Below the pieces are notes generated by a model. That model ran no database searches. It saw only the letters and a program-made list of their open reading frames with translations, and was not told where the DNA came from. The position numbers and the translations under genes are program-made. Shown here one piece after another: positions 1 through 64,000 of a DNA stretch of 64,000 nucleotides. Location: assembly GCA_018710845.1 (NCBI GenBank), contig DVJB01000062.1, positions 62,001-126,000 of the forward strand, read 5' to 3'. Positions within the stretch are counted from its first letter, which is position 1. Each line of letters opens with the position of its first letter. This DNA comes from Candidatus Onthomonas avicola. Lineage in GTDB: Bacteria > Bacillota > Clostridia > Oscillospirales > Oscillospiraceae.

Positions 1-1
1 G

Positions 2-871
2 AGTATGACTGGCTATGGGCGGGGAGAGGCGTCTTTACACCAGCGAGCGATCGTGGTGGAACTGCGCAGTGTGAATAACCGCTATCTGGACTGCAATGTC
101 CGGCTGCCCCGCGTCTATGCCTGCGCGGAGGAGGCGGTAGTCTCCTCGGTGAAGGGGGCTGTCTCCCGCGGGAAGGTGGATGTTACCGTAACGGTGGACT
201 CCTCGGCAGCGGACGCGGTCACCGTCAGCCTCAACCGTCCCGTCGCGTCCGGCTACTACCAGGCGCTTCGGGAGCTGGGGGAGCTGTACGGCCTGAAGGA
301 CGATATCTCAATCTCTCTGCTTTCTCGATTTCCGGACGTGTTCCGGGTGGAAAAGGTGCCGGAAAACTTGGAGGAGCTGACCGAGGATATCCGGGCGGTC
401 ACGCAGATGGCCCTAAAAGATTACAATGCCATGCGGGCCCGGGAGGGTGCCCGGCTGGCGGAGGACCTGCTGTCCCGCCTGGACACGCTTGAGCGCCTCA
501 CCACGCAGGTGGAGGCGCGTTCTCCCGAGACAGTGGCGGCCTATCGCCAGCGGCTGACCGAGCGTATCCGGGAGGTGCTGGAGGACCGGCAGATTGACGA
601 GAGCCGCATCCTGACCGAGGCTGCGGTCTTCGCCGACAAGGTCGCCGTCGCGGAGGAGACAGTCCGTCTGCGCAGCCATATCGGCCAGTTCCGGGATATG
701 GTGCGCGAGGGCGGCGTGATTGGACGGAAGCTGGACTTTTTGATTCAGGAGATGAATCGGGAGACCAACACCACCGGCTCAAAATGCAACGATCTGGAGC
801 TGTCCACCATTGTCGTGGAGATGAAGGCGGAGCTGGAAAAAATGCGGGAACAGGTCCAGAATATCGAGTGA
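2..871 (+). CDS. yicC: YicC/YloC family endoribonuclease, 5' end cut by window edge
   Basis: YicC-family endoribonucleases are small-RNA-processing or -destabilising enzymes widely conserved in bacteria. The visible protein opens with MTGYGRGEA, which in family members is normally preceded by a few residues ending in Ser. The codon at 2-4 is AGT (Ser) and stays in frame, so the true start probably lies a few codons outside the window. The N-terminal YicC domain covers roughly residues 1-155. The C-terminal DUF1732 domain ends in the typical signature SKCNDLELSTIVVEMKAEL. It is followed 24 bp later by remA and then gmk and rpoZ, the same order as in Bacillus (yloC-remA-gmk-rpoZ), which supports the identification. 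Confidence 0.93.
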   Translation, partial: SMTGYGRGEASLHQRAIVVELRSVNNRYLDCNVRLPRVYACAEEAVVSSVKGAVSRGKVDVTVTVDSSAADAVTVSLNRPVASGYYQALRELGELYGLKDDISISLLSRFPDVFRVEKVPENLEELTEDIRAVTQMALKDYNAMRAREGARLAEDLLSRLDTLERLTTQVEARSPETVAAYRQRLTERIREVLEDRQIDESRILTEAAVFADKVAVAEETVRLRSHIGQFRDMVREGGVIGRKLDFLIQEMNRETNTTGSKCNDLELSTIVVEMKAELEKMREQVQNIE

Positions 872-895
872 TATGGGGGCGCGGGACTCATGTGG

Positions 896-1165
896 ATGCT
901 GAACATCGGATACGGCAATATGGTCTCAGCGGACCGGATTATCGCCATCGTCAGTCCTGATTCTGCCCCCATCAAGCGTATCATTCAGGAGGGACGGGAC
1001 CGCGGCATGCTGATCGACGCGACCTACGGCCGCCGGACCCGCTCGGTCATTATCGCAGATACGGATCACGTTATTCTCTCTGCGTTGCTGCCAGAGACGA
1101 TCTCTGGGCGACTGGAGGGCAGAGAGAGCGCCGGTAAGGAGGAGACCGATGAGGAAGACCGCTAA
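896..1165 (+). CDS. remA: RemA-type DUF370 regulator
   Basis: An 89-residue protein starting [10 protein letters not shown]. This matches the DUF370/RemA family, ring-forming DNA-binding regulators that activate matrix and osmoprotection genes in Bacillus. The Ile-Val-rich core with the motif GRRTRSVI is family-typical. A second in-frame ATG lies two codons upstream at 890, but the family begins at the MLNIGYGN methionine, so I chose 896. The acidic C-terminal tail overlaps the gmk start by 17 bp, implying translational coupling. What it regulates here cannot be read from the sequence. Confidence 0.88.
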
Positions 1166-1766
1166 AAGGGGACAGATTATCGTGGTCTCCGGGCCGTCCG
1201 GAGCGGGCAAGAGCACTGTGATTGCGGAGGTCCGTACCAGAAGGGCGAACCTCACTTTTTCCATCTCCTACACAACTCGCCAGCCCCGACAGGGCGAGGA
1301 AAACCATGTCCACTACCATTTTGTGGATCAGGAGACTTTTCGTCAGATGATTGAGGAGGGAGCCTTCCTGGAATATGCCTCCTATCAGGGAAATTATTAC
1401 GGCACGGCCAGGGCAGATGTGGAGGCTCTGGTGGGGGATGGCTACGACGTTCTGCTGGATATTGAGGTGCAGGGCGGCGCGACGGTACGACGGCTCTGTC
1501 CGGAGGCCACGCTGATTTTTGTCGTTCCCCCCTCGTTCGGAGAGCTCTCCCGCCGTCTGCACGGCCGTCAGAGCGAGAGCGAGGAGGTCATCCAGGGACG
1601 CTTGAATCGGGCACGCGAGGAATACCGCGAGATTCCGAACTACGACTATCTGGTCATCAACGACAAGATTTCGGAGGCAGCCGATGAGGTGCTCTCTATT
1701 TTGAAGGCGCAGGATTGCCGGGTTTCGGCCCGGTTTGACATGATTAAGGGGGATATAAGTCTATGA
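1149..1766 (+). CDS. gmk: Guanylate kinase
   Basis: Phosphorylates GMP to GDP in the cytoplasm, linking purine synthesis with (p)ppGpp metabolism. The 205-residue length is usual for the family. The P-loop GPSGAGKST lies at residues 15-23, followed by the GMP-binding segment with [11 protein letters not shown] and the motif LDIEVQGG. It overlaps remA upstream and the rpoZ start by 4 bp downstream. The remA-gmk-rpoZ trio is therefore probably one translationally coupled unit, as in other Firmicutes. Confidence 0.97.
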
Positions 1767-1975
1767 TTCTCTATCCGATGAACGAACTGCTGCGCGGCGG
1801 CATCGGCAGCCGTTACGAGCTGGTCAATCTGGTGGCCCATCGTGCCCGTGAGATTGCCGGCGCAGAAACCAATGACAACCCGCTGGAGGAGAAGCCGGTG
1901 ACCATCGCGCTCAACGAGGCGCGGGCCGGACTGCTGAATCGTCCGGGAGAGAGCCATCAGCAAACCGTAAATTGA
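1763..1975 (+). CDS. rpoZ: RNA polymerase omega subunit
   Basis: A 70-residue omega subunit that helps fold and anchor beta-prime in RNA polymerase. The segment SRYELVNLVAHRAREI is the characteristic omega helix, and the following PVTIALNEA stretch is also typical. It overlaps gmk by four bases. In Bacillus the next gene would be coaBC, then priA. Here coaBC is absent and a hairpin terminator follows rpoZ directly. Confidence 0.95.
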   Translation: MILYPMNELLRGGIGSRYELVNLVAHRAREIAGAETNDNPLEEKPVTIALNEARAGLLNRPGESHQQTVN

Positions 1976-2006
1976 ATGGAGCATCCCTTCCGCAAGCCGG
2001 GAGGAG

Positions 2007-2076
2007 CGACAGGCAAGGGGCGAGGGGGATGGAAAAGCCTCCATTGTCTCTTGCCTGTCGGCGTCTTTTGTATTTA
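2007..2076 (+). terminator. Branched intrinsic terminator after rpoZ
   Basis: An 11-bp perfect stem (CGACAGGCAAG at 2007-2017 with CTTGCCTGTCG at 2050-2060) encloses an inner ATGGA/TCCAT stem and is followed by the T-rich run GCGTCTTTTG. It closes the yicC-remA-gmk-rpoZ unit. The enclosed arm makes it longer than a simple terminator, so some attenuation role is possible but unsupported. Confidence 0.75.
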
Positions 2077-2096
2077 GGTCCGGGAGGAGGGGCGGA

Positions 2097-4565
2097 ATGA
2101 AGACGGCGCTGTGCTGCAAAGTGGCGGTGTCTGCCGCCGGATATGCCTTTGACAAGCCATATACCTACCTCGTACCGGACGGTTTTTCTGAGTCGCTACG
2201 CCCGGGCATGCGTGTGCTGGTCCCCTTCGGACAGGGGAACCGCCGCTCGGAGGGCATCGTACTGGAAACGGGCCAGGAGAAGCCCGCCGCTCGGCTGAAG
2301 TGGCTCAGCGCCATTTTGGACGAGGAACCGGTCATCGATCGGGAGGGGATACGGCTGGCGCTCTGGATGCGGGAGCGTTATTTCTGTACCGTGTACGATG
2401 CGGTTAAGGCGATGCTCCCGGCAGGACTCTATTATAATCTCCAAGATATTTATCAGCTCGCGGACGGAGTGGATCAGGAGAGCGCCTATGCAAAGGCGGG
2501 CCGTTCGGAACTGTGTCGCCGGATTTTGGACCTGGTGATCTCTGCCGGCGGTGCGCTGCAGCGTAAGACGCTGTGCGAGGCGTTTGGACCGGTAAACCCG
2601 TCCAAAGGGCTGCAGTTCCTGCTGAAAGAGGGTATCCTAGTCCAGAAAACCAGCGCCCGCCGCGGTGTGGGAGAAAAGCGCGAGGAGATCGCTCTGCTTG
2701 CCCTGCCGGATGATGAGGCGCGCGCCGCCGTGGAAAAGGGGCGGTCCAAGCTGCGCCGGGCTGTCGTTGAGCTGCTGGTCAGTGTCGGGTCGGCCTCGGC
2801 CAAGGACATCGCCTATTTCACCGGCGCGCGCACCAAGACCCTCCATGAACTGGAGCGGATGGGCGTGATTACCCTGTTTCAGCGGGAGGTCTTCCGGCAC
2901 CCGGAGCTCTCCGAGGTTACACCGCAGCCAAGGCCGAAGCTCAGTGCTGAGCAGCAGTCCATCTATGACGGGCTTGCCACCCTGCAGGACCGGCCGGAGG
3001 CACAGTGTGCCCTCCTCTACGGCGTCACCGGTTCGGGTAAGACCTCGATTTACCTCTCCCTGATTCACCGCACTCTGGACAGCGGGCGCACCGCCCTGAT
3101 TCTCGTGCCGGAGATTGGTCTGACTCCGCAGCTCCTGCGGCAGCTCGCAGGGCAGTTTGGTGACCGGATTGCCGTCCTCCACAGCTCCCTGGGCGCGGGA
3201 GAGCGCTATGACGAGTGGAGGCGGGCCCGCGCGGGGGAGGCGCGTGTGGTGGTTGGCACCCGCTCGGCGGTCTTTGCCCCGCTCCCGGACCTGGGATTGG
3301 TCATTTTGGATGAGGAGCAGGAGGCGAGCTATAAATCAGAAAATACTCCGCGTTATCACACGCGAGATGTGGCAAAATATCGCTGTGTGCGCGGAAAAGC
3401 CCTGCTGGTGCTCGGCTCGGCCACACCGTCTGTGGAGAGCATGTACAGCGCCCGGGAGGGAAGATATCATCTCTTCACCCTGCGCAGCCGCTATAACCGG
3501 CAGGCGCTGCCGCAAGTGCTGATTGCAGATCTGCGGCAGGGACTTCGTGAGGGGAACGGCAGCTGTATCAGCCAGACCCTCCGGGAGGAGCTGGAGAAAA
3601 ACCTGGAAGCGGGGGAGCAGTCCATCCTGTTTCTCAACCGGCGCGGCAGCAGCCGGATGGTGATCTGTTCCCAATGCGGAGAGGTGCCGGAGTGCCCGCG
3701 CTGCTCGGTCAAGCTGACCTATCATCGTGTCAACCATCGCCTGATGTGCCACTACTGCGGCCACAGCGAGCCGCTGCCGGATGCCTGTCCACAGTGCGGC
3801 GGCATCTTGAGCTATGTCGGCGTGGGGACGCAGAAAGTGGAGGAGGAGCTGCGCGAGCTTTTTCCCCAAACAGAAGTCCTGCGAATGGATGCAGATACCA
3901 TCTCCGCTGCACATACGCACCGGCAGATGCTCGAGCGCTTTGAACGCGAACGGATTCCGATTTTGCTCGGCACGCAGATGGTGGCCAAGGGCCTGGACTT
4001 CTCCCGTGTGACGCTGGTCGGCGTGATCGACGCGGATATGACGCTCTATATCGACGATTTCCGCGCCGGGGAGCGCACCTTTTCCCTCCTCACCCAGGTG
4101 ATCGGCCGGGCCGGGCGAGGCGCCCAAGCCGGGCGAGCGGTCATCCAGACCTTTACGCCGAAAAATGAGATTATTCTCACCGCGGCCCGCCAGGACTATG
4201 ACCGTTTTTATGAAAACGAGATTGCGCTGCGTTCCCTGCGCGGCTTTCCGCCGTTTACGGACCTGTATGTTCTCACAGCCTCCGGTCCGGAGGAGGGAGC
4301 GGTGCTGCGCGCGAGCCTGCGCCTGCGCCAGGGATTGGAGGCGTGGCAGAACAGCCCGGAGATGCGGGCGACGCCCTTTTCCGTCCTGGGCCCGGCGCCT
4401 GCCAGTGTGGTCAAGGTCAACGGCCGTTACCGCTACCATCTGACAGTGAGCGGACAGGGCGGCCGGCCGCTGCGGGCCATGATTGCCCAGCTGCTGCGCA
4501 GCGCCAGCGAGGACCGCAGCAATCGCGGCGTGAGCGTCTACGCGGATTTCAACCCGATTGACTGA
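2097..4565 (+). CDS. priA: Primosomal protein N', replication-restart helicase
   Basis: A 3'-5' superfamily 2 DNA helicase that recognises stalled forks and reloads the replisome. The 822-residue protein has the N-terminal DNA-binding region, then the helicase core with Walker A GVTGSGKT at about 309-316. The Walker B box reads DEEQ, where DEEH is more usual. Eight cysteines in paired C-x2-C units from about residue 524 to 570 form the two zinc sites. The C-terminal helicase motif VIGRAGRGAQAGRA is intact. A GGAGGAGGGG ribosome-binding stretch precedes the ATG. It begins the priA-def-fmt-rsmB-rlmN string. Confidence 0.97.
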   Translation: MKTALCCKVAVSAAGYAFDKPYTYLVPDGFSESLRPGMRVLVPFGQGNRRSEGIVLETGQEKPAARLKWLSAILDEEPVIDREGIRLALWMRERYFCTVYDAVKAMLPAGLYYNLQDIYQLADGVDQESAYAKAGRSELCRRILDLVISAGGALQRKTLCEAFGPVNPSKGLQFLLKEGILVQKTSARRGVGEKREEIALLALPDDEARAAVEKGRSKLRRAVVELLVSVGSASAKDIAYFTGARTKTLHELERMGVITLFQREVFRHPELSEVTPQPRPKLSAEQQSIYDGLATLQDRPEAQCALLYGVTGSGKTSIYLSLIHRTLDSGRTALILVPEIGLTPQLLRQLAGQFGDRIAVLHSSLGAGERYDEWRRARAGEARVVVGTRSAVFAPLPDLGLVILDEEQEASYKSENTPRYHTRDVAKYRCVRGKALLVLGSATPSVESMYSAREGRYHLFTLRSRYNRQALPQVLIADLRQGLREGNGSCISQTLREELEKNLEAGEQSILFLNRRGSSRMVICSQCGEVPECPRCSVKLTYHRVNHRLMCHYCGHSEPLPDACPQCGGILSYVGVGTQKVEEELRELFPQTEVLRMDADTISAAHTHRQMLERFERERIPILLGTQMVAKGLDFSRVTLVGVIDADMTLYIDDFRAGERTFSLLTQVIGRAGRGAQAGRAVIQTFTPKNEIILTAARQDYDRFYENEIALRSLRGFPPFTDLYVLTASGPEEGAVLRASLRLRQGLEAWQNSPEMRATPFSVLGPAPASVVKVNGRYRYHLTVSGQGGRPLRAMIAQLLRSASEDRSNRGVSVYADFNPID

Positions 4566-4604
4566 GCCTATATTCTACTTTATTTTGTACGGAGGAAGAC
4601 AGAC

Positions 4605-5102
4605 ATGATTCGAGAGATCATCCGGAAGGGCGACCCTGCCCTGAATAAAAAGTGCCATCCTGTGACCCGCTTTGACGGCAAGCTGGCCCGCCTGCTCGAC
4701 GATTTGAAGGAGACGCTGATTGACTCCGGCGGCGCGGGACTGGCCGCCCCGCAGGTGGGAATTCTTCGCCGTGTGGTGGTCGTGCTCAATGAGGCGGAGG
4801 AGATTTATGAGCTGGTCAACCCAACGATTGTCTCCTCTTCCGGGGAGCAGACCGGCTTTGAGGGCTGTCTCTCTCTGCCCGGCCGCTGGGGTGTCGTCAC
4901 CCGGCCGATGACCGTCCGTGTGCGGGCACAGGACCGTGCCGGCAATTGGTTTGAGGTGGAGGAGCAGGGCCTGACGGCGCGCTGCTTCTGCCACGAGCTG
5001 GACCATCTGGACGGCCATCTGTTCGATGAGCTGTGCGATCGGACGTATACGACCGAGGAGCTGGAGCAGATGGAGCAGGAGCAGGCGGAGGAGCAGGCAT
5101 GA
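4605..5102 (+). CDS. def: Peptide deformylase
   Basis: A metalloenzyme that removes the N-formyl group from nascent proteins. All three family motifs are visible: GAGLAAPQVG (the second residue is usually Val or Ile), EGCLSLPG at about residues 86-93 with the metal-ligand Cys, and HELDH at 130-134 with the two His ligands and catalytic Glu. It is 165 residues long with an acidic Glu/Gln-rich tail. It overlaps the fmt start by an ATGA junction, so deformylase and formyltransferase are translationally coupled. Confidence 0.97.
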   Translation: MIREIIRKGDPALNKKCHPVTRFDGKLARLLDDLKETLIDSGGAGLAAPQVGILRRVVVVLNEAEEIYELVNPTIVSSSGEQTGFEGCLSLPGRWGVVTRPMTVRVRAQDRAGNWFEVEEQGLTARCFCHELDHLDGHLFDELCDRTYTTEELEQMEQEQAEEQA

Positions 5103-6019
5103 GAATTGTCTTTATGGGGACACCGGACTTTGCCGTGCCCTCGCTGCGCCGCCTGCTGGCCGACGGTCATGAGATCGCCGCCGTCTATACCCAGCCAGAC
5201 AAGCCCAAGAACCGGGGAATGCGCCTGACGGCCTCTCCGGTGAAGCTGGTCGCCATGGAACACCAAATCCCAGTGGTGCAGCCCCAGCGGCTGCGGGACC
5301 CCGGCGTGCTGGAGGAGCTGAGCGCCTTTCAGCCGGAGCTGATCGTGGTGGCGGCCTATGGAAAACTCCTTCCCAGAGAGGTCATTGACCTGCCGCCGCT
5401 GGGCTGTATCAATGTCCACTCCTCGCTGCTACCCAAGTACCGCGGCGCGGCCCCGATCAACTGGGCCGTTCTCAACGGGGAGGAGGAGACGGGTGTCACC
5501 ATTATGGAGATCGCCGAGGCGCTCGATGCCGGAGATATGCTCGCGCAGGAGCGCACTCCCATCGACCCGGAGGAGTCGGTAGAGACGCTGCACGACCGCC
5601 TGGCGGAGCTGGGCGCCGCGCTGCTCAGCCGCACGATTTCGGAGATCGCGGCGGGCACTGCCGTGCGCACACCACAGGACGGCAGCCAGTCCACCTACGC
5701 CCCTATGCTGAGCCGGGAGCTCTCTCCGATCGTGTGGACCAAGCGTGCGCGGGAGATTCATAACCAGATTCGCGGCCTGCTCCCGTGGCCCACCGCCACG
5801 ATGGAGCTCGGTGGCTGTACCATCAAGGTTTACCATGCAGAGGAGACCGGGCAAAAGACCGGACAGGCGCCGGGGACCCCGGTGGGGGAGGATGCCTCCG
5901 GTCTGCTGATGGCCTGCGGGGATGGGACCCTGCTGCGCATTACCGAATTGCAGGCGCCCGGCAAAAAGCGAATGCGCGCGGTAGATTACCTGCGCGGACA
6001 TCCGCTGGAGGGACGCTGA
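5099..6019 (+). CDS. fmt: Methionyl-tRNA formyltransferase
   Basis: Transfers a formyl group from 10-formyl-THF to initiator Met-tRNA. I chose the ATG at 5099 because MRIVFMGTPDFAVPSL is the canonical N-terminus and overlaps the def stop by 4 bp. An in-frame extension upstream would add only low-complexity residues. The catalytic segment HSSLLPKYRGAAPINWA and the following TGVTIM are intact. It is 306 residues long with the usual C-terminal tRNA-binding domain. rsmB follows after 37 bp. Confidence 0.97.
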   Translation: MRIVFMGTPDFAVPSLRRLLADGHEIAAVYTQPDKPKNRGMRLTASPVKLVAMEHQIPVVQPQRLRDPGVLEELSAFQPELIVVAAYGKLLPREVIDLPPLGCINVHSSLLPKYRGAAPINWAVLNGEEETGVTIMEIAEALDAGDMLAQERTPIDPEESVETLHDRLAELGAALLSRTISEIAAGTAVRTPQDGSQSTYAPMLSRELSPIVWTKRAREIHNQIRGLLPWPTATMELGGCTIKVYHAEETGQKTGQAPGTPVGEDASGLLMACGDGTLLRITELQAPGKKRMRAVDYLRGHPLEGR

Positions 6020-6056
6020 GGAGATATAAGATGGAGATAGGGAAGCGAGAAGCGGC

Positions 6057-7400
6057 ATGAGAGGGAAAAACGGCAAGCGCGTGGCCTCTTCCGCGCGGGA
6101 GGCCGCGCTGATGGTGCTGCTGGACTGGCAGCGGCGCGGGGCCTGGTCGGACAGCGCCCTGCCCGGGGTGATTCGCGCCGCCGGACTGTCACCGCGCGAC
6201 GCGGCGCTGGCGAGCCGACTGTGTTATGGCGTCCAGCAAAATCTGCTGCTGCTGGAGTTCTGGCTCAACGAGCTGAGCAGCGTGCCCGCCTCCCGCATGG
6301 AGGAGCCGGTCCGCCTGTCCATCCTGCTGGGCCTGTATCAGATGGCCTTCTTGGAACGGATTCCCGCCCGTGCCGCGGTGGACGAGAGTGTGGAGCTGTC
6401 CCGGCGCTGGAGCCGAAATCCGCGCTCTCCCGGCCTGACCAACGCTATATTGCGCGCGTTTGACCGGAAGCGGGACGCTATGCCCGAGCCGCCGTCCCTC
6501 TCCGTGCGCTATAGCCATCCCCGGGCACTGGTGGACCTGCTGGCGGGGGAGTTGGGACACGATCGGGCAGAGCTGGAGGAGCTGCTGCGCGTGGATAACA
6601 GCCAGCCGCCCACCACCATCCAGACCAACCCGCTCAGGACAACACCACAGGAGCTGTCCGCCCGCTTACAGGAGGAGGGCGTGTCGGTCCAGGCCCATGC
6701 GTGGCTGCCGGGCTGTTTTACAGTGACGGGGACGGGCGATCTGGAGCAGCTGGAGAGCTTCCGGGACGGTCTCTTTCAGGTACAGGATGCGGCAGCGCGG
6801 CTGGCCGTGCTGGCTGCCGGGCCGGAGCCGGGCATGCGCGTGCTCGATGCCTGCGCCGCGCCGGGCGGCAAGAGCTTTCAGGCTGCCATGGAGATGAGAG
6901 ACCGCGGGGAAATTCTCGCCTGTGACCTGCACGGGAATAAGCTGAGCCGTCTCGAGCAAGGCGCGCGGCGGCTTGGCATCGGCTGTATTGCGACCCGCGC
7001 CATGGACGCCCGGCAATTTTCCCCCGAACTGGAGGGGCATTTTGATCTGCTCCTGACCGATGTGCCGTGCTCGGGGCTGGGTATTATCCGAAAGAAACCG
7101 GATATCCGTTACAAGGATCTGGCGCCGCTGGAGAAGCTGCCGGCGATTCAGCTGGAGATCCTCTCTAACGCGGCCCGCTATGTGCGGCCGGGCGGCTGTC
7201 TGCTCTACGCGACCTGTACGGTACTGCGCCGGGAGAATGAGGCGGTTATTGCCGCCTTCCTGGCGCACACACCGGAATTTCACCTGGAACCGTTTACTCT
7301 GCCGGGTTTGGGACAATGCCCTGGGCAGCGGACGCTGTGGCCGCACCGGCATCAGACGGATGGATTTTTTATGGCAAAGCTGAGGAAATGCGATGATTGA
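6057..7400 (+). CDS. rsmB: 16S rRNA (cytosine-967-C5)-methyltransferase RsmB
   Basis: Methylates C967 of 16S rRNA using AdoMet. The 447-residue protein has an N-terminal NusB-like RNA-binding domain (about 8-145) and a C-terminal Rossmann methyltransferase. Motif I, VLDACAAPGGKS, lies at about 262-273. The two m5C-methyltransferase cysteines are present: Cys338 in DVPCSGLG and the nucleophile Cys387 in LYATCT. It overlaps rlmN by 8 bp. The fmt-rsmB-rlmN order matches Bacillus. Confidence 0.95.
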   Translation: MRGKNGKRVASSAREAALMVLLDWQRRGAWSDSALPGVIRAAGLSPRDAALASRLCYGVQQNLLLLEFWLNELSSVPASRMEEPVRLSILLGLYQMAFLERIPARAAVDESVELSRRWSRNPRSPGLTNAILRAFDRKRDAMPEPPSLSVRYSHPRALVDLLAGELGHDRAELEELLRVDNSQPPTTIQTNPLRTTPQELSARLQEEGVSVQAHAWLPGCFTVTGTGDLEQLESFRDGLFQVQDAAARLAVLAAGPEPGMRVLDACAAPGGKSFQAAMEMRDRGEILACDLHGNKLSRLEQGARRLGIGCIATRAMDARQFSPELEGHFDLLLTDVPCSGLGIIRKKPDIRYKDLAPLEKLPAIQLEILSNAARYVRPGGCLLYATCTVLRRENEAVIAAFLAHTPEFHLEPFTLPGLGQCPGQRTLWPHRHQTDGFFMAKLRKCDD

Positions 7401-8421
7401 GTTGAAATCCCTCTCTCGGCGGGAGCTGGAGGAGCTGGTGACCCGTCTGGGCCAGCCCAAATTTCGGGCCGGGCAGCTATTTCACTGGCTGCACGCGGGT
7501 GCCGAGTCGTTTGAGGAGATGACCAACCTCCCCCAGGCGCTGCGCACGCAGCTGCGGGAACAGACGCGGTTGACCGTGCCGCAGGTCGTGCGCAAACAGG
7601 TTTCCAAGCTGGACGGGACGATAAAGTATCTTTGGCGGCTGTCTGACGGGAACTGTATTGAATCCGTCTTGATGAGTTACCAGCATGGCAACAGCATCTG
7701 TGTCTCCTCTGAGGTGGGCTGTCAGATGGGCTGTGCTTTCTGCGCCTCTACGCTGGGCGGGCTGGTGCGCCGTCTGTCGGCCGGCGAGATTCTGGATCAG
7801 ATTATTTTTGTGCAGAAGGAATCCGGCAGAAAAGTTTCGAATATTGTGCTGATGGGAATTGGAGAGCCGCTGGATAACTTCGAGGCTGTCATGCGTTTTC
7901 TGGAACTGGTCAACGATCCGGACGGGTTGGGCATCGGCATGCGCCACATCTCCCTTTCCACCTGCGGACTTGCAGATAAAATTGACAAACTGGCCTCCTA
8001 TCGGTTACAATTAACGTTGTCAGTATCGCTCCACGCGCCGGATGACGCGTCGCGGTCCCGGCTGATGCCGGTCAACCGTGCCGTGAACGTGGACCGGTTG
8101 ATGGAAAGCTGCAGAAATTATTTCGCCGCGACCGGCCGCAGGATCTCTTACGAGTATGCCCTGGTCGACGGGATCAATGACCGGGACTGGCAGGCGGACC
8201 TGCTGGCCCGGCGGCTGGGAGATCTCCCAAGCCACGTCAACCTGATCACCCTTAACGAGGTGCGCGAGAGCCCGCTCAAACCCAGTCGGCGCCTGCGCGC
8301 GTTCCAGCAGCGGCTGGAGCAGCAGGGAATTACCGTCACCGTCCGCCGCAGGCTGGGCCGGGATATCGACGCCTCCTGCGGTCAGCTGCGACGGAAGACG
8401 CTGGGGATCGGGGAATCATGA
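7393..8421 (+). CDS. rlmN: Dual-specificity RNA methyltransferase RlmN
   Basis: A radical-SAM enzyme that makes 2-methyladenosine at A2503 of 23S rRNA and A37 of some tRNAs. The [4Fe-4S] motif is C-x3-C-x2-C at residues 110, 114 and 117 (GCQMGCAFCAST). The methyl-carrying C-terminal cysteine is visible in DIDASCGQLR. At 342 residues it has the normal length. It overlaps rsmB, and the gene for the protein phosphatase follows 45 bp later. Confidence 0.97.
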   Translation: MIELKSLSRRELEELVTRLGQPKFRAGQLFHWLHAGAESFEEMTNLPQALRTQLREQTRLTVPQVVRKQVSKLDGTIKYLWRLSDGNCIESVLMSYQHGNSICVSSEVGCQMGCAFCASTLGGLVRRLSAGEILDQIIFVQKESGRKVSNIVLMGIGEPLDNFEAVMRFLELVNDPDGLGIGMRHISLSTCGLADKIDKLASYRLQLTLSVSLHAPDDASRSRLMPVNRAVNVDRLMESCRNYFAATGRRISYEYALVDGINDRDWQADLLARRLGDLPSHVNLITLNEVRESPLKPSRRLRAFQQRLEQQGITVTVRRRLGRDIDASCGQLRRKTLGIGES

Positions 8422-8466
8422 ACAACCCGGGCAAGCCGCCCGGTGCGGAAGCAAGGCGATAACAAG

Positions 8467-9195
8467 ATGCAGATCAGAGCTTGGAACATTACGGATGTGG
8501 GCTGCGTGCGGCGTCAGAATGAGGACGCCTGTTATACGCAGACGGGTCCGGAGTTGGCGCTCGGCATTGTCTGTGACGGGATGGGCGGGGCAAACGCCGG
8601 CGAGGTGGCCAGCCAGTTGGCGATTGAGGCGTTTTCCAGGGTCGTCCAGACCGGCGGGGCCCCGCCGGAGGAGCTGATGCGGCGCGGCCTGGAGCAAGCC
8701 AACCGCGAGGTCTACTGTTATGGCTGGGAGCACCCGGACTGCCGCGGCATGGGGACCACCCTTGCCGCCGCCATGGTGCTGGAGGATATGGCCTATCTCC
8801 TCAATGTGGGAGACAGCCGGGTCTATGTCCTCTGCGGCCAGAATATCCGGCAGATCACGCGGGACCACTCTCTGGTGGAGGAGCTGGTGCAGGCCGGCCA
8901 GATCACCCGGGAGGAGGCCCGAACACATCCGAGAAAGAATATCATCACCCGTGCCCTCGGCACAGAGCGCCACGTGACCGGAGATCTCTATCTTCACCAC
9001 ATTATACCGGGTGAGCTGTTGCTGCTGTGCTCAGATGGTCTGTGCAACGAATTGACAGACGAAGAGATGTTGGACCTCATCCGCAAGGGCCCGTTGGAGG
9101 GCGGCTGTCAGCGGCTGCTGGAGGCGGCGTTGCTGCGGGGCGCACATGACAACGTCACCGCAGTGCTGATGCAGCTGGGCGTCGCGTCGGCTTGA
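8467..9195 (+). CDS. prpC: PP2C-type Ser/Thr protein phosphatase PrpC
   Basis: A Mn/Mg-dependent phosphatase that reverses phosphorylation by the neighbouring PrkC kinase. Family metal-site motifs are visible: RRQNED near the N-terminus, DGMGGAN, GDSRVY and LLLCSDGLCNEL. I chose the ATG at 8467 (MQIRAWNITDVG), where the family begins; an in-frame GTG at 8443 would add eight non-conserved residues. The 242-residue length is typical. prkC follows after 74 bp, the standard Firmicutes phosphatase-kinase pair. Confidence 0.95.
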   Translation: MQIRAWNITDVGCVRRQNEDACYTQTGPELALGIVCDGMGGANAGEVASQLAIEAFSRVVQTGGAPPEELMRRGLEQANREVYCYGWEHPDCRGMGTTLAAAMVLEDMAYLLNVGDSRVYVLCGQNIRQITRDHSLVEELVQAGQITREEARTHPRKNIITRALGTERHVTGDLYLHHIIPGELLLLCSDGLCNELTDEEMLDLIRKGPLEGGCQRLLEAALLRGAHDNVTAVLMQLGVASA

Positions 9196-9269
9196 CGGAG
9201 GCGGCAGAGCCGCATGGATCCCGTTTGGCTGAGTTTTAGTTTCTGTGCATGCGCACATGGGAGGTTACC

Positions 9270-11450
9270 ATGGACCAATACATTGGCAAGATGCTGGACG
9301 ACCGCTATGAAATTCTGGAAGTGATCGGCACCGGCGGTATGGCGGTAGTCTATAAGGCGAAATGCCACCGTCTCAACCGCATGGTGGCCATCAAGATTTT
9401 GCGGCCGGATCTCATGCTCGACGACGATATCCGCCGCCGCTTTCACGATGAAGCGCAGGCAGTCGCTATGCTCTCCAGTCCGAATATCGTCAGCGTTTAC
9501 GACGTGGGGCAGGTGGACGGCGCGGACTACATTGTCATGGAGCTGATTGAGGGCATTACCCTCAAAGAATACATGGAAAAGCGTGGAGACTGCCTAAACT
9601 GGCGCGAGGCGCTCCATTTTATGACACAGATCATGCAGGCCCTCCGTCATGCCCACAGCCGTGGCATTGTCCATCGGGATATCAAGCCGCAGAACATTAT
9701 GGTGCTGCGCGATGGCAGCGTCAAGGTGGCCGACTTTGGCATCGCCCGGATCATGGACAGCCAAAAGACGCTGACCCAGGAGGCGTTCGGCAGCGTCCAC
9801 TATGTCTCGCCCGAGCAGGCCAAGGGCAATCACGTGGACGCCCGCAGCGATATCTATTCCGCAGGCGTCGTGCTCTATGAGATGCTCACCGGTACGCTCC
9901 CCTTTGACGGGGATACGGCGGTGTCCATTGCCATCCAGCATATCAATTCCGTGCCGGTGGAGCCGCGCAAGCGCAATCCAGACATTCCGGTCGGTATGGA
10001 ACAGATCTGCATGAAGATGATGTGCGCCAATCTGGAGCTGCGCTACCAGGATGCCCAGACTGTCCTCAAAGACCTGGAGGAGTTCCGGCGCAATCCGAAC
10101 ATCGTCTTCTCCTATCCCAATCCCTGGGGCGGCAAGCGGACGGATACGGCATATTTGCGCAGTACGCCGCCTCAGCCAGCCAGACGGCCGGAGCGCGCGC
10201 CTGTCACAGCGCCGCCGGAGCCCTATCCCGACCAGCCGCCTGAGGAGAGCGAGGAAGAGGAATATGACGAGCGTGAGCATCGCCGGAAGGTGCGCGGCGT
10301 CTTTATCGGCGCGGTCGTGGCGATTGTGGCGGTCATTGTCATCATCTTCTTTGTGCTGTGGAACAATCTCATCTCCGATCTGCTCGCCGGTGGGGAGGTC
10401 TATGAAGTTCCCACCCTGCTCGGCATGACGATTGACGAGGCCAAGGAGTATATCGCGACCGAGTATGAAGGCCGCTTTGAGGTGATCTGCACGGCGGCAC
10501 AGTTTGACGAGACGGCGGAGGCGGGCGATATCATCTCCCAGTCCCCGACGGGCGGCTCGAGTACGAAGAGCGAGCTGACCACTATTGAAGTGGTGGTGAG
10601 CTCCGGAATCCAGCAGGAGAACACCGTCTACATGCCCAGCGTCGTGGGACGGGATTACCGGGAAGTGCAGAGCGAGCTGGAAAACGAGTACAACGTCACG
10701 GTAGTGGTAGCTGAGGATCGCGTCTCCTCCAATTCCATCGAGGTGGATGCTGTCGTCTCGACTGATCCAGTGGCGGGCACGCCGCTGGAAGAGGGACAGA
10801 CGGTGACGCTGATTCTCAGCAGTGGGCCGGAGGTCACGACGGTTCGGATGCCGAACCTGATCGGGATGCAGGAAGAGGACGCGGTTGATGCGATTACGGA
10901 AGCCGGCCTGGAGGCGGGCAGGACGATTGTTGTCGCCAGCAGCGAGGAAGCCGGTGAAGTGATCTATCAGAGCGTCAGTCCGTATACCGAGGTAGAACCG
11001 GGCACGATGATCTATCTCCAGATCAGCGACGGCTCGCTTTCGAGCGGCGATGATCAGCAGGACGACGGGCAGGAGACGGACACGCCGGACGAGGAGGAGA
11101 CGCCGGATGAACCGGTGATTTCTACCCCCGTCTACCAAGTGACAGTGCAGCTGCCGGATTATAGAGATTCCGGCACTTCGGAGCCTTCCACGGATGAGGG
11201 CGAGACCGGAGAAGAGGAGACGGATGCCGAGACCGGCAGCGAGACAGAGGAGAGCACGACGACAGGGCAGACGACCTACGTGACGGTCACGATCACGATC
11301 AACGGCTCGGTCTATCTCAACGGATCCTATGAGGCCAATGGCGGCACGGTGGAGACAATATACACCGGAGAGATCGACTCTATCTCGGTCCAGATTGATG
11401 GTGCGGAGACGGAGAACTTCTCTTATGTGCAGACGGGCACCAATTCATGA
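9270..11450 (+). CDS. prkC: PASTA-domain Ser/Thr protein kinase PrkC
   Basis: A membrane kinase that senses peptidoglycan fragments and is linked to germination and envelope control in Bacillus. The start at 9270 (MDQYIGKMLDDRYEIL) has GGGAGG a few bases upstream; an earlier in-frame ATG at 9249 is less likely. The kinase domain has GTGGMAVVYKA, the catalytic Lys42 in VAIK, HRDIKPQN and DFG. A Pro/Glu-rich linker leads to one transmembrane helix (about 340-363). Three extracellular PASTA repeats follow to about residue 585, then an acidic Thr/Glu-rich segment and a C-terminal beta-rich tail. It overlaps rsgA by 4 bp. Confidence 0.96.
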   Translation: MDQYIGKMLDDRYEILEVIGTGGMAVVYKAKCHRLNRMVAIKILRPDLMLDDDIRRRFHDEAQAVAMLSSPNIVSVYDVGQVDGADYIVMELIEGITLKEYMEKRGDCLNWREALHFMTQIMQALRHAHSRGIVHRDIKPQNIMVLRDGSVKVADFGIARIMDSQKTLTQEAFGSVHYVSPEQAKGNHVDARSDIYSAGVVLYEMLTGTLPFDGDTAVSIAIQHINSVPVEPRKRNPDIPVGMEQICMKMMCANLELRYQDAQTVLKDLEEFRRNPNIVFSYPNPWGGKRTDTAYLRSTPPQPARRPERAPVTAPPEPYPDQPPEESEEEEYDEREHRRKVRGVFIGAVVAIVAVIVIIFFVLWNNLISDLLAGGEVYEVPTLLGMTIDEAKEYIATEYEGRFEVICTAAQFDETAEAGDIISQSPTGGSSTKSELTTIEVVVSSGIQQENTVYMPSVVGRDYREVQSELENEYNVTVVVAEDRVSSNSIEVDAVVSTDPVAGTPLEEGQTVTLILSSGPEVTTVRMPNLIGMQEEDAVDAITEAGLEAGRTIVVASSEEAGEVIYQSVSPYTEVEPGTMIYLQISDGSLSSGDDQQDDGQETDTPDEEETPDEPVISTPVYQVTVQLPDYRDSGTSEPSTDEGETGEEETDAETGSETEESTTTGQTTYVTVTITINGSVYLNGSYEANGGTVETIYTGEIDSISVQIDGAETENFSYVQTGTNS

Positions 11451-12325
11451 CAGGTATTCTGGTCCGTTCCCTGAGTGGGTTCTACGATGTCGATGTCGAC
11501 GGCCGGGAGATCCGGTGCCGGGCGAGAGGAAAATTTCGCTACCAGAAGATCAAACCTCTGGTAGGTGATTGGGTGGAGCTCACTCTTCTGGGAGAGACGG
11601 AGGGAGTTGTCGACGCCGTCCTGCCTAGGCGAAACGCCATGGATCGCCCCGCGGTGGCGAATATGGACCAGCTGGTCATTATCGCCTCCGGGGCGATCCC
11701 GGTGACCGATCCATTCCTGATTGACCGAATGACGGCGATCGCGGAGGCAAAGCGCTGTGAACCGATTGTGCTGTTCAATAAGTGGGACCTTCAGCCGGTG
11801 CCGCAGCTGTTGGAGCTCTATCAGAGAGCCGGAATCAGGGCGCTTGCCTGCAGCGCCAAAACCGGAGAGGGACTGGCGGAGCTGCGTCAAATTATTGCGG
11901 GAAAAATCTCAGTTTTCACCGGAAACTCGGGTGTTGGAAAGTCCAGTCTGCTCAACGCGCTGGATACTAACTGCGTCATTCCGACCGGAGAAGTAAGCAG
12001 GCGGCTGGGGCGCGGACGCCATACAACGCGGCATGTGGAGCTGTTTCGTTTGCCGGGAGACGCCATGGTAGCAGATACGCCAGGTTTTGCCGCTTTTGAT
12101 ACGCAATACCCCGAGCTGCTGGATCCCCGCAGCCTGGCAGAGCTGTTTCGGGAATTTCGCCCCTATCTGGGGGAATGCGCGTTTGTGGACTGCGCGCATG
12201 TGAAGGAGAAGGGCTGCCGTCTCTTGGAGGCGCTGCGGGAAGGGCGAATCTCATCCAGCCGTCATGAGAGCTATGTCCGTCTCTATGAACAGGCGAAGGA
12301 GCATCATATATGGGAGGACAAGTGA
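11447..12325 (+). CDS. rsgA: Ribosome small-subunit GTPase RsgA
   Basis: A circularly permuted GTPase that checks 30S maturation. The N-terminal OB fold is followed by G4 (FNKWD, near residue 110) before the P-loop GNSGVGKSS (about 159-167) and G3 DTPGF, which is the diagnostic permuted order. The C-terminal zinc-binding motif (C-x4-C-x-H-x5-C, around CAFVDCAHVKEKGC) is complete. It overlaps both prkC and thiN. In Bacillus rpe sits between these two genes; it is absent here. Confidence 0.96.
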   Translation: MTGILVRSLSGFYDVDVDGREIRCRARGKFRYQKIKPLVGDWVELTLLGETEGVVDAVLPRRNAMDRPAVANMDQLVIIASGAIPVTDPFLIDRMTAIAEAKRCEPIVLFNKWDLQPVPQLLELYQRAGIRALACSAKTGEGLAELRQIIAGKISVFTGNSGVGKSSLLNALDTNCVIPTGEVSRRLGRGRHTTRHVELFRLPGDAMVADTPGFAAFDTQYPELLDPRSLAELFREFRPYLGECAFVDCAHVKEKGCRLLEALREGRISSSRHESYVRLYEQAKEHHIWEDK

Positions 12326-12963
12326 CCGGCCGCGCTATCTTGATTGGGGCTGCGGACGATGGAACGCGATTGGACTATCTGAAGCGGCAGCTTCGTCCGA
12401 ATGATTTTTTGATATGTGCCGACGGAGGCCGGAACCTCGCAGAACGTTCCGGTCTCCGCCCGGATTGGTATGTAGGGGACAACGATTCCGGCGGCCGGCC
12501 GGATCGCCTGCCCTCTACTTTGCTGCCCCCGGAAAAAGACGTGACCGATCTGGAGATGGCGGTCCATCAGGCGTTGGCGTTGGGCTACCGAGAGATGCTT
12601 TTGGCCGCCTGTACTGGTGGACGTGCCGATCATCATCTGGCAAACCTCGGGCTGCTCGAGGAGATCAGCCGCTTGGGGGCGCAGGGCACATTGGTTGACC
12701 CGTATAATGAGATCCGTTTTCTCACGCCTGGCCACTATAGGGTGGAAAATGTGCCGTTTTACCGATATCTCAGTCTGATTCCGTTGGATGAAGAGATCGC
12801 CGGAGTGACTCTCTCCGGTGTCAAGTATGAACTTCAGAATGCGGTATTGCGGCGCGGCTCCACACTGTCGGTCAGCAATGAGATTTTAGACGGTCACTGT
12901 GCGGAGATCTCTATCTCCACAGGCCGCGTATATCTGATCCGATCCAACCCCACTTCAAGATGA
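12310..12963 (+). CDS. thiN: Thiamine pyrophosphokinase
   Basis: Converts thiamine to thiamine pyrophosphate with ATP. Recognisable motifs are ICADGGRNLAE, DVTDLEMA and GGRADHHLANL. The usual GDFDS box reads GDNDS, a single change at a non-ligand position. It is 217 residues long. The start overlaps rsgA by 16 bp. The prkC-rsgA-thiN-spoVM context matches Bacillus. Confidence 0.93.
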   Translation: MGGQVTGRAILIGAADDGTRLDYLKRQLRPNDFLICADGGRNLAERSGLRPDWYVGDNDSGGRPDRLPSTLLPPEKDVTDLEMAVHQALALGYREMLLAACTGGRADHHLANLGLLEEISRLGAQGTLVDPYNEIRFLTPGHYRVENVPFYRYLSLIPLDEEIAGVTLSGVKYELQNAVLRRGSTLSVSNEILDGHCAEISISTGRVYLIRSNPTSR

Positions 12964-12977
12964 CAGGAGAGAGAGCA

Positions 12978-15900
12978 ATGCGAAGAGGTATCGTGTGGCT
13001 TTTGCTGGTGGCAACTCTGATCCAGATTGCGCTGCCGGCTGTGGCCACCGGAGGAGAAACGGAGCCCGTTTCCTCCTCCTTCACAGACGAGGTGACGGAA
13101 GAGGACACAGAGCCGGTTCCAGAGGAGGCCGCGGCAGCGGAAGAGGCGGGAGAGGAGGAAGAGGCCTCGATCACGTCGGAGCCGTCCGGCGAGAGCGGGA
13201 CGGAGACAGCGGACGAGTCTGAGGAGGAGACGCCTGATCCCATCGACCCGGTTGAGGAAGAGACGTCCTCTGCTCTTGAAGAACAGGAAACGGCGCCTGC
13301 AGAGGAGGAGTCCGCAGAAACTCCAGCAGAGCCGGACTTGGAGGAGCTTCCGGAGGAAGAGACGGAGCGTCTCTACAACGGTCAGGAGGCGGACTTCAAC
13401 GACCCGGAGTTTGTCCGGCTGCTGGAGAACGGCTATTTTGACGCGGCAGACAACACCGGCATTGCCACCTTCAGCGCCAGAGCCGCCGCTACTTATGCTT
13501 GGGGAGATTCTCACAGCAGCTGCTTCCAGGGATACGACGTAGATGTCGGTATTGACGTGTCCAAGTGGAATAAATCCAACTCTGCCGGTACGCAGGCCAT
13601 CCGCTGGAGCAGCGTGGCAAAAGAAGTGGACTTTGTCATCATTCGCTGCGCCTATCGCGGCCTGAGTGGCGGAAAACTGCACAAGGATGAGTCGTTTGAG
13701 GAGAACATCGAGGGGGCGCTGGCGGCCGGCCTGGATGTGGGAATCTATGTCTTCTCTCAGGCCCTCAATGAGCGCGAGGCGCGGGAGGAGGCCCAGTATG
13801 CCCTGGAGTTGGCGGAGGGGTATTCCTTCACGCTGCCCATTGTCATGGATTACGAGTACTCCAGCGGAGGGCGCCTCACCAGCAATGGTCTATCCGATGC
13901 CCAGCGGACCCGTAACTGTCTGGCCTTCTGCGAGGAGATCGAGAATGCCGGATATCGCGCTATGCTGTATGCCAACCGGAGCATGCTGGAAGATGATCTG
14001 GACGGGCAGGGCATTGCCGACGAGGGCTATGACATCTGGCTGGCCGAGTGGAGAAGCAGTGCCTCTTATGCCGGAACCTATACCTATTGGCAATATTCTG
14101 ACCGGGGCAGTGTCAGTGGTATTTATGGCGGAGTGGACATGGACTACCGCTACCGGCTTCCGGAGGCCAATTTGGAGCGCGTGTTCTGTACCTATTCCGG
14201 TGTGCGACTGTACTGGAACACTGTATCCCAGGCGGACAGCTACCGCATCTACCGTCGAACTTCTGACGATGTCCGCTGGACGCTTCTGAGCACGGTATCC
14301 GGATCGGATACGGGCGTTTATCTGGACACAACAGCGGTTGAGGGACAGAGCTATCACTATCGGGTACAGGCCTGTGACGGTTCAGCGCGGGCAGACTATG
14401 ACCTGGACGGAACTGTGGTTACCTATGTGCCACAGCTTTCTCTGATGAGCGCCGACAATGAGGCGGGCGGTATCCGTCTGAGATGGGAGGCAGATACGAG
14501 CTGTCAGGGATACCAGCTGCTGCGCAAGAACAGCAGTGGCGGTAGCTGGACCGTCTTGGCTGAGATCGGTACTTCTGGCCAGACCAGCTATCTGGACACC
14601 TCCGCGGCGAATAGCAAGGGAGGGACCACCTATTACTACACCATTCGAGGGATCCAGAACGGCCAGCCCTCCAACCAGTATGACGAGTATGGGCTGGAAA
14701 TTGTCTGGCTGCCGGTGACAGAGCTGACAGAGGCGGCTTCTTACCGAGGCGGGATGCGTGTGGTATGGGAGCCGGTCGATGGCGCCGAAGGATATGAGAT
14801 CTATCGCAGGGGAGACGATGGCAAATGGGTCAGGAAGGGAAGCGTCAAAGGCGGAAGTACGCGGTATTATATTGACAGTACCGTGGGAGACACTATAGCG
14901 CCTTATACCTATACGGTGCGCGCCTATTCCGGCAGTACGAGAGGGTATTACGATACCACAGGTATTACCGGCCGTCATATCCCGACGCCGGAACTATCCG
15001 CGCTGACGGTACAGAGCGGAACAGTGCAGATTACGTGGGAAGCGGTCTCCCAGGCGGATGCGTACTACGTTTACCGCAGGCAGGGAACTGGTGCATGGAC
15101 TCAGATCGCAAAGGTGACGGACACTTCCTATCGGGATAGTCTCTCCACGTTTGGATTGTACTGCTATACGGTCCGTGCTGGCCAGGAAAATGCGAAGAGC
15201 TGGTATGAGGAGGATGGACTGTCGGTGGCTTTCCTTTCCACTCCTGTCCTTCGGGATACCTACGCCTCTGACAATGGCATTACAGTCAACTGGAATGCCG
15301 TGGAGGGGGCGGAAGGTTACCGAGTGTATCGCAGAAACGGGTCAAGCTGGAGACTGTTGGGTACTGCCTCATCCAACACCTATACGGATCGGACAGCTGA
15401 TCCAAATCAGAGCTATACCTATACGGTGCGAGCCTACTATGATGACTTTCTGAGCGACTACGACCATACTGGAATTACCTGCTCTCTAGTGGATACGCCC
15501 GAACTGGTGAGCGTGGCAAACAGTTCCGGGAAGGGAATGATGATTCGCTGGCAGACAGTGAGCGGGGCCTCACACTATGCCGTTTACCGTAAGACATCTG
15601 ACAGCAATTGGACCCGAATTGCCACCACGGGTACCGCAAACAGCTATAACGATACCTCAGCCGCTTCCGGAGTGCGTTATACCTACACGGTACGCGCGAA
15701 GAAGGGGAGTTCCTGGGGCAATTATGAAAGTGGGCTCTCCGCTACTTATCTGGCAACGCCTAAGCTGAGAGAGGCCGCCTATCACGATAAAGGGGCTGCC
15801 ATCAGTTGGGATGCGGTACCGGGTGCTGGTGGATATCGCGTATTCCGGAGAGACAACTCCGGTTGGGTCGCGATTGGGGATACCAGCTCCACAAGCTATG

Positions 15901-17057
15901 TGGATACTAAGGCAACCGTCATCGGGCAGAGTTATCGCTATACGGTGCGCGCCTATCAGGGAAGTGCCTGGAGCTACTATGACACAACTGGAGTGACTTT
16001 TCGGCGGCTGACTACGCCGAGTCTGACTGGTCTGTCCAACAGTTGGACCGGAATGACACTGACCTGGCAGAAGGTAAGCGGTGCAGAGCAGTACGCGGTC
16101 TACCGCAAGACAGCGACTACCGGCTGGAAGCGGATTGCCACGTTGGGGGATGTCAACAGCTATACCGATACGTCCGGAGTATCTGGAACACGATATTCTT
16201 ACACAGTGCGCGCACTGATTTCCGGCTCATGGGCCAGTGGATATGTGACAGACGGCCGGTCCTGTGTATGCCTGAGTAAGCCCTCCCTGACGAAAATTGA
16301 CAGTGTAGCCAATGGAATTCGAATTACTTGGGATGAGGTGGACGGCGCACAGTCCTACCGTGTTTACCGTAAGTTGACCGGTGGAAGTTGGGAGCTGATC
16401 GACACCGTCAACGCCCGTCTCTACGTGGATACTGACCAGTTGGACAACGGAAAGACCTATATCTACACTATCCGTGCGGTTAACGGAGGGACGTTGAGCA
16501 GCTATGACACCAGAGGGCTCTCTTACCACTATCTGGATACGCCTCGTCTGCTCGCTGCGGCAAACGGACCGGTCGGCGTCACGGTTCGGTGGTCAGCTGT
16601 TGATAGGGCGGAGAAATATGCCGTTTACCGCCGTATTCCGGGCGGCGCATGGTCCCGAATTCAGACGACCGGGAAAACGACCAACTATGTCGATACCACG
16701 GCGGTGTCTGGGACACAGTATGAATACACCGTCCGGGCTGGAACTGACGCTTATCTGAGCGGATATGTGGCCGATGGTATTGCCGTGCGTTACCTTTCGG
16801 CACCGGTACTGCGCTCCGTCGTTGAGGAGAGCGGCGGAATACGCGTGAGCTGGGATGCAGTAAGTGGTGCACAGACCTACCGTATCTACCGCAAGACGAC
16901 CGGGGGGTGGCAGCAGATGGCAATTATCTCCGCCTCTCATACCAGTTGGATGGATACCGGTGCAACTGAGACAGGAACAGTCTATACCTACACTGTTCGG
17001 GCCAGCGCAGGAGGTCTGAGCGGATACGACAGCAAAGGCCTGAGCATACAGCGGTAA
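12978..17057 (+). CDS. Secreted GH25 lysozyme with 11 fibronectin-III-like repeats
   Basis: A 1359-residue secreted protein, started at the ATG with AGGAGAGAG upstream. A signal peptide (basic MRRG, hydrophobic core, cleavage after about LPAVA) precedes a very acidic Glu/Ser/Thr/Pro linker (about 30-145). The GH25 domain spans about 188-391, with GIDVSKWN and PIVMDYEYS carrying the catalytic acidic residues and ending in GVDMDYRY. GH25 enzymes cut MurNAc-GlcNAc bonds. Eleven repeats of about 87 residues follow, each with a YRVYRR-like strand and a YTYTVRA-like strand (FN3 fold). There is no obvious cell-wall anchor. It overlaps no neighbour but sits 14 bp after thiN, so it may be cotranscribed. 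Substrate and role in growth or sporulation are not evident. Confidence 0.9.
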   Translation: MRRGIVWLLLVATLIQIALPAVATGGETEPVSSSFTDEVTEEDTEPVPEEAAAAEEAGEEEEASITSEPSGESGTETADESEEETPDPIDPVEEETSSALEEQETAPAEEESAETPAEPDLEELPEEETERLYNGQEADFNDPEFVRLLENGYFDAADNTGIATFSARAAATYAWGDSHSSCFQGYDVDVGIDVSKWNKSNSAGTQAIRWSSVAKEVDFVIIRCAYRGLSGGKLHKDESFEENIEGALAAGLDVGIYVFSQALNEREAREEAQYALELAEGYSFTLPIVMDYEYSSGGRLTSNGLSDAQRTRNCLAFCEEIENAGYRAMLYANRSMLEDDLDGQGIADEGYDIWLAEWRSSASYAGTYTYWQYSDRGSVSGIYGGVDMDYRYRLPEANLERVFCTYSGVRLYWNTVSQADSYRIYRRTSDDVRWTLLSTVSGSDTGVYLDTTAVEGQSYHYRVQACDGSARADYDLDGTVVTYVPQLSLMSADNEAGGIRLRWEADTSCQGYQLLRKNSSGGSWTVLAEIGTSGQTSYLDTSAANSKGGTTYYYTIRGIQNGQPSNQYDEYGLEIVWLPVTELTEAASYRGGMRVVWEPVDGAEGYEIYRRGDDGKWVRKGSVKGGSTRYYIDSTVGDTIAPYTYTVRAYSGSTRGYYDTTGITGRHIPTPELSALTVQSGTVQITWEAVSQADAYYVYRRQGTGAWTQIAKVTDTSYRDSLSTFGLYCYTVRAGQENAKSWYEEDGLSVAFLSTPVLRDTYASDNGITVNWNAVEGAEGYRVYRRNGSSWRLLGTASSNTYTDRTADPNQSYTYTVRAYYDDFLSDYDHTGITCSLVDTPELVSVANSSGKGMMIRWQTVSGASHYAVYRKTSDSNWTRIATTGTANSYNDTSAASGVRYTYTVRAKKGSSWGNYESGLSATYLATPKLREAAYHDKGAAISWDAVPGAGGYRVFRRDNSGWVAIGDTSSTSYVDTKATVIGQSYRYTVRAYQGSAWSYYDTTGVTFRRLTTPSLTGLSNSWTGMTLTWQKVSGAEQYAVYRKTATTGWKRIATLGDVNSYTDTSGVSGTRYSYTVRALISGSWASGYVTDGRSCVCLSKPSLTKIDSVANGIRITWDEVDGAQSYRVYRKLTGGSWELIDTVNARLYVDTDQLDNGKTYIYTIRAVNGGTLSSYDTRGLSYHYLDTPRLLAAANGPVGVTVRWSAVDRAEKYAVYRRIPGGAWSRIQTTGKTTNYVDTTAVSGTQYEYTVRAGTDAYLSGYVADGIAVRYLSAPVLRSVVEESGGIRVSWDAVSGAQTYRIYRKTTGGWQQMAIISASHTSWMDTGATETGTVYTYTVRASAGGLSGYDSKGLSIQR

Positions 17058-17085
17058 TCTCAGATTTAGAGACAAGACACGAATG

Positions 17086-17145
17086 ACCGCCTCCCCGCAT
17101 ATCCTGAAAACAGCAGGAGATGCAGGGGAGGCGGTTTATTTGTTC
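17086..17145 (+). terminator. Long intrinsic terminator after the GH25 gene
   Basis: An 11-bp perfect stem (ACCGCCTCCCC at 17086-17096 with GGGGAGGCGGT at 17125-17135) continues inward with GCAT/ATGC and TCCTG/CAGGA pairs and is followed by TTTATTTGTT. It separates the housekeeping/GH25 transcript from the sporulation genes. It also argues against an in-frame ATG at 17083 being the start of the next gene. Confidence 0.88.
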
Positions 17146-17166
17146 CGCAATTGCAGGACGAGAGGG

Positions 17167-17289
17167 ATGTTTGTCATGGCGCTTGGCGTTGGGATTCTGC
17201 TGGCGCTGGTGCTGCCGGTCAGCGTCATTATTTTCTGCGCCGGTATCTCCCTGATTATTCTGGGCTGTACATGGATGAAGCGTTTTTGA
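17167..17289 (+). CDS. Small single-pass membrane protein upstream of spoVM
   Basis: A 40-residue peptide that is almost entirely one hydrophobic helix (LGVGILLALVLPVSVIIF...) ending in the basic tail WMKRF. The start is uncertain. The ATG at 17167 lies right against GAGAGGG, whereas the ATG at 17176 (37 residues) has that sequence at better spacing. The stop is 14 bp before spoVM, whose AAAGGAG begins at the last base of this gene's stop codon, so the two are probably cotranscribed. I do not recognise the family. Its position suggests a forespore-membrane role, which is inference only. Confidence 0.55.
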   Translation: MFVMALGVGILLALVLPVSVIIFCAGISLIILGCTWMKRF

Positions 17290-17303
17290 AAGGAGACGGT
17301 CCT

Positions 17304-17372
17304 ATGAAGATTGTCATCGTACGCGCGCCCAAATTTCTCGCCGGTCTGCTCAAGGCCCTCTTTCACATCTAG
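17304..17372 (+). CDS. spoVM: Stage V sporulation protein M, 22 residues
   Basis: SpoVM is a tiny amphipathic helix that recognises the convex outer forespore membrane and anchors SpoIVA. The 22-residue product aligns with the 26-residue Bacillus protein. It shares Met-Lys at 1-2, the helix-breaking Pro at 9 followed by KFL, Gly14 and Ala18. A strong ribosome-binding site (AAAGGAG) sits 8 bases before the ATG. Location after thiN is the same as in Bacillus. It ends four residues earlier than the Bacillus protein. It is too short for most gene finders. spoIVA, encoding its partner, lies 1.6 kb downstream. Confidence 0.88.
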   Translation: MKIVIVRAPKFLAGLLKALFHI

Positions 17373-17373
17373 C

Positions 17374-17403
17374 GTCATATCCAGCGTGGGCAGTTCATAC
17401 TCT
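17374..17403 (+). promoter_or_regulatory. Near-consensus sigma-E promoter
   Basis: GTCATATC at 17374-17381, a 14-bp spacer, then CATACTCT at 17396-17403. The established Bacillus sigma-E consensus is about GTCATATT-N14-CATACAMT, so each box matches at 7 of 8 positions. The start point would be near 17410, giving a short leader to the TTG start at 17453. It would drive the SPOCS-LysM gene and spoIVA in the mother cell. Confidence 0.8.
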
Positions 17404-17452
17404 CTGATAGAACCATGTCCGGCCCGGCCGGGCACAAAGGAGAGGATGCCTT

Positions 17453-18976
17453 TTGGAACTGGAGTTCACCAAGACTGATATCAGTCACTACGATCTGGTA
17501 TATGACACTGTCTGCAGCCGGGAGGAGACGCTGGAGATGATCGTTCCAGACGCCTGCCCGGACATCGTTCAAGTGGCCGACACATATGGCTTTTGCGTGC
17601 TCAGTCGCCGGGAGATGACGGATTCCGGCGCCATGCTGGCCGGCCGGGTCAAGGTCACCATTCTCTATCTTCCCGAGGGCTCCTCGGGGCTGCGGCGACT
17701 GGAGGCAGAGCTTCCATTTCAGCATATGACAGAGTGCGCCTCAGTGGACAGCGGCTGCCGTCTGCTGGCCGGAGCGGATGTTGTAACAGCTGAGACACGG
17801 ATGATTAACCCCAGAAAAATTCTGCTCCGGGTGGACCTGCACGAGCGAATTCAGGTCTATCGTCCGGAGACGATGTCTCTCTGCAGCGGTCTGGAGGCAG
17901 AGGAGTCCCTGGGCCTTCAGCAGCGGGTGGAGCACTATCAGGCCAGCTGCACCCTGTCCTGTGCGGAAAAGGAGTTTCCATTTGAAGAAAACCTGACCTT
18001 ACCGGGAGGGAGATCCACTGCAGCTGTGCTGCGCCTGCAGCCAAATGTCTATTGCAGCGAGTCGCGGCTAATCGGCTCTAAACTGGTGGTGAAGGGAGGC
18101 GTACTCCTCCATCTGCTCTGCCAGGGTGAGGAGGGGGAGCTCTACACTGCCGATTTTGATCTGCCGTTTTCTCAGATGCTGGAGTCCGGTGGTGCGGGGG
18201 AAGAAGCTATGTTCCAGCTGTTTCTCCAGGTTTTGGACTGGCAGCTGGGGGAGCTGTCCCCCGACGGACGGAGCATCTCCGTCTCGCTGGAGCTGGCGGC
18301 ACAGGCGGTGTTTTATGAGACGCTGTCTGCCGCCATGGTGACGGATGCCTACAGCACCTATTTCCCCGTGACAATGGAACGGAAGAGCTGGTCCTTTCAG
18401 CGCCTGACCGATTCCAGTGTACAGCGGCAGGTGATCCGAGAGTTTGCTGCGCTGGAGACCTCCGGCGTCCGGACTGTCTGCGACAGCCATCTGGAGCTGG
18501 GGGCAGTCCAACCCCGGTTGGAAAGCGACTCCTTTGTCCTCTCCGTCCCGGTGGCGGCGACAGTGCTCTATCTGGACGAAGCGGGACAGTACCGGTCCCT
18601 TCGCCATACCTTTACCGTCTCGCTCCAGCAGCCGGCGCCTCAACAGGGGAAGATCTCCTGCCACTGCGTGCCGGGGCGGCTGGAGGTCCTCCCAGCTGCG
18701 GCTGGAGTGGAGTTGCGCGGCACGGTGGAATTTCACACGCAGACGCGACAGCTCTTCTCTGTGGAGGGACTGGCCCGGCTGGAACTGGATACGGACCACC
18801 CGCTCTCCCACGAGGGACAGCCCTCTGTCGTGCTGCGTCGGCCGGAGCCTGGCGAGAGCCTGTGGGAGCTGGCAAAACGGTATGCCACGACTGGCCAGGA
18901 GATCTGCGCGGCCAATGGGATTACCGAGGAGCAGGCGCTTGGAGATCAGATGCTGCTGATCCCCCGGAAGCGGTGA
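17453..18976 (+). CDS. SPOCS (DUF3794) and LysM domain spore-envelope protein
   Basis: A 507-residue protein beginning at a TTG with AAAGGAGAGG upstream. The N-terminal half carries the DUF3794/SPOCS pattern (SREETLEMIVPDACPDIVQV), known from spore-coat-associated proteins. A second SPOCS-like region follows at about 310-400. A C-terminal LysM-type domain (about 457-505, GESLWELAKRYATTGQEI) should bind peptidoglycan, here presumably cortex. The layout resembles the SafA/SpoVID-like morphogenetic proteins that link SpoIVA to the coat. A sigma-E promoter lies just upstream and spoIVA 18 bp downstream, so a mother-cell role with SpoIVA is a reasonable inference. Confidence 0.85.
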   Translation: MELEFTKTDISHYDLVYDTVCSREETLEMIVPDACPDIVQVADTYGFCVLSRREMTDSGAMLAGRVKVTILYLPEGSSGLRRLEAELPFQHMTECASVDSGCRLLAGADVVTAETRMINPRKILLRVDLHERIQVYRPETMSLCSGLEAEESLGLQQRVEHYQASCTLSCAEKEFPFEENLTLPGGRSTAAVLRLQPNVYCSESRLIGSKLVVKGGVLLHLLCQGEEGELYTADFDLPFSQMLESGGAGEEAMFQLFLQVLDWQLGELSPDGRSISVSLELAAQAVFYETLSAAMVTDAYSTYFPVTMERKSWSFQRLTDSSVQRQVIREFAALETSGVRTVCDSHLELGAVQPRLESDSFVLSVPVAATVLYLDEAGQYRSLRHTFTVSLQQPAPQQGKISCHCVPGRLEVLPAAAGVELRGTVEFHTQTRQLFSVEGLARLELDTDHPLSHEGQPSVVLRRPEPGESLWELAKRYATTGQEICAANGITEEQALGDQMLLIPRKR

Positions 18977-18994
18977 GGGGAGGGGAGAAGGACC

Positions 18995-20473
18995 ATGGAA
19001 CATGTCAAGATCTATGAGGAGATCGCCCGGCGGACAGAGGGAGACATCTACATCGGGGTGGTAGGGCCTGTGCGGACCGGCAAATCCACGTTCATCAAGC
19101 GTTTTATGGAGACGCTGGTCATTCCCAACATCGAGAATGTCTACCGGCGTGAGCGGGCCCGCGACGAGCTGCCGCAGTCCGGCAGCGGGCGGACGATTAT
19201 GACAGCGGAGCCCAAATTTGTCCCGGAAGAGGCAGTGGAAGTAGAGCTGGAGGGCGGAGTCAGCTTCTCCGTCCGCCTGATCGACTCGGTGGGTTACCTG
19301 GTGAGCAGTGCTGTCGGACAGACGGAGGACGACAGCCCCAGAATGGTGACGACGCCGTGGTTTGACCACGAGGTGTCCATGGCCGAGGCCGCGGAGCTGG
19401 GGACGAGGAAGGTCATCGCGGAGCATTCCACCATTGGAATCGTCATTACGACGGATGGAAGTATTACCGATATCCCGCGTGAGGACTATCTGGAGGCGGA
19501 AGAAAGGGTCATTCAGGAACTGAAGAGCCTGAATAAGCCTTTTCTGGTTCTCTTGAATGCCCAGGAGCCGGACTCTGACCGGGTGAAGGCCATCGCGGCA
19601 GATATCACCTCCCGCTACGAGGTGAGCTGTCTGCCGGTCAACTGCCTGGAGCTGGAGGAGCAGGACGTGTCGGAGATTATCCGCTCTGTCCTCTACGAAT
19701 TCCCGCTGCAGGAACTGGAGCTGTTTCTTCCCTCCTGGGTGGACGCGCTCCCCTATGAGCACCCGATCAAGGCGGAGCTCTATCAGGCGATGCGGACCGC
19801 CGGAGGCCAGATTCGGCAGATTCGGCAGGTGCGCGAGAGCATCGCGCGGATGGGACAGTGCGAGACCATCAGCCGCTGTGAGCTCACGGCGATTGATTTG
19901 GGACAGGGTATTGCCAGGGCTTCTCTGGAAGTGCCGCGCGCGCTGTTCTACGAGACGTTGAGCCAGCAATCCGGCTTCTCCGTCACCGATGATGGGGACC
20001 TGGTTGAACTGCTCACGCAGCTCTCCTCTGTGAAGCATGAGTACGACAAGGTAGGAGAGGCGTTGAAAAATGTCCGGGAGACCGGCTACGGGATTGTCGT
20101 CCCCTCTATCGATGAGCTGACATTGGAGGAGCCGGAGATTGTCCGGCAGGGGGGACGCTATGGCGTCAAGCTAAAGGCCAGCGCGCCGTCTATCCACATG
20201 CTGCGCGCGGATATTGAGACGGTCATCTCCCCCATTGTGGGCAGCGAGAAACAGAGTGAAGAGATGATCCACTATCTTCTGCAGGAATTTGAGGGGGATA
20301 CGAGGAAGATCTGGGAGTCCAACATCTTCGGGAAATCCTTCCACGAGCTGGTTAATGAGGACCTGCAGGGCAAGCTGAACCGGATGCCGGAGGATGCGCG
20401 GGTCAAGCTGCGCGAGACGCTGGAACGGATCATCAACGAGGGGACCGGCGGATTGATCTGTATTATTCTATAA
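18995..20473 (+). CDS. spoIVA: Stage IV sporulation protein A, coat basement-layer ATPase
   Basis: SpoIVA polymerises by ATP hydrolysis on the forespore surface and is tethered by SpoVM. The 492-residue length matches the family. The Walker A sequence GPVRTGKST sits at residues 24-32 with Lys30, and the Walker B/switch region reads RLIDSVGYLV. The C-terminus GGLICIIL is the hydrophobic tail seen in family members and needed for SpoVM contact. It is cotranscribed with the SPOCS-LysM gene (18-bp gap, AGGGGAGGGGAGAAGG ribosome-binding stretch). Confidence 0.97.
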   Translation: MEHVKIYEEIARRTEGDIYIGVVGPVRTGKSTFIKRFMETLVIPNIENVYRRERARDELPQSGSGRTIMTAEPKFVPEEAVEVELEGGVSFSVRLIDSVGYLVSSAVGQTEDDSPRMVTTPWFDHEVSMAEAAELGTRKVIAEHSTIGIVITTDGSITDIPREDYLEAEERVIQELKSLNKPFLVLLNAQEPDSDRVKAIAADITSRYEVSCLPVNCLELEEQDVSEIIRSVLYEFPLQELELFLPSWVDALPYEHPIKAELYQAMRTAGGQIRQIRQVRESIARMGQCETISRCELTAIDLGQGIARASLEVPRALFYETLSQQSGFSVTDDGDLVELLTQLSSVKHEYDKVGEALKNVRETGYGIVVPSIDELTLEEPEIVRQGGRYGVKLKASAPSIHMLRADIETVISPIVGSEKQSEEMIHYLLQEFEGDTRKIWESNIFGKSFHELVNEDLQGKLNRMPEDARVKLRETLERIINEGTGGLICIIL

Positions 20474-20490
20474 TTCTGCAAAAAATGTCA

Positions 20491-20530
20491 GCGGGAGGCC
20501 TCCAAAGACCTCCCGCGCATATTTTCTGCA
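20491..20530 (+). terminator. Intrinsic terminator after spoIVA
   Basis: GCGGGAGG (20491-20498) pairs with CCTCCCGC (20509-20516), followed by GCATATTTTCTG. It lies between convergent genes and can act on both strands. It marks the point where gene orientation switches from plus to minus for most of the remaining window. Confidence 0.7.
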
Positions 20531-20548
20531 AAATATTTGTCATGTTCG

Positions 20549-21070
20549 TCAGATATAGCGCTTTACCGACCTTTTGTACTGCTCATACAGGTCGCCAAAT
20601 GTTTGACTGCACCATCGCTCTTCCGCCAGAATAATCCAATGCGCAGAAATTTGAAAGAGAATAACGGCTGAAAACAAGAACATGGACTGGGTCAGCAAAG
20701 CCATGCCCAGGAAACAGATCAGATACGACAGATACATGGGATTGCGGGAGAAGCGGTAGATTCCGTCCTGATGTAGTCCATTTGGAGATGGCGCAGAGAA
20801 ATCCACAATGCTGATGCTGCACAAGACAAGGCCGAACAGATAGACAACCCAACCAAAAATGACAGGCCAGGAAAGCGTTAAGGGAACACGCAAAAAGAAC
20901 AGTCCGACAAAGATGGCAGCCGTAGAGAGCTGATAGACCCAATAGGCGATCTGTTCCTTCCCATACATGGGCGCAAAATGAGCGGCGCGCGTGACAGCAT
21001 CTGCATTCAAAATAGACAGCAGCCCAAAGCGGATGCACAAAAAAGGCAGCAGCAACAGAGCTCCAGACAT
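20549..21070 (-). CDS. ICMT/PEMT-like membrane methyltransferase
   Basis: A 173-residue membrane protein with about five hydrophobic segments. The C-terminal part contains the signature of isoprenylcysteine carboxyl methyltransferase/phospholipid methyltransferase-type enzymes: GIYRFSRNPMYLSYL, then an EE pair (LAEERWCSQTFGDLYEQYK). These bind AdoMet at the membrane interface. The substrate in bacteria of this group is unknown. The start at 21070 has GAGGAG upstream and follows the recombinase stop by one base, so the two genes are coupled. In-frame extension further upstream lies inside the recombinase gene and is unlikely. Confidence 0.75.
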   Translation of the reverse strand: MSGALLLLPFLCIRFGLLSILNADAVTRAAHFAPMYGKEQIAYWVYQLSTAAIFVGLFFLRVPLTLSWPVIFGWVVYLFGLVLCSISIVDFSAPSPNGLHQDGIYRFSRNPMYLSYLICFLGMALLTQSMFLFSAVILFQISAHWIILAEERWCSQTFGDLYEQYKRSVKRYI

Positions 21071-21071
21071 G

Positions 21072-22067
21072 TTACATCTCCTCAGGCGGATCGGAAGGGG
21101 GGAGCTTCCGCTTCTTTTTCTTGGCAAGCGGGTTCATCTGGGCCGCGTCGGCCAAATCCTCGCTGTTGACGTGGGTATAAATCTGGGTGGTATTGAGGTG
21201 ATCATGCCCCAAGACCTCCTGCAGCGTACGCACGTCAACGCCGCTTTGCAGCATCAGTGTGGCGGCGGTGTGCCGCAGTTTGTGTGCGGAATAGAGTGTG
21301 GGGTCCAGCCCGGCGGCGGCCAGCGCGTTCTTTACCAACAGATGGACGGCACTTTTGGAAATGCGCTTGCGCTGATTGCTGACAAAGAGGGCCTCTGGTT
21401 CCACCAGTGTCATAGCATTTCGGACAACGAAATAGTCCTCCAGTGCGTCCACACAGCTGTCGTTCAGATACAATATCCGTTCCTTATTGCCTTTGCCGAG
21501 CACGCGGATGGTATTTGCGTGAATATCTGACACATTGAGCCCGACAAGTTCGGAAATACGCAGCCCACAGTTGAGAAACAGCACCAGAATACAGTAGTCT
21601 CTCGCCTGGTTTTTCCCGCGTACGGAGTCGAGCAGACGGACAGATTCTTCTAGGCTGAGATAGCGCGGAAGAGATTTTCGGATTTTGGGAGAATCCAGAT
21701 TCTGGACCGGATTTTCCTCCAGTTGATGTGTCTTTGTGGTCAAAAACTTGAAAAGAGAGCGAATGGCTGAAATCTTTCGTGCCCTGGATGCCTCATTCAG
21801 ACCTTTTTCGCGGTTCAGGTAGCTCAGATAGCTGTAGACATCGCTGAGCGAAATCTGCCGGATGAACGCAATATCAATGTCGTCAATGGGAATCTGATCT
21901 TCCGGTACGGTCCTTGAAACGACGCGCTTGAGCCGCTTCATATAGCGGAAAAAGCTGCGCAGGTCCAAGCAATATTCATCTACCGTATGATTGGAATGGC
22001 CTTTGACCGATTCGTGATAGGCGAAAAAATCACAGAGCAATGGTGAAGCAAATTCTCGGTAATCCAT
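21072..22067 (-). CDS. XerC/XerD-like tyrosine recombinase
   Basis: A 331-residue site-specific recombinase with both usual domains: an N-terminal SAM-like core-binding domain (about 5-120) and the catalytic domain. Catalytic residues are visible as Arg in CGLRISELVG, His-x2-Arg in SAHKLRHTAATLM, His in LGHDHLNTTQIYTHV and the nucleophile Tyr in the same motif. The C-terminus is very basic (KKKKRK). I chose the ATG at 22067 (MDYREF); upstream in-frame codons run into the palindrome region. Xer proteins resolve chromosome dimers at dif. Whether this is the housekeeping Xer or a domesticated integrase cannot be settled here, but a palindromic site lies just 44 bp upstream. Confidence 0.85.
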   Translation of the reverse strand: MDYREFASPLLCDFFAYHESVKGHSNHTVDEYCLDLRSFFRYMKRLKRVVSRTVPEDQIPIDDIDIAFIRQISLSDVYSYLSYLNREKGLNEASRARKISAIRSLFKFLTTKTHQLEENPVQNLDSPKIRKSLPRYLSLEESVRLLDSVRGKNQARDYCILVLFLNCGLRISELVGLNVSDIHANTIRVLGKGNKERILYLNDSCVDALEDYFVVRNAMTLVEPEALFVSNQRKRISKSAVHLLVKNALAAAGLDPTLYSAHKLRHTAATLMLQSGVDVRTLQEVLGHDHLNTTQIYTHVNSEDLADAAQMNPLAKKKKRKLPPSDPPEEM

Positions 22068-22110
22068 AATAAAAGCAAACTCCTGACAGAAAAGCAATTT
22101 TGCCTCCCTC

Positions 22111-22142
22111 AACCTGAACAAAATTTTTATTTTGTTCAGGTT
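22111..22142. repeat. 32-bp palindrome, possible Xer/integrase recombination site
   Basis: Perfect 14-bp arms AACCTGAACAAAAT (22111-22124) and ATTTTGTTCAGGTT (22129-22142) surround TTTT. The size and AT-rich centre fit a tyrosine-recombinase core site. The right arm shares the TT.TGTT.A pattern with the XerD-side arm of dif. It lies between radA and the xer gene, and the 2.6-kb integrated element begins in its right arm. A role as a weak radA terminator is the alternative, but no T-run follows. Confidence 0.5.
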
Positions 22143-22143
22143 T
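22129..22143 (+). repeat. Left attachment repeat of the rolling-circle element
   Basis: ATTTTGTTCAGGTTT, identical to 24708-24722. Here it forms the right arm of the 32-bp palindrome. The preceding half-site is AACAAAAT with spacer TTTT. Confidence 0.75.
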
Positions 22144-22289
22144 CCCCCCAGGCTGCGCCGCGCTCCCCCCGCTCCGCCTCGGCGTGCGCTGGCTTCGCGC
22201 CCCTTGTCGCAGTATCCCCTGCCCACGCCCCCCTTTCGGTAATGCTCAGGTAAAAAAATACCACGCCCGGCAAGCACATGTCAAGGGCT

Positions 22290-22408
22290 GGGAGAAATGT
22301 CACAGACATTTCTCCCGCAAGTGGCCCCTGCGGGGCCACCCTTGACACGCGCCCACCGGACGCGGGAAGAGTAGTCAAGGGCCGCAAGGCGGCCCCAGCC
22401 CGAAGGGC
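22290..22408. repeat. Cluster of five hairpins in the element's left end
   Basis: The 22,144-22,417 stretch has no credible gene but contains consecutive inverted repeats. GGGAGAAATGTC/GACATTTCTCCC spans 22290-22316 (12 bp, loop ACA). GTGGCCCC/GGGGCCAC spans 22321-22339. CCTTGAC/GTCAAGG spans 22340-22380. GGGCCGC/GCGGCCC spans 22379-22395. GCCC/GGGC spans 22398-22408. The cluster lies just downstream of the integrase gene. It could hold terminators, a single-strand origin or a transfer/packaging signal; nothing distinguishes these by eye. Confidence 0.6.
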
Positions 22409-22417
22409 CGGGCCGTG

Positions 22418-22960
22418 TCAACTCGCCGAACGCCGCCTGCGCGCTGCCTTGAGTTGACGCGCCTCGAGCTTCCGCCGCGTCAGCTCATCCGCCATCGCAT
22501 AGAGCACCGTCACTTCCGCGTCCTTGTGATTCAAGGCCCGCTGCACGCGCCCCAGGCTGCCGTACCGCTCCATGAGCGCCACGGCAAACGCCTTGCGCGC
22601 CGTGTGCGTCCCCAGATTCACCGAGAGCCGAAAAGCCCGCTGCGCGCGTTTCACGTCCTTCCAGACCGTCTGGCGGCGGCGCGGCTTGCGCGGATCGCGC
22701 CCCGGAAAGGCCCAGACGCTCCCCCGGGACATCGCCAAAATGGTATCCACCAGCTCTTCCGATAAATTAACCCGCCTTTTTTTACCTGTCTTCTGCTCGG
22801 CAATCCAAAATTGCCGGGCAATTTTTTCGCGCCGGAGCGCCAGCACATCCCCCACGCGCAGCCCCGTGCTGACGCACACCAGCATGACCAGCCGATTGCC
22901 CGGAGTGAGCAAATCCAGAACTTTTTCAAGCTCTTTCCGCATGATGCAGTCTGTTTTCAT
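22418..22960 (-). CDS. Short tyrosine recombinase/integrase (catalytic domain only)
   Basis: A 180-residue protein made almost entirely of the tyrosine-recombinase catalytic domain; the usual N-terminal arm and core-binding domains are missing. Active-site residues are visible: Arg in STGLRVGDVL, Lys in KTGKKRR, His-x2-Arg in GTHTARKAF, His in ALNHKDAEV and the Tyr in TVLYAMADE. Short integrases of this kind occur on small mobile elements. It is the likely enzyme for integration at the flanking 15-bp repeats. The start at 22960 has only a weak ribosome-binding site. It lies downstream of the small protein and rep, in the same orientation. Confidence 0.82.
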   Translation of the reverse strand: MKTDCIMRKELEKVLDLLTPGNRLVMLVCVSTGLRVGDVLALRREKIARQFWIAEQKTGKKRRVNLSEELVDTILAMSRGSVWAFPGRDPRKPRRRQTVWKDVKRAQRAFRLSVNLGTHTARKAFAVALMERYGSLGRVQRALNHKDAEVTVLYAMADELTRRKLEARQLKAARRRRSAS

Positions 22961-22991
22961 GTTCTCACGTCACTTTCCCCAAAAAGTAAAC

Positions 22992-23255
22992 TCACTCTGC
23001 GGAGCGGCTCACCCCGCCGCCCTGCACCGTAGGCAGCGCAACCGCTTCCACGCGGTTGACCTCCACCCACTGCCGCAGTTCCTCCATCGCCTGTTCCACT
23101 TCCTCGGCGGCCACATATGCCGCCGCCACATCCAGCCACATCGCCGCTCCGCTGTCCAGATAGACGCCATCTGTCAGGCCGAACGCCTCGCCGCGCCATG
23201 CCCGCACCAGCGTGCCCATATAGTCTTTCAGGCTGTCAACTCTTACCCATTCCAT
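22992..23255 (-). CDS. Small protein of the rolling-circle element
   Basis: An 87-residue protein of unknown family with a perfect ribosome-binding site (AAAGGAG, 7 bases before the ATG). It lies 11 bp after rep and 31 bp before the integrase. It is rich in Val, Ala and acidic residues (YVAAEEVEQAMEELRQWVEV), predicting a helical, acidic protein with no transmembrane segment. A control protein for copy number or an excision factor would fit the position, but nothing in the sequence shows this. Confidence 0.65.
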   Translation of the reverse strand: MEWVRVDSLKDYMGTLVRAWRGEAFGLTDGVYLDSGAAMWLDVAAAYVAAEEVEQAMEELRQWVEVNRVEAVALPTVQGGGVSRSAE

Positions 23256-23266
23256 GGCAATCTCCT

Positions 23267-24133
23267 TTACCGTAATAATAAATCATCCATTTTGACCGTC
23301 AAAAAGACCAGAGAAAAGCCGGCCTCTGGCAGGTTTCGCACCCGCGCGCCCCGCTCCACCAGCGACCTGACATCCACCGAGCCCACTCGCTGCTCCGGCA
23401 AATCCAAATTGCCGCTGTGATAGTACCAGCGCCCCGCGACCTTGCCGCCGCCGTCCTCCTGCTGCTTCGTGACGTACTTCGCCACGTAATTCACCGCTTG
23501 GTGATAATCGCCCCGCACATACATCGCCGTTGAGAATCCCAACGACCAGTCAGGCAGATTGTACACAATCTGATGCCCCGCCTCTCTCCATTCGGCGGCC
23601 TGACGCTGCGTGCGGGGCTTTCGTGGTCGCTTGCTCCCAGGGACCAGCCACGTCCCGGATTCCACCATCGGCAAGACATCGTTCATCAGCCCGTGATAAT
23701 GGATGGCCCCATCCCTGTGCCGCTCCGGGACGATGAGATACCGCAGCCCCTTCCGCCGCACCCGATTGTCGAGCCATTGACCCAACCTGCGCGTCACCGC
23801 CTGCGCATCATACCGGTCTATTTTATCCGGCGCCAGGGTGAAGGTGGCAAAGACCGGCAGACGGTTTGTCAACGCATACCACCGCAGCCGCTGTGCGGCC
23901 CGCCCCGCAGACCGCCGCAGATCGACACTAGCTTCCGACCGTTGCGACCGTTGCGACCGTTTCACGCCCTGACCGCCGCCCTCTGGTGGCTCCCTCGCCC
24001 GCCCGGCAAAGATGGCCTTGTCCGAGGCGCAAAGCTCCACAACCCCGGCTTCCGGCAGATAGACCGCCCTGCAATTCGACCGCTCCCGCATCCATGCTGG
24101 CGGAGCTTCAAAAAACTCAATTTTATCCGTCAT
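23267..24133 (-). CDS. HUH-type rolling-circle replication initiator
   Basis: A 288-residue protein with the three Rep motifs in order. Motif I is FATFTLAPDKIDRYD, motif II the metal-binding His-Tyr-His in AIHYHGLMND, and motif III YVAKYVTK carrying candidate nicking tyrosines and Lys. The arrangement is closest to replication-associated ORF2/G2P-type and microvirus VP4-like proteins. It would nick a double-strand origin to start rolling-circle replication of the excised circle. The ATG at 24133 gives MTDKIEFFEAPP. A TTG at 24172 would add 13 residues; neither has a strong ribosome-binding site. It is the first gene of a three-gene minus-strand unit. Confidence 0.82.
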   Translation of the reverse strand: MTDKIEFFEAPPAWMRERSNCRAVYLPEAGVVELCASDKAIFAGRAREPPEGGGQGVKRSQRSQRSEASVDLRRSAGRAAQRLRWYALTNRLPVFATFTLAPDKIDRYDAQAVTRRLGQWLDNRVRRKGLRYLIVPERHRDGAIHYHGLMNDVLPMVESGTWLVPGSKRPRKPRTQRQAAEWREAGHQIVYNLPDWSLGFSTAMYVRGDYHQAVNYVAKYVTKQQEDGGGKVAGRWYYHSGNLDLPEQRVGSVDVRSLVERGARVRNLPEAGFSLVFLTVKMDDLLLR

Positions 24134-24747
24134 GCGTCCCCGCAGGCTGACGGAATACTGTCCACATATCAAGTAGAGGCCCGGCGCTCCCGCTCGGTCG
24201 CGGCACGGCCCTTCGGGCCGGGTCGCTCCCTCTGCCAGCGCCTACCGAAGCCGCTCCGGGCTGCGGCGGCCGCCCGCACAGCCGCGCGGGCGTCTCGCCT
24301 CCGCCCTGCGCGGGCCTTTCCGCGCCGCAGTGCCTGCGGGTTCTAACCCCTGCGGGGTGGCCCCGTAGCGGCCCCGTCGGCGTCGGGCTCGCAGTCGCTC
24401 CGCCCCGCGTGTCGGCGCGCGCGGACGCTGGCCCCCGTGGGCCGCTCCTCTCGCGTCTGCGCCGTCCCGAGGCCCGCCTTGTCCGGGGGGCCCGCCCCGC
24501 CCCCCGTCCTGCGGCGGGCGCTGCCGCCTCCCCCGGCCTCCAATGGCCTTTCTCCGGTCGCTCCGGGCTTAGCGGCCCGGACGCTTCGGCTCTGGTGTCG
24601 GCGCGGTCCGCGCAAGCGCGGCCCTTGGGGGAAACCTGTTCGGCATATTGCATAATATTTCATGGCGCAAGCGCCATGAAATAGCATATGTTGCCAACAA
24701 AATACACATTTTGTTCAGGTTTATATCTCGGTCGACACACGTCCCTC
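24134..24747. other. GC-rich non-coding right end of the element, with cruciform; candidate origin
   Basis: No convincing gene. Open frames here are low-complexity Arg/Ala/Gly/Pro products of extreme GC content. Near the right end, TATTTCATGGCGC (24656-24668) and GCGCCATGAAATA (24671-24683) form a 13-bp hairpin with a 2-base loop. It is extended by CATAT/ATATG beyond a bulge. Lying upstream of rep and close to attR, it is a good candidate for the Rep nick-site hairpin (double-strand origin) or an integrase arm site. Confidence 0.5.
24708..24722 (+). repeat. Right attachment repeat of the rolling-circle element
   Basis: ATTTTGTTCAGGTTT, identical to 22129-22143. It is preceded by AACAAAAT and the spacer ACAC instead of TTTT. 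The match to the left copy therefore includes both half-sites but not the four central bases. Confidence 0.75.
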
Positions 24748-26109
24748 TCAGAGCAGTGCGGCCAAGGCCTCCCGAATATTGTGGACGGGGATCAGCTGCA
24801 GGCCCGGGACATCCAGATCTTTGATCCCCCGTGCAGGAACCAGACACTTGGAAAAGCCCAGACGGCGAATTTCAGACAGACGCTGTCCCAGTGCGTTGAC
24901 GCTGCGGATCTCTCCGGTCAGGCCGACTTCGCCGACCGCGGCCAGATCGTCCGGCACAGGCTTGTCCCGAAAGCTGGAGGCCAATGCCAAGACCGCGGCC
25001 AGATCAGCGGCTGGCTCATTCAGGTTCAGGCCGCCGATCACATTGATGTAGGCATCACATCCGCCCAGACGCAGTCCGCCCCGTTTTTCCAGCACGGCCA
25101 GCAGCAGCATGGCGCGGTTGTAGTCTACCCCGTTACTGGTCCGCCGTGGGACGGAAAAGCTGCTGGGCGCGACCAATGCCTGTACCTCTGCCAATACAGG
25201 CCGTATGCCCTCCATCACACAGGTGACGCAGGTGCCTGGCGTACCGGTAGGACGACCGGACAGCAACATCTCCGACGGATTGGGAACTTCCCGCAATCCG
25301 GCGTCCATCATCTCAAAGACACCAATCTCGTCGGTGGCCCCAAAGCGATTTTTGGTCGCCCGCAGAATGCGGTAGGCGAGGTTCTGTTCTCCCTCGAAGG
25401 AGAGCACACAATCCACCATGTGCTCAAGCACCTTGGGTCCGGCAATAGAGCCCTCCTTATTGATATGGCCGATGACAAAGACGGTGATCCCGTGCCCCTT
25501 TGCCAGTTCCATCAGACGCATCGCGCAGGCCTTGACCTGCGCTACACTGCCGGGCAGAGAGTCGGAAGCGTCCTGATAGAGCGTCTGAATGGAATCCACG
25601 ATCAGGATTTCCGGTGCGGACGTCTCCACACTGTCCAGAATGCGGTTGAGATTGGTCTCCGCCAACAGGTAGAGTCCCTCCCCTGTCACCCCCAGCCGCT
25701 GCGCGCGCAGCTTGATCTGCCGCACAGACTCCTCGCCCGAGACATAGAGGACGCGGAAGGAGTGCGAGAGGTGGTCACAGATCTGGAGCATCAGCGTAGA
25801 TTTCCCGATTCCGGGACTTCCTCCCACCAACACTAGGGATCCGCGGACTGCGCCGCCGCCCAGGACCCGGTCCAGCTCTCCCATGCCAGTGGGAAAGCGG
25901 ATCTCCTCCTCCATCTCCACTTCGAGCAATGAGAGAACTCGCCCGCTCCCCTGTCCGCTGCTGCTGTTCCTGGAGGAGGCGGGCTTAGCCCGGCTGGCGG
26001 CCGGTTGCTCCACAATGGTATTCCAACTTCCACAGGCAGGGCATCTCCCCTGCCATTTTGGAAATTCATTCCCGCACTGGGTGCAGTAAAAAACAGATCG
26101 TGCTTTCAT
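24748..26109 (-). CDS. radA: DNA repair protein RadA/Sms
   Basis: A RecA-related hexameric helicase that extends recombination intermediates. The N-terminal zinc finger is C-x2-C...C-x2-C (CTQCGNEF, CPACGSW). Walker A is GGSPGIGKST, the RadA-specific motif reads KNRFGATDEIGVF, and the C-terminal Lon-protease-like domain ends the 453-residue protein. The gene follows the amidase gene on the same strand by 15 bp. Its own downstream region is interrupted by the rolling-circle element. Confidence 0.97.
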   Translation of the reverse strand: MKARSVFYCTQCGNEFPKWQGRCPACGSWNTIVEQPAASRAKPASSRNSSSGQGSGRVLSLLEVEMEEEIRFPTGMGELDRVLGGGAVRGSLVLVGGSPGIGKSTLMLQICDHLSHSFRVLYVSGEESVRQIKLRAQRLGVTGEGLYLLAETNLNRILDSVETSAPEILIVDSIQTLYQDASDSLPGSVAQVKACAMRLMELAKGHGITVFVIGHINKEGSIAGPKVLEHMVDCVLSFEGEQNLAYRILRATKNRFGATDEIGVFEMMDAGLREVPNPSEMLLSGRPTGTPGTCVTCVMEGIRPVLAEVQALVAPSSFSVPRRTSNGVDYNRAMLLLAVLEKRGGLRLGGCDAYINVIGGLNLNEPAADLAAVLALASSFRDKPVPDDLAAVGEVGLTGEIRSVNALGQRLSEIRRLGFSKCLVPARGIKDLDVPGLQLIPVHNIREALAALL

Positions 26110-26124
26110 GGTCAGTTCAAATCC

Positions 26125-26880
26125 TCAGTTCGTATTTTGAGCGCTGCTGTACCTCTGCTCCGCCTCCCCAGCTGGCAGAGGCAGAGAGAGATAGGCGCCG
26201 ATGATTGCCACAGACAGGCGGCACTGGTAGGGTTCCTCTAGAAGAAGCTGTGCCTCACCGGCATGGGAAAGAAAACCGCACTCTACCAGAATGGCAGGGC
26301 AGCTAATATGGCTCATCAGATAGATGTCGCTCGGAATCTCCTTAGCCTGCCGCCGGTTGTCTGGATTGACTACCTGGCGCAGTAACTCCTGTGTGTGAAG
26401 CGCCCAAGCCTCGCTCTCCTCTGTCGGGCGGTAAAACACCTGTGCACCCGAATAAGAGGAGTCCGGAAAGCTGTTCTGGTGGATGCTCAGCAGCACAGCC
26501 TGCTGCGCGCTATTCACCATCTCCACCCGGCGGGCGAGGTCCTCCCGTTTCTTCTCCCGCAGGCTTTCCGCTTCCGGACTCGCCAGGGAGCTGTCTTCTG
26601 TCCGCAGAAGCTCAACAGGAATGCCCATCAGCCCGGCAATCTGGTCGCACTTGAGCGCGATAGAGAGATTGATATCACTCTCCTTCTCCCCGGAGACGGA
26701 GACCGCTCCCCCATCCTCCCCGCCGTGGCCTGGATCAATCAGCAGGAGCGTTGTGCTGCGCCCAGCGGGAAAAAGCGCGGGCATGGTCTGACTCCCCTGC
26801 CAATACCAAAGGGCCAGAGAGAGCACCCCGGCCAGCAGAAGCAACGGCGGAATGACCTTCTGCAGCAGTACTTTTTGCAT
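26125..26880 (-). CDS. cwlD: N-acetylmuramoyl-L-alanine amidase, CwlD-like
   Basis: A 251-residue secreted or membrane-anchored zinc amidase (Amidase_3). An N-terminal hydrophobic segment (PPLLLLAGVLSLALWYW) precedes the catalytic domain. That domain carries LIDPGHGGEDGG (zinc His), SIHQNSF (second His) and ILVECGFLS (catalytic Glu). Size and layout fit CwlD, which makes muramic-delta-lactam in spore cortex, although vegetative amidases share the fold. A -10-like CATACGAT lies on the minus strand at 26901-26908, resembling a sigma-E box, but no good -35 accompanies it. Confidence 0.75.
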   Translation of the reverse strand: MQKVLLQKVIPPLLLLAGVLSLALWYWQGSQTMPALFPAGRSTTLLLIDPGHGGEDGGAVSVSGEKESDINLSIALKCDQIAGLMGIPVELLRTEDSSLASPEAESLREKKREDLARRVEMVNSAQQAVLLSIHQNSFPDSSYSGAQVFYRPTEESEAWALHTQELLRQVVNPDNRRQAKEIPSDIYLMSHISCPAILVECGFLSHAGEAQLLLEEPYQCRLSVAIIGAYLSLPLPAGEAEQRYSSAQNTN

Positions 26881-26923
26881 TCAACATCCCCTCCAGCGCA
26901 ATCGTATGCGCCAGAGCGGGCAT

Positions 26924-27736
26924 TTATCCGACGGTGAGGGAGACCAGCTTACCCAACACAACGTACCGCGCGTCCTGGAAGTCATAGGCGCAGGTAGAAA
27001 GCGTGACGACCCGGTCCTCTGTGCCTACCTCCACCGAGGCGCTGAAATCAGAGCGTGCGCGCTGCTCTGCCAGCCAGGAGGCATAGTCGCCTTCCGTGGC
27101 GAAGGTATACGTATAGACCGGAGCGTCGGCCGCGATGGTAAACCCGGCAAACAGCTCAATGGCATAGTTCCCTTCCGGTGTCAGCAGATAGACGACCGGG
27201 TGCGCTTCATAGTAGGACTGCTGTTCATAGTTTTCCAGAGAGCCAAACATGGAGCCGTTTCGCATGTGATGGCCGTAGATGACGGTGTTCTCGTCGGAGA
27301 AGCCGGCGCTATTCTGTGCGTCTACAAAAAGTGTCCCGTTGCTGTTCGACGTTCCATCGATCAGTCGGTGCAGATAGTAGTCGTTGTCCTCTCCCTGCAC
27401 GAGCGGATAGTTAATGACGGTATTGGGACAATAGAGCCAGCCGACGACATCGGGATTGATCTCCAGCAGCGCATCAAAATCCACCGTAATTCCGATGTCT
27501 TCCGTCTCCGGTGCGGATGCCCCCGGCGCTGCGGGTTCTGACTCCCCTTCCGTCGCCTCATCGTCCTCCCGCGTATCGGTTTCCATGTGGACCACCTGGG
27601 CGGCCACATCGGCGTATAAGTCATTGCCCGTCTGGTATACTTGATAAATTTCCCAGAGCTGCCAGCCTGAGTAGCAGAACAGCCCCAGGAAAAACACCAG
27701 CAATATCACCCGCAACACAGAGAAAAACATCTTCAT
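26924..27736 (-). CDS. srtB: Class B sortase
   Basis: A 270-residue transpeptidase that attaches surface proteins to peptidoglycan. The N-terminal transmembrane helix (VLRVILLVFFLGLFCY) is followed by an acidic linker and the sortase domain. The catalytic His lies in VIYGHHMRNGSMFG, the Cys at about 249 in TLSTCAYDF, and the Arg in DARYVVLGK. Length and motif spacing point to class B. I chose the ATG at 27736; ten upstream in-frame residues lack a ribosome-binding site. No LPXTG/NPQTN-type substrate gene was recognised in the window. Confidence 0.88.
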   Translation of the reverse strand: MKMFFSVLRVILLVFFLGLFCYSGWQLWEIYQVYQTGNDLYADVAAQVVHMETDTREDDEATEGESEPAAPGASAPETEDIGITVDFDALLEINPDVVGWLYCPNTVINYPLVQGEDNDYYLHRLIDGTSNSNGTLFVDAQNSAGFSDENTVIYGHHMRNGSMFGSLENYEQQSYYEAHPVVYLLTPEGNYAIELFAGFTIAADAPVYTYTFATEGDYASWLAEQRARSDFSASVEVGTEDRVVTLSTCAYDFQDARYVVLGKLVSLTVG

Positions 27737-27877
27737 AGCAAGCTCCACAGCTCCCGGCGCGGTCATAAAAATCAGTTTCTGCCGACAGATCTGTTCCCTG
27801 TCTGGCTCCGAATCTTACTATACCACGAACCGGTCGGAATGTCTACCGGCGTGCCGGGGAGAATTCCGTCCGATTCT

Positions 27878-27906
27878 GTCACCCATTCACCGGAGCGGAA
27901 TAGACT
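27878..27906 (+). promoter_or_regulatory. Possible sigma-E-like promoter of cotJ
   Basis: GTCACCCA (27878-27885), 13 bp, AATAGACT (27899-27906). It resembles the candidate upstream of yunB (GTCACCCT-N14-CATAGACT) and weakly the sigma-E consensus. cotJ is sigma-E-controlled in Bacillus. It gives a ~40-base leader to the TTG start at 27945. Confidence 0.4.
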
Positions 27907-27944
27907 GAAGCGAGGGAATTCCCTCTCAAAAAGGAGGAGATTGT

Positions 27945-28394
27945 TTGAATACGGAAAAAAAGGCGACGGCCGCCTGCCCGGCCGGGCAGGGACCGCTCCC
28001 CAGCTGCGCGCCGCTGGCCGTGCCCAGCGTCCCGATGCAGCAGCAGGCCGAGCAGCGGTACAGCCAGTCGGAGGCACTGGCCCAGGGGACACTGTTTCCC
28101 GGGTTGAATCTGCCTTTCCATCTGCAGGTCAAAGGGGCGCAGGTCCCCAGAACGCCGCTGTCTGAGCTGCAGGCGCTCTGCTTTGTGGTGCATGAGCTAG
28201 GCCTCTATCTGGATACCCACCCGGACGACGCGGAGGCGTTCCAGCTCTATCAGCGCTATACAGTGCTGGCGCAGGAAGGTCGCAGCCGCTATGTGGAACA
28301 GTATGGCCCCCTGATGCAGACGGACGCCGCGCTGGCCGACCACTACAACTGGCTCCACGATCCGTGGCCGTGGGACTATGAGGAGGGCAAATAA
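27945..28394 (+). CDS. Fused spore-coat protein CotJA-CotJB
   Basis: In most spore formers cotJA and cotJB are two short genes; here one 149-residue frame carries both. The CotJA-like part (about 15-62) contains the pattern SEALAQGTLFPGLNLPF. The CotJB-like part (about 68-149) contains LSELQALCFVVHELGLYLDTHPDD and ends HDPWPWDYEEG, both family hallmarks. The start is a TTG preceded by AAGGAGGAG. No in-frame stop or frameshift separates the halves. It directly abuts cotJC. These are minor inner-coat proteins associated with the CotJC Mn-catalase. Confidence 0.85.
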   Translation: MNTEKKATAACPAGQGPLPSCAPLAVPSVPMQQQAEQRYSQSEALAQGTLFPGLNLPFHLQVKGAQVPRTPLSELQALCFVVHELGLYLDTHPDDAEAFQLYQRYTVLAQEGRSRYVEQYGPLMQTDAALADHYNWLHDPWPWDYEEGK

Positions 28395-28589
28395 ATGTTT
28401 TTCTACGATAAAAAGCTGCAGTACCCTGTTAAAATCCAGAACACCAATCCGAAGCTGGCCGCAATTATTATCAGCCAGTATGGTGGACCGGACGGGGAAC
28501 TGGGCGCGTCGCTGCGATATCTCAGCCAGCGCTACGCGATGCCCTATCCGGAACTGAAGGGCCTGCTCACCGATATCGGTACCTCATAG
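28395..28589 (+). CDS. cotJC: cotJC, 5' segment (spore-coat Mn-catalase, interrupted)
   Basis: The first 63 codons are normal CotJC (MFFYDKKLQYPVKI..., GGPDGELGASLRYLSQR with a metal-ligand Glu, then LLTDIGT). The reading frame then runs into foreign sequence and stops at TAG 28587-28589. Family members continue directly with EELGH, which supplies further Mn ligands. That continuation is found intact 4.97 kb downstream at 33.55 kb. The product as encoded here (64 residues) cannot be active. The gene follows cotJAB without a gap. Confidence 0.92.
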   Translation: MFFYDKKLQYPVKIQNTNPKLAAIIISQYGGPDGELGASLRYLSQRYAMPYPELKGLLTDIGTS

Positions 28590-28601
28590 CCGATCAGGAA
28601 C

Positions 28602-30134
28602 TCAGCGTTCCCCGGACGGCGCATCTCCGTCAGTGGCTGACATCCGGCGACATGGCAGCCAAAAGGTCCAACGATAGGGCAGTCCGGTCAGCTGAAGGGT
28701 CAGGCGACGGTCCGCCCCGACAGAGGCTTTTGCCAGGAGCAGCAGGCAGGCCTCGTCATCCGCGCCGGCCCTACGCAGCAGAGCGGATATCCTGGTCAGT
28801 ACCCTTCCATCATCCGGCGGCGAGACGGCACTCTGCCGCAATTCCTCCAGCCGGGTTTGCAGCTGTTTGACGGTTTGCCGGTAATGGCGGCAGAGGCGGT
28901 CGCATTCCCGCTGTGTAATCTGGCCGGAAAAACAGGCGTCCAGGACCTGGTCCAGCTTTTTCTCAACGCCGGCGAGCTCCCGTTCCAGTCGAAGACGCTC
29001 CGTCTCTGACGGCAGGCTGCCGCGCAGGAGCGTGCCGATCATCTCTGCGACATGCTGCTCAGGCAGCGGCAGCGTGGCAAGGGCCTGCCGCAGGCAGTCG
29101 TAGACTTGCTCCTCCCGCAGGGTAATCCCGGGCCGGCAGCCGGGCGTTTGACAGCTCCAGCGGCGATACACCCTGCCGTGCGAATCGGTCCGCTGTCGGG
29201 GCAGAAAGGGCGCCCCACAGCGCGCGCAGCATATTTTCCCGGAGAGCGGATAGGTGCGTCCCGGACTGTTCGGCGATGGAGCGCGCAGGCGACGCGCAGA
29301 GAGCTCCTCTTGTACCCGTTCCCAGAGGGCACGCGGAACGATGGGTGGATGATGCTCCCTGAGGATGACCAGTGGCTCTTCCCCGCAGTTCCGACGCCTG
29401 GCGTGAGAGAGGTAATCGGGGGTGATGGTCTTTTTCTGCACCAGATCACCCACATACTTTTCATTCCGCAGCAGCTTGACCAGATAGCCGGCAGACCAGC
29501 GAGGGTGCCCGCTGGGAGACGGGATCCCCTCTGCCTCCAGGGCATGGGCAATCGCGCGGACACTTTTGCGCTCCAGGCCATACAGGCAGAAGATGTGGCG
29601 GACCACCTCCGCTTCCTCCGGGCAGATGTCCAGGACGCCGTGGGATAAACGGTAGCCGTATGGAGCGCGGCCGAATACCACACCCTGTTCCATACGGCGC
29701 TGCTGCCCCCACTTGACGCGTGATGAGGTACGCCGGCTCTCTTCCTGGGCCAGAGAAGCCATGATGGACAGCCGCAGCTCGGCATCAGCGTCCAGCGTGT
29801 GGATTCCATCGTTTAAAAAACAGACACCGATGCCGAAGCGCTTCAGCTCGCGCGTATAGGCGATCGTGTCCAGGATGTTGCGGGAAAAGCGGCTGACCTC
29901 CTTGGTCAAGATCAGTTGAAACTTCCCTGCCCTGGCATCCTCCAGCATTTGCAAAAAGGCCGCGCGGTGCCGGGTAGATGTGCCGGAAATCCCCTCATCG
30001 GCGTAGATCCGGTAGAGCGTCCAGCCGGCATGCGCGCGGATATACTGGTCAAAAAAGCGCTTTTGACTGTCAAAGGAGCTGGCCTGGTCTGCCCCGTCGG
30101 TGGAAACCCGGCAATAGGCCGCCACTGATTTCAT
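28602..30134 (-). CDS. Large serine recombinase of the cotJC element
   Basis: A 510-residue SpoIVCA-type recombinase. The resolvase domain has the nucleophile Ser11 in AAYCRVSTD, then YADEGISGT and LTKEVSRFSRN. The 'recombinase' DNA-binding domain follows (FGRAPYGYRLS...ERKSVRAIAHAL). Next come a zinc ribbon (CCARCGAPF...SCQTPGC) and a C-terminal coiled coil (ELAGVEKKLDQVLDACF). The ATG at 30134 overlaps the upstream small gene by ATGA; the in-frame extension above it is spurious. It would excise the element and so restore cotJC, as SpoIVCA does for sigK. A sigma-E-like promoter precedes the two-gene unit. Confidence 0.93.
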   Translation of the reverse strand: MKSVAAYCRVSTDGADQASSFDSQKRFFDQYIRAHAGWTLYRIYADEGISGTSTRHRAAFLQMLEDARAGKFQLILTKEVSRFSRNILDTIAYTRELKRFGIGVCFLNDGIHTLDADAELRLSIMASLAQEESRRTSSRVKWGQQRRMEQGVVFGRAPYGYRLSHGVLDICPEEAEVVRHIFCLYGLERKSVRAIAHALEAEGIPSPSGHPRWSAGYLVKLLRNEKYVGDLVQKKTITPDYLSHARRRNCGEEPLVILREHHPPIVPRALWERVQEELSARRLRAPSPNSPGRTYPLSGKICCARCGAPFLPRQRTDSHGRVYRRWSCQTPGCRPGITLREEQVYDCLRQALATLPLPEQHVAEMIGTLLRGSLPSETERLRLERELAGVEKKLDQVLDACFSGQITQRECDRLCRHYRQTVKQLQTRLEELRQSAVSPPDDGRVLTRISALLRRAGADDEACLLLLAKASVGADRRLTLQLTGLPYRWTFWLPCRRMSATDGDAPSGER

Positions 30135-30304
30135 AGGCCGCTGAGCTGGGCTGCCGCCCGCCGATATTGCCCTTCGGTCAGGCAGCCGTCTTTGCGCAGC
30201 AGGAGCAAAACGGCGCAGCCCAGCGCGGTCTGAAAGGCGGGATAGCTCTGCCAGGGTATTGTCTCCGGGCAGTCGGTCTCCCAGTGGGAAAAAGCATCTT
30301 GCAT
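30131..30304 (-). CDS. Small protein coupled to the recombinase, candidate directionality factor
   Basis: A 57-residue protein (MQDAFSHWETD...) whose stop overlaps the recombinase start (ATGA). An AGGAGG ribosome-binding site lies 8 bases before the ATG; a GTG three codons upstream is less well placed. The C-terminal half, LLLRKDGCLTEGQYRRA, has the Leu-rich 'xLLxxGxLTExxYxxA' look of SHOCT-like short helices. Large serine recombinases need a small partner (recombination directionality factor) to excise. This gene's coupling makes it the obvious candidate, but that function is inference. Confidence 0.7.
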   Translation of the reverse strand: MQDAFSHWETDCPETIPWQSYPAFQTALGCAVLLLLRKDGCLTEGQYRRAAAQLSGL

Positions 30305-30324
30305 GGCACACACCTCCTGCCCAA

Positions 30325-30353
30325 AGGGTATGCGGCAGAAAAGTCAGTCTGAC
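30325..30353 (-). promoter_or_regulatory. Sigma-E-like promoter of the recombinase unit
   Basis: On the minus strand, GTCAGACT (30346-30353), a 13-bp spacer and CATACCCT (30325-30332). The -10 matches the sigma-E consensus CATACAMT at 7 of 8 positions, the -35 matches GTCATATT at 6 of 8. It fits in the 56-bp gap between the nuclease stop and the small gene, leaving a very short leader. spoIVCA of Bacillus is also sigma-E-dependent. Confidence 0.6.
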
Positions 30354-30360
30354 CTCCCGT

Positions 30361-31245
30361 TTACGGCTGGCAGAGACCGCAGGGCGTGTACCCATCCGCG
30401 ATCAGGTCATCGCGGCTGCCGGTGTAGTTCTCCCGGTTGGACGCACTCATGGTTTCAACCCCGGAGCAGTCCGGGAGGTGAAACTTCTTGGAGCGGGTGT
30501 TGAGCACGTATTCCTGCCGCTCAGTGTGTTCTGAGGATTCGGAGGAAGCCAGGCAGCTCTCTCCTGTGGCGTAGTCAATGCTTACGCCCGGCTGGCAGTT
30601 ATAGACATACACATCAAAGCAGACACCCTCTCCCCCGTCTTCCACACTCAGCGCCTCCATCCGGACTCCGCTGGCCACCAGATTGTCCCCTTCGTAGATG
30701 GGGGTGACGCGGTAGAGCACATGGTGCGATGTCTCCGTCACATAATCGGCCACCATCTCCTCGAACGGGAGCATCCCCTCCACATTGAAGTAGCGGGTGC
30801 CGGTGATCAGATTTTCCTCGTTGGCGTTCTCCCCGCTCAGTTGGTAGCCGATCAGATGGCAGCGGTTGTAGAGGTATCCGCCGTCCACACAGTCATATTC
30901 CACACTGTGCCAGCCGCTCGGCTCGACCTGGCCGATATCCCCGCGCTCCTCGTCCGGCATCAGGTCAGTTCCAATATTGGCATACGCGGCGCCGCAGCGG
31001 CCCAGGCTGTCAAGCGGTCTGTAGGTCTCGAAGGAGACGGTTGTCAGCTCTTCCTCAGAAAAATCTGGACAGTTGTCTTCCAGCACGACGTACGGCGTCC
31101 CGGAAAAGTCCGGAATCTCCTCCAGAGAGAGCTCGGAGACCGTCTCGGCTGTACCCGACTGCCCCGAGATCCTCCACTGGCAGGCAGTCATCGAGAGGCA
31201 GAGCGACAGGCACAGGAACAGGATCATCAGACGGAAACGATTCAT
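30361..31245 (-). CDS. Lipoprotein DNA/RNA non-specific nuclease
   Basis: A 294-residue protein with a lipoprotein signal (LCLSMTAC, lipobox Cys at about 22). The catalytic region reads YNRCHLIGYQLSGENANEENL, a variant of the DRGH box of EndA/NucA-type beta-beta-alpha-metal nucleases (DRGHLIA in classical members). A C-terminal module, LNTRSKKFHLPDCSGV...GYTPCGLC, has the His/Cys pattern of small Ada-like metal-binding tails found on such nucleases. It lies within the cotJC element as probable cargo. Roles in DNA uptake or nutrient scavenging are possible. ATG chosen at 31245 with GGAGG upstream. Confidence 0.78.
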   Translation of the reverse strand: MNRFRLMILFLCLSLCLSMTACQWRISGQSGTAETVSELSLEEIPDFSGTPYVVLEDNCPDFSEEELTTVSFETYRPLDSLGRCGAAYANIGTDLMPDEERGDIGQVEPSGWHSVEYDCVDGGYLYNRCHLIGYQLSGENANEENLITGTRYFNVEGMLPFEEMVADYVTETSHHVLYRVTPIYEGDNLVASGVRMEALSVEDGGEGVCFDVYVYNCQPGVSIDYATGESCLASSESSEHTERQEYVLNTRSKKFHLPDCSGVETMSASNRENYTGSRDDLIADGYTPCGLCQP

Positions 31246-31301
31246 CGAGATAATTCCTCCTCTAAGGAAAGCTGAAATCATGAAAAGAAATGGAAAACCG
31301 G

Positions 31302-31351
31302 TTGAATTCCAGGGGAAAATCGACTACAATAGATATATGAAAAAATCATAT
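31302..31351 (+). promoter_or_regulatory. Sigma-A promoter and inverted-repeat operator of the element's sugar kinase
   Basis: TTGAAT (31302-31307), a 17-bp spacer, TACAAT (31325-31330). Immediately downstream ATATGA-AAAAA-TCATAT (31335-31351) is a short inverted repeat placed where a repressor would block initiation. The kinase ATG follows at 31383 with AAGGAGG. Confidence 0.65.
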
Positions 31352-31382
31352 CAAAATCTTCCGCAAAAAGGAGGCCGTCGCG

Positions 31383-32471
31383 ATGGAACATACAAATCCT
31401 CTGCTTGACCACGATCAGAATCTGAAAAAGTTTATCACCATTGGAGAGATCATGCTGCGTCTCACGCCGCCCAACTATGAAAAAATCCGCATGGCCAGCA
31501 GCTTTGAGGCCAGCTATGGCGGCAGCGAGGCCAATATCGCACTGGCATTGGCCAATCTTGGCATCGACAGCACGTTTTTCAGCGTTGTGCCGAACAACAG
31601 CCTGGGAAAGAGCGCCATCCGCATGCTGCGCAGCAATGACGTGCACTGCACTCCCATGATTCTCAGCACCCCGGAAGAGACGCCGACGCACCGGCTTGGG
31701 ACCTACTATCTCGAAACCGGCTACGGCATCCGGGCCAGTAAGGTGACCTATGACCGGAAGCACAGCGCCATCACGGAATATGATTTCAGTCGGGTCGACC
31801 TGGATGCATTGCTGGACGGATTTGACTGGCTGCACCTGAGCGGCATCACGCCGGCACTTGGCCCTAACTGCCGGCAGCTGGTTCTCGATACGCTTCGGGT
31901 TGCCCGGGAGAAGGGCATGACCATCAGCTTTGACGGCAACTTCCGCAGTGCCCTCTGGTCCTGGGATGAGGCGCGGGATTTCTGTACCCAGTGTCTGCCC
32001 TACATCGATGTCCTGCTGGGAATCGAACCCTACCATCTCTGGCGCGACGAGGACGACCACAGTAAGGGAGACTGGAAGGACGGCATCCCGCTTCAGCCGA
32101 GCTATGAGCAGCAGGACATGATCTTTGAGGCGTTCCTGGCTCGGTACCCCAACCTGAAATGTATTGCCCGGCACGTCCGCTATGCGCACAGCGGCAGCGA
32201 AAACAGCTTGAAGGCGTATATGTGGTATGAAGGACATACCTTTGAGAGCAAGCTCTTTACCTTCAACATTTTGGACCGGGTCGGCGGCGGCGACGCCTTT
32301 GCCAGCGGGCTCATCTACGCGATGATCCACAACTACCGGCCGATGGACATGATCAATTTTGCGGTTGCCAGTTCGGCTATCAAGCACACGATCCATGGCG
32401 ATGCCAATATCACAGATGACGCGCAGACCATCCGGGACCTGATGAACATGAACTACGACATTCGCCGCTAA
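31383..32471 (+). CDS. PfkB-family sugar kinase, KdgK-like (intact)
   Basis: A 362-residue ribokinase-family protein resembling 2-keto-3-deoxygluconate kinase. The substrate-side motif GGSEANIALALANLG and the C-terminal signature LDRVGGGDAFASGLIYA are intact, including the catalytic Asp. It is closely related in layout to the operon kdgK at 35 kb (both have FGELM/IGEIMLRL near the N-terminus and ITPALGPN). It lies inside the cotJC intervening element, on the opposite strand from the recombinase. Its stop overlaps the convergent kinase by 4 bp. It could supply the activity missing from the damaged operon copy. Confidence 0.82.
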   Translation: MEHTNPLLDHDQNLKKFITIGEIMLRLTPPNYEKIRMASSFEASYGGSEANIALALANLGIDSTFFSVVPNNSLGKSAIRMLRSNDVHCTPMILSTPEETPTHRLGTYYLETGYGIRASKVTYDRKHSAITEYDFSRVDLDALLDGFDWLHLSGITPALGPNCRQLVLDTLRVAREKGMTISFDGNFRSALWSWDEARDFCTQCLPYIDVLLGIEPYHLWRDEDDHSKGDWKDGIPLQPSYEQQDMIFEAFLARYPNLKCIARHVRYAHSGSENSLKAYMWYEGHTFESKLFTFNILDRVGGGDAFASGLIYAMIHNYRPMDMINFAVASSAIKHTIHGDANITDDAQTIRDLMNMNYDIRR

Positions 32472-33496
32472 TTCCGCCGCGGCGGACTGCCGCACGATTT
32501 GACAGCGCTAAGCGGGGAGAGAGCCTCCCTGCTCAGCGCTTCGACGTCAGAGGAGGTCAGAGATTCCGCCCACGCGACAGACCCGGTAGAGGCAACGGCA
32601 TGCGCGCCGCAGGCGTTGGCAAACCGGGCACAGGCAAGCATGTCCCACCCCCTGGAGAGCGCAAAGAGAAACCCAGCTGCAAAGCTGTCCCCCGCCCCGG
32701 TGGTATCAATACAGCGCACGCCGCTGGCTACCGGGACGTATTGGGCAAACTGCCCGTCACGCAGATAACAGCCGCGCGCGCCGCATTTGATCACCACGTG
32801 ACCGACTCCGGCGCGGTGCAGCTGTTCGGCGGCCTGCTCGACCCCGTCTGCACCGGTGAGCGCAATGGCCTCCCCTTCATTGGGAAAGAGAAAATCCACA
32901 TACCTAAGCGCCTCGGCAAGATCCTCGAGCCGTTCCCCGTGCTTTGGGCGGGTCAGGTCGGCACAGATCGTGAGTCCCTGTGCCCTGGCGGCGCAAAAGA
33001 GCGCGGACAACCCTTTCGTACGCAGATGCGGGGATACAAAAATGCTGGCTAGGCAGAGAATGCCCGCCTGCGGCGGGAAAGAGAGCGAGAGATCGTCCAG
33101 GCGCAGGCTGCGCAGACTGCCAGTGGGATTGGTGAGAAAGCTCCGCTCCCCATTTGCCTGTATCAATACGACGTTGATGCCTGTCTCCAACCCAGTACGA
33201 ACGGGGTGACCGAGCAGGGAGATGCCGCAGTTCCGGCAATGGCGCAGGATGACTTGACCGGCCGTATCTTCCCCGATCACGGTTTGCAGAAAGACTTCGG
33301 CTCCCAGCCGGGCCAATATAGTGGCCTCATTGAGGGCGTCTCCGCCGACGGAGAGACGGATTTCCTCTGCCGGGATAGAGCCGGACACAAAAACCTCCGG
33401 TCCTGCTGGACGGACAAGAACGTCCAAAATTCCTGCCCCGACCAGAACGACGGCGCGCCGCTGCCCCGGTGAAGCGGGGCGGATTTGCTCAGGCAT
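32468..33496 (-). CDS. PfkB-family carbohydrate kinase
   Basis: A 342-residue ribokinase-like kinase. GGDALNEATILARLG is the N-terminal PfkB signature and CIDTTGAGDSFAAGFL the C-terminal one with the catalytic Asp. The substrate is not evident; ribose, adenosine-like nucleosides or keto-sugars are all possible. It is the last gene of the cotJC element, starting about 55 bp from its right boundary. It is transcribed away from the cotJC 3' segment. The C-terminal tail (about 25 residues rich in Ser/Leu/Pro) has no counterpart in typical members. Confidence 0.82.
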   Translation of the reverse strand: MPEQIRPASPGQRRAVVLVGAGILDVLVRPAGPEVFVSGSIPAEEIRLSVGGDALNEATILARLGAEVFLQTVIGEDTAGQVILRHCRNCGISLLGHPVRTGLETGINVVLIQANGERSFLTNPTGSLRSLRLDDLSLSFPPQAGILCLASIFVSPHLRTKGLSALFCAARAQGLTICADLTRPKHGERLEDLAEALRYVDFLFPNEGEAIALTGADGVEQAAEQLHRAGVGHVVIKCGARGCYLRDGQFAQYVPVASGVRCIDTTGAGDSFAAGFLFALSRGWDMLACARFANACGAHAVASTGSVAWAESLTSSDVEALSREALSPLSAVKSCGSPPRRN

Positions 33497-33545
33497 GGCC
33501 GGTAATTCCCCCTTTCAGGCGGCTGTGTTCCGCAATGACCATGAG

Positions 33546-33962
33546 ATAGGGACTGAAGAGCTGGGACATCTGGAGATGGTTGCCTCTATTGTGCACCAAC
33601 TGACCAGAAAGCTCTCCGACGAGCAGATTCGGGAGAGCGCCTTTGCACCTTATTTTGTCGATCACACGACCGGCGTCTATCCCACCGCAGCCTCCGGATT
33701 CCCCTGGTCGGCCGCTGGCATTGGCGTCAAGGGGGATGTCATCTGTGATCTGACAGAGGATATGGCAGCAGAGCAGAAGGCCCGTGTGACCTACGACAAT
33801 ATCCTGCGGCTGTCAGACGATCCAGACGTCAATGATGTCATCCGTTTCCTGCGCGAGCGTGAGATCGTCCACTTCCAGCGTTTTGGCGAGGCGCTGGAGA
33901 AAGCAAAGGAAAAGATGAATCAAAAAAATGTCTATTTCACCAATCCGGCGTTTGACCGCTGA
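33546..33962 (+). CDS. cotJC: cotJC, 3' segment (interrupted)
   Basis: Starting at ATA GGG ACT GAA GAG CTG, the frame encodes the rest of CotJC. It begins IGTEELGHLEMV, which carries metal-ligand Glu and His, and includes HTTGVYPTAASGFPWSA, the DVICDLTEDMAAEQKAR helix and the C-terminal REREIVHFQRFGEAL. From the shared IGT it supplies 135 residues to the stop. With the 63 upstream codons this makes 198 residues, the normal CotJC length. Upstream in-frame codons belong to the element, and the in-frame ATG at 33495 has no ribosome-binding site. The segment is therefore probably silent until the element is removed. Confidence 0.92.
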   Translation: MGTEELGHLEMVASIVHQLTRKLSDEQIRESAFAPYFVDHTTGVYPTAASGFPWSAAGIGVKGDVICDLTEDMAAEQKARVTYDNILRLSDDPDVNDVIRFLREREIVHFQRFGEALEKAKEKMNQKNVYFTNPAFDR

Positions 33963-34013
33963 GGATTATCACTACTATACCATAAAGTGACATGACATGC
34001 CAGAAAAATCACA

Positions 34014-34043
34014 GGGGCCTGCCAAAACGGCAGGCCCCTTGAA
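34014..34043 (+). terminator. Terminator after cotJC 3' segment
   Basis: GGGGCCTGCC (34014-34023) and GGCAGGCCCC (34029-34038) form a perfect 10-bp stem with loop AAAAC, followed by TTGAATT. It lies between convergent cotJC and the hexuronate operon and may serve both. Confidence 0.8.
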
Positions 34044-34075
34044 TTGGTCATACGTCCGCAATGCGTCTGAGCATC

Positions 34076-34930
34076 TTACACTCCGGAATAGGCGGAGAAA
34101 CCACCGTCGATGGGGATGCAGACACCGGTGATAAAGCTGGCCGCCTCGTTGTTGAGCAGGAACAGGACGGCGCCCGCCAATTCGGTCTCCGTGTCACCAA
34201 AGCGCCCCATCGGCGTGGCAGCCAAAATCTTTCCGGTCCGTGCCGTGGGAGTGCCGTCGGGATTGAAGAGGAGCGCAGCGTTCTGCTTGGTGGAGAAGAA
34301 TCCGGGGGCGATCGCGTTCACGCGGATGCCGACGCGAGAGAAGTGAACCGCCAGCCACTGGGTGAAGTTGCTCACCGCCGCCTTCGCACCGGAATAGGCG
34401 GGGATCTTGGTCAGCGGGGTGTAGGCATTCATAGAGCTGATATTGAGAATATTGCAGCCGGGACGCCCCACCATCTGGCGGGCAAATGCCTGCGTGGGCA
34501 GAAGAGTGCCAATGAAGTTCAGATTAAAGACAAACTCCGCGCCGCTCTTCTCCAGGTCAAAGAAGCTCTTAGTGTCCGCGTCGATGTCGCCGACCTCGTA
34601 GTACTCCTTATCTGTCGTTGCACGGGGATTGTTGCCGCCAGCGCCGTTGATCAGAATATCGCAGGGGCCAAGGTCAGCGGCGACTTGATCCGCCACGTCG
34701 TAGCAGTTCTCTTTCTCCAGAACATTGCACTTGTATGCCTTGGCGACGCCGCCCTCGGCGACAATCTCGTCGGCAAACTTCTGCGCAGCCTCCAGATTCA
34801 GGTCGAGCAGGGCGACCTTGGCACCCGCCCGGGCCAGCACCTTGGCAAACGCGGAGCAGAGCACACCGCCTGCGCCGGTCACAGCGGCGACCTTTCCGGT
34901 CAGATCGGTGTTCAGTACGTTCTTTTCCAT
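34076..34930 (-). CDS. uxuB: SDR-family D-mannonate oxidoreductase (fructuronate reductase)
   Basis: A 284-residue short-chain dehydrogenase. The NAD-binding TGAGGVLCSAFAKVLA, NGAGGNNP and catalytic Ser-Tyr-Lys (NISSMNAY...PAYSGAKAAV) are present. Several Firmicutes use an SDR of this kind, instead of the long-chain UxuB of E. coli, to reduce D-fructuronate to D-mannonate. It lies with uxaC, uxuA, kdgK and eda, which supports that role. It is the last gene of the minus-strand operon, with GGAG before the ATG. Confidence 0.83.
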   Translation of the reverse strand: MEKNVLNTDLTGKVAAVTGAGGVLCSAFAKVLARAGAKVALLDLNLEAAQKFADEIVAEGGVAKAYKCNVLEKENCYDVADQVAADLGPCDILINGAGGNNPRATTDKEYYEVGDIDADTKSFFDLEKSGAEFVFNLNFIGTLLPTQAFARQMVGRPGCNILNISSMNAYTPLTKIPAYSGAKAAVSNFTQWLAVHFSRVGIRVNAIAPGFFSTKQNAALLFNPDGTPTARTGKILAATPMGRFGDTETELAGAVLFLLNNEAASFITGVCIPIDGGFSAYSGV

Positions 34931-34950
34931 GATGTAATCTCCTTCCCGGC

Positions 34951-35964
34951 TCAGCGCTGTACACGGCCGGAGCCGCTGCCGCCGGCCAGTTTTTCCACCT
35001 CGTCCACGGTGACAAAGTTATAGTCGCCCTCAATGGAGTGCTTGAGTGCGGAGGCTGCGACCGCAAACTCCACCACCTCCTGCGTGCTCTTGCCGGAAAG
35101 CAGGGCATAGATCAGGCCGCCGCCGACGCGGTCGATGATGTGCAGGTGATAGAGCTTGGAGAAGCAATACTCGCCGCTGGCCACATCGTAGAGCATGGCG
35201 CTCCAGTCGTTATCAAACGCGGACTTGCTCTCACGCAGGGTGATGGCGACCTTCTCAAAGCCAAACTGATCGGCCAGCTGCTTGGCCACGCTCTTGTAGC
35301 CCTCCTTGTTCAGCTCACCGGCGTTGATATCCGTGTTGGCCGCCTCGATGCCGAAGACATCCTTTGCGTCCTCCTCGTTGGAGATGCAGACGTCCACATA
35401 CTGGCAGAGGTCGGTCATCGCCGCGCGCGCCTCAGCGCGGGTCCATAGCTTGCCGCGGTAGTTCAGGTCACAGGAGATCTTGACCCCCTTGGCCTTGGCG
35501 GCCTTGCAGGCCTGACGGCAGATCTCAACTACATTGGGGCCGAGGGCCGGGGTGATTCCGGTGAAGTGGAACCAGGACGCGCCGTCAAAGATAGCATCCC
35601 AGTCGAAGTCCTCCGGAGAGGCCTCCGCGATGGCGCTGTGGGCACGGTCATAGATGCAGACGCTGCCGCGCTGAGAGGCGCCCTTCTCCAGGAAATAGAT
35701 TCCCACGCGGTCGCCGCCGCGGGTGATGTCGCTGGTATCCACGCCATACTTGCGCAGGCTGTTGACCGCCATCTGGCCAATGGCATGCTTGGGCAGCTTG
35801 GAGACGAAGTGGGCATCCAGGCCGTAGTTGGCCAGACTGACCGCCACGTTGGCCTCGCCGCCGCCGAAGGTAGCCTCAAAACTGTCAGCCTGGATAAAGC
35901 GCAGGTAGTCATACGGCTGCAGGCGCAGCATCAGTTCGCCAAAGGTGATCACTTTTTTAGACAT
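34951..35964 (-). CDS. kdgK: 2-keto-3-deoxygluconate kinase, missing catalytic-loop residues
   Basis: A 337-residue PfkB kinase. The start ITFGELMLRLQPYDY and GGGEANVAVSLANYG are typical of KdgK, and the operon position between eda and uxuB fits. However, the C-terminal PfkB signature reads IIDRVGGGLIYALL, where relatives read DRVGGGDAFASGLIYA. Six residues, including the catalytic Asp and the following helix start, are absent while the frame is kept. In DNA this is an 18-bp loss next to a GGC repeat. The enzyme is predicted inactive. I chose the ATG at 35964 (GGAGG nine bases upstream) over a TTG two codons earlier. Confidence 0.85.
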   Translation of the reverse strand: MSKKVITFGELMLRLQPYDYLRFIQADSFEATFGGGEANVAVSLANYGLDAHFVSKLPKHAIGQMAVNSLRKYGVDTSDITRGGDRVGIYFLEKGASQRGSVCIYDRAHSAIAEASPEDFDWDAIFDGASWFHFTGITPALGPNVVEICRQACKAAKAKGVKISCDLNYRGKLWTRAEARAAMTDLCQYVDVCISNEEDAKDVFGIEAANTDINAGELNKEGYKSVAKQLADQFGFEKVAITLRESKSAFDNDWSAMLYDVASGEYCFSKLYHLHIIDRVGGGLIYALLSGKSTQEVVEFAVAASALKHSIEGDYNFVTVDEVEKLAGGSGSGRVQR

Positions 35965-35998
35965 ATGCAATGGCCTCCTTAATAAACGCTATGGAAAG

Positions 35999-36946
35999 TT
36001 ACTTCTGCACCAGATGGATGGCAAAGCCGGCGATCTCGTCCTGGAAATAGGCCGCCTTGGCGGTGACCGTCTCCTCGCGGAAGGCAAAGCCGCGGTTTTT
36101 GAAGTAGGCGATCGCGCGCGGCAGGGTGTTGGTGCCGATCGCGATGTGGCCGTTGGCGCCGAGATACTGGCTCTTCATGACCTCGATCTCCTTCTTGCCG
36201 ACAAAAATGCTGCTGTTCCCCTCTGCAACCGGGAGTCCGAACATAGTCTGGAACATCTGGGCAGCCGTGCGCGCCTCCTCGGCGTTTTCGGTGTTGATGC
36301 CCACATGCATCAGCTCAAAGCCCATCATGGTGTTGACTGCCTCGCGAGTCAGGCGCTCGATTTCCGCCCAGTTCTCGCTCTCGATCAGGTCCTTTTTCAC
36401 CATCCAGGTGCCGCCGCAGGCGATGATCTTCGGGAAGCTCAGGTAGTCGAGCAGATTCTTGGCGTTGACGCCGCCGGTGGGCATCCAGCGCAGGTTGCCA
36501 TAGGGGCCGGCCACTGCCTTGAGCTTGGCCACGCCGCCGTTCTGCTCGGCCGGGAAGAACTTGACCACGTCCAGTCCCATTGCCATCGCCTGCTCCATCT
36601 CGCCGGGGGTGGCGGTTCCGGGCATCATCAGCATGCCGCGGTCGATGACGTATTTGGTGATCTCCGGATTGAAGCCAGGGCTGACGATAAACTTGACGCC
36701 GGCATCAATCGCGCGGTCCACCTGGTCCTTGGTCAGGACGGTGCCAGCACCCACCAGCATCTCAGGGACTTCCGCCACGATCCGGCGGATGGCCTCCTCA
36801 GCGGCAGCTGTGCGGAAGGTCACCTCGGCGGCGGGCAGGCCGCCGGCTACCAGTGCCTTGGCCAGCGGCACAGCCTTCTCGGCGTCGTCAATGGCGATGA
36901 CCGGAACAATACCGATCTCATAGATTCTTTGAAGTACTTCGTTCAT
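35999..36946 (-). CDS. eda: KDPG/KHG aldolase with C-terminal VOC-like domain
   Basis: Cleaves 2-keto-3-deoxy-6-phosphogluconate to pyruvate and glyceraldehyde-3-phosphate. Residues 1-205 form the class I aldolase, with the catalytic Glu in AAEVTFRT and the Schiff-base Lys in VVKFFPAEQNG. About 100 further residues (FELMHVGINTENAEEA... to the C-terminus) look like a vicinal-oxygen-chelate/glyoxalase fold half. This fused form, 315 residues instead of about 210, occurs in some Clostridia. The added domain's function is unclear. GGAGGG precedes the ATG; the gene is between uxuA and kdgK. Confidence 0.9.
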   Translation of the reverse strand: MNEVLQRIYEIGIVPVIAIDDAEKAVPLAKALVAGGLPAAEVTFRTAAAEEAIRRIVAEVPEMLVGAGTVLTKDQVDRAIDAGVKFIVSPGFNPEITKYVIDRGMLMMPGTATPGEMEQAMAMGLDVVKFFPAEQNGGVAKLKAVAGPYGNLRWMPTGGVNAKNLLDYLSFPKIIACGGTWMVKKDLIESENWAEIERLTREAVNTMMGFELMHVGINTENAEEARTAAQMFQTMFGLPVAEGNSSIFVGKKEIEVMKSQYLGANGHIAIGTNTLPRAIAYFKNRGFAFREETVTAKAAYFQDEIAGFAIHLVQK

Positions 36947-36982
36947 CGGATGAGTCCCTCCTTTTGGATATATGCTGGGGCT

Positions 36983-38047
36983 TTATACCCCTTGCTTTTC
37001 CCACTTCAGCTGCTTCTCGCAGGCCTCAAACAGGCCGTTGATGTAAGTCGCGCCGAGCGCGCGGTCGTACAGGCCATAGCCCGGCTTGCCGGTCTCGCCC
37101 CAGATCATGCGGCCGTGGTCCGGACGGACATAGCCGTCAAAGCCGGTCTCCACCAAGGCGCGGACGATCTCATAGATATCCAGGCTGCCACAGCTGGACA
37201 GGTGTGCACGCTCCTCAAAGCTGCCGTCGTCCATGATCTTGACATTGCGGATATGCATAAAGCCGATTCGGCCGGCGGCGGAGTACTTGCGCACCATGGC
37301 GGGGATATCGTTGCTGCGCGCGCAGCCCAAACTGCCGGTGCACAGACAGAGAGAATTGGCCGGGGAATCCACAATGGAGAGATAGCGGTCCAGATTCTCC
37401 TCGCAGGTGATCACACGCGGAAGTCCGAAGATCGGATACGGGGGATCATCAGGATGCAGTGCCATCACCACGCCGCACTCTTCGGCGACCGGAATCACAC
37501 GCTTGAGGAAGATCTCAATATTCTTCCACAGTCCCTCCTCGCCCAACTCACCGTAGGCGCGGATCAGGTCACGAACCTCCTCCTGCGTATAGCTGGAGTC
37601 CCAGCCGGGGAGATGGATGTCGTCCTTGAGCGGATCGAGTCCACGCATCTGGTCCCAGTACATGACCAGACTGGTGGAGCCGTCAGGGGCCTTGCGGTCC
37701 AGCTGTGTCCGGGTCCAGTCAAAGACAGGCATGAAATTATAGGTGACACATTTGACGCCATACTTGGCGCAGCGGCGGATATTTTTGCAATAGACGTCAA
37801 TGTGCGCATCGCGCTTTTCCGTGCCCAGCTTGATATCCTCGCTGACGGGGATGGACTCCACCACGTCAAAGACCAGATTGTGCGCCTCGCACTGCTCCTT
37901 CAGACGCTGGATGGATTCTTCCGGCCAGACCTCTCCGGGCTTGACGTCATAGACAGCGGAGACGATGGAACGCATCCCCGGAATCTGACTGATATATTCC
38001 AGTGAGATAGGGTCGGACTCACCATACCAGCGAAATGACAGTTTCAT
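36983..38047 (-). CDS. uxuA: Mannonate dehydratase
   Basis: Dehydrates D-mannonate to 2-keto-3-deoxygluconate. The 354-residue protein starts [16 protein letters not shown], typical of the family, with AAGGAGG upstream. The metal-binding [16 protein letters not shown] segment and C-terminal [13 protein letters not shown] are diagnostic. An 11-residue in-frame extension above the chosen ATG overlaps the uxaC stop and is unlikely. The uxaC-uxuA pair is separated by 29 bp. Confidence 0.95.
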
Positions 38048-38076
38048 AAAATACCTCCTTCCGATCGCTTCAGAGA

Positions 38077-39480
38077 TCAAAGATTAAAGTAACGCTTGGC
38101 GTTGCGATAGGAGATGTCCTGCACCAGACCGCCCAGATAGGGGATGTCGGCCGGATACTCGCCGTGCTCCACCCAGCGCCCGAAGAGGGAGCAGAGAATG
38201 CGGCGGAAGTACTCATGCCGGGCATAGCTGAGCAGGCTGCGGCTGTCGGTGAGCATGCCGATGAAATTGCCCAGAACGCCCAAGTTGCCCAGACTGCTGA
38301 GCTGATCGGTCATGCCGATCTTGTTGTCATTGAACCACCAGGCGCTGCCGTGCTGGATCTTGCCGGGGATCTCGCTGCTCTGGAACGCGCCGAGCAGGGT
38401 GTCCAACCATTCGTTATCCGCCGGGTTCAGACTGTAAAGAATGGTCTTCGGGAGCTTCCCTTCCCGCTCCCAGGCATCCATCAGGGCGTAGGTGGCCGCG
38501 CAGCTGTCGGTGACCGCCATGCAGTCAAAGCCGGTGTCCGGGCCGAGTTGGGCGAGCATCCGGCTGTTGGGGTTGCGCACGCAGCTGAAGTGCAGCTGCA
38601 TCGCCCAGTTATGAGCAGCGTACTCCCGGCCGCAGTGGAGCAGCAGGGCGGTCTGATAGCCCTCTGTCTCCTCCTTGCTGACCGGTTCGCCGGCGAGTGC
38701 CTTTTGCAGCGCGGCGGTGGCCTCCTCGTCGCTGACGGGATGGTACATCACATAGTCCAGGCCGTGGTCCGCCGCGCGGCAGCCGTTGGCGTCAAAATAG
38801 GCGATGCGCGCGCTCAGGGCATCCTTCACATCCTGTACGGTGGAGAGAGTCATCCCTACCGTCTCGCCGAGCTGTGCGATATAGGCGGCAAAGCCGAGCT
38901 TGTGGATGTTTAGCGCCGGATCGGGGCGGAAACTGGGGCAGACCTTGGTAGTAAAGGAGGCATCCTCCCGCAGTTTCTTGTGCCAGGCGAGATCACTGCA
39001 CGGGTCGTCCGTCGTGCCCACCATGGCGACATTGCTGCCCTGAATCAGGCCGCGGGCGCTCATGGACGGGTCATTTTGCAGCTTCTCATTGCATAGGTTC
39101 CAGATCTCCTCCGCGGTGTCGGCGTTGAGGACGCCCCGGTAGCCGAAATAATTCTTCAGCTCCAGATGGCACCAGTGATAGAGCGGGTTGCCGATGGCCC
39201 GCGGCAGTGTCTCGGCAAATTTCTGGAATTTCTCACGATCGGGAGCATCCCCGGTGATGTAGTATTCGTCCACACCGTTGGAGCGCATCAGGCGCCACTT
39301 GTAGTGATCTCCGCCCAGCCAGACCTGCGTGATGTTCTCAAAACGCCGGTCTTCATAGATCTCCTTCGGGTCAATATGGCAGTGATAGTCCACGATCGGC
39401 ATCGAGGCGGCGTATTCGTGATAGAGCGTCCGCGCCGTGGCAGTGTCCAGAAGGAAATCGTCGGTCAGAAATGTGTTCAT
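38077..39480 (-). CDS. uxaC: Glucuronate isomerase
   Basis: Isomerises D-glucuronate to D-fructuronate (and galacturonate to tagaturonate). The 467-residue length is normal. Diagnostic stretches are [14 protein letters not shown] near the N-terminus (metal-binding His pair), [13 protein letters not shown], and [19 protein letters not shown] and [14 protein letters not shown] near the C-terminus. It has a GGATG-type ribosome-binding site. Position directly after the sugar symporter marks entry of glucuronate into the Ashwell pathway encoded by the following genes. Confidence 0.96.
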
Positions 39481-39542
39481 GGGATCATCCTTTCTGATGG
39501 GAATTCGCGCTGTCTGCGCGCAGGGACAGATTTCGCACCAAT

Positions 39543-39575
39543 GCCGCCGCAGAGGCAGGAGCCCTCTGCGGCGGC
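39543..39575 (-). repeat. Intercistronic hairpin between symporter gene and uxaC
   Basis: A perfect 13-bp stem, GCCGCCGCAGAGG (39543-39555) with CCTCTGCGGCGGC (39563-39575), loop of 7. There is no T-run on the minus strand, so an mRNA-stabilising or processing element is more likely than a terminator. It lies in the 168-bp gap between the two genes. Confidence 0.7.
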
Positions 39576-39648
39576 GCCGGTGTGCGTCCAGGGCGCACAG
39601 ATCAGGTCCCGGGCTTATGGCAGTGTAAAGCCTGCAGATATGCTTTTC

Positions 39649-41250
39649 TCAGGAGCGGAATTTCTGTGGAACCTGGTCAATGGTCTGGACCTTCGCCATG
39701 GCATCTTCCAGCGACATGCCCTGGGAGATCAAGTCTTTACGGGCGGCATTGATCGACTGAATCTCTTTCATCTTCGCACCGGTCAGACTGTAGCCCTTCA
39801 TAGCCCAAAGTGTTGCAGCCCATGCCAGCAGCGGAATGATGCAGAACATGATAATGACAGCTACTTTGAGTCCGTCAGAGTAAGGCGTTGCATCCGTGGG
39901 CAACTCGCTCAGGCCAGCACAGATCAGGAAAATAATTGCCACCAGAGTCTGTGCCAGTGAGGAGACAAGCTTATCCACCAGGGAGAAGAGCGTTCCCATG
40001 ATGCCGGGGATATACTTGCCGGACCGATAGGTCTCATAGTCAGAACAGTCAGCCACCATCGGAATCGGCATATCCGCCGTCGCGTAGTAGGCGCCATAGC
40101 CGATGCCAAAGCAAAGGATGAACAGGATAGTATACAGGTTGATTGCTCCGCCGCCGTTAAACGGGAAGGAGAGGGTCAGCGCACTGCCGACAGTGTGATC
40201 ACAGATAATCAACAAAATCAGCACGCCAATATAGCAGGTGAATGCTACCGCAACATAACGAGTCAGGGAAGCTTTCTGGCCCAACTTTTGAGAGGTGCGT
40301 ACAGAGAGCAGGAAGAAGGGGACTGCGCAGACATAGCCCAGAATCATCATAGGCAGATACAGACTGTTATAATTGCCCATGACGATGCCATACAAGGCCA
40401 ACAAGACAGTCGTATTAGTCGCAATCGCCAAAGCCAGCTTGCAGCCGGCACCGGCTACCATAAGGCGCTGCATTGGCTTGTTGTTCTTAATGATCTCCAC
40501 ATACTCAGAAACTTTGACCTTGGCCTGCGAGTCACCACCAATACCGTAGTACTCCGGACGGTCCTTACCGGCAATGCCAATGATGGCCAGAACGGTCAGG
40601 AACACAGATACGATGATACCGACTGGTGCAATCACCCGGTACAGCTCGGGCCGGGCATAACCTGAAGTCACCAGTACGCCAGCCTCGTCATAGACATCGT
40701 ACGCGTTTTTCAGCATAGGGATCAGCAACTGCATTACACCCATACCAAGCATGGAGCCGATGGTATTGAAAATGGTGAACATTGGCCGCTGATTGGGGTC
40801 ATTGGTGAGCACGGTCTGACCGGCACGGGTAACCGAGGTCTGGAAGGTGTAGCCAATGACCCACACAAAATAGACCACAACAAACCCGATATACCGGAGA
40901 GGCATCATAGTTTCCGGGATAAAGGGCAGTAGCACATACAGGGCAATTACGCTGACAGCCATAATTACACTGCCGATGATCATGAAGGGACGGAATTTAC
41001 CGATTCTGGTGCTGGTGCGATCCATCATAGCCCCGATAATCGGGTCTGTAATGGCGTCCGCAACACGCATGACCGTTACCATAATCGATGCAAACATGCC
41101 CAACAGGAGCACGCTGGAACCAAACTGGGCAACATAAGAGAGGATAAGGACAAAATAGACGTTGGTAGCCCCGTTATTCATTGGAAACAGGACTAGCTGA
41201 TACATTTTTGCGCGGTTTACAGATGAAACCGCAGGTGAGGTTTCCTTCAT
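39649..41250 (-). CDS. GPH-family glycoside/glucuronide:cation symporter
   Basis: A 533-residue, roughly 12-helix transporter of the glycoside-pentoside-hexuronide family (MFS fold; UidB/MelB relatives). The N-terminal motif ADAITDPIIGAMMDRTSTRIGKF is the family loop 2-3 signature. The last 40 residues are cytoplasmic and charged. Placement between the glycosidases and uxaC suggests uptake of glucuronides or free glucuronate. GGAG lies before the ATG at 41250. Confidence 0.9.
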   Translation of the reverse strand: MKETSPAVSSVNRAKMYQLVLFPMNNGATNVYFVLILSYVAQFGSSVLLLGMFASIMVTVMRVADAITDPIIGAMMDRTSTRIGKFRPFMIIGSVIMAVSVIALYVLLPFIPETMMPLRYIGFVVVYFVWVIGYTFQTSVTRAGQTVLTNDPNQRPMFTIFNTIGSMLGMGVMQLLIPMLKNAYDVYDEAGVLVTSGYARPELYRVIAPVGIIVSVFLTVLAIIGIAGKDRPEYYGIGGDSQAKVKVSEYVEIIKNNKPMQRLMVAGAGCKLALAIATNTTVLLALYGIVMGNYNSLYLPMMILGYVCAVPFFLLSVRTSQKLGQKASLTRYVAVAFTCYIGVLILLIICDHTVGSALTLSFPFNGGGAINLYTILFILCFGIGYGAYYATADMPIPMVADCSDYETYRSGKYIPGIMGTLFSLVDKLVSSLAQTLVAIIFLICAGLSELPTDATPYSDGLKVAVIIMFCIIPLLAWAATLWAMKGYSLTGAKMKEIQSINAARKDLISQGMSLEDAMAKVQTIDQVPQKFRS

Positions 41251-41285
41251 TGCGCTTTCTCCTCTTAAGAATAGCTATATGGGGT

Positions 41286-41363
41286 CCATTCCCCGCCTTA
41301 GACAAGACGGGGAATGGGGTTGGACACCATGGGTCCCGGCCGGTCAGGGAATGGGCGGCCGGG
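41286..41363 (-). repeat. Two tandem hairpins between GH3 and symporter genes
   Basis: CCATTCCCCG (41286-41295) pairs with CGGGGAATGG (41308-41317), and CCCGGCC (41335-41341) with GGCCGGG (41357-41363). Neither has a clear T-run on the minus strand. They fill the 138-bp gap and may partially terminate or protect the glycosidase mRNA, tuning transporter expression downstream. Confidence 0.6.
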
Positions 41364-41388
41364 ATGTCCATGCCATTACCTGTCCTTC

Positions 41389-44300
41389 TTATTTCCGGTT
41401 CGTGCTGGATTTCTTGAGTTTGAGCGCGCCGACGAGGTTGATGGCGCAGACCACGGTGCCGACCGCGCCGACCGCGATGACGGCGTAGATCGCGAGCTGC
41501 CACCAGGGGATGTTATCCACGATCCGGGTGTCCTCATCCCAGCCGTTCATGGCGTTGGAGTTGACCACGGTGTAGCAGATGTTGTGGATCGCTTCCTTCA
41601 TCTCGGCGATCATGTTCTCGTCCGCGGTGAGGTTCTCGCTGACATAGGTGGTGTGGATCATCGGCATCGGGCTGTCCCAGATGTCGGTGCCGGCCAGGAG
41701 GGCGTCGGGGACGTCCATGTACTGGCTGGAGCCGGAGAAGTCGGTGATGGACATGCCGCGCATACCGAGCTCGCCGCGCAGGTAGGAGGTCTGGAGGTTG
41801 TAGTTCTCGCCGCACCACTCAGTGCCCCAGCGGTTGAAGCCGGACATGGTGCACCAGGCGCCGCCGTCGATGATGGCGCGGTCAGCGACCTCGAGATAGA
41901 TCTCGCGGGCGGCCTGCTCGGTCAGCCAGGTGTTGACGCCGCGGCGGCTGGACTCGGAGTCGTTCAGGGCCACGTGCTTCAGGTAGACATAGACGCCCTT
42001 GGACTGGATGCCCTGGGTCTCAGCGGTGCAGATCTCGCCGGAGACGAAGGGGTCCTCAGAGTAGTACTCGAAGTTACGGCCAGAATAGGCGGTGCGGTGC
42101 ATGTTCACGCCGGGACCATAGAGACCGGAGTAGCCGAAGGCCATGCAGTCCTCGCCGATGGCGGCGCCGACGCGGTACATCAGCTCGGTGTTCATGGTGG
42201 CGGCCATGATGTCCTCAGAGGTGAAGGCGGTGCCGGAGCGGCCGCCGGTCAGGCTGGCGGTGAAGCCCTGCGGGCCGTTCTCGTCGTTGGTGGCGACCTT
42301 GTGGATGGAGCGGGCCATCGCGGTGTTGTGGAAGCCCAGGGTGATCATGTTGTTCATCTCGTCGAAGGTGAGCTGATCGAGGAGCTGATACCAGCGCTCG
42401 TCATCCTTCTCCGCGCCGATGAGCATGGACAGGTTCAGGCCGTTGTCCGCGCCCAGGGTGGAGCCGTAGGTCTCCAGGGCGGTGCCGTCATAGGAGGAGG
42501 CGTCATAGCGGATGAAGGCCAGGTCGGCCGCGGTGGCGTCCGTCAGAGTGAGGACGGCGGGAGAGTGCGGATAGGTGCCCTCCCAGTCGGTGCGGCTCAG
42601 GGCGGTGAAGTCACCGTCGGGCGCGACCGAGCTGATGGTAGGATCGGACTCGCTGAAGAGGTTGGTGATGGCGTTGCCGGTCGCGCGGGAGGTGGCGAAG
42701 ATCTCGGTGTCCAGAGACTCGACCGTCCACTCCCAGGTCATGCCGGCGTTGCCCTCGGCGTCCATGCCGTCGGCGGTGGTGTAGCCCTTGGCGGCCAGGA
42801 CGTTGTTCAGGGCCTCGTGCGCGCCGTTGGCGACGGTGAAGTAGTAGGAACCGGCGTCGAGGATGTAGGTGCCGGCGCCATAGGCGTCATAGGAGCGCAG
42901 CTCGGTCTTCGGGACCTCGATGGAGACGTCGGCGGAGGCGCCGGGCTCGAGGACGTCCGTCTTGGCAAAGCCGCACAGCTCGATGGAGGCCTTCTCGATC
43001 TTGTTGGCCACGTCATAGTCGGTGAACGGGGACTGGAAGTAGACCTGGACGGTCTTCTTGGAGGCCACATCGCCGGTGTTGGTGACGGTGACATTGACGG
43101 TGAAGCTGTCGGCGTTCTCCGTCACGCTGTAGTTGCTGTACTCGAAAGTGGTGTAGCTGATGCCATAGCCGAAGGGATAGGCGACGGTGGTGGTGTAGTC
43201 ATAGTCTCCGGCGTTGCCGGTGCCCATGACGGCATCCTCGTACCGGGTCTCGAAGTAACGGTAGCCGAGGTAGATGCCCTCCTCGTAGGCGGAGTACATG
43301 CCCTGGACGTCCGCGCTGTCCTCGCACTGCAGGCCGTAGTCATCGGCGTTGGTGTACTTCTGGGAGTAGAAGTTGTGGATGGCGGGGTTGGTCAGGTTGT
43401 CATAGAGGAAGGTGTCCACCAGGGAGCCGGAGGGAGAGGCAGCGCCGGTCAGCAGCTCCGCCACGCCCACGATGCCGGACTGGCCGACGTCGCCGATCCA
43501 CATGCAGGAGTCGATGCCGTAGTCCACGCCGCAGATCTCAGGATTCAGGAAGTCGAGCTCGATGGCGTTGGAGGTGTTGAGCAGGACGATGATGCTCTTG
43601 AAGACGCCGGCGTCCTTGAGTTTCTTCAGGCCGGCCAGCAGCTCCTGCTCCTGGGTGGAGAGGGCCAGATAGTTGCCGTCGGTGCCGTCAGCGGAGGAGC
43701 CATAGGTGTAGGCGACCTCCTGGCCGTCCTTGGTGTAGGTCATCTCCGCGCCGATGTCGCCGGCGGGGAGGTCCGCGCCCTCGCCGCCGGAGCGGGCGAA
43801 GACGACGATGGCGGCGTCGCCGTAGTCGGCGAAGGAGTCGCCGGCGCCGGCCTCGACCTCAGACCAGGGGGCCTCGTTGACGCCATACTGGGAGTTGGCG
43901 ACCAGGGAGTCCGAGATGGCGGCCGGGGTCTGGCGGCCATACTTGCTGAAGACGCTCTCGGAGGTGTACCAGCTCCACAGCGTCTCGTTGACCTCGACGC
44001 CGCGGGCGGTGAGCACGTCCTTCAGGGACTGGGCGGAGCTGGTGTCAACGCCGCCGGAGCCGGTGCCGCCGTACATCAGGTCGACCGAGCCGCGGGCGAA
44101 CAGGCTGACCTTCGCGCCGCTGGCCAGAGGCAGGGCGTCGTTGTCGTTCTTCAGCAGGGTGGAGCCCTCCTGGCCGAGCTCGGCGCACAGCGCCTCGGCG
44201 TTGGCCCAGCGCTCCTCGTCCGAAGAGAACTCACTGGCAAAATAGACGTCGTCAGACGCGCCGTCAACCCTGAAGTAATTGGTGCCCAGGGCCACGTTGA

Positions 44301-44412
44301 TCGTGGTGGCGTACATATTGGCCACGACGTTGAGCACGATGCCGACCACCAGAACAATGGCCATGATCGCGGTCAGGACGGACCAGAGTACGACTTTTGG
44401 TTTCTTCTGCAT
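41389..44412 (-). CDS. Membrane-anchored, domain-permuted GH3 beta-glycosidase
   Basis: A 1007-residue family 3 glycoside hydrolase in which the usual order is reversed. The alpha/beta-sandwich domain comes first (EGSTLLKNDNDALPL, YGGTGSGGVD, about 75-400). A fibronectin-like domain follows (VTVTNTGDVASKKTVQVYF). The TIM-barrel domain comes last (about 560-950; YSEDPFVSGE, YLKHVALND, nucleophile Asp in MSITDFSG). An N-terminal transmembrane helix (VVLWSVLTAIMAIVLVVGI) and a C-terminal one before the basic tail LKLKKSSTNRK suggest both ends are in the membrane. GGAGG precedes the ATG. The codon bias is strong enough to create long antisense open frames. It is second in the glucuronide operon. 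Confidence 0.88.
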   Translation of the reverse strand: MQKKPKVVLWSVLTAIMAIVLVVGIVLNVVANMYATTINVALGTNYFRVDGASDDVYFASEFSSDEERWANAEALCAELGQEGSTLLKNDNDALPLASGAKVSLFARGSVDLMYGGTGSGGVDTSSAQSLKDVLTARGVEVNETLWSWYTSESVFSKYGRQTPAAISDSLVANSQYGVNEAPWSEVEAGAGDSFADYGDAAIVVFARSGGEGADLPAGDIGAEMTYTKDGQEVAYTYGSSADGTDGNYLALSTQEQELLAGLKKLKDAGVFKSIIVLLNTSNAIELDFLNPEICGVDYGIDSCMWIGDVGQSGIVGVAELLTGAASPSGSLVDTFLYDNLTNPAIHNFYSQKYTNADDYGLQCEDSADVQGMYSAYEEGIYLGYRYFETRYEDAVMGTGNAGDYDYTTTVAYPFGYGISYTTFEYSNYSVTENADSFTVNVTVTNTGDVASKKTVQVYFQSPFTDYDVANKIEKASIELCGFAKTDVLEPGASADVSIEVPKTELRSYDAYGAGTYILDAGSYYFTVANGAHEALNNVLAAKGYTTADGMDAEGNAGMTWEWTVESLDTEIFATSRATGNAITNLFSESDPTISSVAPDGDFTALSRTDWEGTYPHSPAVLTLTDATAADLAFIRYDASSYDGTALETYGSTLGADNGLNLSMLIGAEKDDERWYQLLDQLTFDEMNNMITLGFHNTAMARSIHKVATNDENGPQGFTASLTGGRSGTAFTSEDIMAATMNTELMYRVGAAIGEDCMAFGYSGLYGPGVNMHRTAYSGRNFEYYSEDPFVSGEICTAETQGIQSKGVYVYLKHVALNDSESSRRGVNTWLTEQAAREIYLEVADRAIIDGGAWCTMSGFNRWGTEWCGENYNLQTSYLRGELGMRGMSITDFSGSSQYMDVPDALLAGTDIWDSPMPMIHTTYVSENLTADENMIAEMKEAIHNICYTVVNSNAMNGWDEDTRIVDNIPWWQLAIYAVIAVGAVGTVVCAINLVGALKLKKSSTNRK

Positions 44413-44486
44413 TTCTTTTCCTCCTACAAAAGATTTATTTTACCCTGCCCTTCTCACCAGAGGACAGTGATAAACACGGGGACGGC

Positions 44487-46409
44487 TCACACCCAGTTTG
44501 CGCTGTTGCTGCTGCTCTTCTGGAGGGTGTAAGCCGGGTTGGGCTGACTGACATAGCGGAAGGTGGCGCTGTCCTTGCAGTCGCCCGCCACCGCCTCGAC
44601 CACGGTCTCACCCTTCAGCGTGACCTGGAACGTCAGCACCTTGCTGCCGCTCTGTTCGGCCAGCAGCGTTCCGTTGACATAGAGCGAGACCTTCGGCTGG
44701 TTGGTATAGACCTTGACCGTCGTCACCTGCTCCGGGCGGTCCACATAGCGGCTGCCAGCGATATGGACGAAGGGCTCATCACTCCAGTAGGCCTTATAGA
44801 GATAGAAGCTGTCCTTTTTGATCTTCCGATCAAAGGTGACCAGACCCTTGTGGTTCATGCCCGGCTCGCCGCCCTGATCGCGGGCATCGGCGGCAAAGTC
44901 GAACATATTCCACACATGGGTGCTCCACATGTAGGGGTGGCGCTCAAAGCATTCGACGAGGAACTCGTGATAGATGGCCTGATATTCCTCTGTATGGTCG
45001 CCGCGCTTAGGATGGGAGGAATGCAGGTTGGGCATGCCCTCGCAGCCATACTCCGAATAGCCCAGGCAACGGTTCGGATAGCGCCAGTGGAAAAAGCTGA
45101 TCCACCAGTCGTTCAGGAAGAGGCCCGGGACGTACCAGCCCAGGTAGAGGTTCCAGCTGACAAGGTCGGTGATATGCGCCACCTTGTTGAACGGGCCGCA
45201 CATCGCATAGCAGGCAAGCGTTGTCGGCCGGGTGGGGTCCATCTTGTGACACAGGTCGTTGAGCACCCGGTGGTTGTCCAGCATGTCCTCCTTGTCCTTG
45301 GTGGAGATGGTGATCTCGTTGGAGACGCCCCAGGTGACAATGCTGGGATGGTTATAGTTCTGGATGATCAGCTCCTTCATCTGGCTGATCGTATTCTCAC
45401 GGCCATTGGGCATATGCTCGGAGATATAGGGGATCTCCGCCCAGACAATCATGCCGTACTGATCGCACAGGTCATAGAAATATTGGTCGTGCTGATAATG
45501 GGCCAGGCGGATGGTGTTGGCGCCGATCTCGCGGATGAGTGCCATATCCTCGTCGTGCTCGGCCTTGCTGAGCGCATTGCCGATGCCTCTGCGGTCCTGG
45601 TGGCGGGAGACGCCGTGGAGCGGATACTTGCGGCCGTTGAGGAAGAAGCCCTCCTTCGGGTCCACCTTAAAGGTGCGGAACCCAAAGCGGCTGCTGATCT
45701 CATCTACGATCTCTCCCTCATAGCGCAGCTGCAGCGTGGCAGTATAGAGATAGGGATCCTTTACTCCATCCCACAGGTGGACGTCCGGGACTTCCAGGGA
45801 GATGTCGTTCCCCTCTCCCTTGGCCACAATTACGCCGTTTGCGTCTGTCACGGTGACAAGGATCTGCGCCGATTTGACATTGGTATAGCTCTCCACACGC
45901 ACCTTACCGGTTCTCTGGGAGACTGTCGGAGTGATCTGCAGACCAGGTCCCCCGTAATAGTCCAGGTCGAAGTGGGCCCGGTTGACCACCATCAGATAGA
46001 CGTCCCGATAGATGCCGCCGTAAAATGTAAAATCTGCCTTCTGCGGATAGACGCGGTCGTTCACGCTGTTGTCCGCCGTCACTTCCAGCAGATTTTCCTT
46101 TTCCAGCAAATCGGTGATATCCGCCCGGAACGTCGAATAGCCGCCGTCATGGTGGACGACCTGCCGCCCGTTCACCGAGACATCCGCTGTGGAATTGACG
46201 CCGCGGAACTCCAAATATACCTGTTCCCGCTCCGGATCAAACGCCGGCAGCGGGAATTTGCGCGTGTACTGGCAGCTGCCGCGCCAGTAGTCATTGCCGC
46301 CGTCCTGACCATCGATGGCGTTCCAGGTATGCGGAAGGTCTACCGCCTTCCACTGCCTGTCCGGTCCACAGAATTGCCAGCCCGGATTTAAGCACTCAAT
46401 CCTTCTCAA
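44487..46409 (-). CDS. GH2 beta-glucuronidase/beta-galactosidase
   Basis: A family 2 glycosidase of 640 residues from the TTG at 46409. The TTG has AAAGGGAGG six bases upstream and gives the family-typical RRIECLNPGWQF. An ATG at 46505 would add 32 residues without a ribosome-binding site and would lie closer to the promoter. The acid/base Glu is in WGVSNEITIS and the nucleophile Glu in LGYSEYGCEG. The C-terminal part contains MNHKGLVTFDRK, whose N-x-K resembles the glucuronate-recognition motif of beta-glucuronidases. Related galactosidases share a similar NDK, however. The operon context favours glucuronides. Confidence 0.85.
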   Translation of the reverse strand: MRRIECLNPGWQFCGPDRQWKAVDLPHTWNAIDGQDGGNDYWRGSCQYTRKFPLPAFDPEREQVYLEFRGVNSTADVSVNGRQVVHHDGGYSTFRADITDLLEKENLLEVTADNSVNDRVYPQKADFTFYGGIYRDVYLMVVNRAHFDLDYYGGPGLQITPTVSQRTGKVRVESYTNVKSAQILVTVTDANGVIVAKGEGNDISLEVPDVHLWDGVKDPYLYTATLQLRYEGEIVDEISSRFGFRTFKVDPKEGFFLNGRKYPLHGVSRHQDRRGIGNALSKAEHDEDMALIREIGANTIRLAHYQHDQYFYDLCDQYGMIVWAEIPYISEHMPNGRENTISQMKELIIQNYNHPSIVTWGVSNEITISTKDKEDMLDNHRVLNDLCHKMDPTRPTTLACYAMCGPFNKVAHITDLVSWNLYLGWYVPGLFLNDWWISFFHWRYPNRCLGYSEYGCEGMPNLHSSHPKRGDHTEEYQAIYHEFLVECFERHPYMWSTHVWNMFDFAADARDQGGEPGMNHKGLVTFDRKIKKDSFYLYKAYWSDEPFVHIAGSRYVDRPEQVTTVKVYTNQPKVSLYVNGTLLAEQSGSKVLTFQVTLKGETVVEAVAGDCKDSATFRYVSQPNPAYTLQKSSSNSANWV

Positions 46410-46527
46410 TCCAATCCTCCCTTTCTCTGCCTGATTGGTATGCAGATGTGCATGCGTAGGACAAAAGCCGTCGCTGCGCACCGGCCAGTACACAGCCATG
46501 TTCATCGTTGCACATGATGATATGCTA

Positions 46528-46596
46528 ATTTTACAAATATTTTTCTAAAAGCTCAACACTCTTTGCGCAAGTGGCTTTCCATATTGCTTAAGTGGT
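46528..46596 (-). promoter_or_regulatory. GH2 operon promoter with LytTR-like direct repeats
   Basis: Minus strand: -35 TTGAGC (46551-46556), 17-bp spacer, -10 TAAAAT (46528-46533). Just upstream, CCACTT occurs twice (46569-46574 and 46590-46595), exactly 21 bp apart. This is the spacing of LytTR-domain binding sites (9-bp repeats, 12-bp gap). CCACTTAAG resembles the AgrA-type half-site. The LytTR regulator encoded 1.4 kb upstream is the natural candidate to bind. Confidence 0.65.
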
Positions 46597-46606
46597 CGTT
46601 CGACGC

Positions 46607-46658
46607 AAAAAAACTGCCCTAATTTTTGTGATAAATGCACAAAGAATCGGGCAGTTTT
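46607..46658 (-). terminator. Intrinsic terminator of the two-component operon
   Basis: On the minus strand AAAACTGCCC...GGGCAGTTTTTTT, with an inner TTTGTG/CACAAA stem (plus-strand span 46607-46658). A seven-T run follows. It overlaps the last bases of the sensor-kinase gene and separates the regulators from the GH2 promoter. Confidence 0.85.
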
Positions 46659-47976
46659 ATTCTCTTTCATCAGAAGCTGGCTTGGGGAAAAGGATTCTCA
46701 GGCAAAAACAGCCGTTTTCCACTGCTATGGTCAGGAACCCGCCGTACTGTTCCGACGTCTGTCGGATGCTCTTGAGACCAAAGCCGTGGTAGCGTTTGTC
46801 CTCTTTGGTCGTCAGCGGCATTCCGTCCTCGTCAAACTGCAGCGAGCCGGCGATCGGATTGATAATTTGGACAATGACAAACTGATTTTCCTGATAGACC
46901 ATTACGTCGATGATCCGCTTTTCCGGCTCTTCCAGCTCTTTGACGTGTTCAATGGCATTGTCCAGCGCATTGCCGAAGATCGTATACAGGTCGACCGGGT
47001 CAATAAAATCCAGCCGCTTTCCGTCGGCAATACAGTTGGCCTGAATGGCATTGGCTTGGCAATAGAGGCTCTTCTCCGTCAAAACAGTGTCAAGTACCTT
47101 ATTTCCCGTATTAAACACGGTGGCGTCGTAGGCGTTGACGATACCTTCCATCTCCCGGAGATACTGCTCCCGCTGTTCGTCCTGATAGAGCACCCGCAGG
47201 GCGCGCAGCTGATGCTTCAAATCATGGCATTTTCGATTGATGAGCGCCACGTTTTCCCGGGCAAGCGCGTATTGACTCTTTTGCTGGGCCTGAATCCGGT
47301 TCAGGATACTTAGCTCCTGCCGCATGGCGCTTTTCTTGAACATCTCATGCTGAATATAGAGAAGCGTCACACAATACAACTCCATCAGCATCAGCAAAGG
47401 CCAGTCGGACCACCCGGCGGCAGACAGCCATCTGCCGCCGGACAAAAAGACCAGCATCTGGAGCACGGAAAAGGAAAACACCGCGCCGCCAAACTGCCGC
47501 GGTCCGATCTCATAACGCCCGCGCTCCGGCATCCAACGCGCCAGCGTAAGTCCAATGACGATGAAAAACGCTGCCGTGCACAGACATCCGATCAGGGTGC
47601 AGGGAAAGGGAAGGTGTGCTCCGCCGACAATCTCCCCTATGGCAAAGACAATCCAATAAATTTGGATGCCTAGCTCATGGATCGAAACCGTCCAGATCGT
47701 ACAGTAACAGACGGCCGGAAAGGTCAGCTGTGCGCACAGGTGAAACAGGCAGATCGCCAGGGCAATATGCAGGAGGGTGACTGCCCACTCAGGCCATCCG
47801 GCAGCCGGGAGAAAAAGCAGCCAGAATGCCAGCTGCAGCAGCAACCCGACAGCGGTGCAGGAGACTGCGCTCAGAGCGGCCCAGCGCCGATGCCGCAGCG
47901 GGATCAGAAACAACGCCGCCACCACCCAAAAGGACAGGGAGATTCCGAGCGCTATTCCCCAATGGCCTGGAGGCAT
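46657..47976 (-). CDS. GHKL sensor histidine kinase, AgrC/LytS-like
   Basis: A 439-residue kinase with about six N-terminal transmembrane helices (residues 1-215), a dimerisation helix with the phospho-acceptor His in RKCHDLKHQLRAL, and a GHKL ATPase domain (TIFGNALDNAIEH as N box, KRYHGFGLKSIRQ as G box). It lacks PAS or HAMP domains, as in peptide-sensing AgrC-type kinases. Its ATG overlaps the response-regulator stop (TGATG) and has GGAGGG inside that gene, so the pair is coupled. The ligand is unknown; a sugar-related signal fits the locus. Confidence 0.88.
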   Translation of the reverse strand: MPPGHWGIALGISLSFWVVAALFLIPLRHRRWAALSAVSCTAVGLLLQLAFWLLFLPAAGWPEWAVTLLHIALAICLFHLCAQLTFPAVCYCTIWTVSIHELGIQIYWIVFAIGEIVGGAHLPFPCTLIGCLCTAAFFIVIGLTLARWMPERGRYEIGPRQFGGAVFSFSVLQMLVFLSGGRWLSAAGWSDWPLLMLMELYCVTLLYIQHEMFKKSAMRQELSILNRIQAQQKSQYALARENVALINRKCHDLKHQLRALRVLYQDEQREQYLREMEGIVNAYDATVFNTGNKVLDTVLTEKSLYCQANAIQANCIADGKRLDFIDPVDLYTIFGNALDNAIEHVKELEEPEKRIIDVMVYQENQFVIVQIINPIAGSLQFDEDGMPLTTKEDKRYHGFGLKSIRQTSEQYGGFLTIAVENGCFCLRILFPKPASDERE

Positions 47977-48683
47977 CAGTAATTCCCTCCTACGTAGTTG
48001 GTCAGCGCGGTCATAAACGCGGTCCGGTTCCGGCGGCTGATTTCCAGCTCATTTCCGGCGACAATCACAGTGTCCCGGCGGATTTCCGTCACGTAGCGCA
48101 GGTTGACCAAGTACCAGTAGTTGCATCGGACAAAGTGGTACCGGAACAGCTCCTGTTCTGTGGCTTGCATGGTCCCACGCACGACAAGCTCGCCCTGCTC
48201 AGTATGGTAGTGCAGCATACGGTTTTGCACTTCGATGTAGTAGATCTGGCTGGTGCTGATTCTCCGGATGGAGTCCGGCAGGTTCAGCAGTACCTGCCCG
48301 GATTCTCGCTTTTGTGCCCGTTGTACAGCCCTGGCAAAACGGACTGAAAAGGTGTAATAGTGGACCGGCTTGAGTACAAAATCCAGTGCGCCTACCTCGT
48401 AGCCGTTGATTGCATACTGCGCCATGTTGGTGACGAACATCAAAATCACTTCGCTGTCCTGCTGCCGGATGCAGGTGGCGGTATCCATTCCATTCACTTT
48501 CGGCAGCTCAATATCCAGCAGAATGATGTCATACTTCGGCTGATAGCCGCCTAAGATTTCGCTTCCGTCTCCAAATGCCTGCACCTGAAATTCCATCTCA
48601 TTTTCCCGGCCGTACCGGTGGATAAATTCCTGGAGCTGGCGGCTGTCTTCCCGATCGTCTTCCACGACTGCAATGTGAAGCAT
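47976..48683 (-). CDS. LytTR-type response regulator
   Basis: A 235-residue regulator with an N-terminal receiver domain (acidic VVEDDRED, phospho-acceptor Asp in IILLDIELP, Lys in DFVLKPVHY). A C-terminal LytTR DNA-binding domain follows (RRISTSQIYYIEVQNRMLHY, FRYHFVRCNYWYLVNLRYV). Start at 48683 (MLHIAVVEDD) with AAGGGGAGAGGG upstream; a further in-frame extension is unlikely. It is the first gene of the regulator pair located directly upstream of the glycosidase operon. LytTR-type repeats occur in that operon's promoter. Confidence 0.92.
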   Translation of the reverse strand: MLHIAVVEDDREDSRQLQEFIHRYGRENEMEFQVQAFGDGSEILGGYQPKYDIILLDIELPKVNGMDTATCIRQQDSEVILMFVTNMAQYAINGYEVGALDFVLKPVHYYTFSVRFARAVQRAQKRESGQVLLNLPDSIRRISTSQIYYIEVQNRMLHYHTEQGELVVRGTMQATEQELFRYHFVRCNYWYLVNLRYVTEIRRDTVIVAGNELEISRRNRTAFMTALTNYVGGNY

Positions 48684-48808
48684 CTGCCCTCTCCCCTTTC
48701 TCACTGACCTGGCTGACACCCGCTGCGTCCAGACAGGTTGTTGATATTTCTTGCCTCTGTGGCCGTCTGTTTTCAGCTAGGAAGTCGTCTTCCCGCTGTT
48801 TCAGGCAT

Positions 48809-48814
48809 ATTATA
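48809..48814 (-). promoter_or_regulatory. -10 box of the two-component operon
   Basis: A perfect TATAAT on the minus strand, about 125 bp before the regulator start, in context TTTTGCTATAATATGCC. The -35 is poor, suggesting activator dependence or an extended -10. No LytTR-like repeat was seen beside it. Confidence 0.5.
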
Positions 48815-48882
48815 GCAAAATCATCCAAGGCAGTAAAGTAGGGAATTTTGCTGTTATCCCACAGGCCGAAGGAAAGAGAACT

Positions 48883-50058
48883 TTAGGAATCCAAAATTCC
48901 GCTCTCCGAGATGGCCCGGATCAGCTCTTCCATCTGCGCGGTGCGCAGCACCAGCGCAAAGCGGACGTGCCCCTCTCCCAGCGAGCCGAACGCGGAACCC
49001 GGCGTACACAGAACTCCCGTGCGCTCGAGCAGCTCAAAACAAAATTCGACCGAATTGGTATACCGCCCCGGAAGCGGAGCCCAGGCAAACATGCTTCCCT
49101 CGCTGTCCGGCACATTCCAGCCAGCGGCCCGCAGCCCGCCGCACAGGGCGTCGCGGCGGCGCTGATAGCCTTTGCGCCGCCAAGCTACGCCGTCCTGCGG
49201 GCCGTTGAGGGCCGCAATGGCGGCATACTGTACCGGCTTGAAGATACCGTAGTCGATCTGGCTGCGCAGGGTGGCAAATTTCCGGATGATCTCACGGTTG
49301 CCGAGGGCAAAGGAGATGCGCGCTCCGGTCAGGCAGTAGCTCTTGGAGAGGGAATTGAACTCAATCCCAACTTCCTTGGCGCCGGGAAAAGAGAGGAAGG
49401 AGGGCGCCTCATGCCCATCGTAGACAATTTCAGAATAGGCGTTGTCATGTATAATGATGATCTGATTGCGCTCGGCAAAGGCGATCAGCTCCCGGTAAAA
49501 GCTGGCGGGCGCCGTCCGACAGACAGGGTTTGCGGGGTAAGAGACTACCATGACCTTCGCGCGGCGCGCGATATCCTCCGGAATGGACTCCAGGTCGGGC
49601 AGGTAGCCGTTTTCCGGCAGCAGATCGTATGGGACGATTTGCGCCCCGCAGAGCTGCGGGCCGATCTGAAAGATGGGGTAGCCCGGATTGGGCGCCAGAA
49701 CGAGGTCACCCGGGTCACACAGCGCCCAGGCAATATGGGCCATGCCCTCCTGAGTGCCATTGACGCTGGTGATCTCATCCGGCTCCAGCGTCACCTGATA
49801 GCGGCGAAAATACCATGCCTGGACCGCCTGAATCAGCTCAGGCAGATCAGCCAGAGCGTAGGTGTAATTCTCCGGCAGCTTGACAGCCTCTTCCATCGCA
49901 TGGATAACGTGCGGGTCCGGCTCAAAATCCGGGGTTCCAACCGAGAGATTCCAGACGGGCTTTCCGTCGCGCAGGCGCTGGTTTTTCCGCTCGTTGAGCA
50001 CACTGAAAATACCAGGCTGAAAGGATTCCATCCGGGACGCAAATCGAAGTTCCATCAT
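48883..50058 (-). CDS. Class I/II pyridoxal-phosphate aminotransferase
   Basis: A 391-residue fold-type I aminotransferase. The PLP-binding Lys is in EFNSLSKSYCLTGARISF, with SYPANPVCR and HDNAYSEIVYDG typical of the alpha/DapL-related subgroup. The N-terminal LSVGTPDFEPDPHV and SVNGTQEGMAHI resemble LL-diaminopimelate aminotransferases. The amino-acid substrate cannot be assigned from the sequence. The ATG at 50058 has GGAG at good spacing; two adjacent ATGs make the exact start ambiguous by one codon. It follows ligA by 9 bp. Confidence 0.85.
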   Translation of the reverse strand: MMELRFASRMESFQPGIFSVLNERKNQRLRDGKPVWNLSVGTPDFEPDPHVIHAMEEAVKLPENYTYALADLPELIQAVQAWYFRRYQVTLEPDEITSVNGTQEGMAHIAWALCDPGDLVLAPNPGYPIFQIGPQLCGAQIVPYDLLPENGYLPDLESIPEDIARRAKVMVVSYPANPVCRTAPASFYRELIAFAERNQIIIIHDNAYSEIVYDGHEAPSFLSFPGAKEVGIEFNSLSKSYCLTGARISFALGNREIIRKFATLRSQIDYGIFKPVQYAAIAALNGPQDGVAWRRKGYQRRRDALCGGLRAAGWNVPDSEGSMFAWAPLPGRYTNSVEFCFELLERTGVLCTPGSAFGSLGEGHVRFALVLRTAQMEELIRAISESGILDS

Positions 50059-50067
50059 CAAACGCTC

Positions 50068-52927
<2,860 letters not shown>

Positions 52928-52928
52928 T

Positions 52929-54182
52929 TCAGCCTCGGAGCAGCTCCTCCACTGCCAGCAAAATCCCCGTCTTGCCCGACTCATAGGTCAATCCACCCTG
53001 CAGGTAGACGGTGTAGGGGGGCCGCATGGGCGCGTCGGCAGACAGCTCAATGGAGGCCCCCTGAATAAACGCGCCGGCCGCCATGATTACCGGCACATCG
53101 TAGCCCGGCATATCCCACGGTACCGGCGTGACAAAACTGTCCACCGGAGAGCCGGCCTGAATTCCGCGGCAAAAACGCTCTACGCCGTCTGGCGTGTTCA
53201 GGGAGATCATCTGAATGATATCGTGGCGGATCTGATCGGAGCGCGGCTCGGTCTCATAGCCCAACAGCTCCATAATTTTGGCGGAGAAGACGGCGGTTTT
53301 GAGCGCCTGTGCAACCGTATGGGGCGCTAAGAACAGCCCCTGATAGAGCGCGCGGTTGTTGCCCAACGTCGAACCGCACTCCCGGCCGATGCCGGGGACG
53401 GTGAGGCGGAAGGAGGCGCGCTCTACCAGCTCCTTGCGGCCACAGATGTATCCGCCGGTTGGGGCCAGACCGCCGCCCGGATTCTTGATCAGGCTGCCCA
53501 CGACCAGGTCGGCGCCCACCTGGGACGGCTCCGTGCGCTCGACAAACTCCCCATAGCAGTTGTCCACAATACAGACGGCTGCGGAATTGACCGCTTTCAC
53601 CGTCTCGATCAGCGCCCCGATCTCGGCGACCGAGAGGGAGGCGCGGGTGGAGTAGCCCTTGGAGCGCTGGATAAGCACTGCTTTCACCTTTGGGTCGGCG
53701 GCCATCTCCGCCAGGCGGACGCGGTCGGGTGTGTTTTCCCGGGAAATGGGGACCTCGCGGTACTCCACGCCATAACGCTTCAGACTGAGGGGATAATCTC
53801 CAGAGATGCCGATCACGCCGTGAATTGTGTCATAGGGTGCGCCGACGGCAGAGAGCAGCACATCTCCCGGCTCCAGCACCCCGTAAAGACAAGAGGAGAT
53901 GGCATGCGTTCCATTGACAAACTGGATGCGCACCAGTGCGTCCTCCGTCTCGAAGATGTCCGCATAGATCCGGTCAAGGGTGTCGCGACCCAGGTCGTCG
54001 TAGCCGTAGCCGGTAGTCCCGGCAAAGCAGGCCTCCGCCACCCGATGGGCCTGAAAGGCGGCGAGCACCTTGCGGCTGTTCTCCTCCGCGATCTCGTCGA
54101 TGGCGGCAAAGCGGTTCTGTACTCCGTCCTGTGCCAGGCGGGCAAGCTCCTGCACGCGGGTGGAAAAGCTGAGTTGGCTCAT
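52929..54182 (-). CDS. Methionine gamma-lyase/aluminium-resistance family PLP protein
   Basis: A 417-residue fold-type I PLP enzyme of the family named for methionine gamma-lyase-like or YnbB proteins. Typical stretches are FAGTTGYGYDDLGRDTLD, RIQFVNGTHAI, IVDNCYGEFVE, the PLP Lys in GSLIKNPGGGLAPTGGY and PVDSFVTPVPWDMPGYD. The physiological reaction is unproven for this family. It overlaps the downstream-coded M42 peptidase start region by 4 bp, so it is last in the minus-strand murD-M42 unit. Confidence 0.88.
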   Translation of the reverse strand: MSQLSFSTRVQELARLAQDGVQNRFAAIDEIAEENSRKVLAAFQAHRVAEACFAGTTGYGYDDLGRDTLDRIYADIFETEDALVRIQFVNGTHAISSCLYGVLEPGDVLLSAVGAPYDTIHGVIGISGDYPLSLKRYGVEYREVPISRENTPDRVRLAEMAADPKVKAVLIQRSKGYSTRASLSVAEIGALIETVKAVNSAAVCIVDNCYGEFVERTEPSQVGADLVVGSLIKNPGGGLAPTGGYICGRKELVERASFRLTVPGIGRECGSTLGNNRALYQGLFLAPHTVAQALKTAVFSAKIMELLGYETEPRSDQIRHDIIQMISLNTPDGVERFCRGIQAGSPVDSFVTPVPWDMPGYDVPVIMAAGAFIQGASIELSADAPMRPPYTVYLQGGLTYESGKTGILLAVEELLRG

Positions 54183-55189
54183 ATTGTCTCCAACCTCCGC
54201 TCACACAGCGCCGTCACCAGCCGGACGCAGGCGTCAATATCCCGCAGGTCGCACAGCTCGCCGGCGGTATGGGTATAGCGGCAGGGGACGCTGACGCCGC
54301 CCGTCACCACGCCCGCCCGGCTGGCGCGCATCGGGCCACCATCTGTGCCGCCGCAGGAGAGCAAGTCGTTCTGGAATGGGATCTCCTGCTCCTGGGCCAG
54401 TGCCCGGAGACACTCCACCATCCGCGGATGGCAGATGACGGAGCGGTCCATCACCTTGACCGCCGCCCCTTTGCCGAGCTGTGTGGTGCCCTCGTGCCGG
54501 GCGCCGGGCACGTCATCCGGACAGGTGACGTCCACTACCAGCCCATAGTCCGGTTCCACGGCGAAGGCGGCTGGCCGGACGCCGCGGGTGCCCACCTCCT
54601 CCTGGGCGGTGAAGACAAAATAGAGGTCGTTCGCGGGATGACGGATACGTGCCATCGCCTGGAGCAAGACCAGACAGCCGGCCCGATTGTCCAGGCAGCT
54701 GCCAGAGACGCGGTGCGCGCCCACGCGGGTGAGCGGCGAGAGGCAGGCGGCGGTGTCGCCGGCCTGCACCAGCGCGCGGGCCTCCGCCTCGTCCACCGCG
54801 CCGATATCGAGGTAGAGGTCGTTCTTCGACGGTTTTTCCTCCTTGTCCTCCTGGGCCATGCAGACGCCGCACACCCCGCTGCGAAAGCGGAATCGCTGCC
54901 CCAGCAGATCCAGGGCGCTCAGCCCCCCCAGAGCGCCAAAGCGGACAAAGCCCTCCTTGTCGATGTGGGTGGCGACAAGGCCCACCGAGTCCATGTGGGC
55001 GGCCAGCATCAGCTTTGGGCCATCCCCCCTCTTATGGGCGATCAGGTTGCCCATCACGTCCTGCCGCAGCGCATCGCAGTACGGCTCAGCCAGCGAGGCA
55101 ATCAGGTCTCGGACCTCCCCCTCGTCGCCGGAGACGCCGTGGGCCGCGGTGAGACGGCCCAGCAGCGCGATTGTGTCAGATAGATTCAT
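54179..55189 (-). CDS. M42-family aminopeptidase (third of three)
   Basis: A 336-residue di-metal aminopeptidase of the tetrahedral (TET/PepA/FrvX) family. Metal and catalytic residues are visible: His in LMLAAHMDSVGL, bridging Asp in LDNRAGC, the Glu pair in TAQEEVGTRG, Asp in VVDVTCPDD and His in RYTHTAGE. An internal insertion with AQEDKEEKPSKND is typical. It overlaps the next gene's start and follows the second M42 gene without a gap. The three copies differ clearly in sequence, suggesting distinct residue preferences. Confidence 0.9.
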   Translation of the reverse strand: MNLSDTIALLGRLTAAHGVSGDEGEVRDLIASLAEPYCDALRQDVMGNLIAHKRGDGPKLMLAAHMDSVGLVATHIDKEGFVRFGALGGLSALDLLGQRFRFRSGVCGVCMAQEDKEEKPSKNDLYLDIGAVDEAEARALVQAGDTAACLSPLTRVGAHRVSGSCLDNRAGCLVLLQAMARIRHPANDLYFVFTAQEEVGTRGVRPAAFAVEPDYGLVVDVTCPDDVPGARHEGTTQLGKGAAVKVMDRSVICHPRMVECLRALAQEQEIPFQNDLLSCGGTDGGPMRASRAGVVTGGVSVPCRYTHTAGELCDLRDIDACVRLVTALCERRLETI

Positions 55190-56224
55190 TTATTCTATTT
55201 CCCCCCGGGCCACAGCCCCGATAAACAGCCGGGCCAGCTTGTATATCAATTCACAGTCAGAGAGGGAGGCCACGCTGGACGGGGCGTGCAGATAACGCAC
55301 AGCGGCGGCCATCCCGGCCACGCGGACGCCCGCCCGGCTGCGCTGGATGGCCCGGGCGTCGGTACCGCCGGAGAGATATTCCTTCGTCTGCCAGGGGATG
55401 CCGTTCTCCTCCGCCAGACGGCGCAGCAGGAGAAACAGCGACCGGTCATAGATCGTGCCGCCGTCCATGTAGGGCAGCACCGGTCCCTTGCCGACCGAAC
55501 AGACGCGCTGCCCTCCGGTCAGACCGGGGAGGTCCGCGGCGGTTGTCCCCTCCACAATCAGGGCAATCTCCGGACGGACGGAGAACGCCGCCCCCAGCGC
55601 GCCGCGGGTGCCTACCTCCTCCTGGACAGTGAAGGCAAAGGTGACGTCCATCGGCAGCTCCTCACGGAGCAGCGCGAGCAGAACCGCACAGCCTACCCGG
55701 TCGTCGATCGCCTTGGCCTTCAGCAGGCCGGCGCCAAATTCCTGTACATCGTCCGAGAACACCGCCACGTCGCCCAGCTCCACCAGCGCGCGGGCGGCAT
55801 TGGCGTCGGCGCAGCCGATATCCAGGTAGAGCTTGTCCCGCGCGGGGATCTTTTCCCGCTCCTTTCGGGTGGTCAGGTGGACCGGCTTCATCCCCACCAC
55901 GGCGGGGACACGATTCGGGCCAATCCAGACCGGCTTGCCGATGACGACCTGCCGGTTAATCCCGCCGACAAACTGGAAGCCGAGCGTCCCGTCCTCATGG
56001 ATGCGATCCACCATCAGGCCGACCTCATCCATGTGCGCGGCCAACATCAGCCGGCCCGGCGCGCGTTTGGCGCCGCGCTTGGTCACAATCAGATTTCCCA
56101 GGGCGTCCACCCGGATCTCGGAGGCATAGGGCTCGGCCTGCGCGCGCAGATAATCGCGCACCTCCTCCTCCCGGCTGGAGACGCCGGAGAGGCGGCACAG
56201 CCGCTTGAGCTCCTCGAGGTTCAT
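55190..56224 (-). CDS. M42-family aminopeptidase (second of three)
   Basis: A 344-residue member of the same family. LMLAAHMDEVGLMVDRI, KAIDDRVGCAVLL, TVQEEVGTRGALGAA and GGTDARAIQRSRAGV show the metal sites and the active-site loop. The last coding base is directly next to the third copy's start region and its own start overlaps the first copy's stop by 4 bp. Cytoplasmic peptide breakdown is the expected role. Confidence 0.9.
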   Translation of the reverse strand: MNLEELKRLCRLSGVSSREEEVRDYLRAQAEPYASEIRVDALGNLIVTKRGAKRAPGRLMLAAHMDEVGLMVDRIHEDGTLGFQFVGGINRQVVIGKPVWIGPNRVPAVVGMKPVHLTTRKEREKIPARDKLYLDIGCADANAARALVELGDVAVFSDDVQEFGAGLLKAKAIDDRVGCAVLLALLREELPMDVTFAFTVQEEVGTRGALGAAFSVRPEIALIVEGTTAADLPGLTGGQRVCSVGKGPVLPYMDGGTIYDRSLFLLLRRLAEENGIPWQTKEYLSGGTDARAIQRSRAGVRVAGMAAAVRYLHAPSSVASLSDCELIYKLARLFIGAVARGEIE

Positions 56225-57255
56225 AGGGCCTCCTCCTCTCCCAGACGGCGCAGGAAAGCGGCCAGCAGCCGCGCGGTCTGTTCGGCGTCGGCGGCGGAGA
56301 TGACCTCCAGCGGCGTGTGCATATATTTCAGCGGCAGAGAGACGAGGGCCACCGGCACGCCCTCACGCGCAACCTGCATTCCCCAGCCGTTTGTCCCCGT
56401 CTCCCCGGACATCACCTCCGGATTCCAGGGGATGCTCTGCTCCTGCGCTGCGCGGCGCAGCCGGTTGACCATCCAGTGGGCGCAGTTCGGGCCGATGCCG
56501 ACCGCAGGGCCGCCCCCGGCCGCAAAGCCGGTCTCCTTCGGCCCGTCATGCGTGACGGCGAAAGTCACATCCACGGCAACGGCGCAGTCTGGGTGGATGG
56601 CAAAGGTGGCGGTCAGTGCCCCGTCGCCGGAGGTCTCCTCCAGGCAGGAGCCCATCACATAGAGGTCCACATCCAGCGTCTCCTCCCGCAGCAGCTCCAA
56701 GACCCGCAGCAGGACGGCGAAGCAGGAGCGGTCGTCCAGGCTCTTGCCGGCGATCTGGTCCTCTCCCAGGCGGTGAAGCCGCTCCCGGTAGATGATTGGC
56801 GTGCCGATGGGGACGGCGCGCTCCGCCTCCTCCTGGCTCAGTCCGACGTCGATGCGCAGCTCGCGCAGCGGCACAGCCTTGTCCGCCTCGCCCGGCTGCA
56901 TGATGTGCGGCGGCTTGACGGCAATGACCCCGAGCAGCGGCGGGTCGGTCAGAACAGTGACCTCCCGGTCCGGGAGCACCCTGGGATCAATCCCGCCCAG
57001 CGTCCCGAAGCGCAGAAAGCCCTCCTCCTGTCCGGTGACGATCATGCCAACTTCATCCAAATGTGCGTCCAACAGGACCTTCTTCGCGTCCGGCCTGCCG
57101 CAGCGGCGCAGGGCGATGACGCTCCCCTGCCGGTCTGTCCACACCTCGTCCGCCAGAGGCTGGAGCAGTTGTGCCGCAACGGCCGCTACAGGCTGCTCAA
57201 AGCCGGACGGGCCAGGGGCGACACACAGCGTCTGCAATGTCTCAAAAAAGTCCAA
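56221..57255 (-). CDS. M42-family aminopeptidase (first of three)
   Basis: A 344-residue peptidase starting at a TTG (57255) with AGGAAGGAAG upstream. The start gives the family-typical DFFETLQTLCVAPGPSGFE. Metal-site motifs are LLDAHLDEVGMIVTG, KSLDDRSCFAVLL, GSCLEETSGDGALT (Glu-Glu) and VDVTFA. A much longer in-frame extension upstream lies inside murD and is rejected. It begins 10 bp after the murD stop, so the three peptidases may be cotranscribed with murD. Confidence 0.88.
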   Translation of the reverse strand: MDFFETLQTLCVAPGPSGFEQPVAAVAAQLLQPLADEVWTDRQGSVIALRRCGRPDAKKVLLDAHLDEVGMIVTGQEEGFLRFGTLGGIDPRVLPDREVTVLTDPPLLGVIAVKPPHIMQPGEADKAVPLRELRIDVGLSQEEAERAVPIGTPIIYRERLHRLGEDQIAGKSLDDRSCFAVLLRVLELLREETLDVDLYVMGSCLEETSGDGALTATFAIHPDCAVAVDVTFAVTHDGPKETGFAAGGGPAVGIGPNCAHWMVNRLRRAAQEQSIPWNPEVMSGETGTNGWGMQVAREGVPVALVSLPLKYMHTPLEVISAADAEQTARLLAAFLRRLGEEEAL

Positions 57256-57265
57256 GCTTCCTTCC

Positions 57266-58657
57266 TCACTTTGCGTCCAGGCCGCGGACAAGCGCTTTGA
57301 ACGTATTGCCGCGCACCATAAAATTCTTGAACTGGTCAAACGACGCCGAGGCGGGAGAGAGGATGACCACATCACCCGGCTGGGCCAGTTCGCTGGCCTT
57401 ACGGACCGCGCCGGCAAAGTCCAGTCCGTCGTAGATGGGCAGTGTATCCGGACGGTAGCCCGGTGCCTGCTCCACGGCGGCGCGGATCTTAGGGGCGGTG
57501 GCCCCGGTGAGCACCAAATCTTTGACATGGGCCAGAATCTCGGGGCCGAGCGGCGCGTAATCCAGATGTTTATCATAGCCACCGGCGATCAGGATCACCT
57601 TCTGCGCAAAAGAGCGCAGGCCGGCGATGGTGCGCGTGGGGCTGGAGGCGATGGAGTCGTTGTAATACCGCACCCCGTCCAGCTCCCGGACCAGCTCGAT
57701 CCGGTGTTCTACGCCGCCGAATGTCTTGGCAAACGAGCGAATCACCTCATCGGGGACCAGGCCGTCCACCGCCGCAATGGCGGCCATATAGTTCTCCTGA
57801 TTGTGGACACCGGGCAGCAGGATATCCCCCAGCGGCAGGACAGTGCGGCTGTGCGCCCCCTTGACCACGATCACGCCGTCCTCTACCGTCACGCCGGAAT
57901 CCACCGCCGACTGGCGGGCAAACCAGACGACGTCTCCCCTGGCCTTTGGGGCAAAGGAGCGGGTATATTCGTTGTCGTGGTTGAGCACCAGCTTGCCGGT
58001 CTCACTTTGCCAGAGGTAGATATTCTCCTTCGCGGCGACATATTCCTCCATCCCTCTGTGGATATCCAGATGGTTGGGCGCGAGATTGGTGATGACGGCG
58101 ATCTCGGGCGAGGCGTGCATCGTCATCAGCTGGAAGGAGGAGAGCTCCAGCACCGCATAGTCCTCCGGCTGCATCTGTCCGGCTTGGTCCAGCAGCGGGG
58201 TGCCGATATTGCCGCCCAGATGGACGGTGTACCCGGCGGCCTCGAGCAGGCGGGCAATGATGGTGGTGGTCGTTGTCTTGCCGTCCGAGCCGGTCACCGC
58301 AATCTTATGACAGGGGCAGACGTCAAAGAAAACCTCCATCTCTGAGGTCAGACGGCTGCCGCGGGCGACCGCCGCCTGAAAGGCGGGCAGATCGGGACGG
58401 ATGCCGGGCGAGCGGAAGATGTAGTCCTGGTCCAGCCCATCCAGGTAGCCCTCCCCCATCTGCAGGCGGACGCCGAGGGTGCGCAGCTCTTCAAGCAAGG
58501 CATCATTGCCGAACGCCTCCGGACTGGCCTTGTCACAGGCGGTCACCTGCACGCCGCTGCGCGCCAGAAGGCGAATCAGCGGCGTATTGGACACGCCGAT
58601 GCCGATGATGGCGACGGTCTTATTCTGAAGCGATTTCAGCCAGTCAGAGAAAGTCAT
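57266..58657 (-). CDS. murD: UDP-N-acetylmuramoyl-L-alanine:D-glutamate ligase
   Basis: Adds D-Glu to UDP-MurNAc-L-Ala in peptidoglycan synthesis. The 463-residue protein starts MTFSDWLKSLQNKTVAIIG at 58657 with GGGGG upstream; seven earlier in-frame residues are less likely. The ATP-binding P-loop reads VTGSDGKTTTTT, and NLAPNHLDIHRGMEEY and YNDSIASSPTRTIAGL are diagnostic. murD is usually in the dcw cluster; here it stands apart, next to peptidase genes. A GC-rich hairpin (CCGGCCCG/CGGGCCGG, about 58687-58720) lies in the leader. Confidence 0.96.
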   Translation of the reverse strand: MTFSDWLKSLQNKTVAIIGIGVSNTPLIRLLARSGVQVTACDKASPEAFGNDALLEELRTLGVRLQMGEGYLDGLDQDYIFRSPGIRPDLPAFQAAVARGSRLTSEMEVFFDVCPCHKIAVTGSDGKTTTTTIIARLLEAAGYTVHLGGNIGTPLLDQAGQMQPEDYAVLELSSFQLMTMHASPEIAVITNLAPNHLDIHRGMEEYVAAKENIYLWQSETGKLVLNHDNEYTRSFAPKARGDVVWFARQSAVDSGVTVEDGVIVVKGAHSRTVLPLGDILLPGVHNQENYMAAIAAVDGLVPDEVIRSFAKTFGGVEHRIELVRELDGVRYYNDSIASSPTRTIAGLRSFAQKVILIAGGYDKHLDYAPLGPEILAHVKDLVLTGATAPKIRAAVEQAPGYRPDTLPIYDGLDFAGAVRKASELAQPGDVVILSPASASFDQFKNFMVRGNTFKALVRGLDAK

Positions 58658-58879
58658 AAAAAAGCCCCCTGCGTACATAAGAAATCCCGGCCCGCGTCCG
58701 GTTCCGGAGGGTCGGGCCGGCCATACGATCAGCCCTCATTATAGCCTACCGGAACGGGAAATTCAAGGCGTCGCACCGGTATTGCAAACGGCGGTGGGAT
58801 GTGATACGATGCCCCTGTCCGCAACACCTTATTTTGCCCACACCGTGGGTATCTTCAGACAGACAGGGAGGAGATTTGC

Positions 58880-59200
58880 ATGATTGTCACCACCACTCAG
58901 ACCATCGAGGGCAAACGGATCGTCGAATATCGCGGCATCGTCTTTGGCGAGGTGGTCGCCGGCGTGGACTTTGTGAAAGACTTTACCGCCGGTCTGACCA
59001 ATTTCTTTGGCGGGCGCTCCGGCTCCTATGAAGACGAGCTGGTTCGGGCGCGGCTCACCGCTCTGCAGGAGCTGCAGGAACGCGCGGCCGACTGCGGCGC
59101 AAACGCCGTGGTGGGCGTCGATGTGGACTATGAGGTGCTCGGGGCCAACAACGGGATGCTGATGGTCTCCGCCTCCGGCACGGCGGTGGTCGTCGAGTGA
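58880..59200 (+). CDS. YbjQ/UPF0145 family protein
   Basis: A 106-residue small protein of the YbjQ (DUF74, 'heavy-metal-binding') family, which forms pentamers. The start [17 protein letters not shown] and the core [34 protein letters not shown] are characteristic. GGGAGGAG lies before the ATG. The cellular role is unknown. It is divergent from murD and followed by the rnpB promoter 20 bp after its stop. Confidence 0.9.
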
Positions 59201-59219
59201 GCGGCGGCGGGAAAACAAA

Positions 59220-59248
59220 TTGACATTCGCCCCGCGATCCGGTACAAT
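59220..59248 (+). promoter_or_regulatory. Sigma-A promoter of rnpB
   Basis: A perfect -35 TTGACA (59220-59225), 17-bp spacer and -10 TACAAT (59243-59248). Transcription would begin about seven bases later, exactly at the first base of the RNase P helix P1. Confidence 0.9.
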
Positions 59249-59254
59249 AGCCCT

Positions 59255-59596
59255 GCAAGTGGGCTGGACAGCCGCGTGGGCAGGGCGAAAGGCCTGCCTA
59301 TGAGGAAAGTCCGGGCTCCATAGGGCAAGGATAACGGGTAACGCCCGCCGAAGGCGACTTCAGGACAAGTGCAACAGAGATATACCGCCCCGCTTGCGGG
59401 GTAAGGGTGGAAAGGCGAGGTAAGAGCTCACCGGCCGACTGGGAACTGCTCGGCCCTGTAAACTCTATCCGGAGCAACACCGTGGAGGGACATATGGCTG
59501 GCCCGGCCGTCCCGGGGAGGTGGCTAGAGCCTGCCGGCAACGGCAGGTCGAGATAGATGGCTGTCAAAACAGAACCCGGCTTACAGGCCCGCTTGC
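59255..59596 (+). ncRNA. rnpB: RNase P RNA component
   Basis: The catalytic RNA that matures tRNA 5' ends. Conserved sequences GAGGAAAGTCCGGGCTCC (CR-I region) near the 5' end and ACAGAACCCGGCTTACAG near the 3' end are unmistakable. The ends pair as helix P1 (GCAAGTGGGC at 59255 with GCCCGCTTGC ending at 59596, one G-U pair), which fixes the boundaries. The ~342-base length and internal GCTTGCGGGG hairpins fit a bacterial type A RNA. Confidence 0.95.
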
Positions 59597-59600
59597 AGAC

Positions 59601-59650
59601 ACAGGAGAACAGTACGGCGCTCGCCGCCACTGTTCTCCTGTGTTTTGTGC
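59601..59650 (+). terminator. Intrinsic terminator of rnpB
   Basis: A 13-bp perfect stem, ACAGGAGAACAGT (59601-59613) and ACTGTTCTCCTGT (59629-59641), followed by GTTTTGTG. It starts four bases after the mature RNA end. Confidence 0.92.
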
Positions 59651-59705
59651 TAAGAAGGCCGTGCCCCGGCGCAGACCGCCGAAAGCTGCGCCGGGATGGA
59701 GAAAA

Positions 59706-60122
59706 TCAGGACTCTTCTTTCCGGACATCTCCAACCCCAAAGAGGGCAAACACCAGCGCCAGGACAAGCAGCGAACTGGCATTTGCCGACACAGAGGACA
59801 TAAAATAATCCACAATGCCAAATCCGCAGCATGTTGTAATAGTATCTAACAACACATAAAGGCAGACAGCCGCTTCCCTTGATATCTTGTCTAAACTGAG
59901 CAGCGCTTTTGGCAGATCCGCAATGAAATTCAGGGGATATGAGACTATGGATGAGATGACAAAATATAAAATGAAATCGCCTATGCTCTCATATTCAAAG
60001 CCCAAAAACTGCATAATCGCGCTGCTGCATACGGCAAACAGGGACAGTACGGCAAGAATGAGGACGGCCCCTAGGATGAATACGCCGATTTTTCCATGCT
60101 TTTGATTGCGCTCTTGATCCAA
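59706..60122 (-). CDS. YrvL-like regulatory membrane protein
   Basis: A 138-residue protein with four predicted transmembrane helices and short charged ends. FLGFEYESIGDFILYFV followed by a second helix with a basic-acidic linker, then LLDTITTCCGFGIVDYFMSSVSA, matches the pattern I recall for the YrvL family, implicated in regulating an envelope-stress sigma system in Bacillus. The assignment is from motif memory only. The start is a TTG at 60122 with GGAGGG six bases upstream. Confidence 0.6.
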   Translation of the reverse strand: MDQERNQKHGKIGVFILGAVLILAVLSLFAVCSSAIMQFLGFEYESIGDFILYFVISSIVSYPLNFIADLPKALLSLDKISREAAVCLYVLLDTITTCCGFGIVDYFMSSVSANASSLLVLALVFALFGVGDVRKEES

Positions 60123-60222
60123 GACATTCCCTCCCCGATCTGATCTGTCTGGAACTTTGATAGGAGTATATCACGGGAGTGTGAACTTTTCCACCGAGTG
60201 TTTTTCGAAAAAAAGACAAATG

Positions 60223-60254
60223 CGGCCCGGCAGCTTCTTCTCTGCCGGGCCGCA
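60223..60254 (-). terminator. Terminator of the trmK-nif3-yebC unit
   Basis: A 12-bp stem GCGGCCCGGCAG (60223-60234) with CTGCCGGGCCGC (60243-60254). On the minus strand it is followed by ATTTGTCTTTTTTTCG, a strong T-run. Confidence 0.88.
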
Positions 60255-60278
60255 TCGCGTATGTTCTCTTACCTAAAA

Positions 60279-61019
60279 TCAGTCCTGCTCCCAGTTATGC
60301 CAGACGTTCTGCACGTCCTCATCCTCTTCCAGCAGCTCGATCAGGCGCTCCATGTTGCGGATGTCCTTCTCATCCGTCAGCTTGACGTAGTTCTGCGGGA
60401 CCATCTCAATCTGCGCGCTGTCAAAGGTATAGCCGGCCGCCTCCAGAGCCTCGGTGACGTCGGAGAGATTGTCGGTGCCGGTGTAGACCACAAAGACACC
60501 GTCGTCCACCTCCAGATCGTCTGCGCCCGCCTCCAGGGCATCCATCATGACGGTCTCCTCATCCAGGTCCCCGTCGTCGTTGTTGAGTACGATGACCCCC
60601 TTGCGGTCAAAGCTCCAGGAGACGCAGCCGGTCGCGCCCAGATTGCCGTTGAACTTGTCAAACAGGTGGCGGACGTTGGGGGCGGTGCGGTTGCGGTTGT
60701 CCGTCAGCGCCTCGACGATGACGGCCACGCCGGAGGGGCCGTAGCCCTCGTAGACCACATCCTCGTAGTTATCCGTATTGCCGGCGGCCAGCGCGCGGTC
60801 GATCGTGCGCTTGATGTTATCCTTGGGCATATTGACCGCCTTGGCCTTGGCGATAATGGCGGCGAGCTTGGAGTTGTTCTTGGGGTCGCCGGAGCCGCCG
60901 GTCTTGACCGCTACGATGATCTCACGGGCGATCTTGGTAAACGCCTGCGAACGCTTGGCATCCGCGGCGCCTTTCGTCTTCTGAATATTATTCCATTTGG
61001 AATGTCCAGACATGAGCAT
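60279..61019 (-). CDS. YebC/PmpR family protein
   Basis: A 246-residue protein of the YebC family, long called transcriptional regulators and in recent work also tied to translation of proline-rich stretches. The start SGHSKWNNIQKTKGAADAKRSQAF is nearly invariant. YEGYGPSGVAVIVEALTDNRNRT and GCVSWSFDRKGVI are family-typical. ATG at 61019 (AAGGATTGA spacing) adds two residues to the usual MSGHSKW start at 61013; either is possible. It follows the Nif3-like gene after 83 bp. Confidence 0.95.
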   Translation of the reverse strand: MLMSGHSKWNNIQKTKGAADAKRSQAFTKIAREIIVAVKTGGSGDPKNNSKLAAIIAKAKAVNMPKDNIKRTIDRALAAGNTDNYEDVVYEGYGPSGVAVIVEALTDNRNRTAPNVRHLFDKFNGNLGATGCVSWSFDRKGVIVLNNDDGDLDEETVMMDALEAGADDLEVDDGVFVVYTGTDNLSDVTEALEAAGYTFDSAQIEMVPQNYVKLTDEKDIRNMERLIELLEEDEDVQNVWHNWEQD

Positions 61020-61102
61020 TCAATCCTTCCACACGGTAATCGTTACTGTAAATTTCGCACAGTACCTTAAATATATCACTTTTCCCATCTGCTGACAAGA
61101 GG

Positions 61103-61921
61103 TCAGAGGCAGATTTCTCCCGTGTCGTAGCGGATCGGCTCGGCATGCGCGTTGGAAACACGCACCTCCAGTGCGGGAAATGCCTCCCGCAGCCAACGGG
61201 CCAGCGTCGGCACTACCACGTTTTCCGTCGGGAAATGCCCCGCGTCGATCAGGTTCAGGCCCAGCTCCTCCGCGTCCAGAAAGTGATTGTACTTCAGGTC
61301 CGAGGTGACAAAGGTATCGCACCCGGCCCGCAGCGCGTCAGAGAGCATGCTCCCGCACGCGCCGCCGCCCACGGCCACCCGGCGGACCGGCCGGCCGCCG
61401 CTGACGTAGCGGATTCCGTTGGGCCGAAGCTCCTGCTGTACCACGGCGAGGAATTCTCCCAGCTCCATCGGCTCGGGCAGGCTGCCGACCCGTCCAATGC
61501 CGTACGGTCTTCCCTGCCCGTCCACGCCGTCCTGGGCCAGCTGGCCAACTTCCTCCAGGCCGAGGGCCGCGGCCAGGGCGCTGTTTACGCCACCCTCTAC
61601 GGCGTCCAGATTGGTGTGGCAGCAGATGGCCGCCGTGCGCTGCGCGATCAGGTTCCAGATCTTTCGCCCGGTCAGGTCCTCCGGCGCGCAGGTCACGCGC
61701 TTGACCGGCTGAAAGATCAGCGGATGATGGCTTACAATCAGCTGCGCACCCCAGTCGCCCGCCTCCGCCACAACGCGGTCGGTGATGTCCAGGACGACCA
61801 AAACCCGCGATACCTCCGCAGCCGGGTCACCCACCAGCAGCCCGGAGTTATCCCAATCCATCTGAAGAGAAAACGGCGCTTTCCGGTCCAAATAGTGGTA
61901 GATTTCCTGTACTGTTTTCAT
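61103..61921 (-). CDS. Nif3-like dinuclear metal-centre protein
   Basis: A 272-residue NIF3/YqfO-like protein. These form hexameric toroids with a di-metal site of debated function (some act as GTP cyclohydrolase I-type enzymes). Metal-binding motifs are LIVSHHPLIFQ, ICCHTNLDAVEGGVN and ILDAGHFPTEN-like DAGHFPTENVVVPTLA. It lacks the long central insertion of some homologues. Its start overlaps trmK by 4 bp, the classic trmK-nif3 pair. Confidence 0.92.
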   Translation of the reverse strand: MKTVQEIYHYLDRKAPFSLQMDWDNSGLLVGDPAAEVSRVLVVLDITDRVVAEAGDWGAQLIVSHHPLIFQPVKRVTCAPEDLTGRKIWNLIAQRTAAICCHTNLDAVEGGVNSALAAALGLEEVGQLAQDGVDGQGRPYGIGRVGSLPEPMELGEFLAVVQQELRPNGIRYVSGGRPVRRVAVGGGACGSMLSDALRAGCDTFVTSDLKYNHFLDAEELGLNLIDAGHFPTENVVVPTLARWLREAFPALEVRVSNAHAEPIRYDTGEICL

Positions 61922-62628
61922 TTGCTTTGCTCCTTTTGCAGGGTATCAACCCATATCTCCAGCTCTGCCATGGCCTGCCCGATGGTCTCCAGACGCATCT
62001 CGTCCCGATGCAGGGCGGACAGCAGTCCGTCCCGCTGGCGGGCGCAGTGCTCCAGAAGCGAGCGCAGATAGGCCGCACGCCCCGGCTCCCGTTCCCACCG
62101 GGAGGGCTGTCCGGCCAGCAGGGTTCCGGGCGTCCACCGCACATCGTCCGTTCCGCCGTGCACGAGCAGGATGGGATACCAGTGCCCGCTGTCGTGGACA
62201 CAGCGCTCGCGGAGAATGGAATATCCGTTTTCCGCCAGCCACCGCCGCAGCTGCGGTCCTTTCGACTGCGGCTGCAGCACCAGAAGCGTGTCCGTCCGGG
62301 TCCAGGGCGCTTTTGCGAGAATGCCGCGAATCGTCTCGCCCCCCATACCGGCCATCACAACGCAGTCAGCCTCGTGCTGTTCCAGCCCGTCCAGCCCGTC
62401 TGAGAGTCGCAGGTCAATCCGGCAGTCCAACCCAAAACGGGAGACCGTCTCCGCCGCGCGCCGCAGCGGCCCGGGGCGCAGGTCGGCGGCGATGGCGCTG
62501 CGGATTCTCCCCTGCAGGAGCAGCCAGGCGGGCAAGAGGGCGTGGTCTGTGCCGATATCCGCCAGACGGCAGTCGGGCGGAACCCAATCGGCCACCGCCA
62601 GAAGACGCGGAGAGAGGGAGAACTCCAT
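61918..62628 (-). CDS. trmK: tRNA (adenine-22-N1)-methyltransferase
   Basis: Methylates A22 of tRNA with AdoMet. The 236-residue protein starts MEFSLSPRLLAVADWV, has the Rossmann motif LADIGTDHALLPAWLL and the catalytic region CVVMAGMGGETIRGIL, and ends in a coiled-coil. Overlap with the Nif3-like gene is conserved in Firmicutes. In many species sigA lies upstream. Here a repeat-rich 323-bp gap follows instead. Confidence 0.93.
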   Translation of the reverse strand: MEFSLSPRLLAVADWVPPDCRLADIGTDHALLPAWLLLQGRIRSAIAADLRPGPLRRAAETVSRFGLDCRIDLRLSDGLDGLEQHEADCVVMAGMGGETIRGILAKAPWTRTDTLLVLQPQSKGPQLRRWLAENGYSILRERCVHDSGHWYPILLVHGGTDDVRWTPGTLLAGQPSRWEREPGRAAYLRSLLEHCARQRDGLLSALHRDEMRLETIGQAMAELEIWVDTLQKEQSK

Positions 62629-62664
62629 GTGCCATGCCTCCTCATGTCATCAAACGATAGAAGA

Positions 62665-62694
62665 GGCCGGCCGTCTCATCTGGACGGCCGGCCG
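62665..62694. repeat. 30-bp terminator-like hairpin, copy 1
   Basis: GGCCGGCCGTC and GACGGCCGGCC form an 11-bp stem around TCATCTG, plus a final G. It is identical to 62912-62941. The two copies flank the hairpin-rich element. Copy 1 lies 36 bp upstream of trmK. Confidence 0.85.
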
Positions 62695-62696
62695 CA

Positions 62697-62908
62697 GACT
62701 GTCGAAAAAGGTCTCACCGAGTTTGACTCGAAAAGTCAAATAGAGTCCAATTCATTTTTGGCACGGGCATGTACCGGGCCAAAAATACTGATAGTCCGAC
62801 GAGTGTGCGGATTTTTGGAACAAAAATCCGTGCGCGTTGGAGGACTGCGAACTCGCGCAAATGCTTGCATTTGCGCGAAAGGCTGTCAAAAATACTTTTT
62901 TGACAGCC
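62697..62908. mobile_element. 212-bp MITE-like hairpin element
   Basis: No gene. Ends form imperfect terminal inverted repeats: GACTGTCGAAAAAG (62697-62710) against CTTTTTTGACAGCC (62895-62908), 12 of 14 paired. Between them lie five tidy hairpins. They are TTTGACT/AGTCAAA (62722-62740), TTTTTGGC/GCCAAAAA (62755-62785), CGGATTTTTG/CAAAAATCCG (62808-62830), CGCGCAAATGC/GCATTTGCGCG (62854-62877) and GGCTGTCAAAAA/TTTTTGACAGCC (62881-62908). The series suggests a structured repeat family or RNA rather than random spacer. With the flanking 30-bp repeats it accounts for the whole 62,629-62,951 gap. Confidence 0.6.
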
Positions 62909-62911
62909 TCA

Positions 62912-62941
62912 GGCCGGCCGTCTCATCTGGACGGCCGGCCG
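62912..62941. repeat. 30-bp terminator-like hairpin, copy 2
   Basis: Identical to 62665-62694. It lies 10 bp beyond the DUF1858 gene stop (minus strand), where it would serve as that gene's terminator. Confidence 0.85.
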
Positions 62942-62951
62942 GGCAGTTGGG

Positions 62952-63161
62952 TTAGTCCTCCTGCAGTGCGACAATGCTGTTAAGCTCGTCGAGCAACGTG
63001 TCCACATCCACGCCGTGCACCATGCAGGCCTCCTCGATCGTCTCGCCCTGAGACGCGGGGCAGTACAGGCAATGCATTCCAATCGACATGAACAGCGGAG
63101 CCGCATCGGGCGCGACTCTCAGCACATCGCCGATGATTGTGTCTTTCGTCAATTCAACCAT
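62952..63161 (-). CDS. DUF1858 domain protein
   Basis: A 69-residue protein starting MVELTKDTIIGDVLRVAP at 63161, with GGAGGT upstream. DUF1858 proteins are small helical domains with a conserved Cys pair, here in GMHCLYCPASQGETIEEAC. They are related to hybrid-cluster-associated ScdA/RIC N-termini, and function is unknown. An in-frame upstream extension of 22 residues lacks a ribosome-binding site. Confidence 0.87.
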   Translation of the reverse strand: MVELTKDTIIGDVLRVAPDAAPLFMSIGMHCLYCPASQGETIEEACMVHGVDVDTLLDELNSIVALQED

Positions 63162-63274
63162 GACGGGTACCTCCGTGGTATAAAATGAGATCATGCCTAT
63201 TATACCCGCTTTGTTCTCTCTTTTCAACCACCATCCTCAAAATATTGGGCTGTACCGCAAGAGGACGAGAAAGA

Positions 63275-63306
63275 AGCCGCCGGAGATTTCCGACGGCTCT
63301 TTTGCG
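63275..63306 (-). terminator. Terminator of the zinc-ribbon gene
   Basis: AGCCG(C)CGGA...TCCG(A)CGGCT around GATTT-type loop (63275-63298) with TCTTTT on the plus side and TTCTTTCTCG on the minus side. Bidirectional use is possible. Confidence 0.65.
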
Positions 63307-63334
63307 TATGCTTGTTTGGGATGAGGGAAGCTAC

Positions 63335-63613
63335 TCAGCGCTCGCCGCGCATCTGGGCGAAGCACTCGCTGCAGTAGACAGGGCGGTCCGTCTTGGGCTC
63401 AAAGGGGACGCGGGCCTCCTTACCGCAGTTGGCGCAGACCGCGGTGAAATACTGGCGGGGCGCACGGTTGGCGTTCTTGCGCGCGTCACGGCAGCTCTTG
63501 CAGCGCTGCGGCTCGTTCTGGAAGCCGCGCTCAGCGTAAAACTCCTGCTCACCGGCGGTGAACACAAACTCGTTGCCGCACTCCTTGCACACTAAGACCT
63601 TGTCTTCGTACAT
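63335..63613 (-). CDS. Zinc-ribbon domain protein
   Basis: A 92-residue protein with two zinc-binding modules. The first is C-x2-C (LVCKECGNEFVF) paired with C-x2-C in QRCKSCRDARKN. The second is CANCGKEARVPFEP paired with PVYCSECFA. This zinc-ribbon plus CxxC-finger layout is common and of unknown function. It lies downstream of sigH on the same strand. Confidence 0.9.
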   Translation of the reverse strand: MYEDKVLVCKECGNEFVFTAGEQEFYAERGFQNEPQRCKSCRDARKNANRAPRQYFTAVCANCGKEARVPFEPKTDRPVYCSECFAQMRGER

Positions 63614-63645
63614 AATGGTAATCCTCTCTTTTCGGATAAAAAGTT

Positions 63646-63682
63646 GCCCTCAGGGGCTATATAGAAACAGCTCCTCAGGGCC
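63646..63682 (-). terminator. Hairpin after sigH
   Basis: GCCCTCAGGGGCT (63646-63658) pairs imperfectly with AGCTCCTCAGGGC (63670-63682) around ATATAGAAAC. On the minus strand it is followed by AACTTTTTATCC. Probable sigH terminator, overlapping the zinc-ribbon leader. Confidence 0.55.
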
Positions 63683-63698
63683 GAATCTAACATGTGGT

Positions 63699-64000
63699 TC
63701 AATTGATGTGCGAGAGCTTGCGGCGGATGCGCTGCACGGCGTTGTCAATGCTCTTGCCGCTTCTGCTCAGCTTTTGGGCGATCTCCTGATAGGACAGACC
63801 TTGCAGATAGAGCGGGAGCACCTGCCGTTCCAGGGCGGTCAGCTCCCGGTGGAGCCGCCGGAAGCGTTCCTGCACCTCTTCCCTGCCGATCAGTCTGGCC
63901 TCCGGGCCGTCGTCAACAGAGTCAGACTCGCCCGCCCCGTCCTCCAGCGATACGGAGGTGTTGAGCGCGGCATGACGGCCGGCTGCGGCCGCGCGCACCG
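63699..64000 (-). CDS. sigH: Sporulation sigma factor SigH (Spo0H), 3' part
   Basis: The window edge cuts this gene; about 100 C-terminal residues are seen. The region-4 helix-turn-helix LSYQEIAQKLSRSGKSIDNAVQRIRRKL is the SigH signature, where KSIDNAxQR is conserved in Spo0H proteins. The preceding ALNTSVSLEDG fits the region 2-4 linker. SigH drives early sporulation genes. The first visible Met is internal, not the start. Confidence 0.85.
   Translation of the reverse strand, partial: VRAAAAGRHAALNTSVSLEDGAGESDSVDDGPEARLIGREEVQERFRRLHRELTALERQVLPLYLQGLSYQEIAQKLSRSGKSIDNAVQRIRRKLSHIN

What the first reader, a model, noticed from the sequence alone, without database searches (positions are those of the whole stretch)
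28395..33962. Spore-coat gene cotJC is split in frame by a 4.97-kb element carrying a SpoIVCA-type recombinase
Directly visible: codons 1-63 of CotJC end at DIGT, and the remaining 135 codons start with IGTEELGHLEM 4971 bp away. Joining them gives a 198-residue, full-length Mn-catalase. The break falls just before the metal-binding EELGH motif, so the interrupted gene must be inactive. A large serine recombinase gene sits against the left break, as in the sigK skin element. By analogy with skin and the other sporulation intervening elements, programmed excision in the mother cell is the likely outcome. I know of no described cotJC intervening element, but cannot search.
Basis: partly seen in the sequence, partly recalled or inferred. 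Interest (0 to 1): 0.97.

Follow-up and report, generated by a model that had tools for sequence, protein, structure and literature searches.

The report
Split spore-coat gene with excisable insert
In this bacterium the only copy found of a spore-coat catalase gene is cut in two, in frame, by a 5-kb DNA element carrying its own recombinase, which is predicted to cut the element out in the mother cell during spore formation; the same gene is cut at the same codon in many related bacteria, and other elements cut it at four further codons.

Summary
cotJC is split in frame at codon 62 by a 4,971-bp element encoding a large serine recombinase; the joined gene encodes 198 residues and no other copy was found. 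It is one of many: of the 80 best recombinase relatives in named genomes, 76 lie near cotJC pieces. The predicted circle junction is an inverted repeat centred on the shared GG here and in 29 of 34 loci with both ends. A relative carries the same three cargo genes in the same cotJC slot; both cotJC pieces diverged at synonymous sites (dS 1.1) but hardly in protein (dN/dS 0.02-0.04), as expected if the gene works although split. The recombinase operon starts with an undescribed small gene and has a mother-cell-type -10 box (47 of 70 loci, 3.5 expected). Other recombinase types sit at codons 31, 136 and 175; codon 65 is cut too. Related recombinases abut dpaA pieces. Best reading: sporulation-timed excision rebuilds cotJC. 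Excision was not observed. My paper searches (open-licence PMC only) found no cotJC intervening element.

The parts
27878..27906 (+). promoter-like GTCA-N17-AATAGACT in front of the cotJ operon
   Evidence: read by eye, placed; differs from CATANNNT in one base, and the scan did not list it
27945..28394 (+). fused cotJA-cotJB gene, 149 aa, directly upstream of cotJC
   Evidence: PF11007 and PF12652 in one ORF
28395..28579 (+). cotJC 5' piece: codons 1-61 and GG of codon 62
28553..28604 (+). attL region, core GG at 28578-28579
   Evidence: dyad analysis
28580..33550 (.). intervening element, 4,971 bp
28602..30134 (-). large serine recombinase, 510 aa
   Evidence: PF00239, PF07508, PF13408; placed in the cotJC-associated group of a 129-row tree
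30131..30313 (-). small partner gene, 60 aa, overlapping the recombinase start; candidate directionality factor (inferred)
   Evidence: same position in 70 of 83 recombinase loci; no shared Pfam or NCBIfam family; two C-terminal helices in the model
30325..30353 (-). mother-cell-type promoter-like site GTCA-N17-CATACCCT
30361..31281 (-). cargo: DNA/RNA non-specific endonuclease family protein
   Evidence: PF13930; single copy in the genome
31383..32471 (+). cargo: KDG-kinase-like PfkB protein
   Evidence: PF00294 and best NCBIfam hits, below their cut-offs
32468..33496 (-). cargo: PfkB sugar kinase
   Evidence: PF00294
33524..33575 (+). attR region, core GG at 33549-33550
33551..33962 (+). cotJC 3' piece, begins after GG of codon 62

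Best explanation
This is a sporulation gene-intervening element in cotJC that is predicted to be excised in the mother cell by its own serine recombinase, rebuilding the coat Mn-catalase gene. Shown by sequence: the split is in frame, both ends carry the same GG, the circle junction would be a dyad centred on GG, the recombinase sits in an operon with a conserved small gene behind a CATANNNT box, and both cotJC pieces evolve under strong purifying selection. Inferred: a mother-cell sigma factor (sigma-E or sigma-K) switches the operon on; the small protein acts as directionality factor; attL and attR recombine at GG and release a 4.97-kb circle; composite cotJC is then expressed with cotJA-cotJB; the forespore keeps the element, so it and its cargo are inherited.
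For: In-frame join to 198 aa and no other copy found. Dyad on GG: 17/25 here, highest at GG in 29 of 34 loci, 26 of 30 distinct. Of the 80 best relatives of the recombinase, 76 lie near cotJC pieces; all 56 counted full-length 5' pieces in the genome set are open. Same cargo trio, order and strands in G025; cotJC pieces dS 1.11 and 1.14, dN/dS 0.036 and 0.024. CATANNNT before the recombinase operon in 47 of 70 loci, 3.5 expected; 15 of 30 clusters; the same box before cotJA in 51 of 75. Spo0A and SpoIIID are encoded.
Against: No excised junction was seen: an attP consensus scan of viral contigs found 0, and the genome-wide scan did not complete. The window's recombinase lies on a long branch and its attP arms depart from the family consensus. 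The recombinases of window and G025 sit at opposite ends of their elements and apart in a quick tree, so one may be a replacement or the insertions may be independent. 23 of 70 loci lack the box. 9 of 40 high-scoring loci had no cotJC match. 12 of 30 joined genes were not full length; 11 of these appear broken at a second site, one had no stop within reach.
Confidence: 0.85

Rival explanations
1. A site-specific mobile element that uses conserved codons of a dispensable spore gene as its attachment site and leaves cotJC inactive.
For: Near-identical recombinases in hosts with saturated cotJC divergence show horizontal movement; 11 of 80 related viral loci have cotJC pieces.
Against: Both split pieces stay open and constrained in the window-G025 pair and other pairs. 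A decayed 3' piece with stop codons was seen where an intact cotJC also exists, G018.
Confidence: 0.08
2. The element excises, but at random or on stress, without sporulation control; occasional excision keeps cotJC useful.
For: In the C. botulinum yin element excised forms were seen at all time points (PMC10747680, passages); 23 of 70 loci lack the CATANNNT box.
Against: Strong positional enrichment of the mother-cell-type box before recombinase operon and cotJA; the host gene serves sporulation only (established knowledge of the family).
Confidence: 0.05
3. In this particular genome the recombinase has lost function and cotJC is now a recent pseudogene.
For: Long recombinase branch, recombinase dN/dS 0.375 against G025, diverged arms.
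Against: Recombinase open over 510 codons, positions invariant in the five-row alignment kept, dyad kept at 17/25, both cotJC pieces intact.
Confidence: 0.05
4. Misassembly of two unrelated contigs.
For: The genome is a 72-contig draft.
Against: Same break with matching cores in 34 loci, shared cargo in G025, and a single-contig 2.19-Mb genome with a 3.1-kb element.
Confidence: 0.01

Closest known systems
skin element in sigK (B. subtilis, C. difficile)
   Same: Serine recombinase element splitting a mother-cell sporulation gene; in C. difficile a recombinase plus a directionality factor excise it (PMC5025042, passages).
   Different: Other gene; the window's element has no recognised phage gene; five target sites in one gene across hosts.
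gin element in gerE (B. cereus)
   Same: Non-phage element in a sporulation gene, excised by a serine recombinase with an accessory factor (PMC5595907, passages).
   Different: 28.6 kb with three recombinases in a regulator gene; here about 5 kb, one recombinase, a coat enzyme gene, metabolic cargo.
SPbeta in spsM; vfbin in spoVFB; vrin in spoVR; yin in yabG
   Same: In-frame interruption of mother-cell genes, rebuilt or thought to be rebuilt by excision (PMC4191935, PMC10747680, passages).
   Different: Prophage or prophage-like, one site per gene in the passages read; here a broad recombinase group in many hosts.
Prophage phi027 of C. difficile R20291
   Same: Lies beside a CotJC-like Mn-catalase gene (PMC11222575, passages).
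   Different: That gene is described as downstream of attR, not as split; no developmental excision in the passages read.

Membership tests
sporulation gene-intervening element | lies inside the coding region of a sporulation gene | tested here: met
   two cotJC pieces around the element
sporulation gene-intervening element | encodes a site-specific (serine) recombinase | tested here: met
   three diagnostic domains
sporulation gene-intervening element | attL and attR share a core flanked by inverted repeats | tested here: met
   GG core, dyad 17/25
sporulation gene-intervening element | excision would restore the reading frame | tested here: met
   198-residue joined frame
sporulation gene-intervening element | recombination directionality factor | tested here: inconclusive
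   conserved small ORF in 70 of 83 loci, no known family, no assay
sporulation gene-intervening element | expression controlled by mother-cell sigma factors | tested here: inconclusive
   CATANNNT enrichment, motif level only
sporulation gene-intervening element | excised as a circle during sporulation | not testable with these tools
   no reads; attP scan of viral contigs 0; genome scan unanswered
skin (sigK) element | inserted in sigK | tested here: not met
   inserted in cotJC
skin (sigK) element | recombinase orthologous to SpoIVCA | not tested
   no SpoIVCA sequence was compared
fdxN-element recombinase XisF | NCBIfam NF041201 above its cut-off | tested here: not met
   109.5 bits, cut-off 375

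The most novel reading that the evidence does not exclude
cotJC is a multi-berth docking gene for DNA splicing: separate serine-recombinase families have each specialised on one codon of the same gene (about 31, 62, 65, 136, 175), so that in many Clostridia one coat catalase gene is kept as two to four DNA 'exons' and assembled only in the mother cell by recombinases driven from the same type of promoter as cotJ itself, while the elements act as permanent carriers of metabolic genes.
Probability: 0.62. Interest if true: 0.93.

Novelty: new variant of a known kind. Interest (0 to 1): 0.86.

Why it matters
In the accounts read, intervening elements are single cases: one gene, one site, one or a few species. 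Here one gene is split across a bacterial order: 56 of 394 sampled genomes carry the high-scoring recombinase group, and 31 of 40 such loci fetched have a cotJC match. Long persistence with strong constraint on both halves is a sequence-only argument that excision really happens. Named strains such as Flavonifractor sp. An10 and Pseudoflavonifractor strains would make it directly testable, and the mapped sites make the recombinases possible tools.

Tried and rejected
Led nowhere or weak: attP consensus in viral contigs, 0 hits; known family for the small partner, none shared; its AlphaFold model, two confident C-terminal helices, not searched further; sigma-A boxes before the recombinase operon, not enriched, 16 of 70 against 14.3; strict sigma-K spacing, 0 of 70. 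The first box test, with first-in-frame starts, gave 26 of 70 against 6.7 for one form of the box; choosing starts by Shine-Dalgarno gave 48 of 70 against 9.6; a slice that cut off the nearest positions gave 36 of 70; one search is the figure used, and the binomial number printed there is meaningless and unused. Misassembly rejected by comparison. Plain inactivation rejected as main reading because of selection. Papers: ten searches; seven papers read by passages only; other papers holding 'cotJC' were judged by listing.
Full report
OBSERVATION. cotJC codons 1-61 plus GG of codon 62 lie at 28395-28579 and the rest at 33551-33962; the same GG ends the left piece (28578-28579) and opens the right one (33549-33550), 4,971 bp apart, and joining at GG gives one 198-residue frame. 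A search of the 2.39-Mb draft with the Mn-catalase family finds only these two pieces. Inside lie, from the left, a 510-residue large serine recombinase, a 60-residue ORF overlapping its start, an endonuclease-family protein, a KDG-kinase-like PfkB protein and a second PfkB kinase. No phage gene was recognised among these five.

ATTACHMENT SITES. Joined as a circle, the ends give 17 of 25 inverted-repeat matches centred on GG; the next centre in that scan scores 11, an alternative shared dinucleotide 12, and 17 or more occurs at about 7 in 100,000 random window positions. The same test gives 16 for G025, 14 for G011 and 21 for G047, all on GG. Over 34 loci holding both ends (30 distinct), the dyad is highest at GG in 29 (26 of 30 distinct); sizes are 3.5-14.6 kb, biased by fetched stretches of about 20 kb. 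Two further loci found by another rule score 13 at GG with joined genes of 198 residues; one is the single-contig genome G277, with a 3.1-kb element. The family's ends, read by eye, resemble GGTnnCATTTTGACCC..TGTA-GG-TACAGAAGGGTCAAAATGnnACC; the window's arms depart from this but keep the dyad.

HOW COMMON. CotJC was searched in 59 genomes, the own one included: 53 have a match. By my reading, 13 of 59 are interrupted by an element: G000, G025, G011, G030, G008, G015, G021, G005, G036, G047, G057, G058, G050. For G030, G036, G021, G005 and G050 only one side was seen, and for G047, G058, G008 and G015 the sides are on different contigs. G002, G037 and G056 were left out as contig edges or unclear; G013 and G029 have frame shifts. 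Intact cotJC stands behind the same cotJA-cotJB gene in 27 of 28 loci checked, L013 being the miss. With an alignment of five recombinases the best 80 of at least 561 related loci in named genomes were fetched: 76 of 80 hold a cotJC match; in viral contigs 11 of 80. Counted were 5' pieces whose match starts at codon 1 and reaches codon 60: 57, of which 56 are open with a start codon, the exception being viral. This rule favours intact pieces; twelve further pieces starting at codons 28-34 were listed apart, and L134, L148 and L157 (starts at codons 8-18) were not counted. In 394 sampled genomes of the order, 135 have a hit at 1e-100; the scores then show a gap, and 56 genomes (62 hits) lie at E <= 1e-136; at most three candidates per genome were scored. 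Of 40 of these 62 hits fetched, 31 have a cotJC match in the stretch. Of the other nine, four lie against one piece of dpaA (N-terminal part in L247 and L277, C-terminal part in L251 and L253); the missing dpaA parts were not sought, and five loci are undetermined.

SELECTION. G025 (L053) holds the same three cargo genes in the same order and strands between its cotJC halves: nuclease 71%, KDG kinase 94%, PfkB 66% identical. The simplest reading is one ancestral insertion. Against G025 the cotJC pieces have dS 1.11 and 1.14 and dN/dS 0.036 and 0.024; the cargo KDG kinase dS 1.02 and 0.037, PfkB 1.37 and 0.210, nuclease 0.99 and 0.217, the recombinase 1.42 and 0.375; the host genes next door dS 0.60 and 0.254 (cotJA-cotJB) and 0.61 and 0.043 (SDR). 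Intact cotJC pairs with dS 0.3-2 had a median of 0.174 (42 pairs from 13 genes), so split genes are at least as constrained. Other pairs in which recombinase and cotJC have similar synonymous divergence: L083-L092 pN 0.000 at pS 0.498, L101-L103 0.007 at 0.401, L106-L108 0.018 at 0.415; their right pieces, where tested, dN 0 at dS 0.43 (L101-L103) and 0.013 at 0.99 (L106-L108). Pairs with nearly identical recombinases but saturated cotJC (L114-L136, L117-L124) show horizontal movement. A decayed 3' piece exists in G018, which also has an intact cotJC. These are Nei-Gojobori estimates; dS near 1 is approximate. Against one insertion: in the window the recombinase is at the left end, in G025 at the right, and the two are apart in the tree.

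CONTROL REGION. A small ORF directly upstream of the recombinase, same strand, occurs in 70 of 83 loci, the window included; a few loci are duplicates of one genome. It has no shared known family. Before this operon CATANNNT starts at -45 to -20 in 47 of 70, against 3.5 expected from 712 other genes of the same loci; by clusters at 70% recombinase identity, 15 of 30. The window has GTCA-N17-CATACCCT, 28 bases before the start. Before cotJA 51 of 75 loci carry CATANNNT within 110 bases, against 13.5% of control genes within 100. GTCA-N16..18-CATANNNT occurs in 9 of 75 cotJA, 11 of 70 recombinase and 4 of 708 control upstreams. The window's own cotJA has AATAGACT instead and was not picked up by the scan. 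In C. difficile sigma-E and sigma-K promoters share very similar -10 elements, with CATATTAT and CATATAAT as examples, and the operons of the Mn-catalases CotCB and CotD, and dpaA, are listed in the sigma-K regulon (PMC3789822, passages). This genome encodes Spo0A and SpoIIID.

OTHER SITES. Other elements cut cotJC at codon 31 (G057, core GG, weak dyad 13/25), 65 (G057, G058, core GA, 18/25), 136 (G008 20/25, G015 19/25, core GA) and 175 (L153, core GA, 18/25). Each site goes with its own recombinase type where one was found: codon 31 the G057a/G050 type (L100, L126, L250), codon 65 the G057b type (G057 only), codon 136 the G015 type (L094 64%, L244 74%, G008 88%), codon 175 recombinases 24-28% identical to the window's (L101, L103, L107, L126, L153; in L110 the hit is 22% to G057b). 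Three pieces are seen directly in G057, L094 and L153; L126 has three recombinases around two middle pieces, which predicts four. Against: the L094 codon-136 dyad is weak (12/25), the G011 junction near codon 136 has none (9/25), and no recombinase was found in the G058 stretches. That these codons lie near the metal ligands of Mn catalases is recalled; one search shows only the alignment to solved Mn catalases.

TREE. In a quick tree of 129 recombinases the cotJC label needs 8 changes against 24.9 in shuffles; the window falls in a 102-row group with 97 cotJC rows (support 86), on a long branch, and the G025 row falls elsewhere in that group. The dpaA label is not clustered (4 rows, 4 changes).

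JUDGEMENT. The element works like known sporulation intervening elements and meets the four membership features that could be decided here; excision, directionality factor and sigma control are not proven. Five sites in one gene with distinct recombinase types, ordinary metabolic cargo and the breadth of hosts are not in the passages I read of PMC5595907, PMC10747680, PMC4191935 and PMC5025042. No paper on a cotJC intervening element appeared; the library lacks most subscription papers and all preprints, so earlier description cannot be excluded.

Noticed in passing
L247:8670-9284, L251:8693-9235, L253:3105-3554, L277:5286-5693: Related recombinases lie directly against single pieces of dpaA (spoVFA), broken near residues 131-145 of the family models, so dpaA looks like a second split sporulation gene in these Clostridia.
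   Followed up: partly
window 27945-28394: cotJA and cotJB are fused into one 149-residue ORF, and the same single alignment is seen in relatives.
   Followed up: partly
window 34076-38080: Downstream lies an apparent sugar-acid operon (SDR, a PfkB kinase resembling KDG kinase, aldolase-like and dehydratase-like ORFs), while the element carries its own KDG-kinase-like gene; the aldolase and dehydratase names are recalled from the translations.
   Followed up: no
L053:1545-14211 (G025): The 14.6-kb G025 element also carries siroheme synthesis, sulfite/nitrite-reductase-like, YaaA-like and peroxiredoxin genes, that is ordinary metabolic genes.
   Followed up: partly
L075:3511-3648 (G018): A decayed cotJC 3' piece with an in-frame stop next to an attR-like end, in a genome that also has an intact cotJC.
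   Followed up: no
L152: A contig titled Bacteroides sp. carries a cotJC element piece; probably a mis-binned Clostridia contig.
   Followed up: no
L114-L116, L136; L117, L118, L120, L123, L124: Near-identical recombinases next to very divergent cotJC genes: recent horizontal spread of some codon-62 elements.
   Followed up: partly
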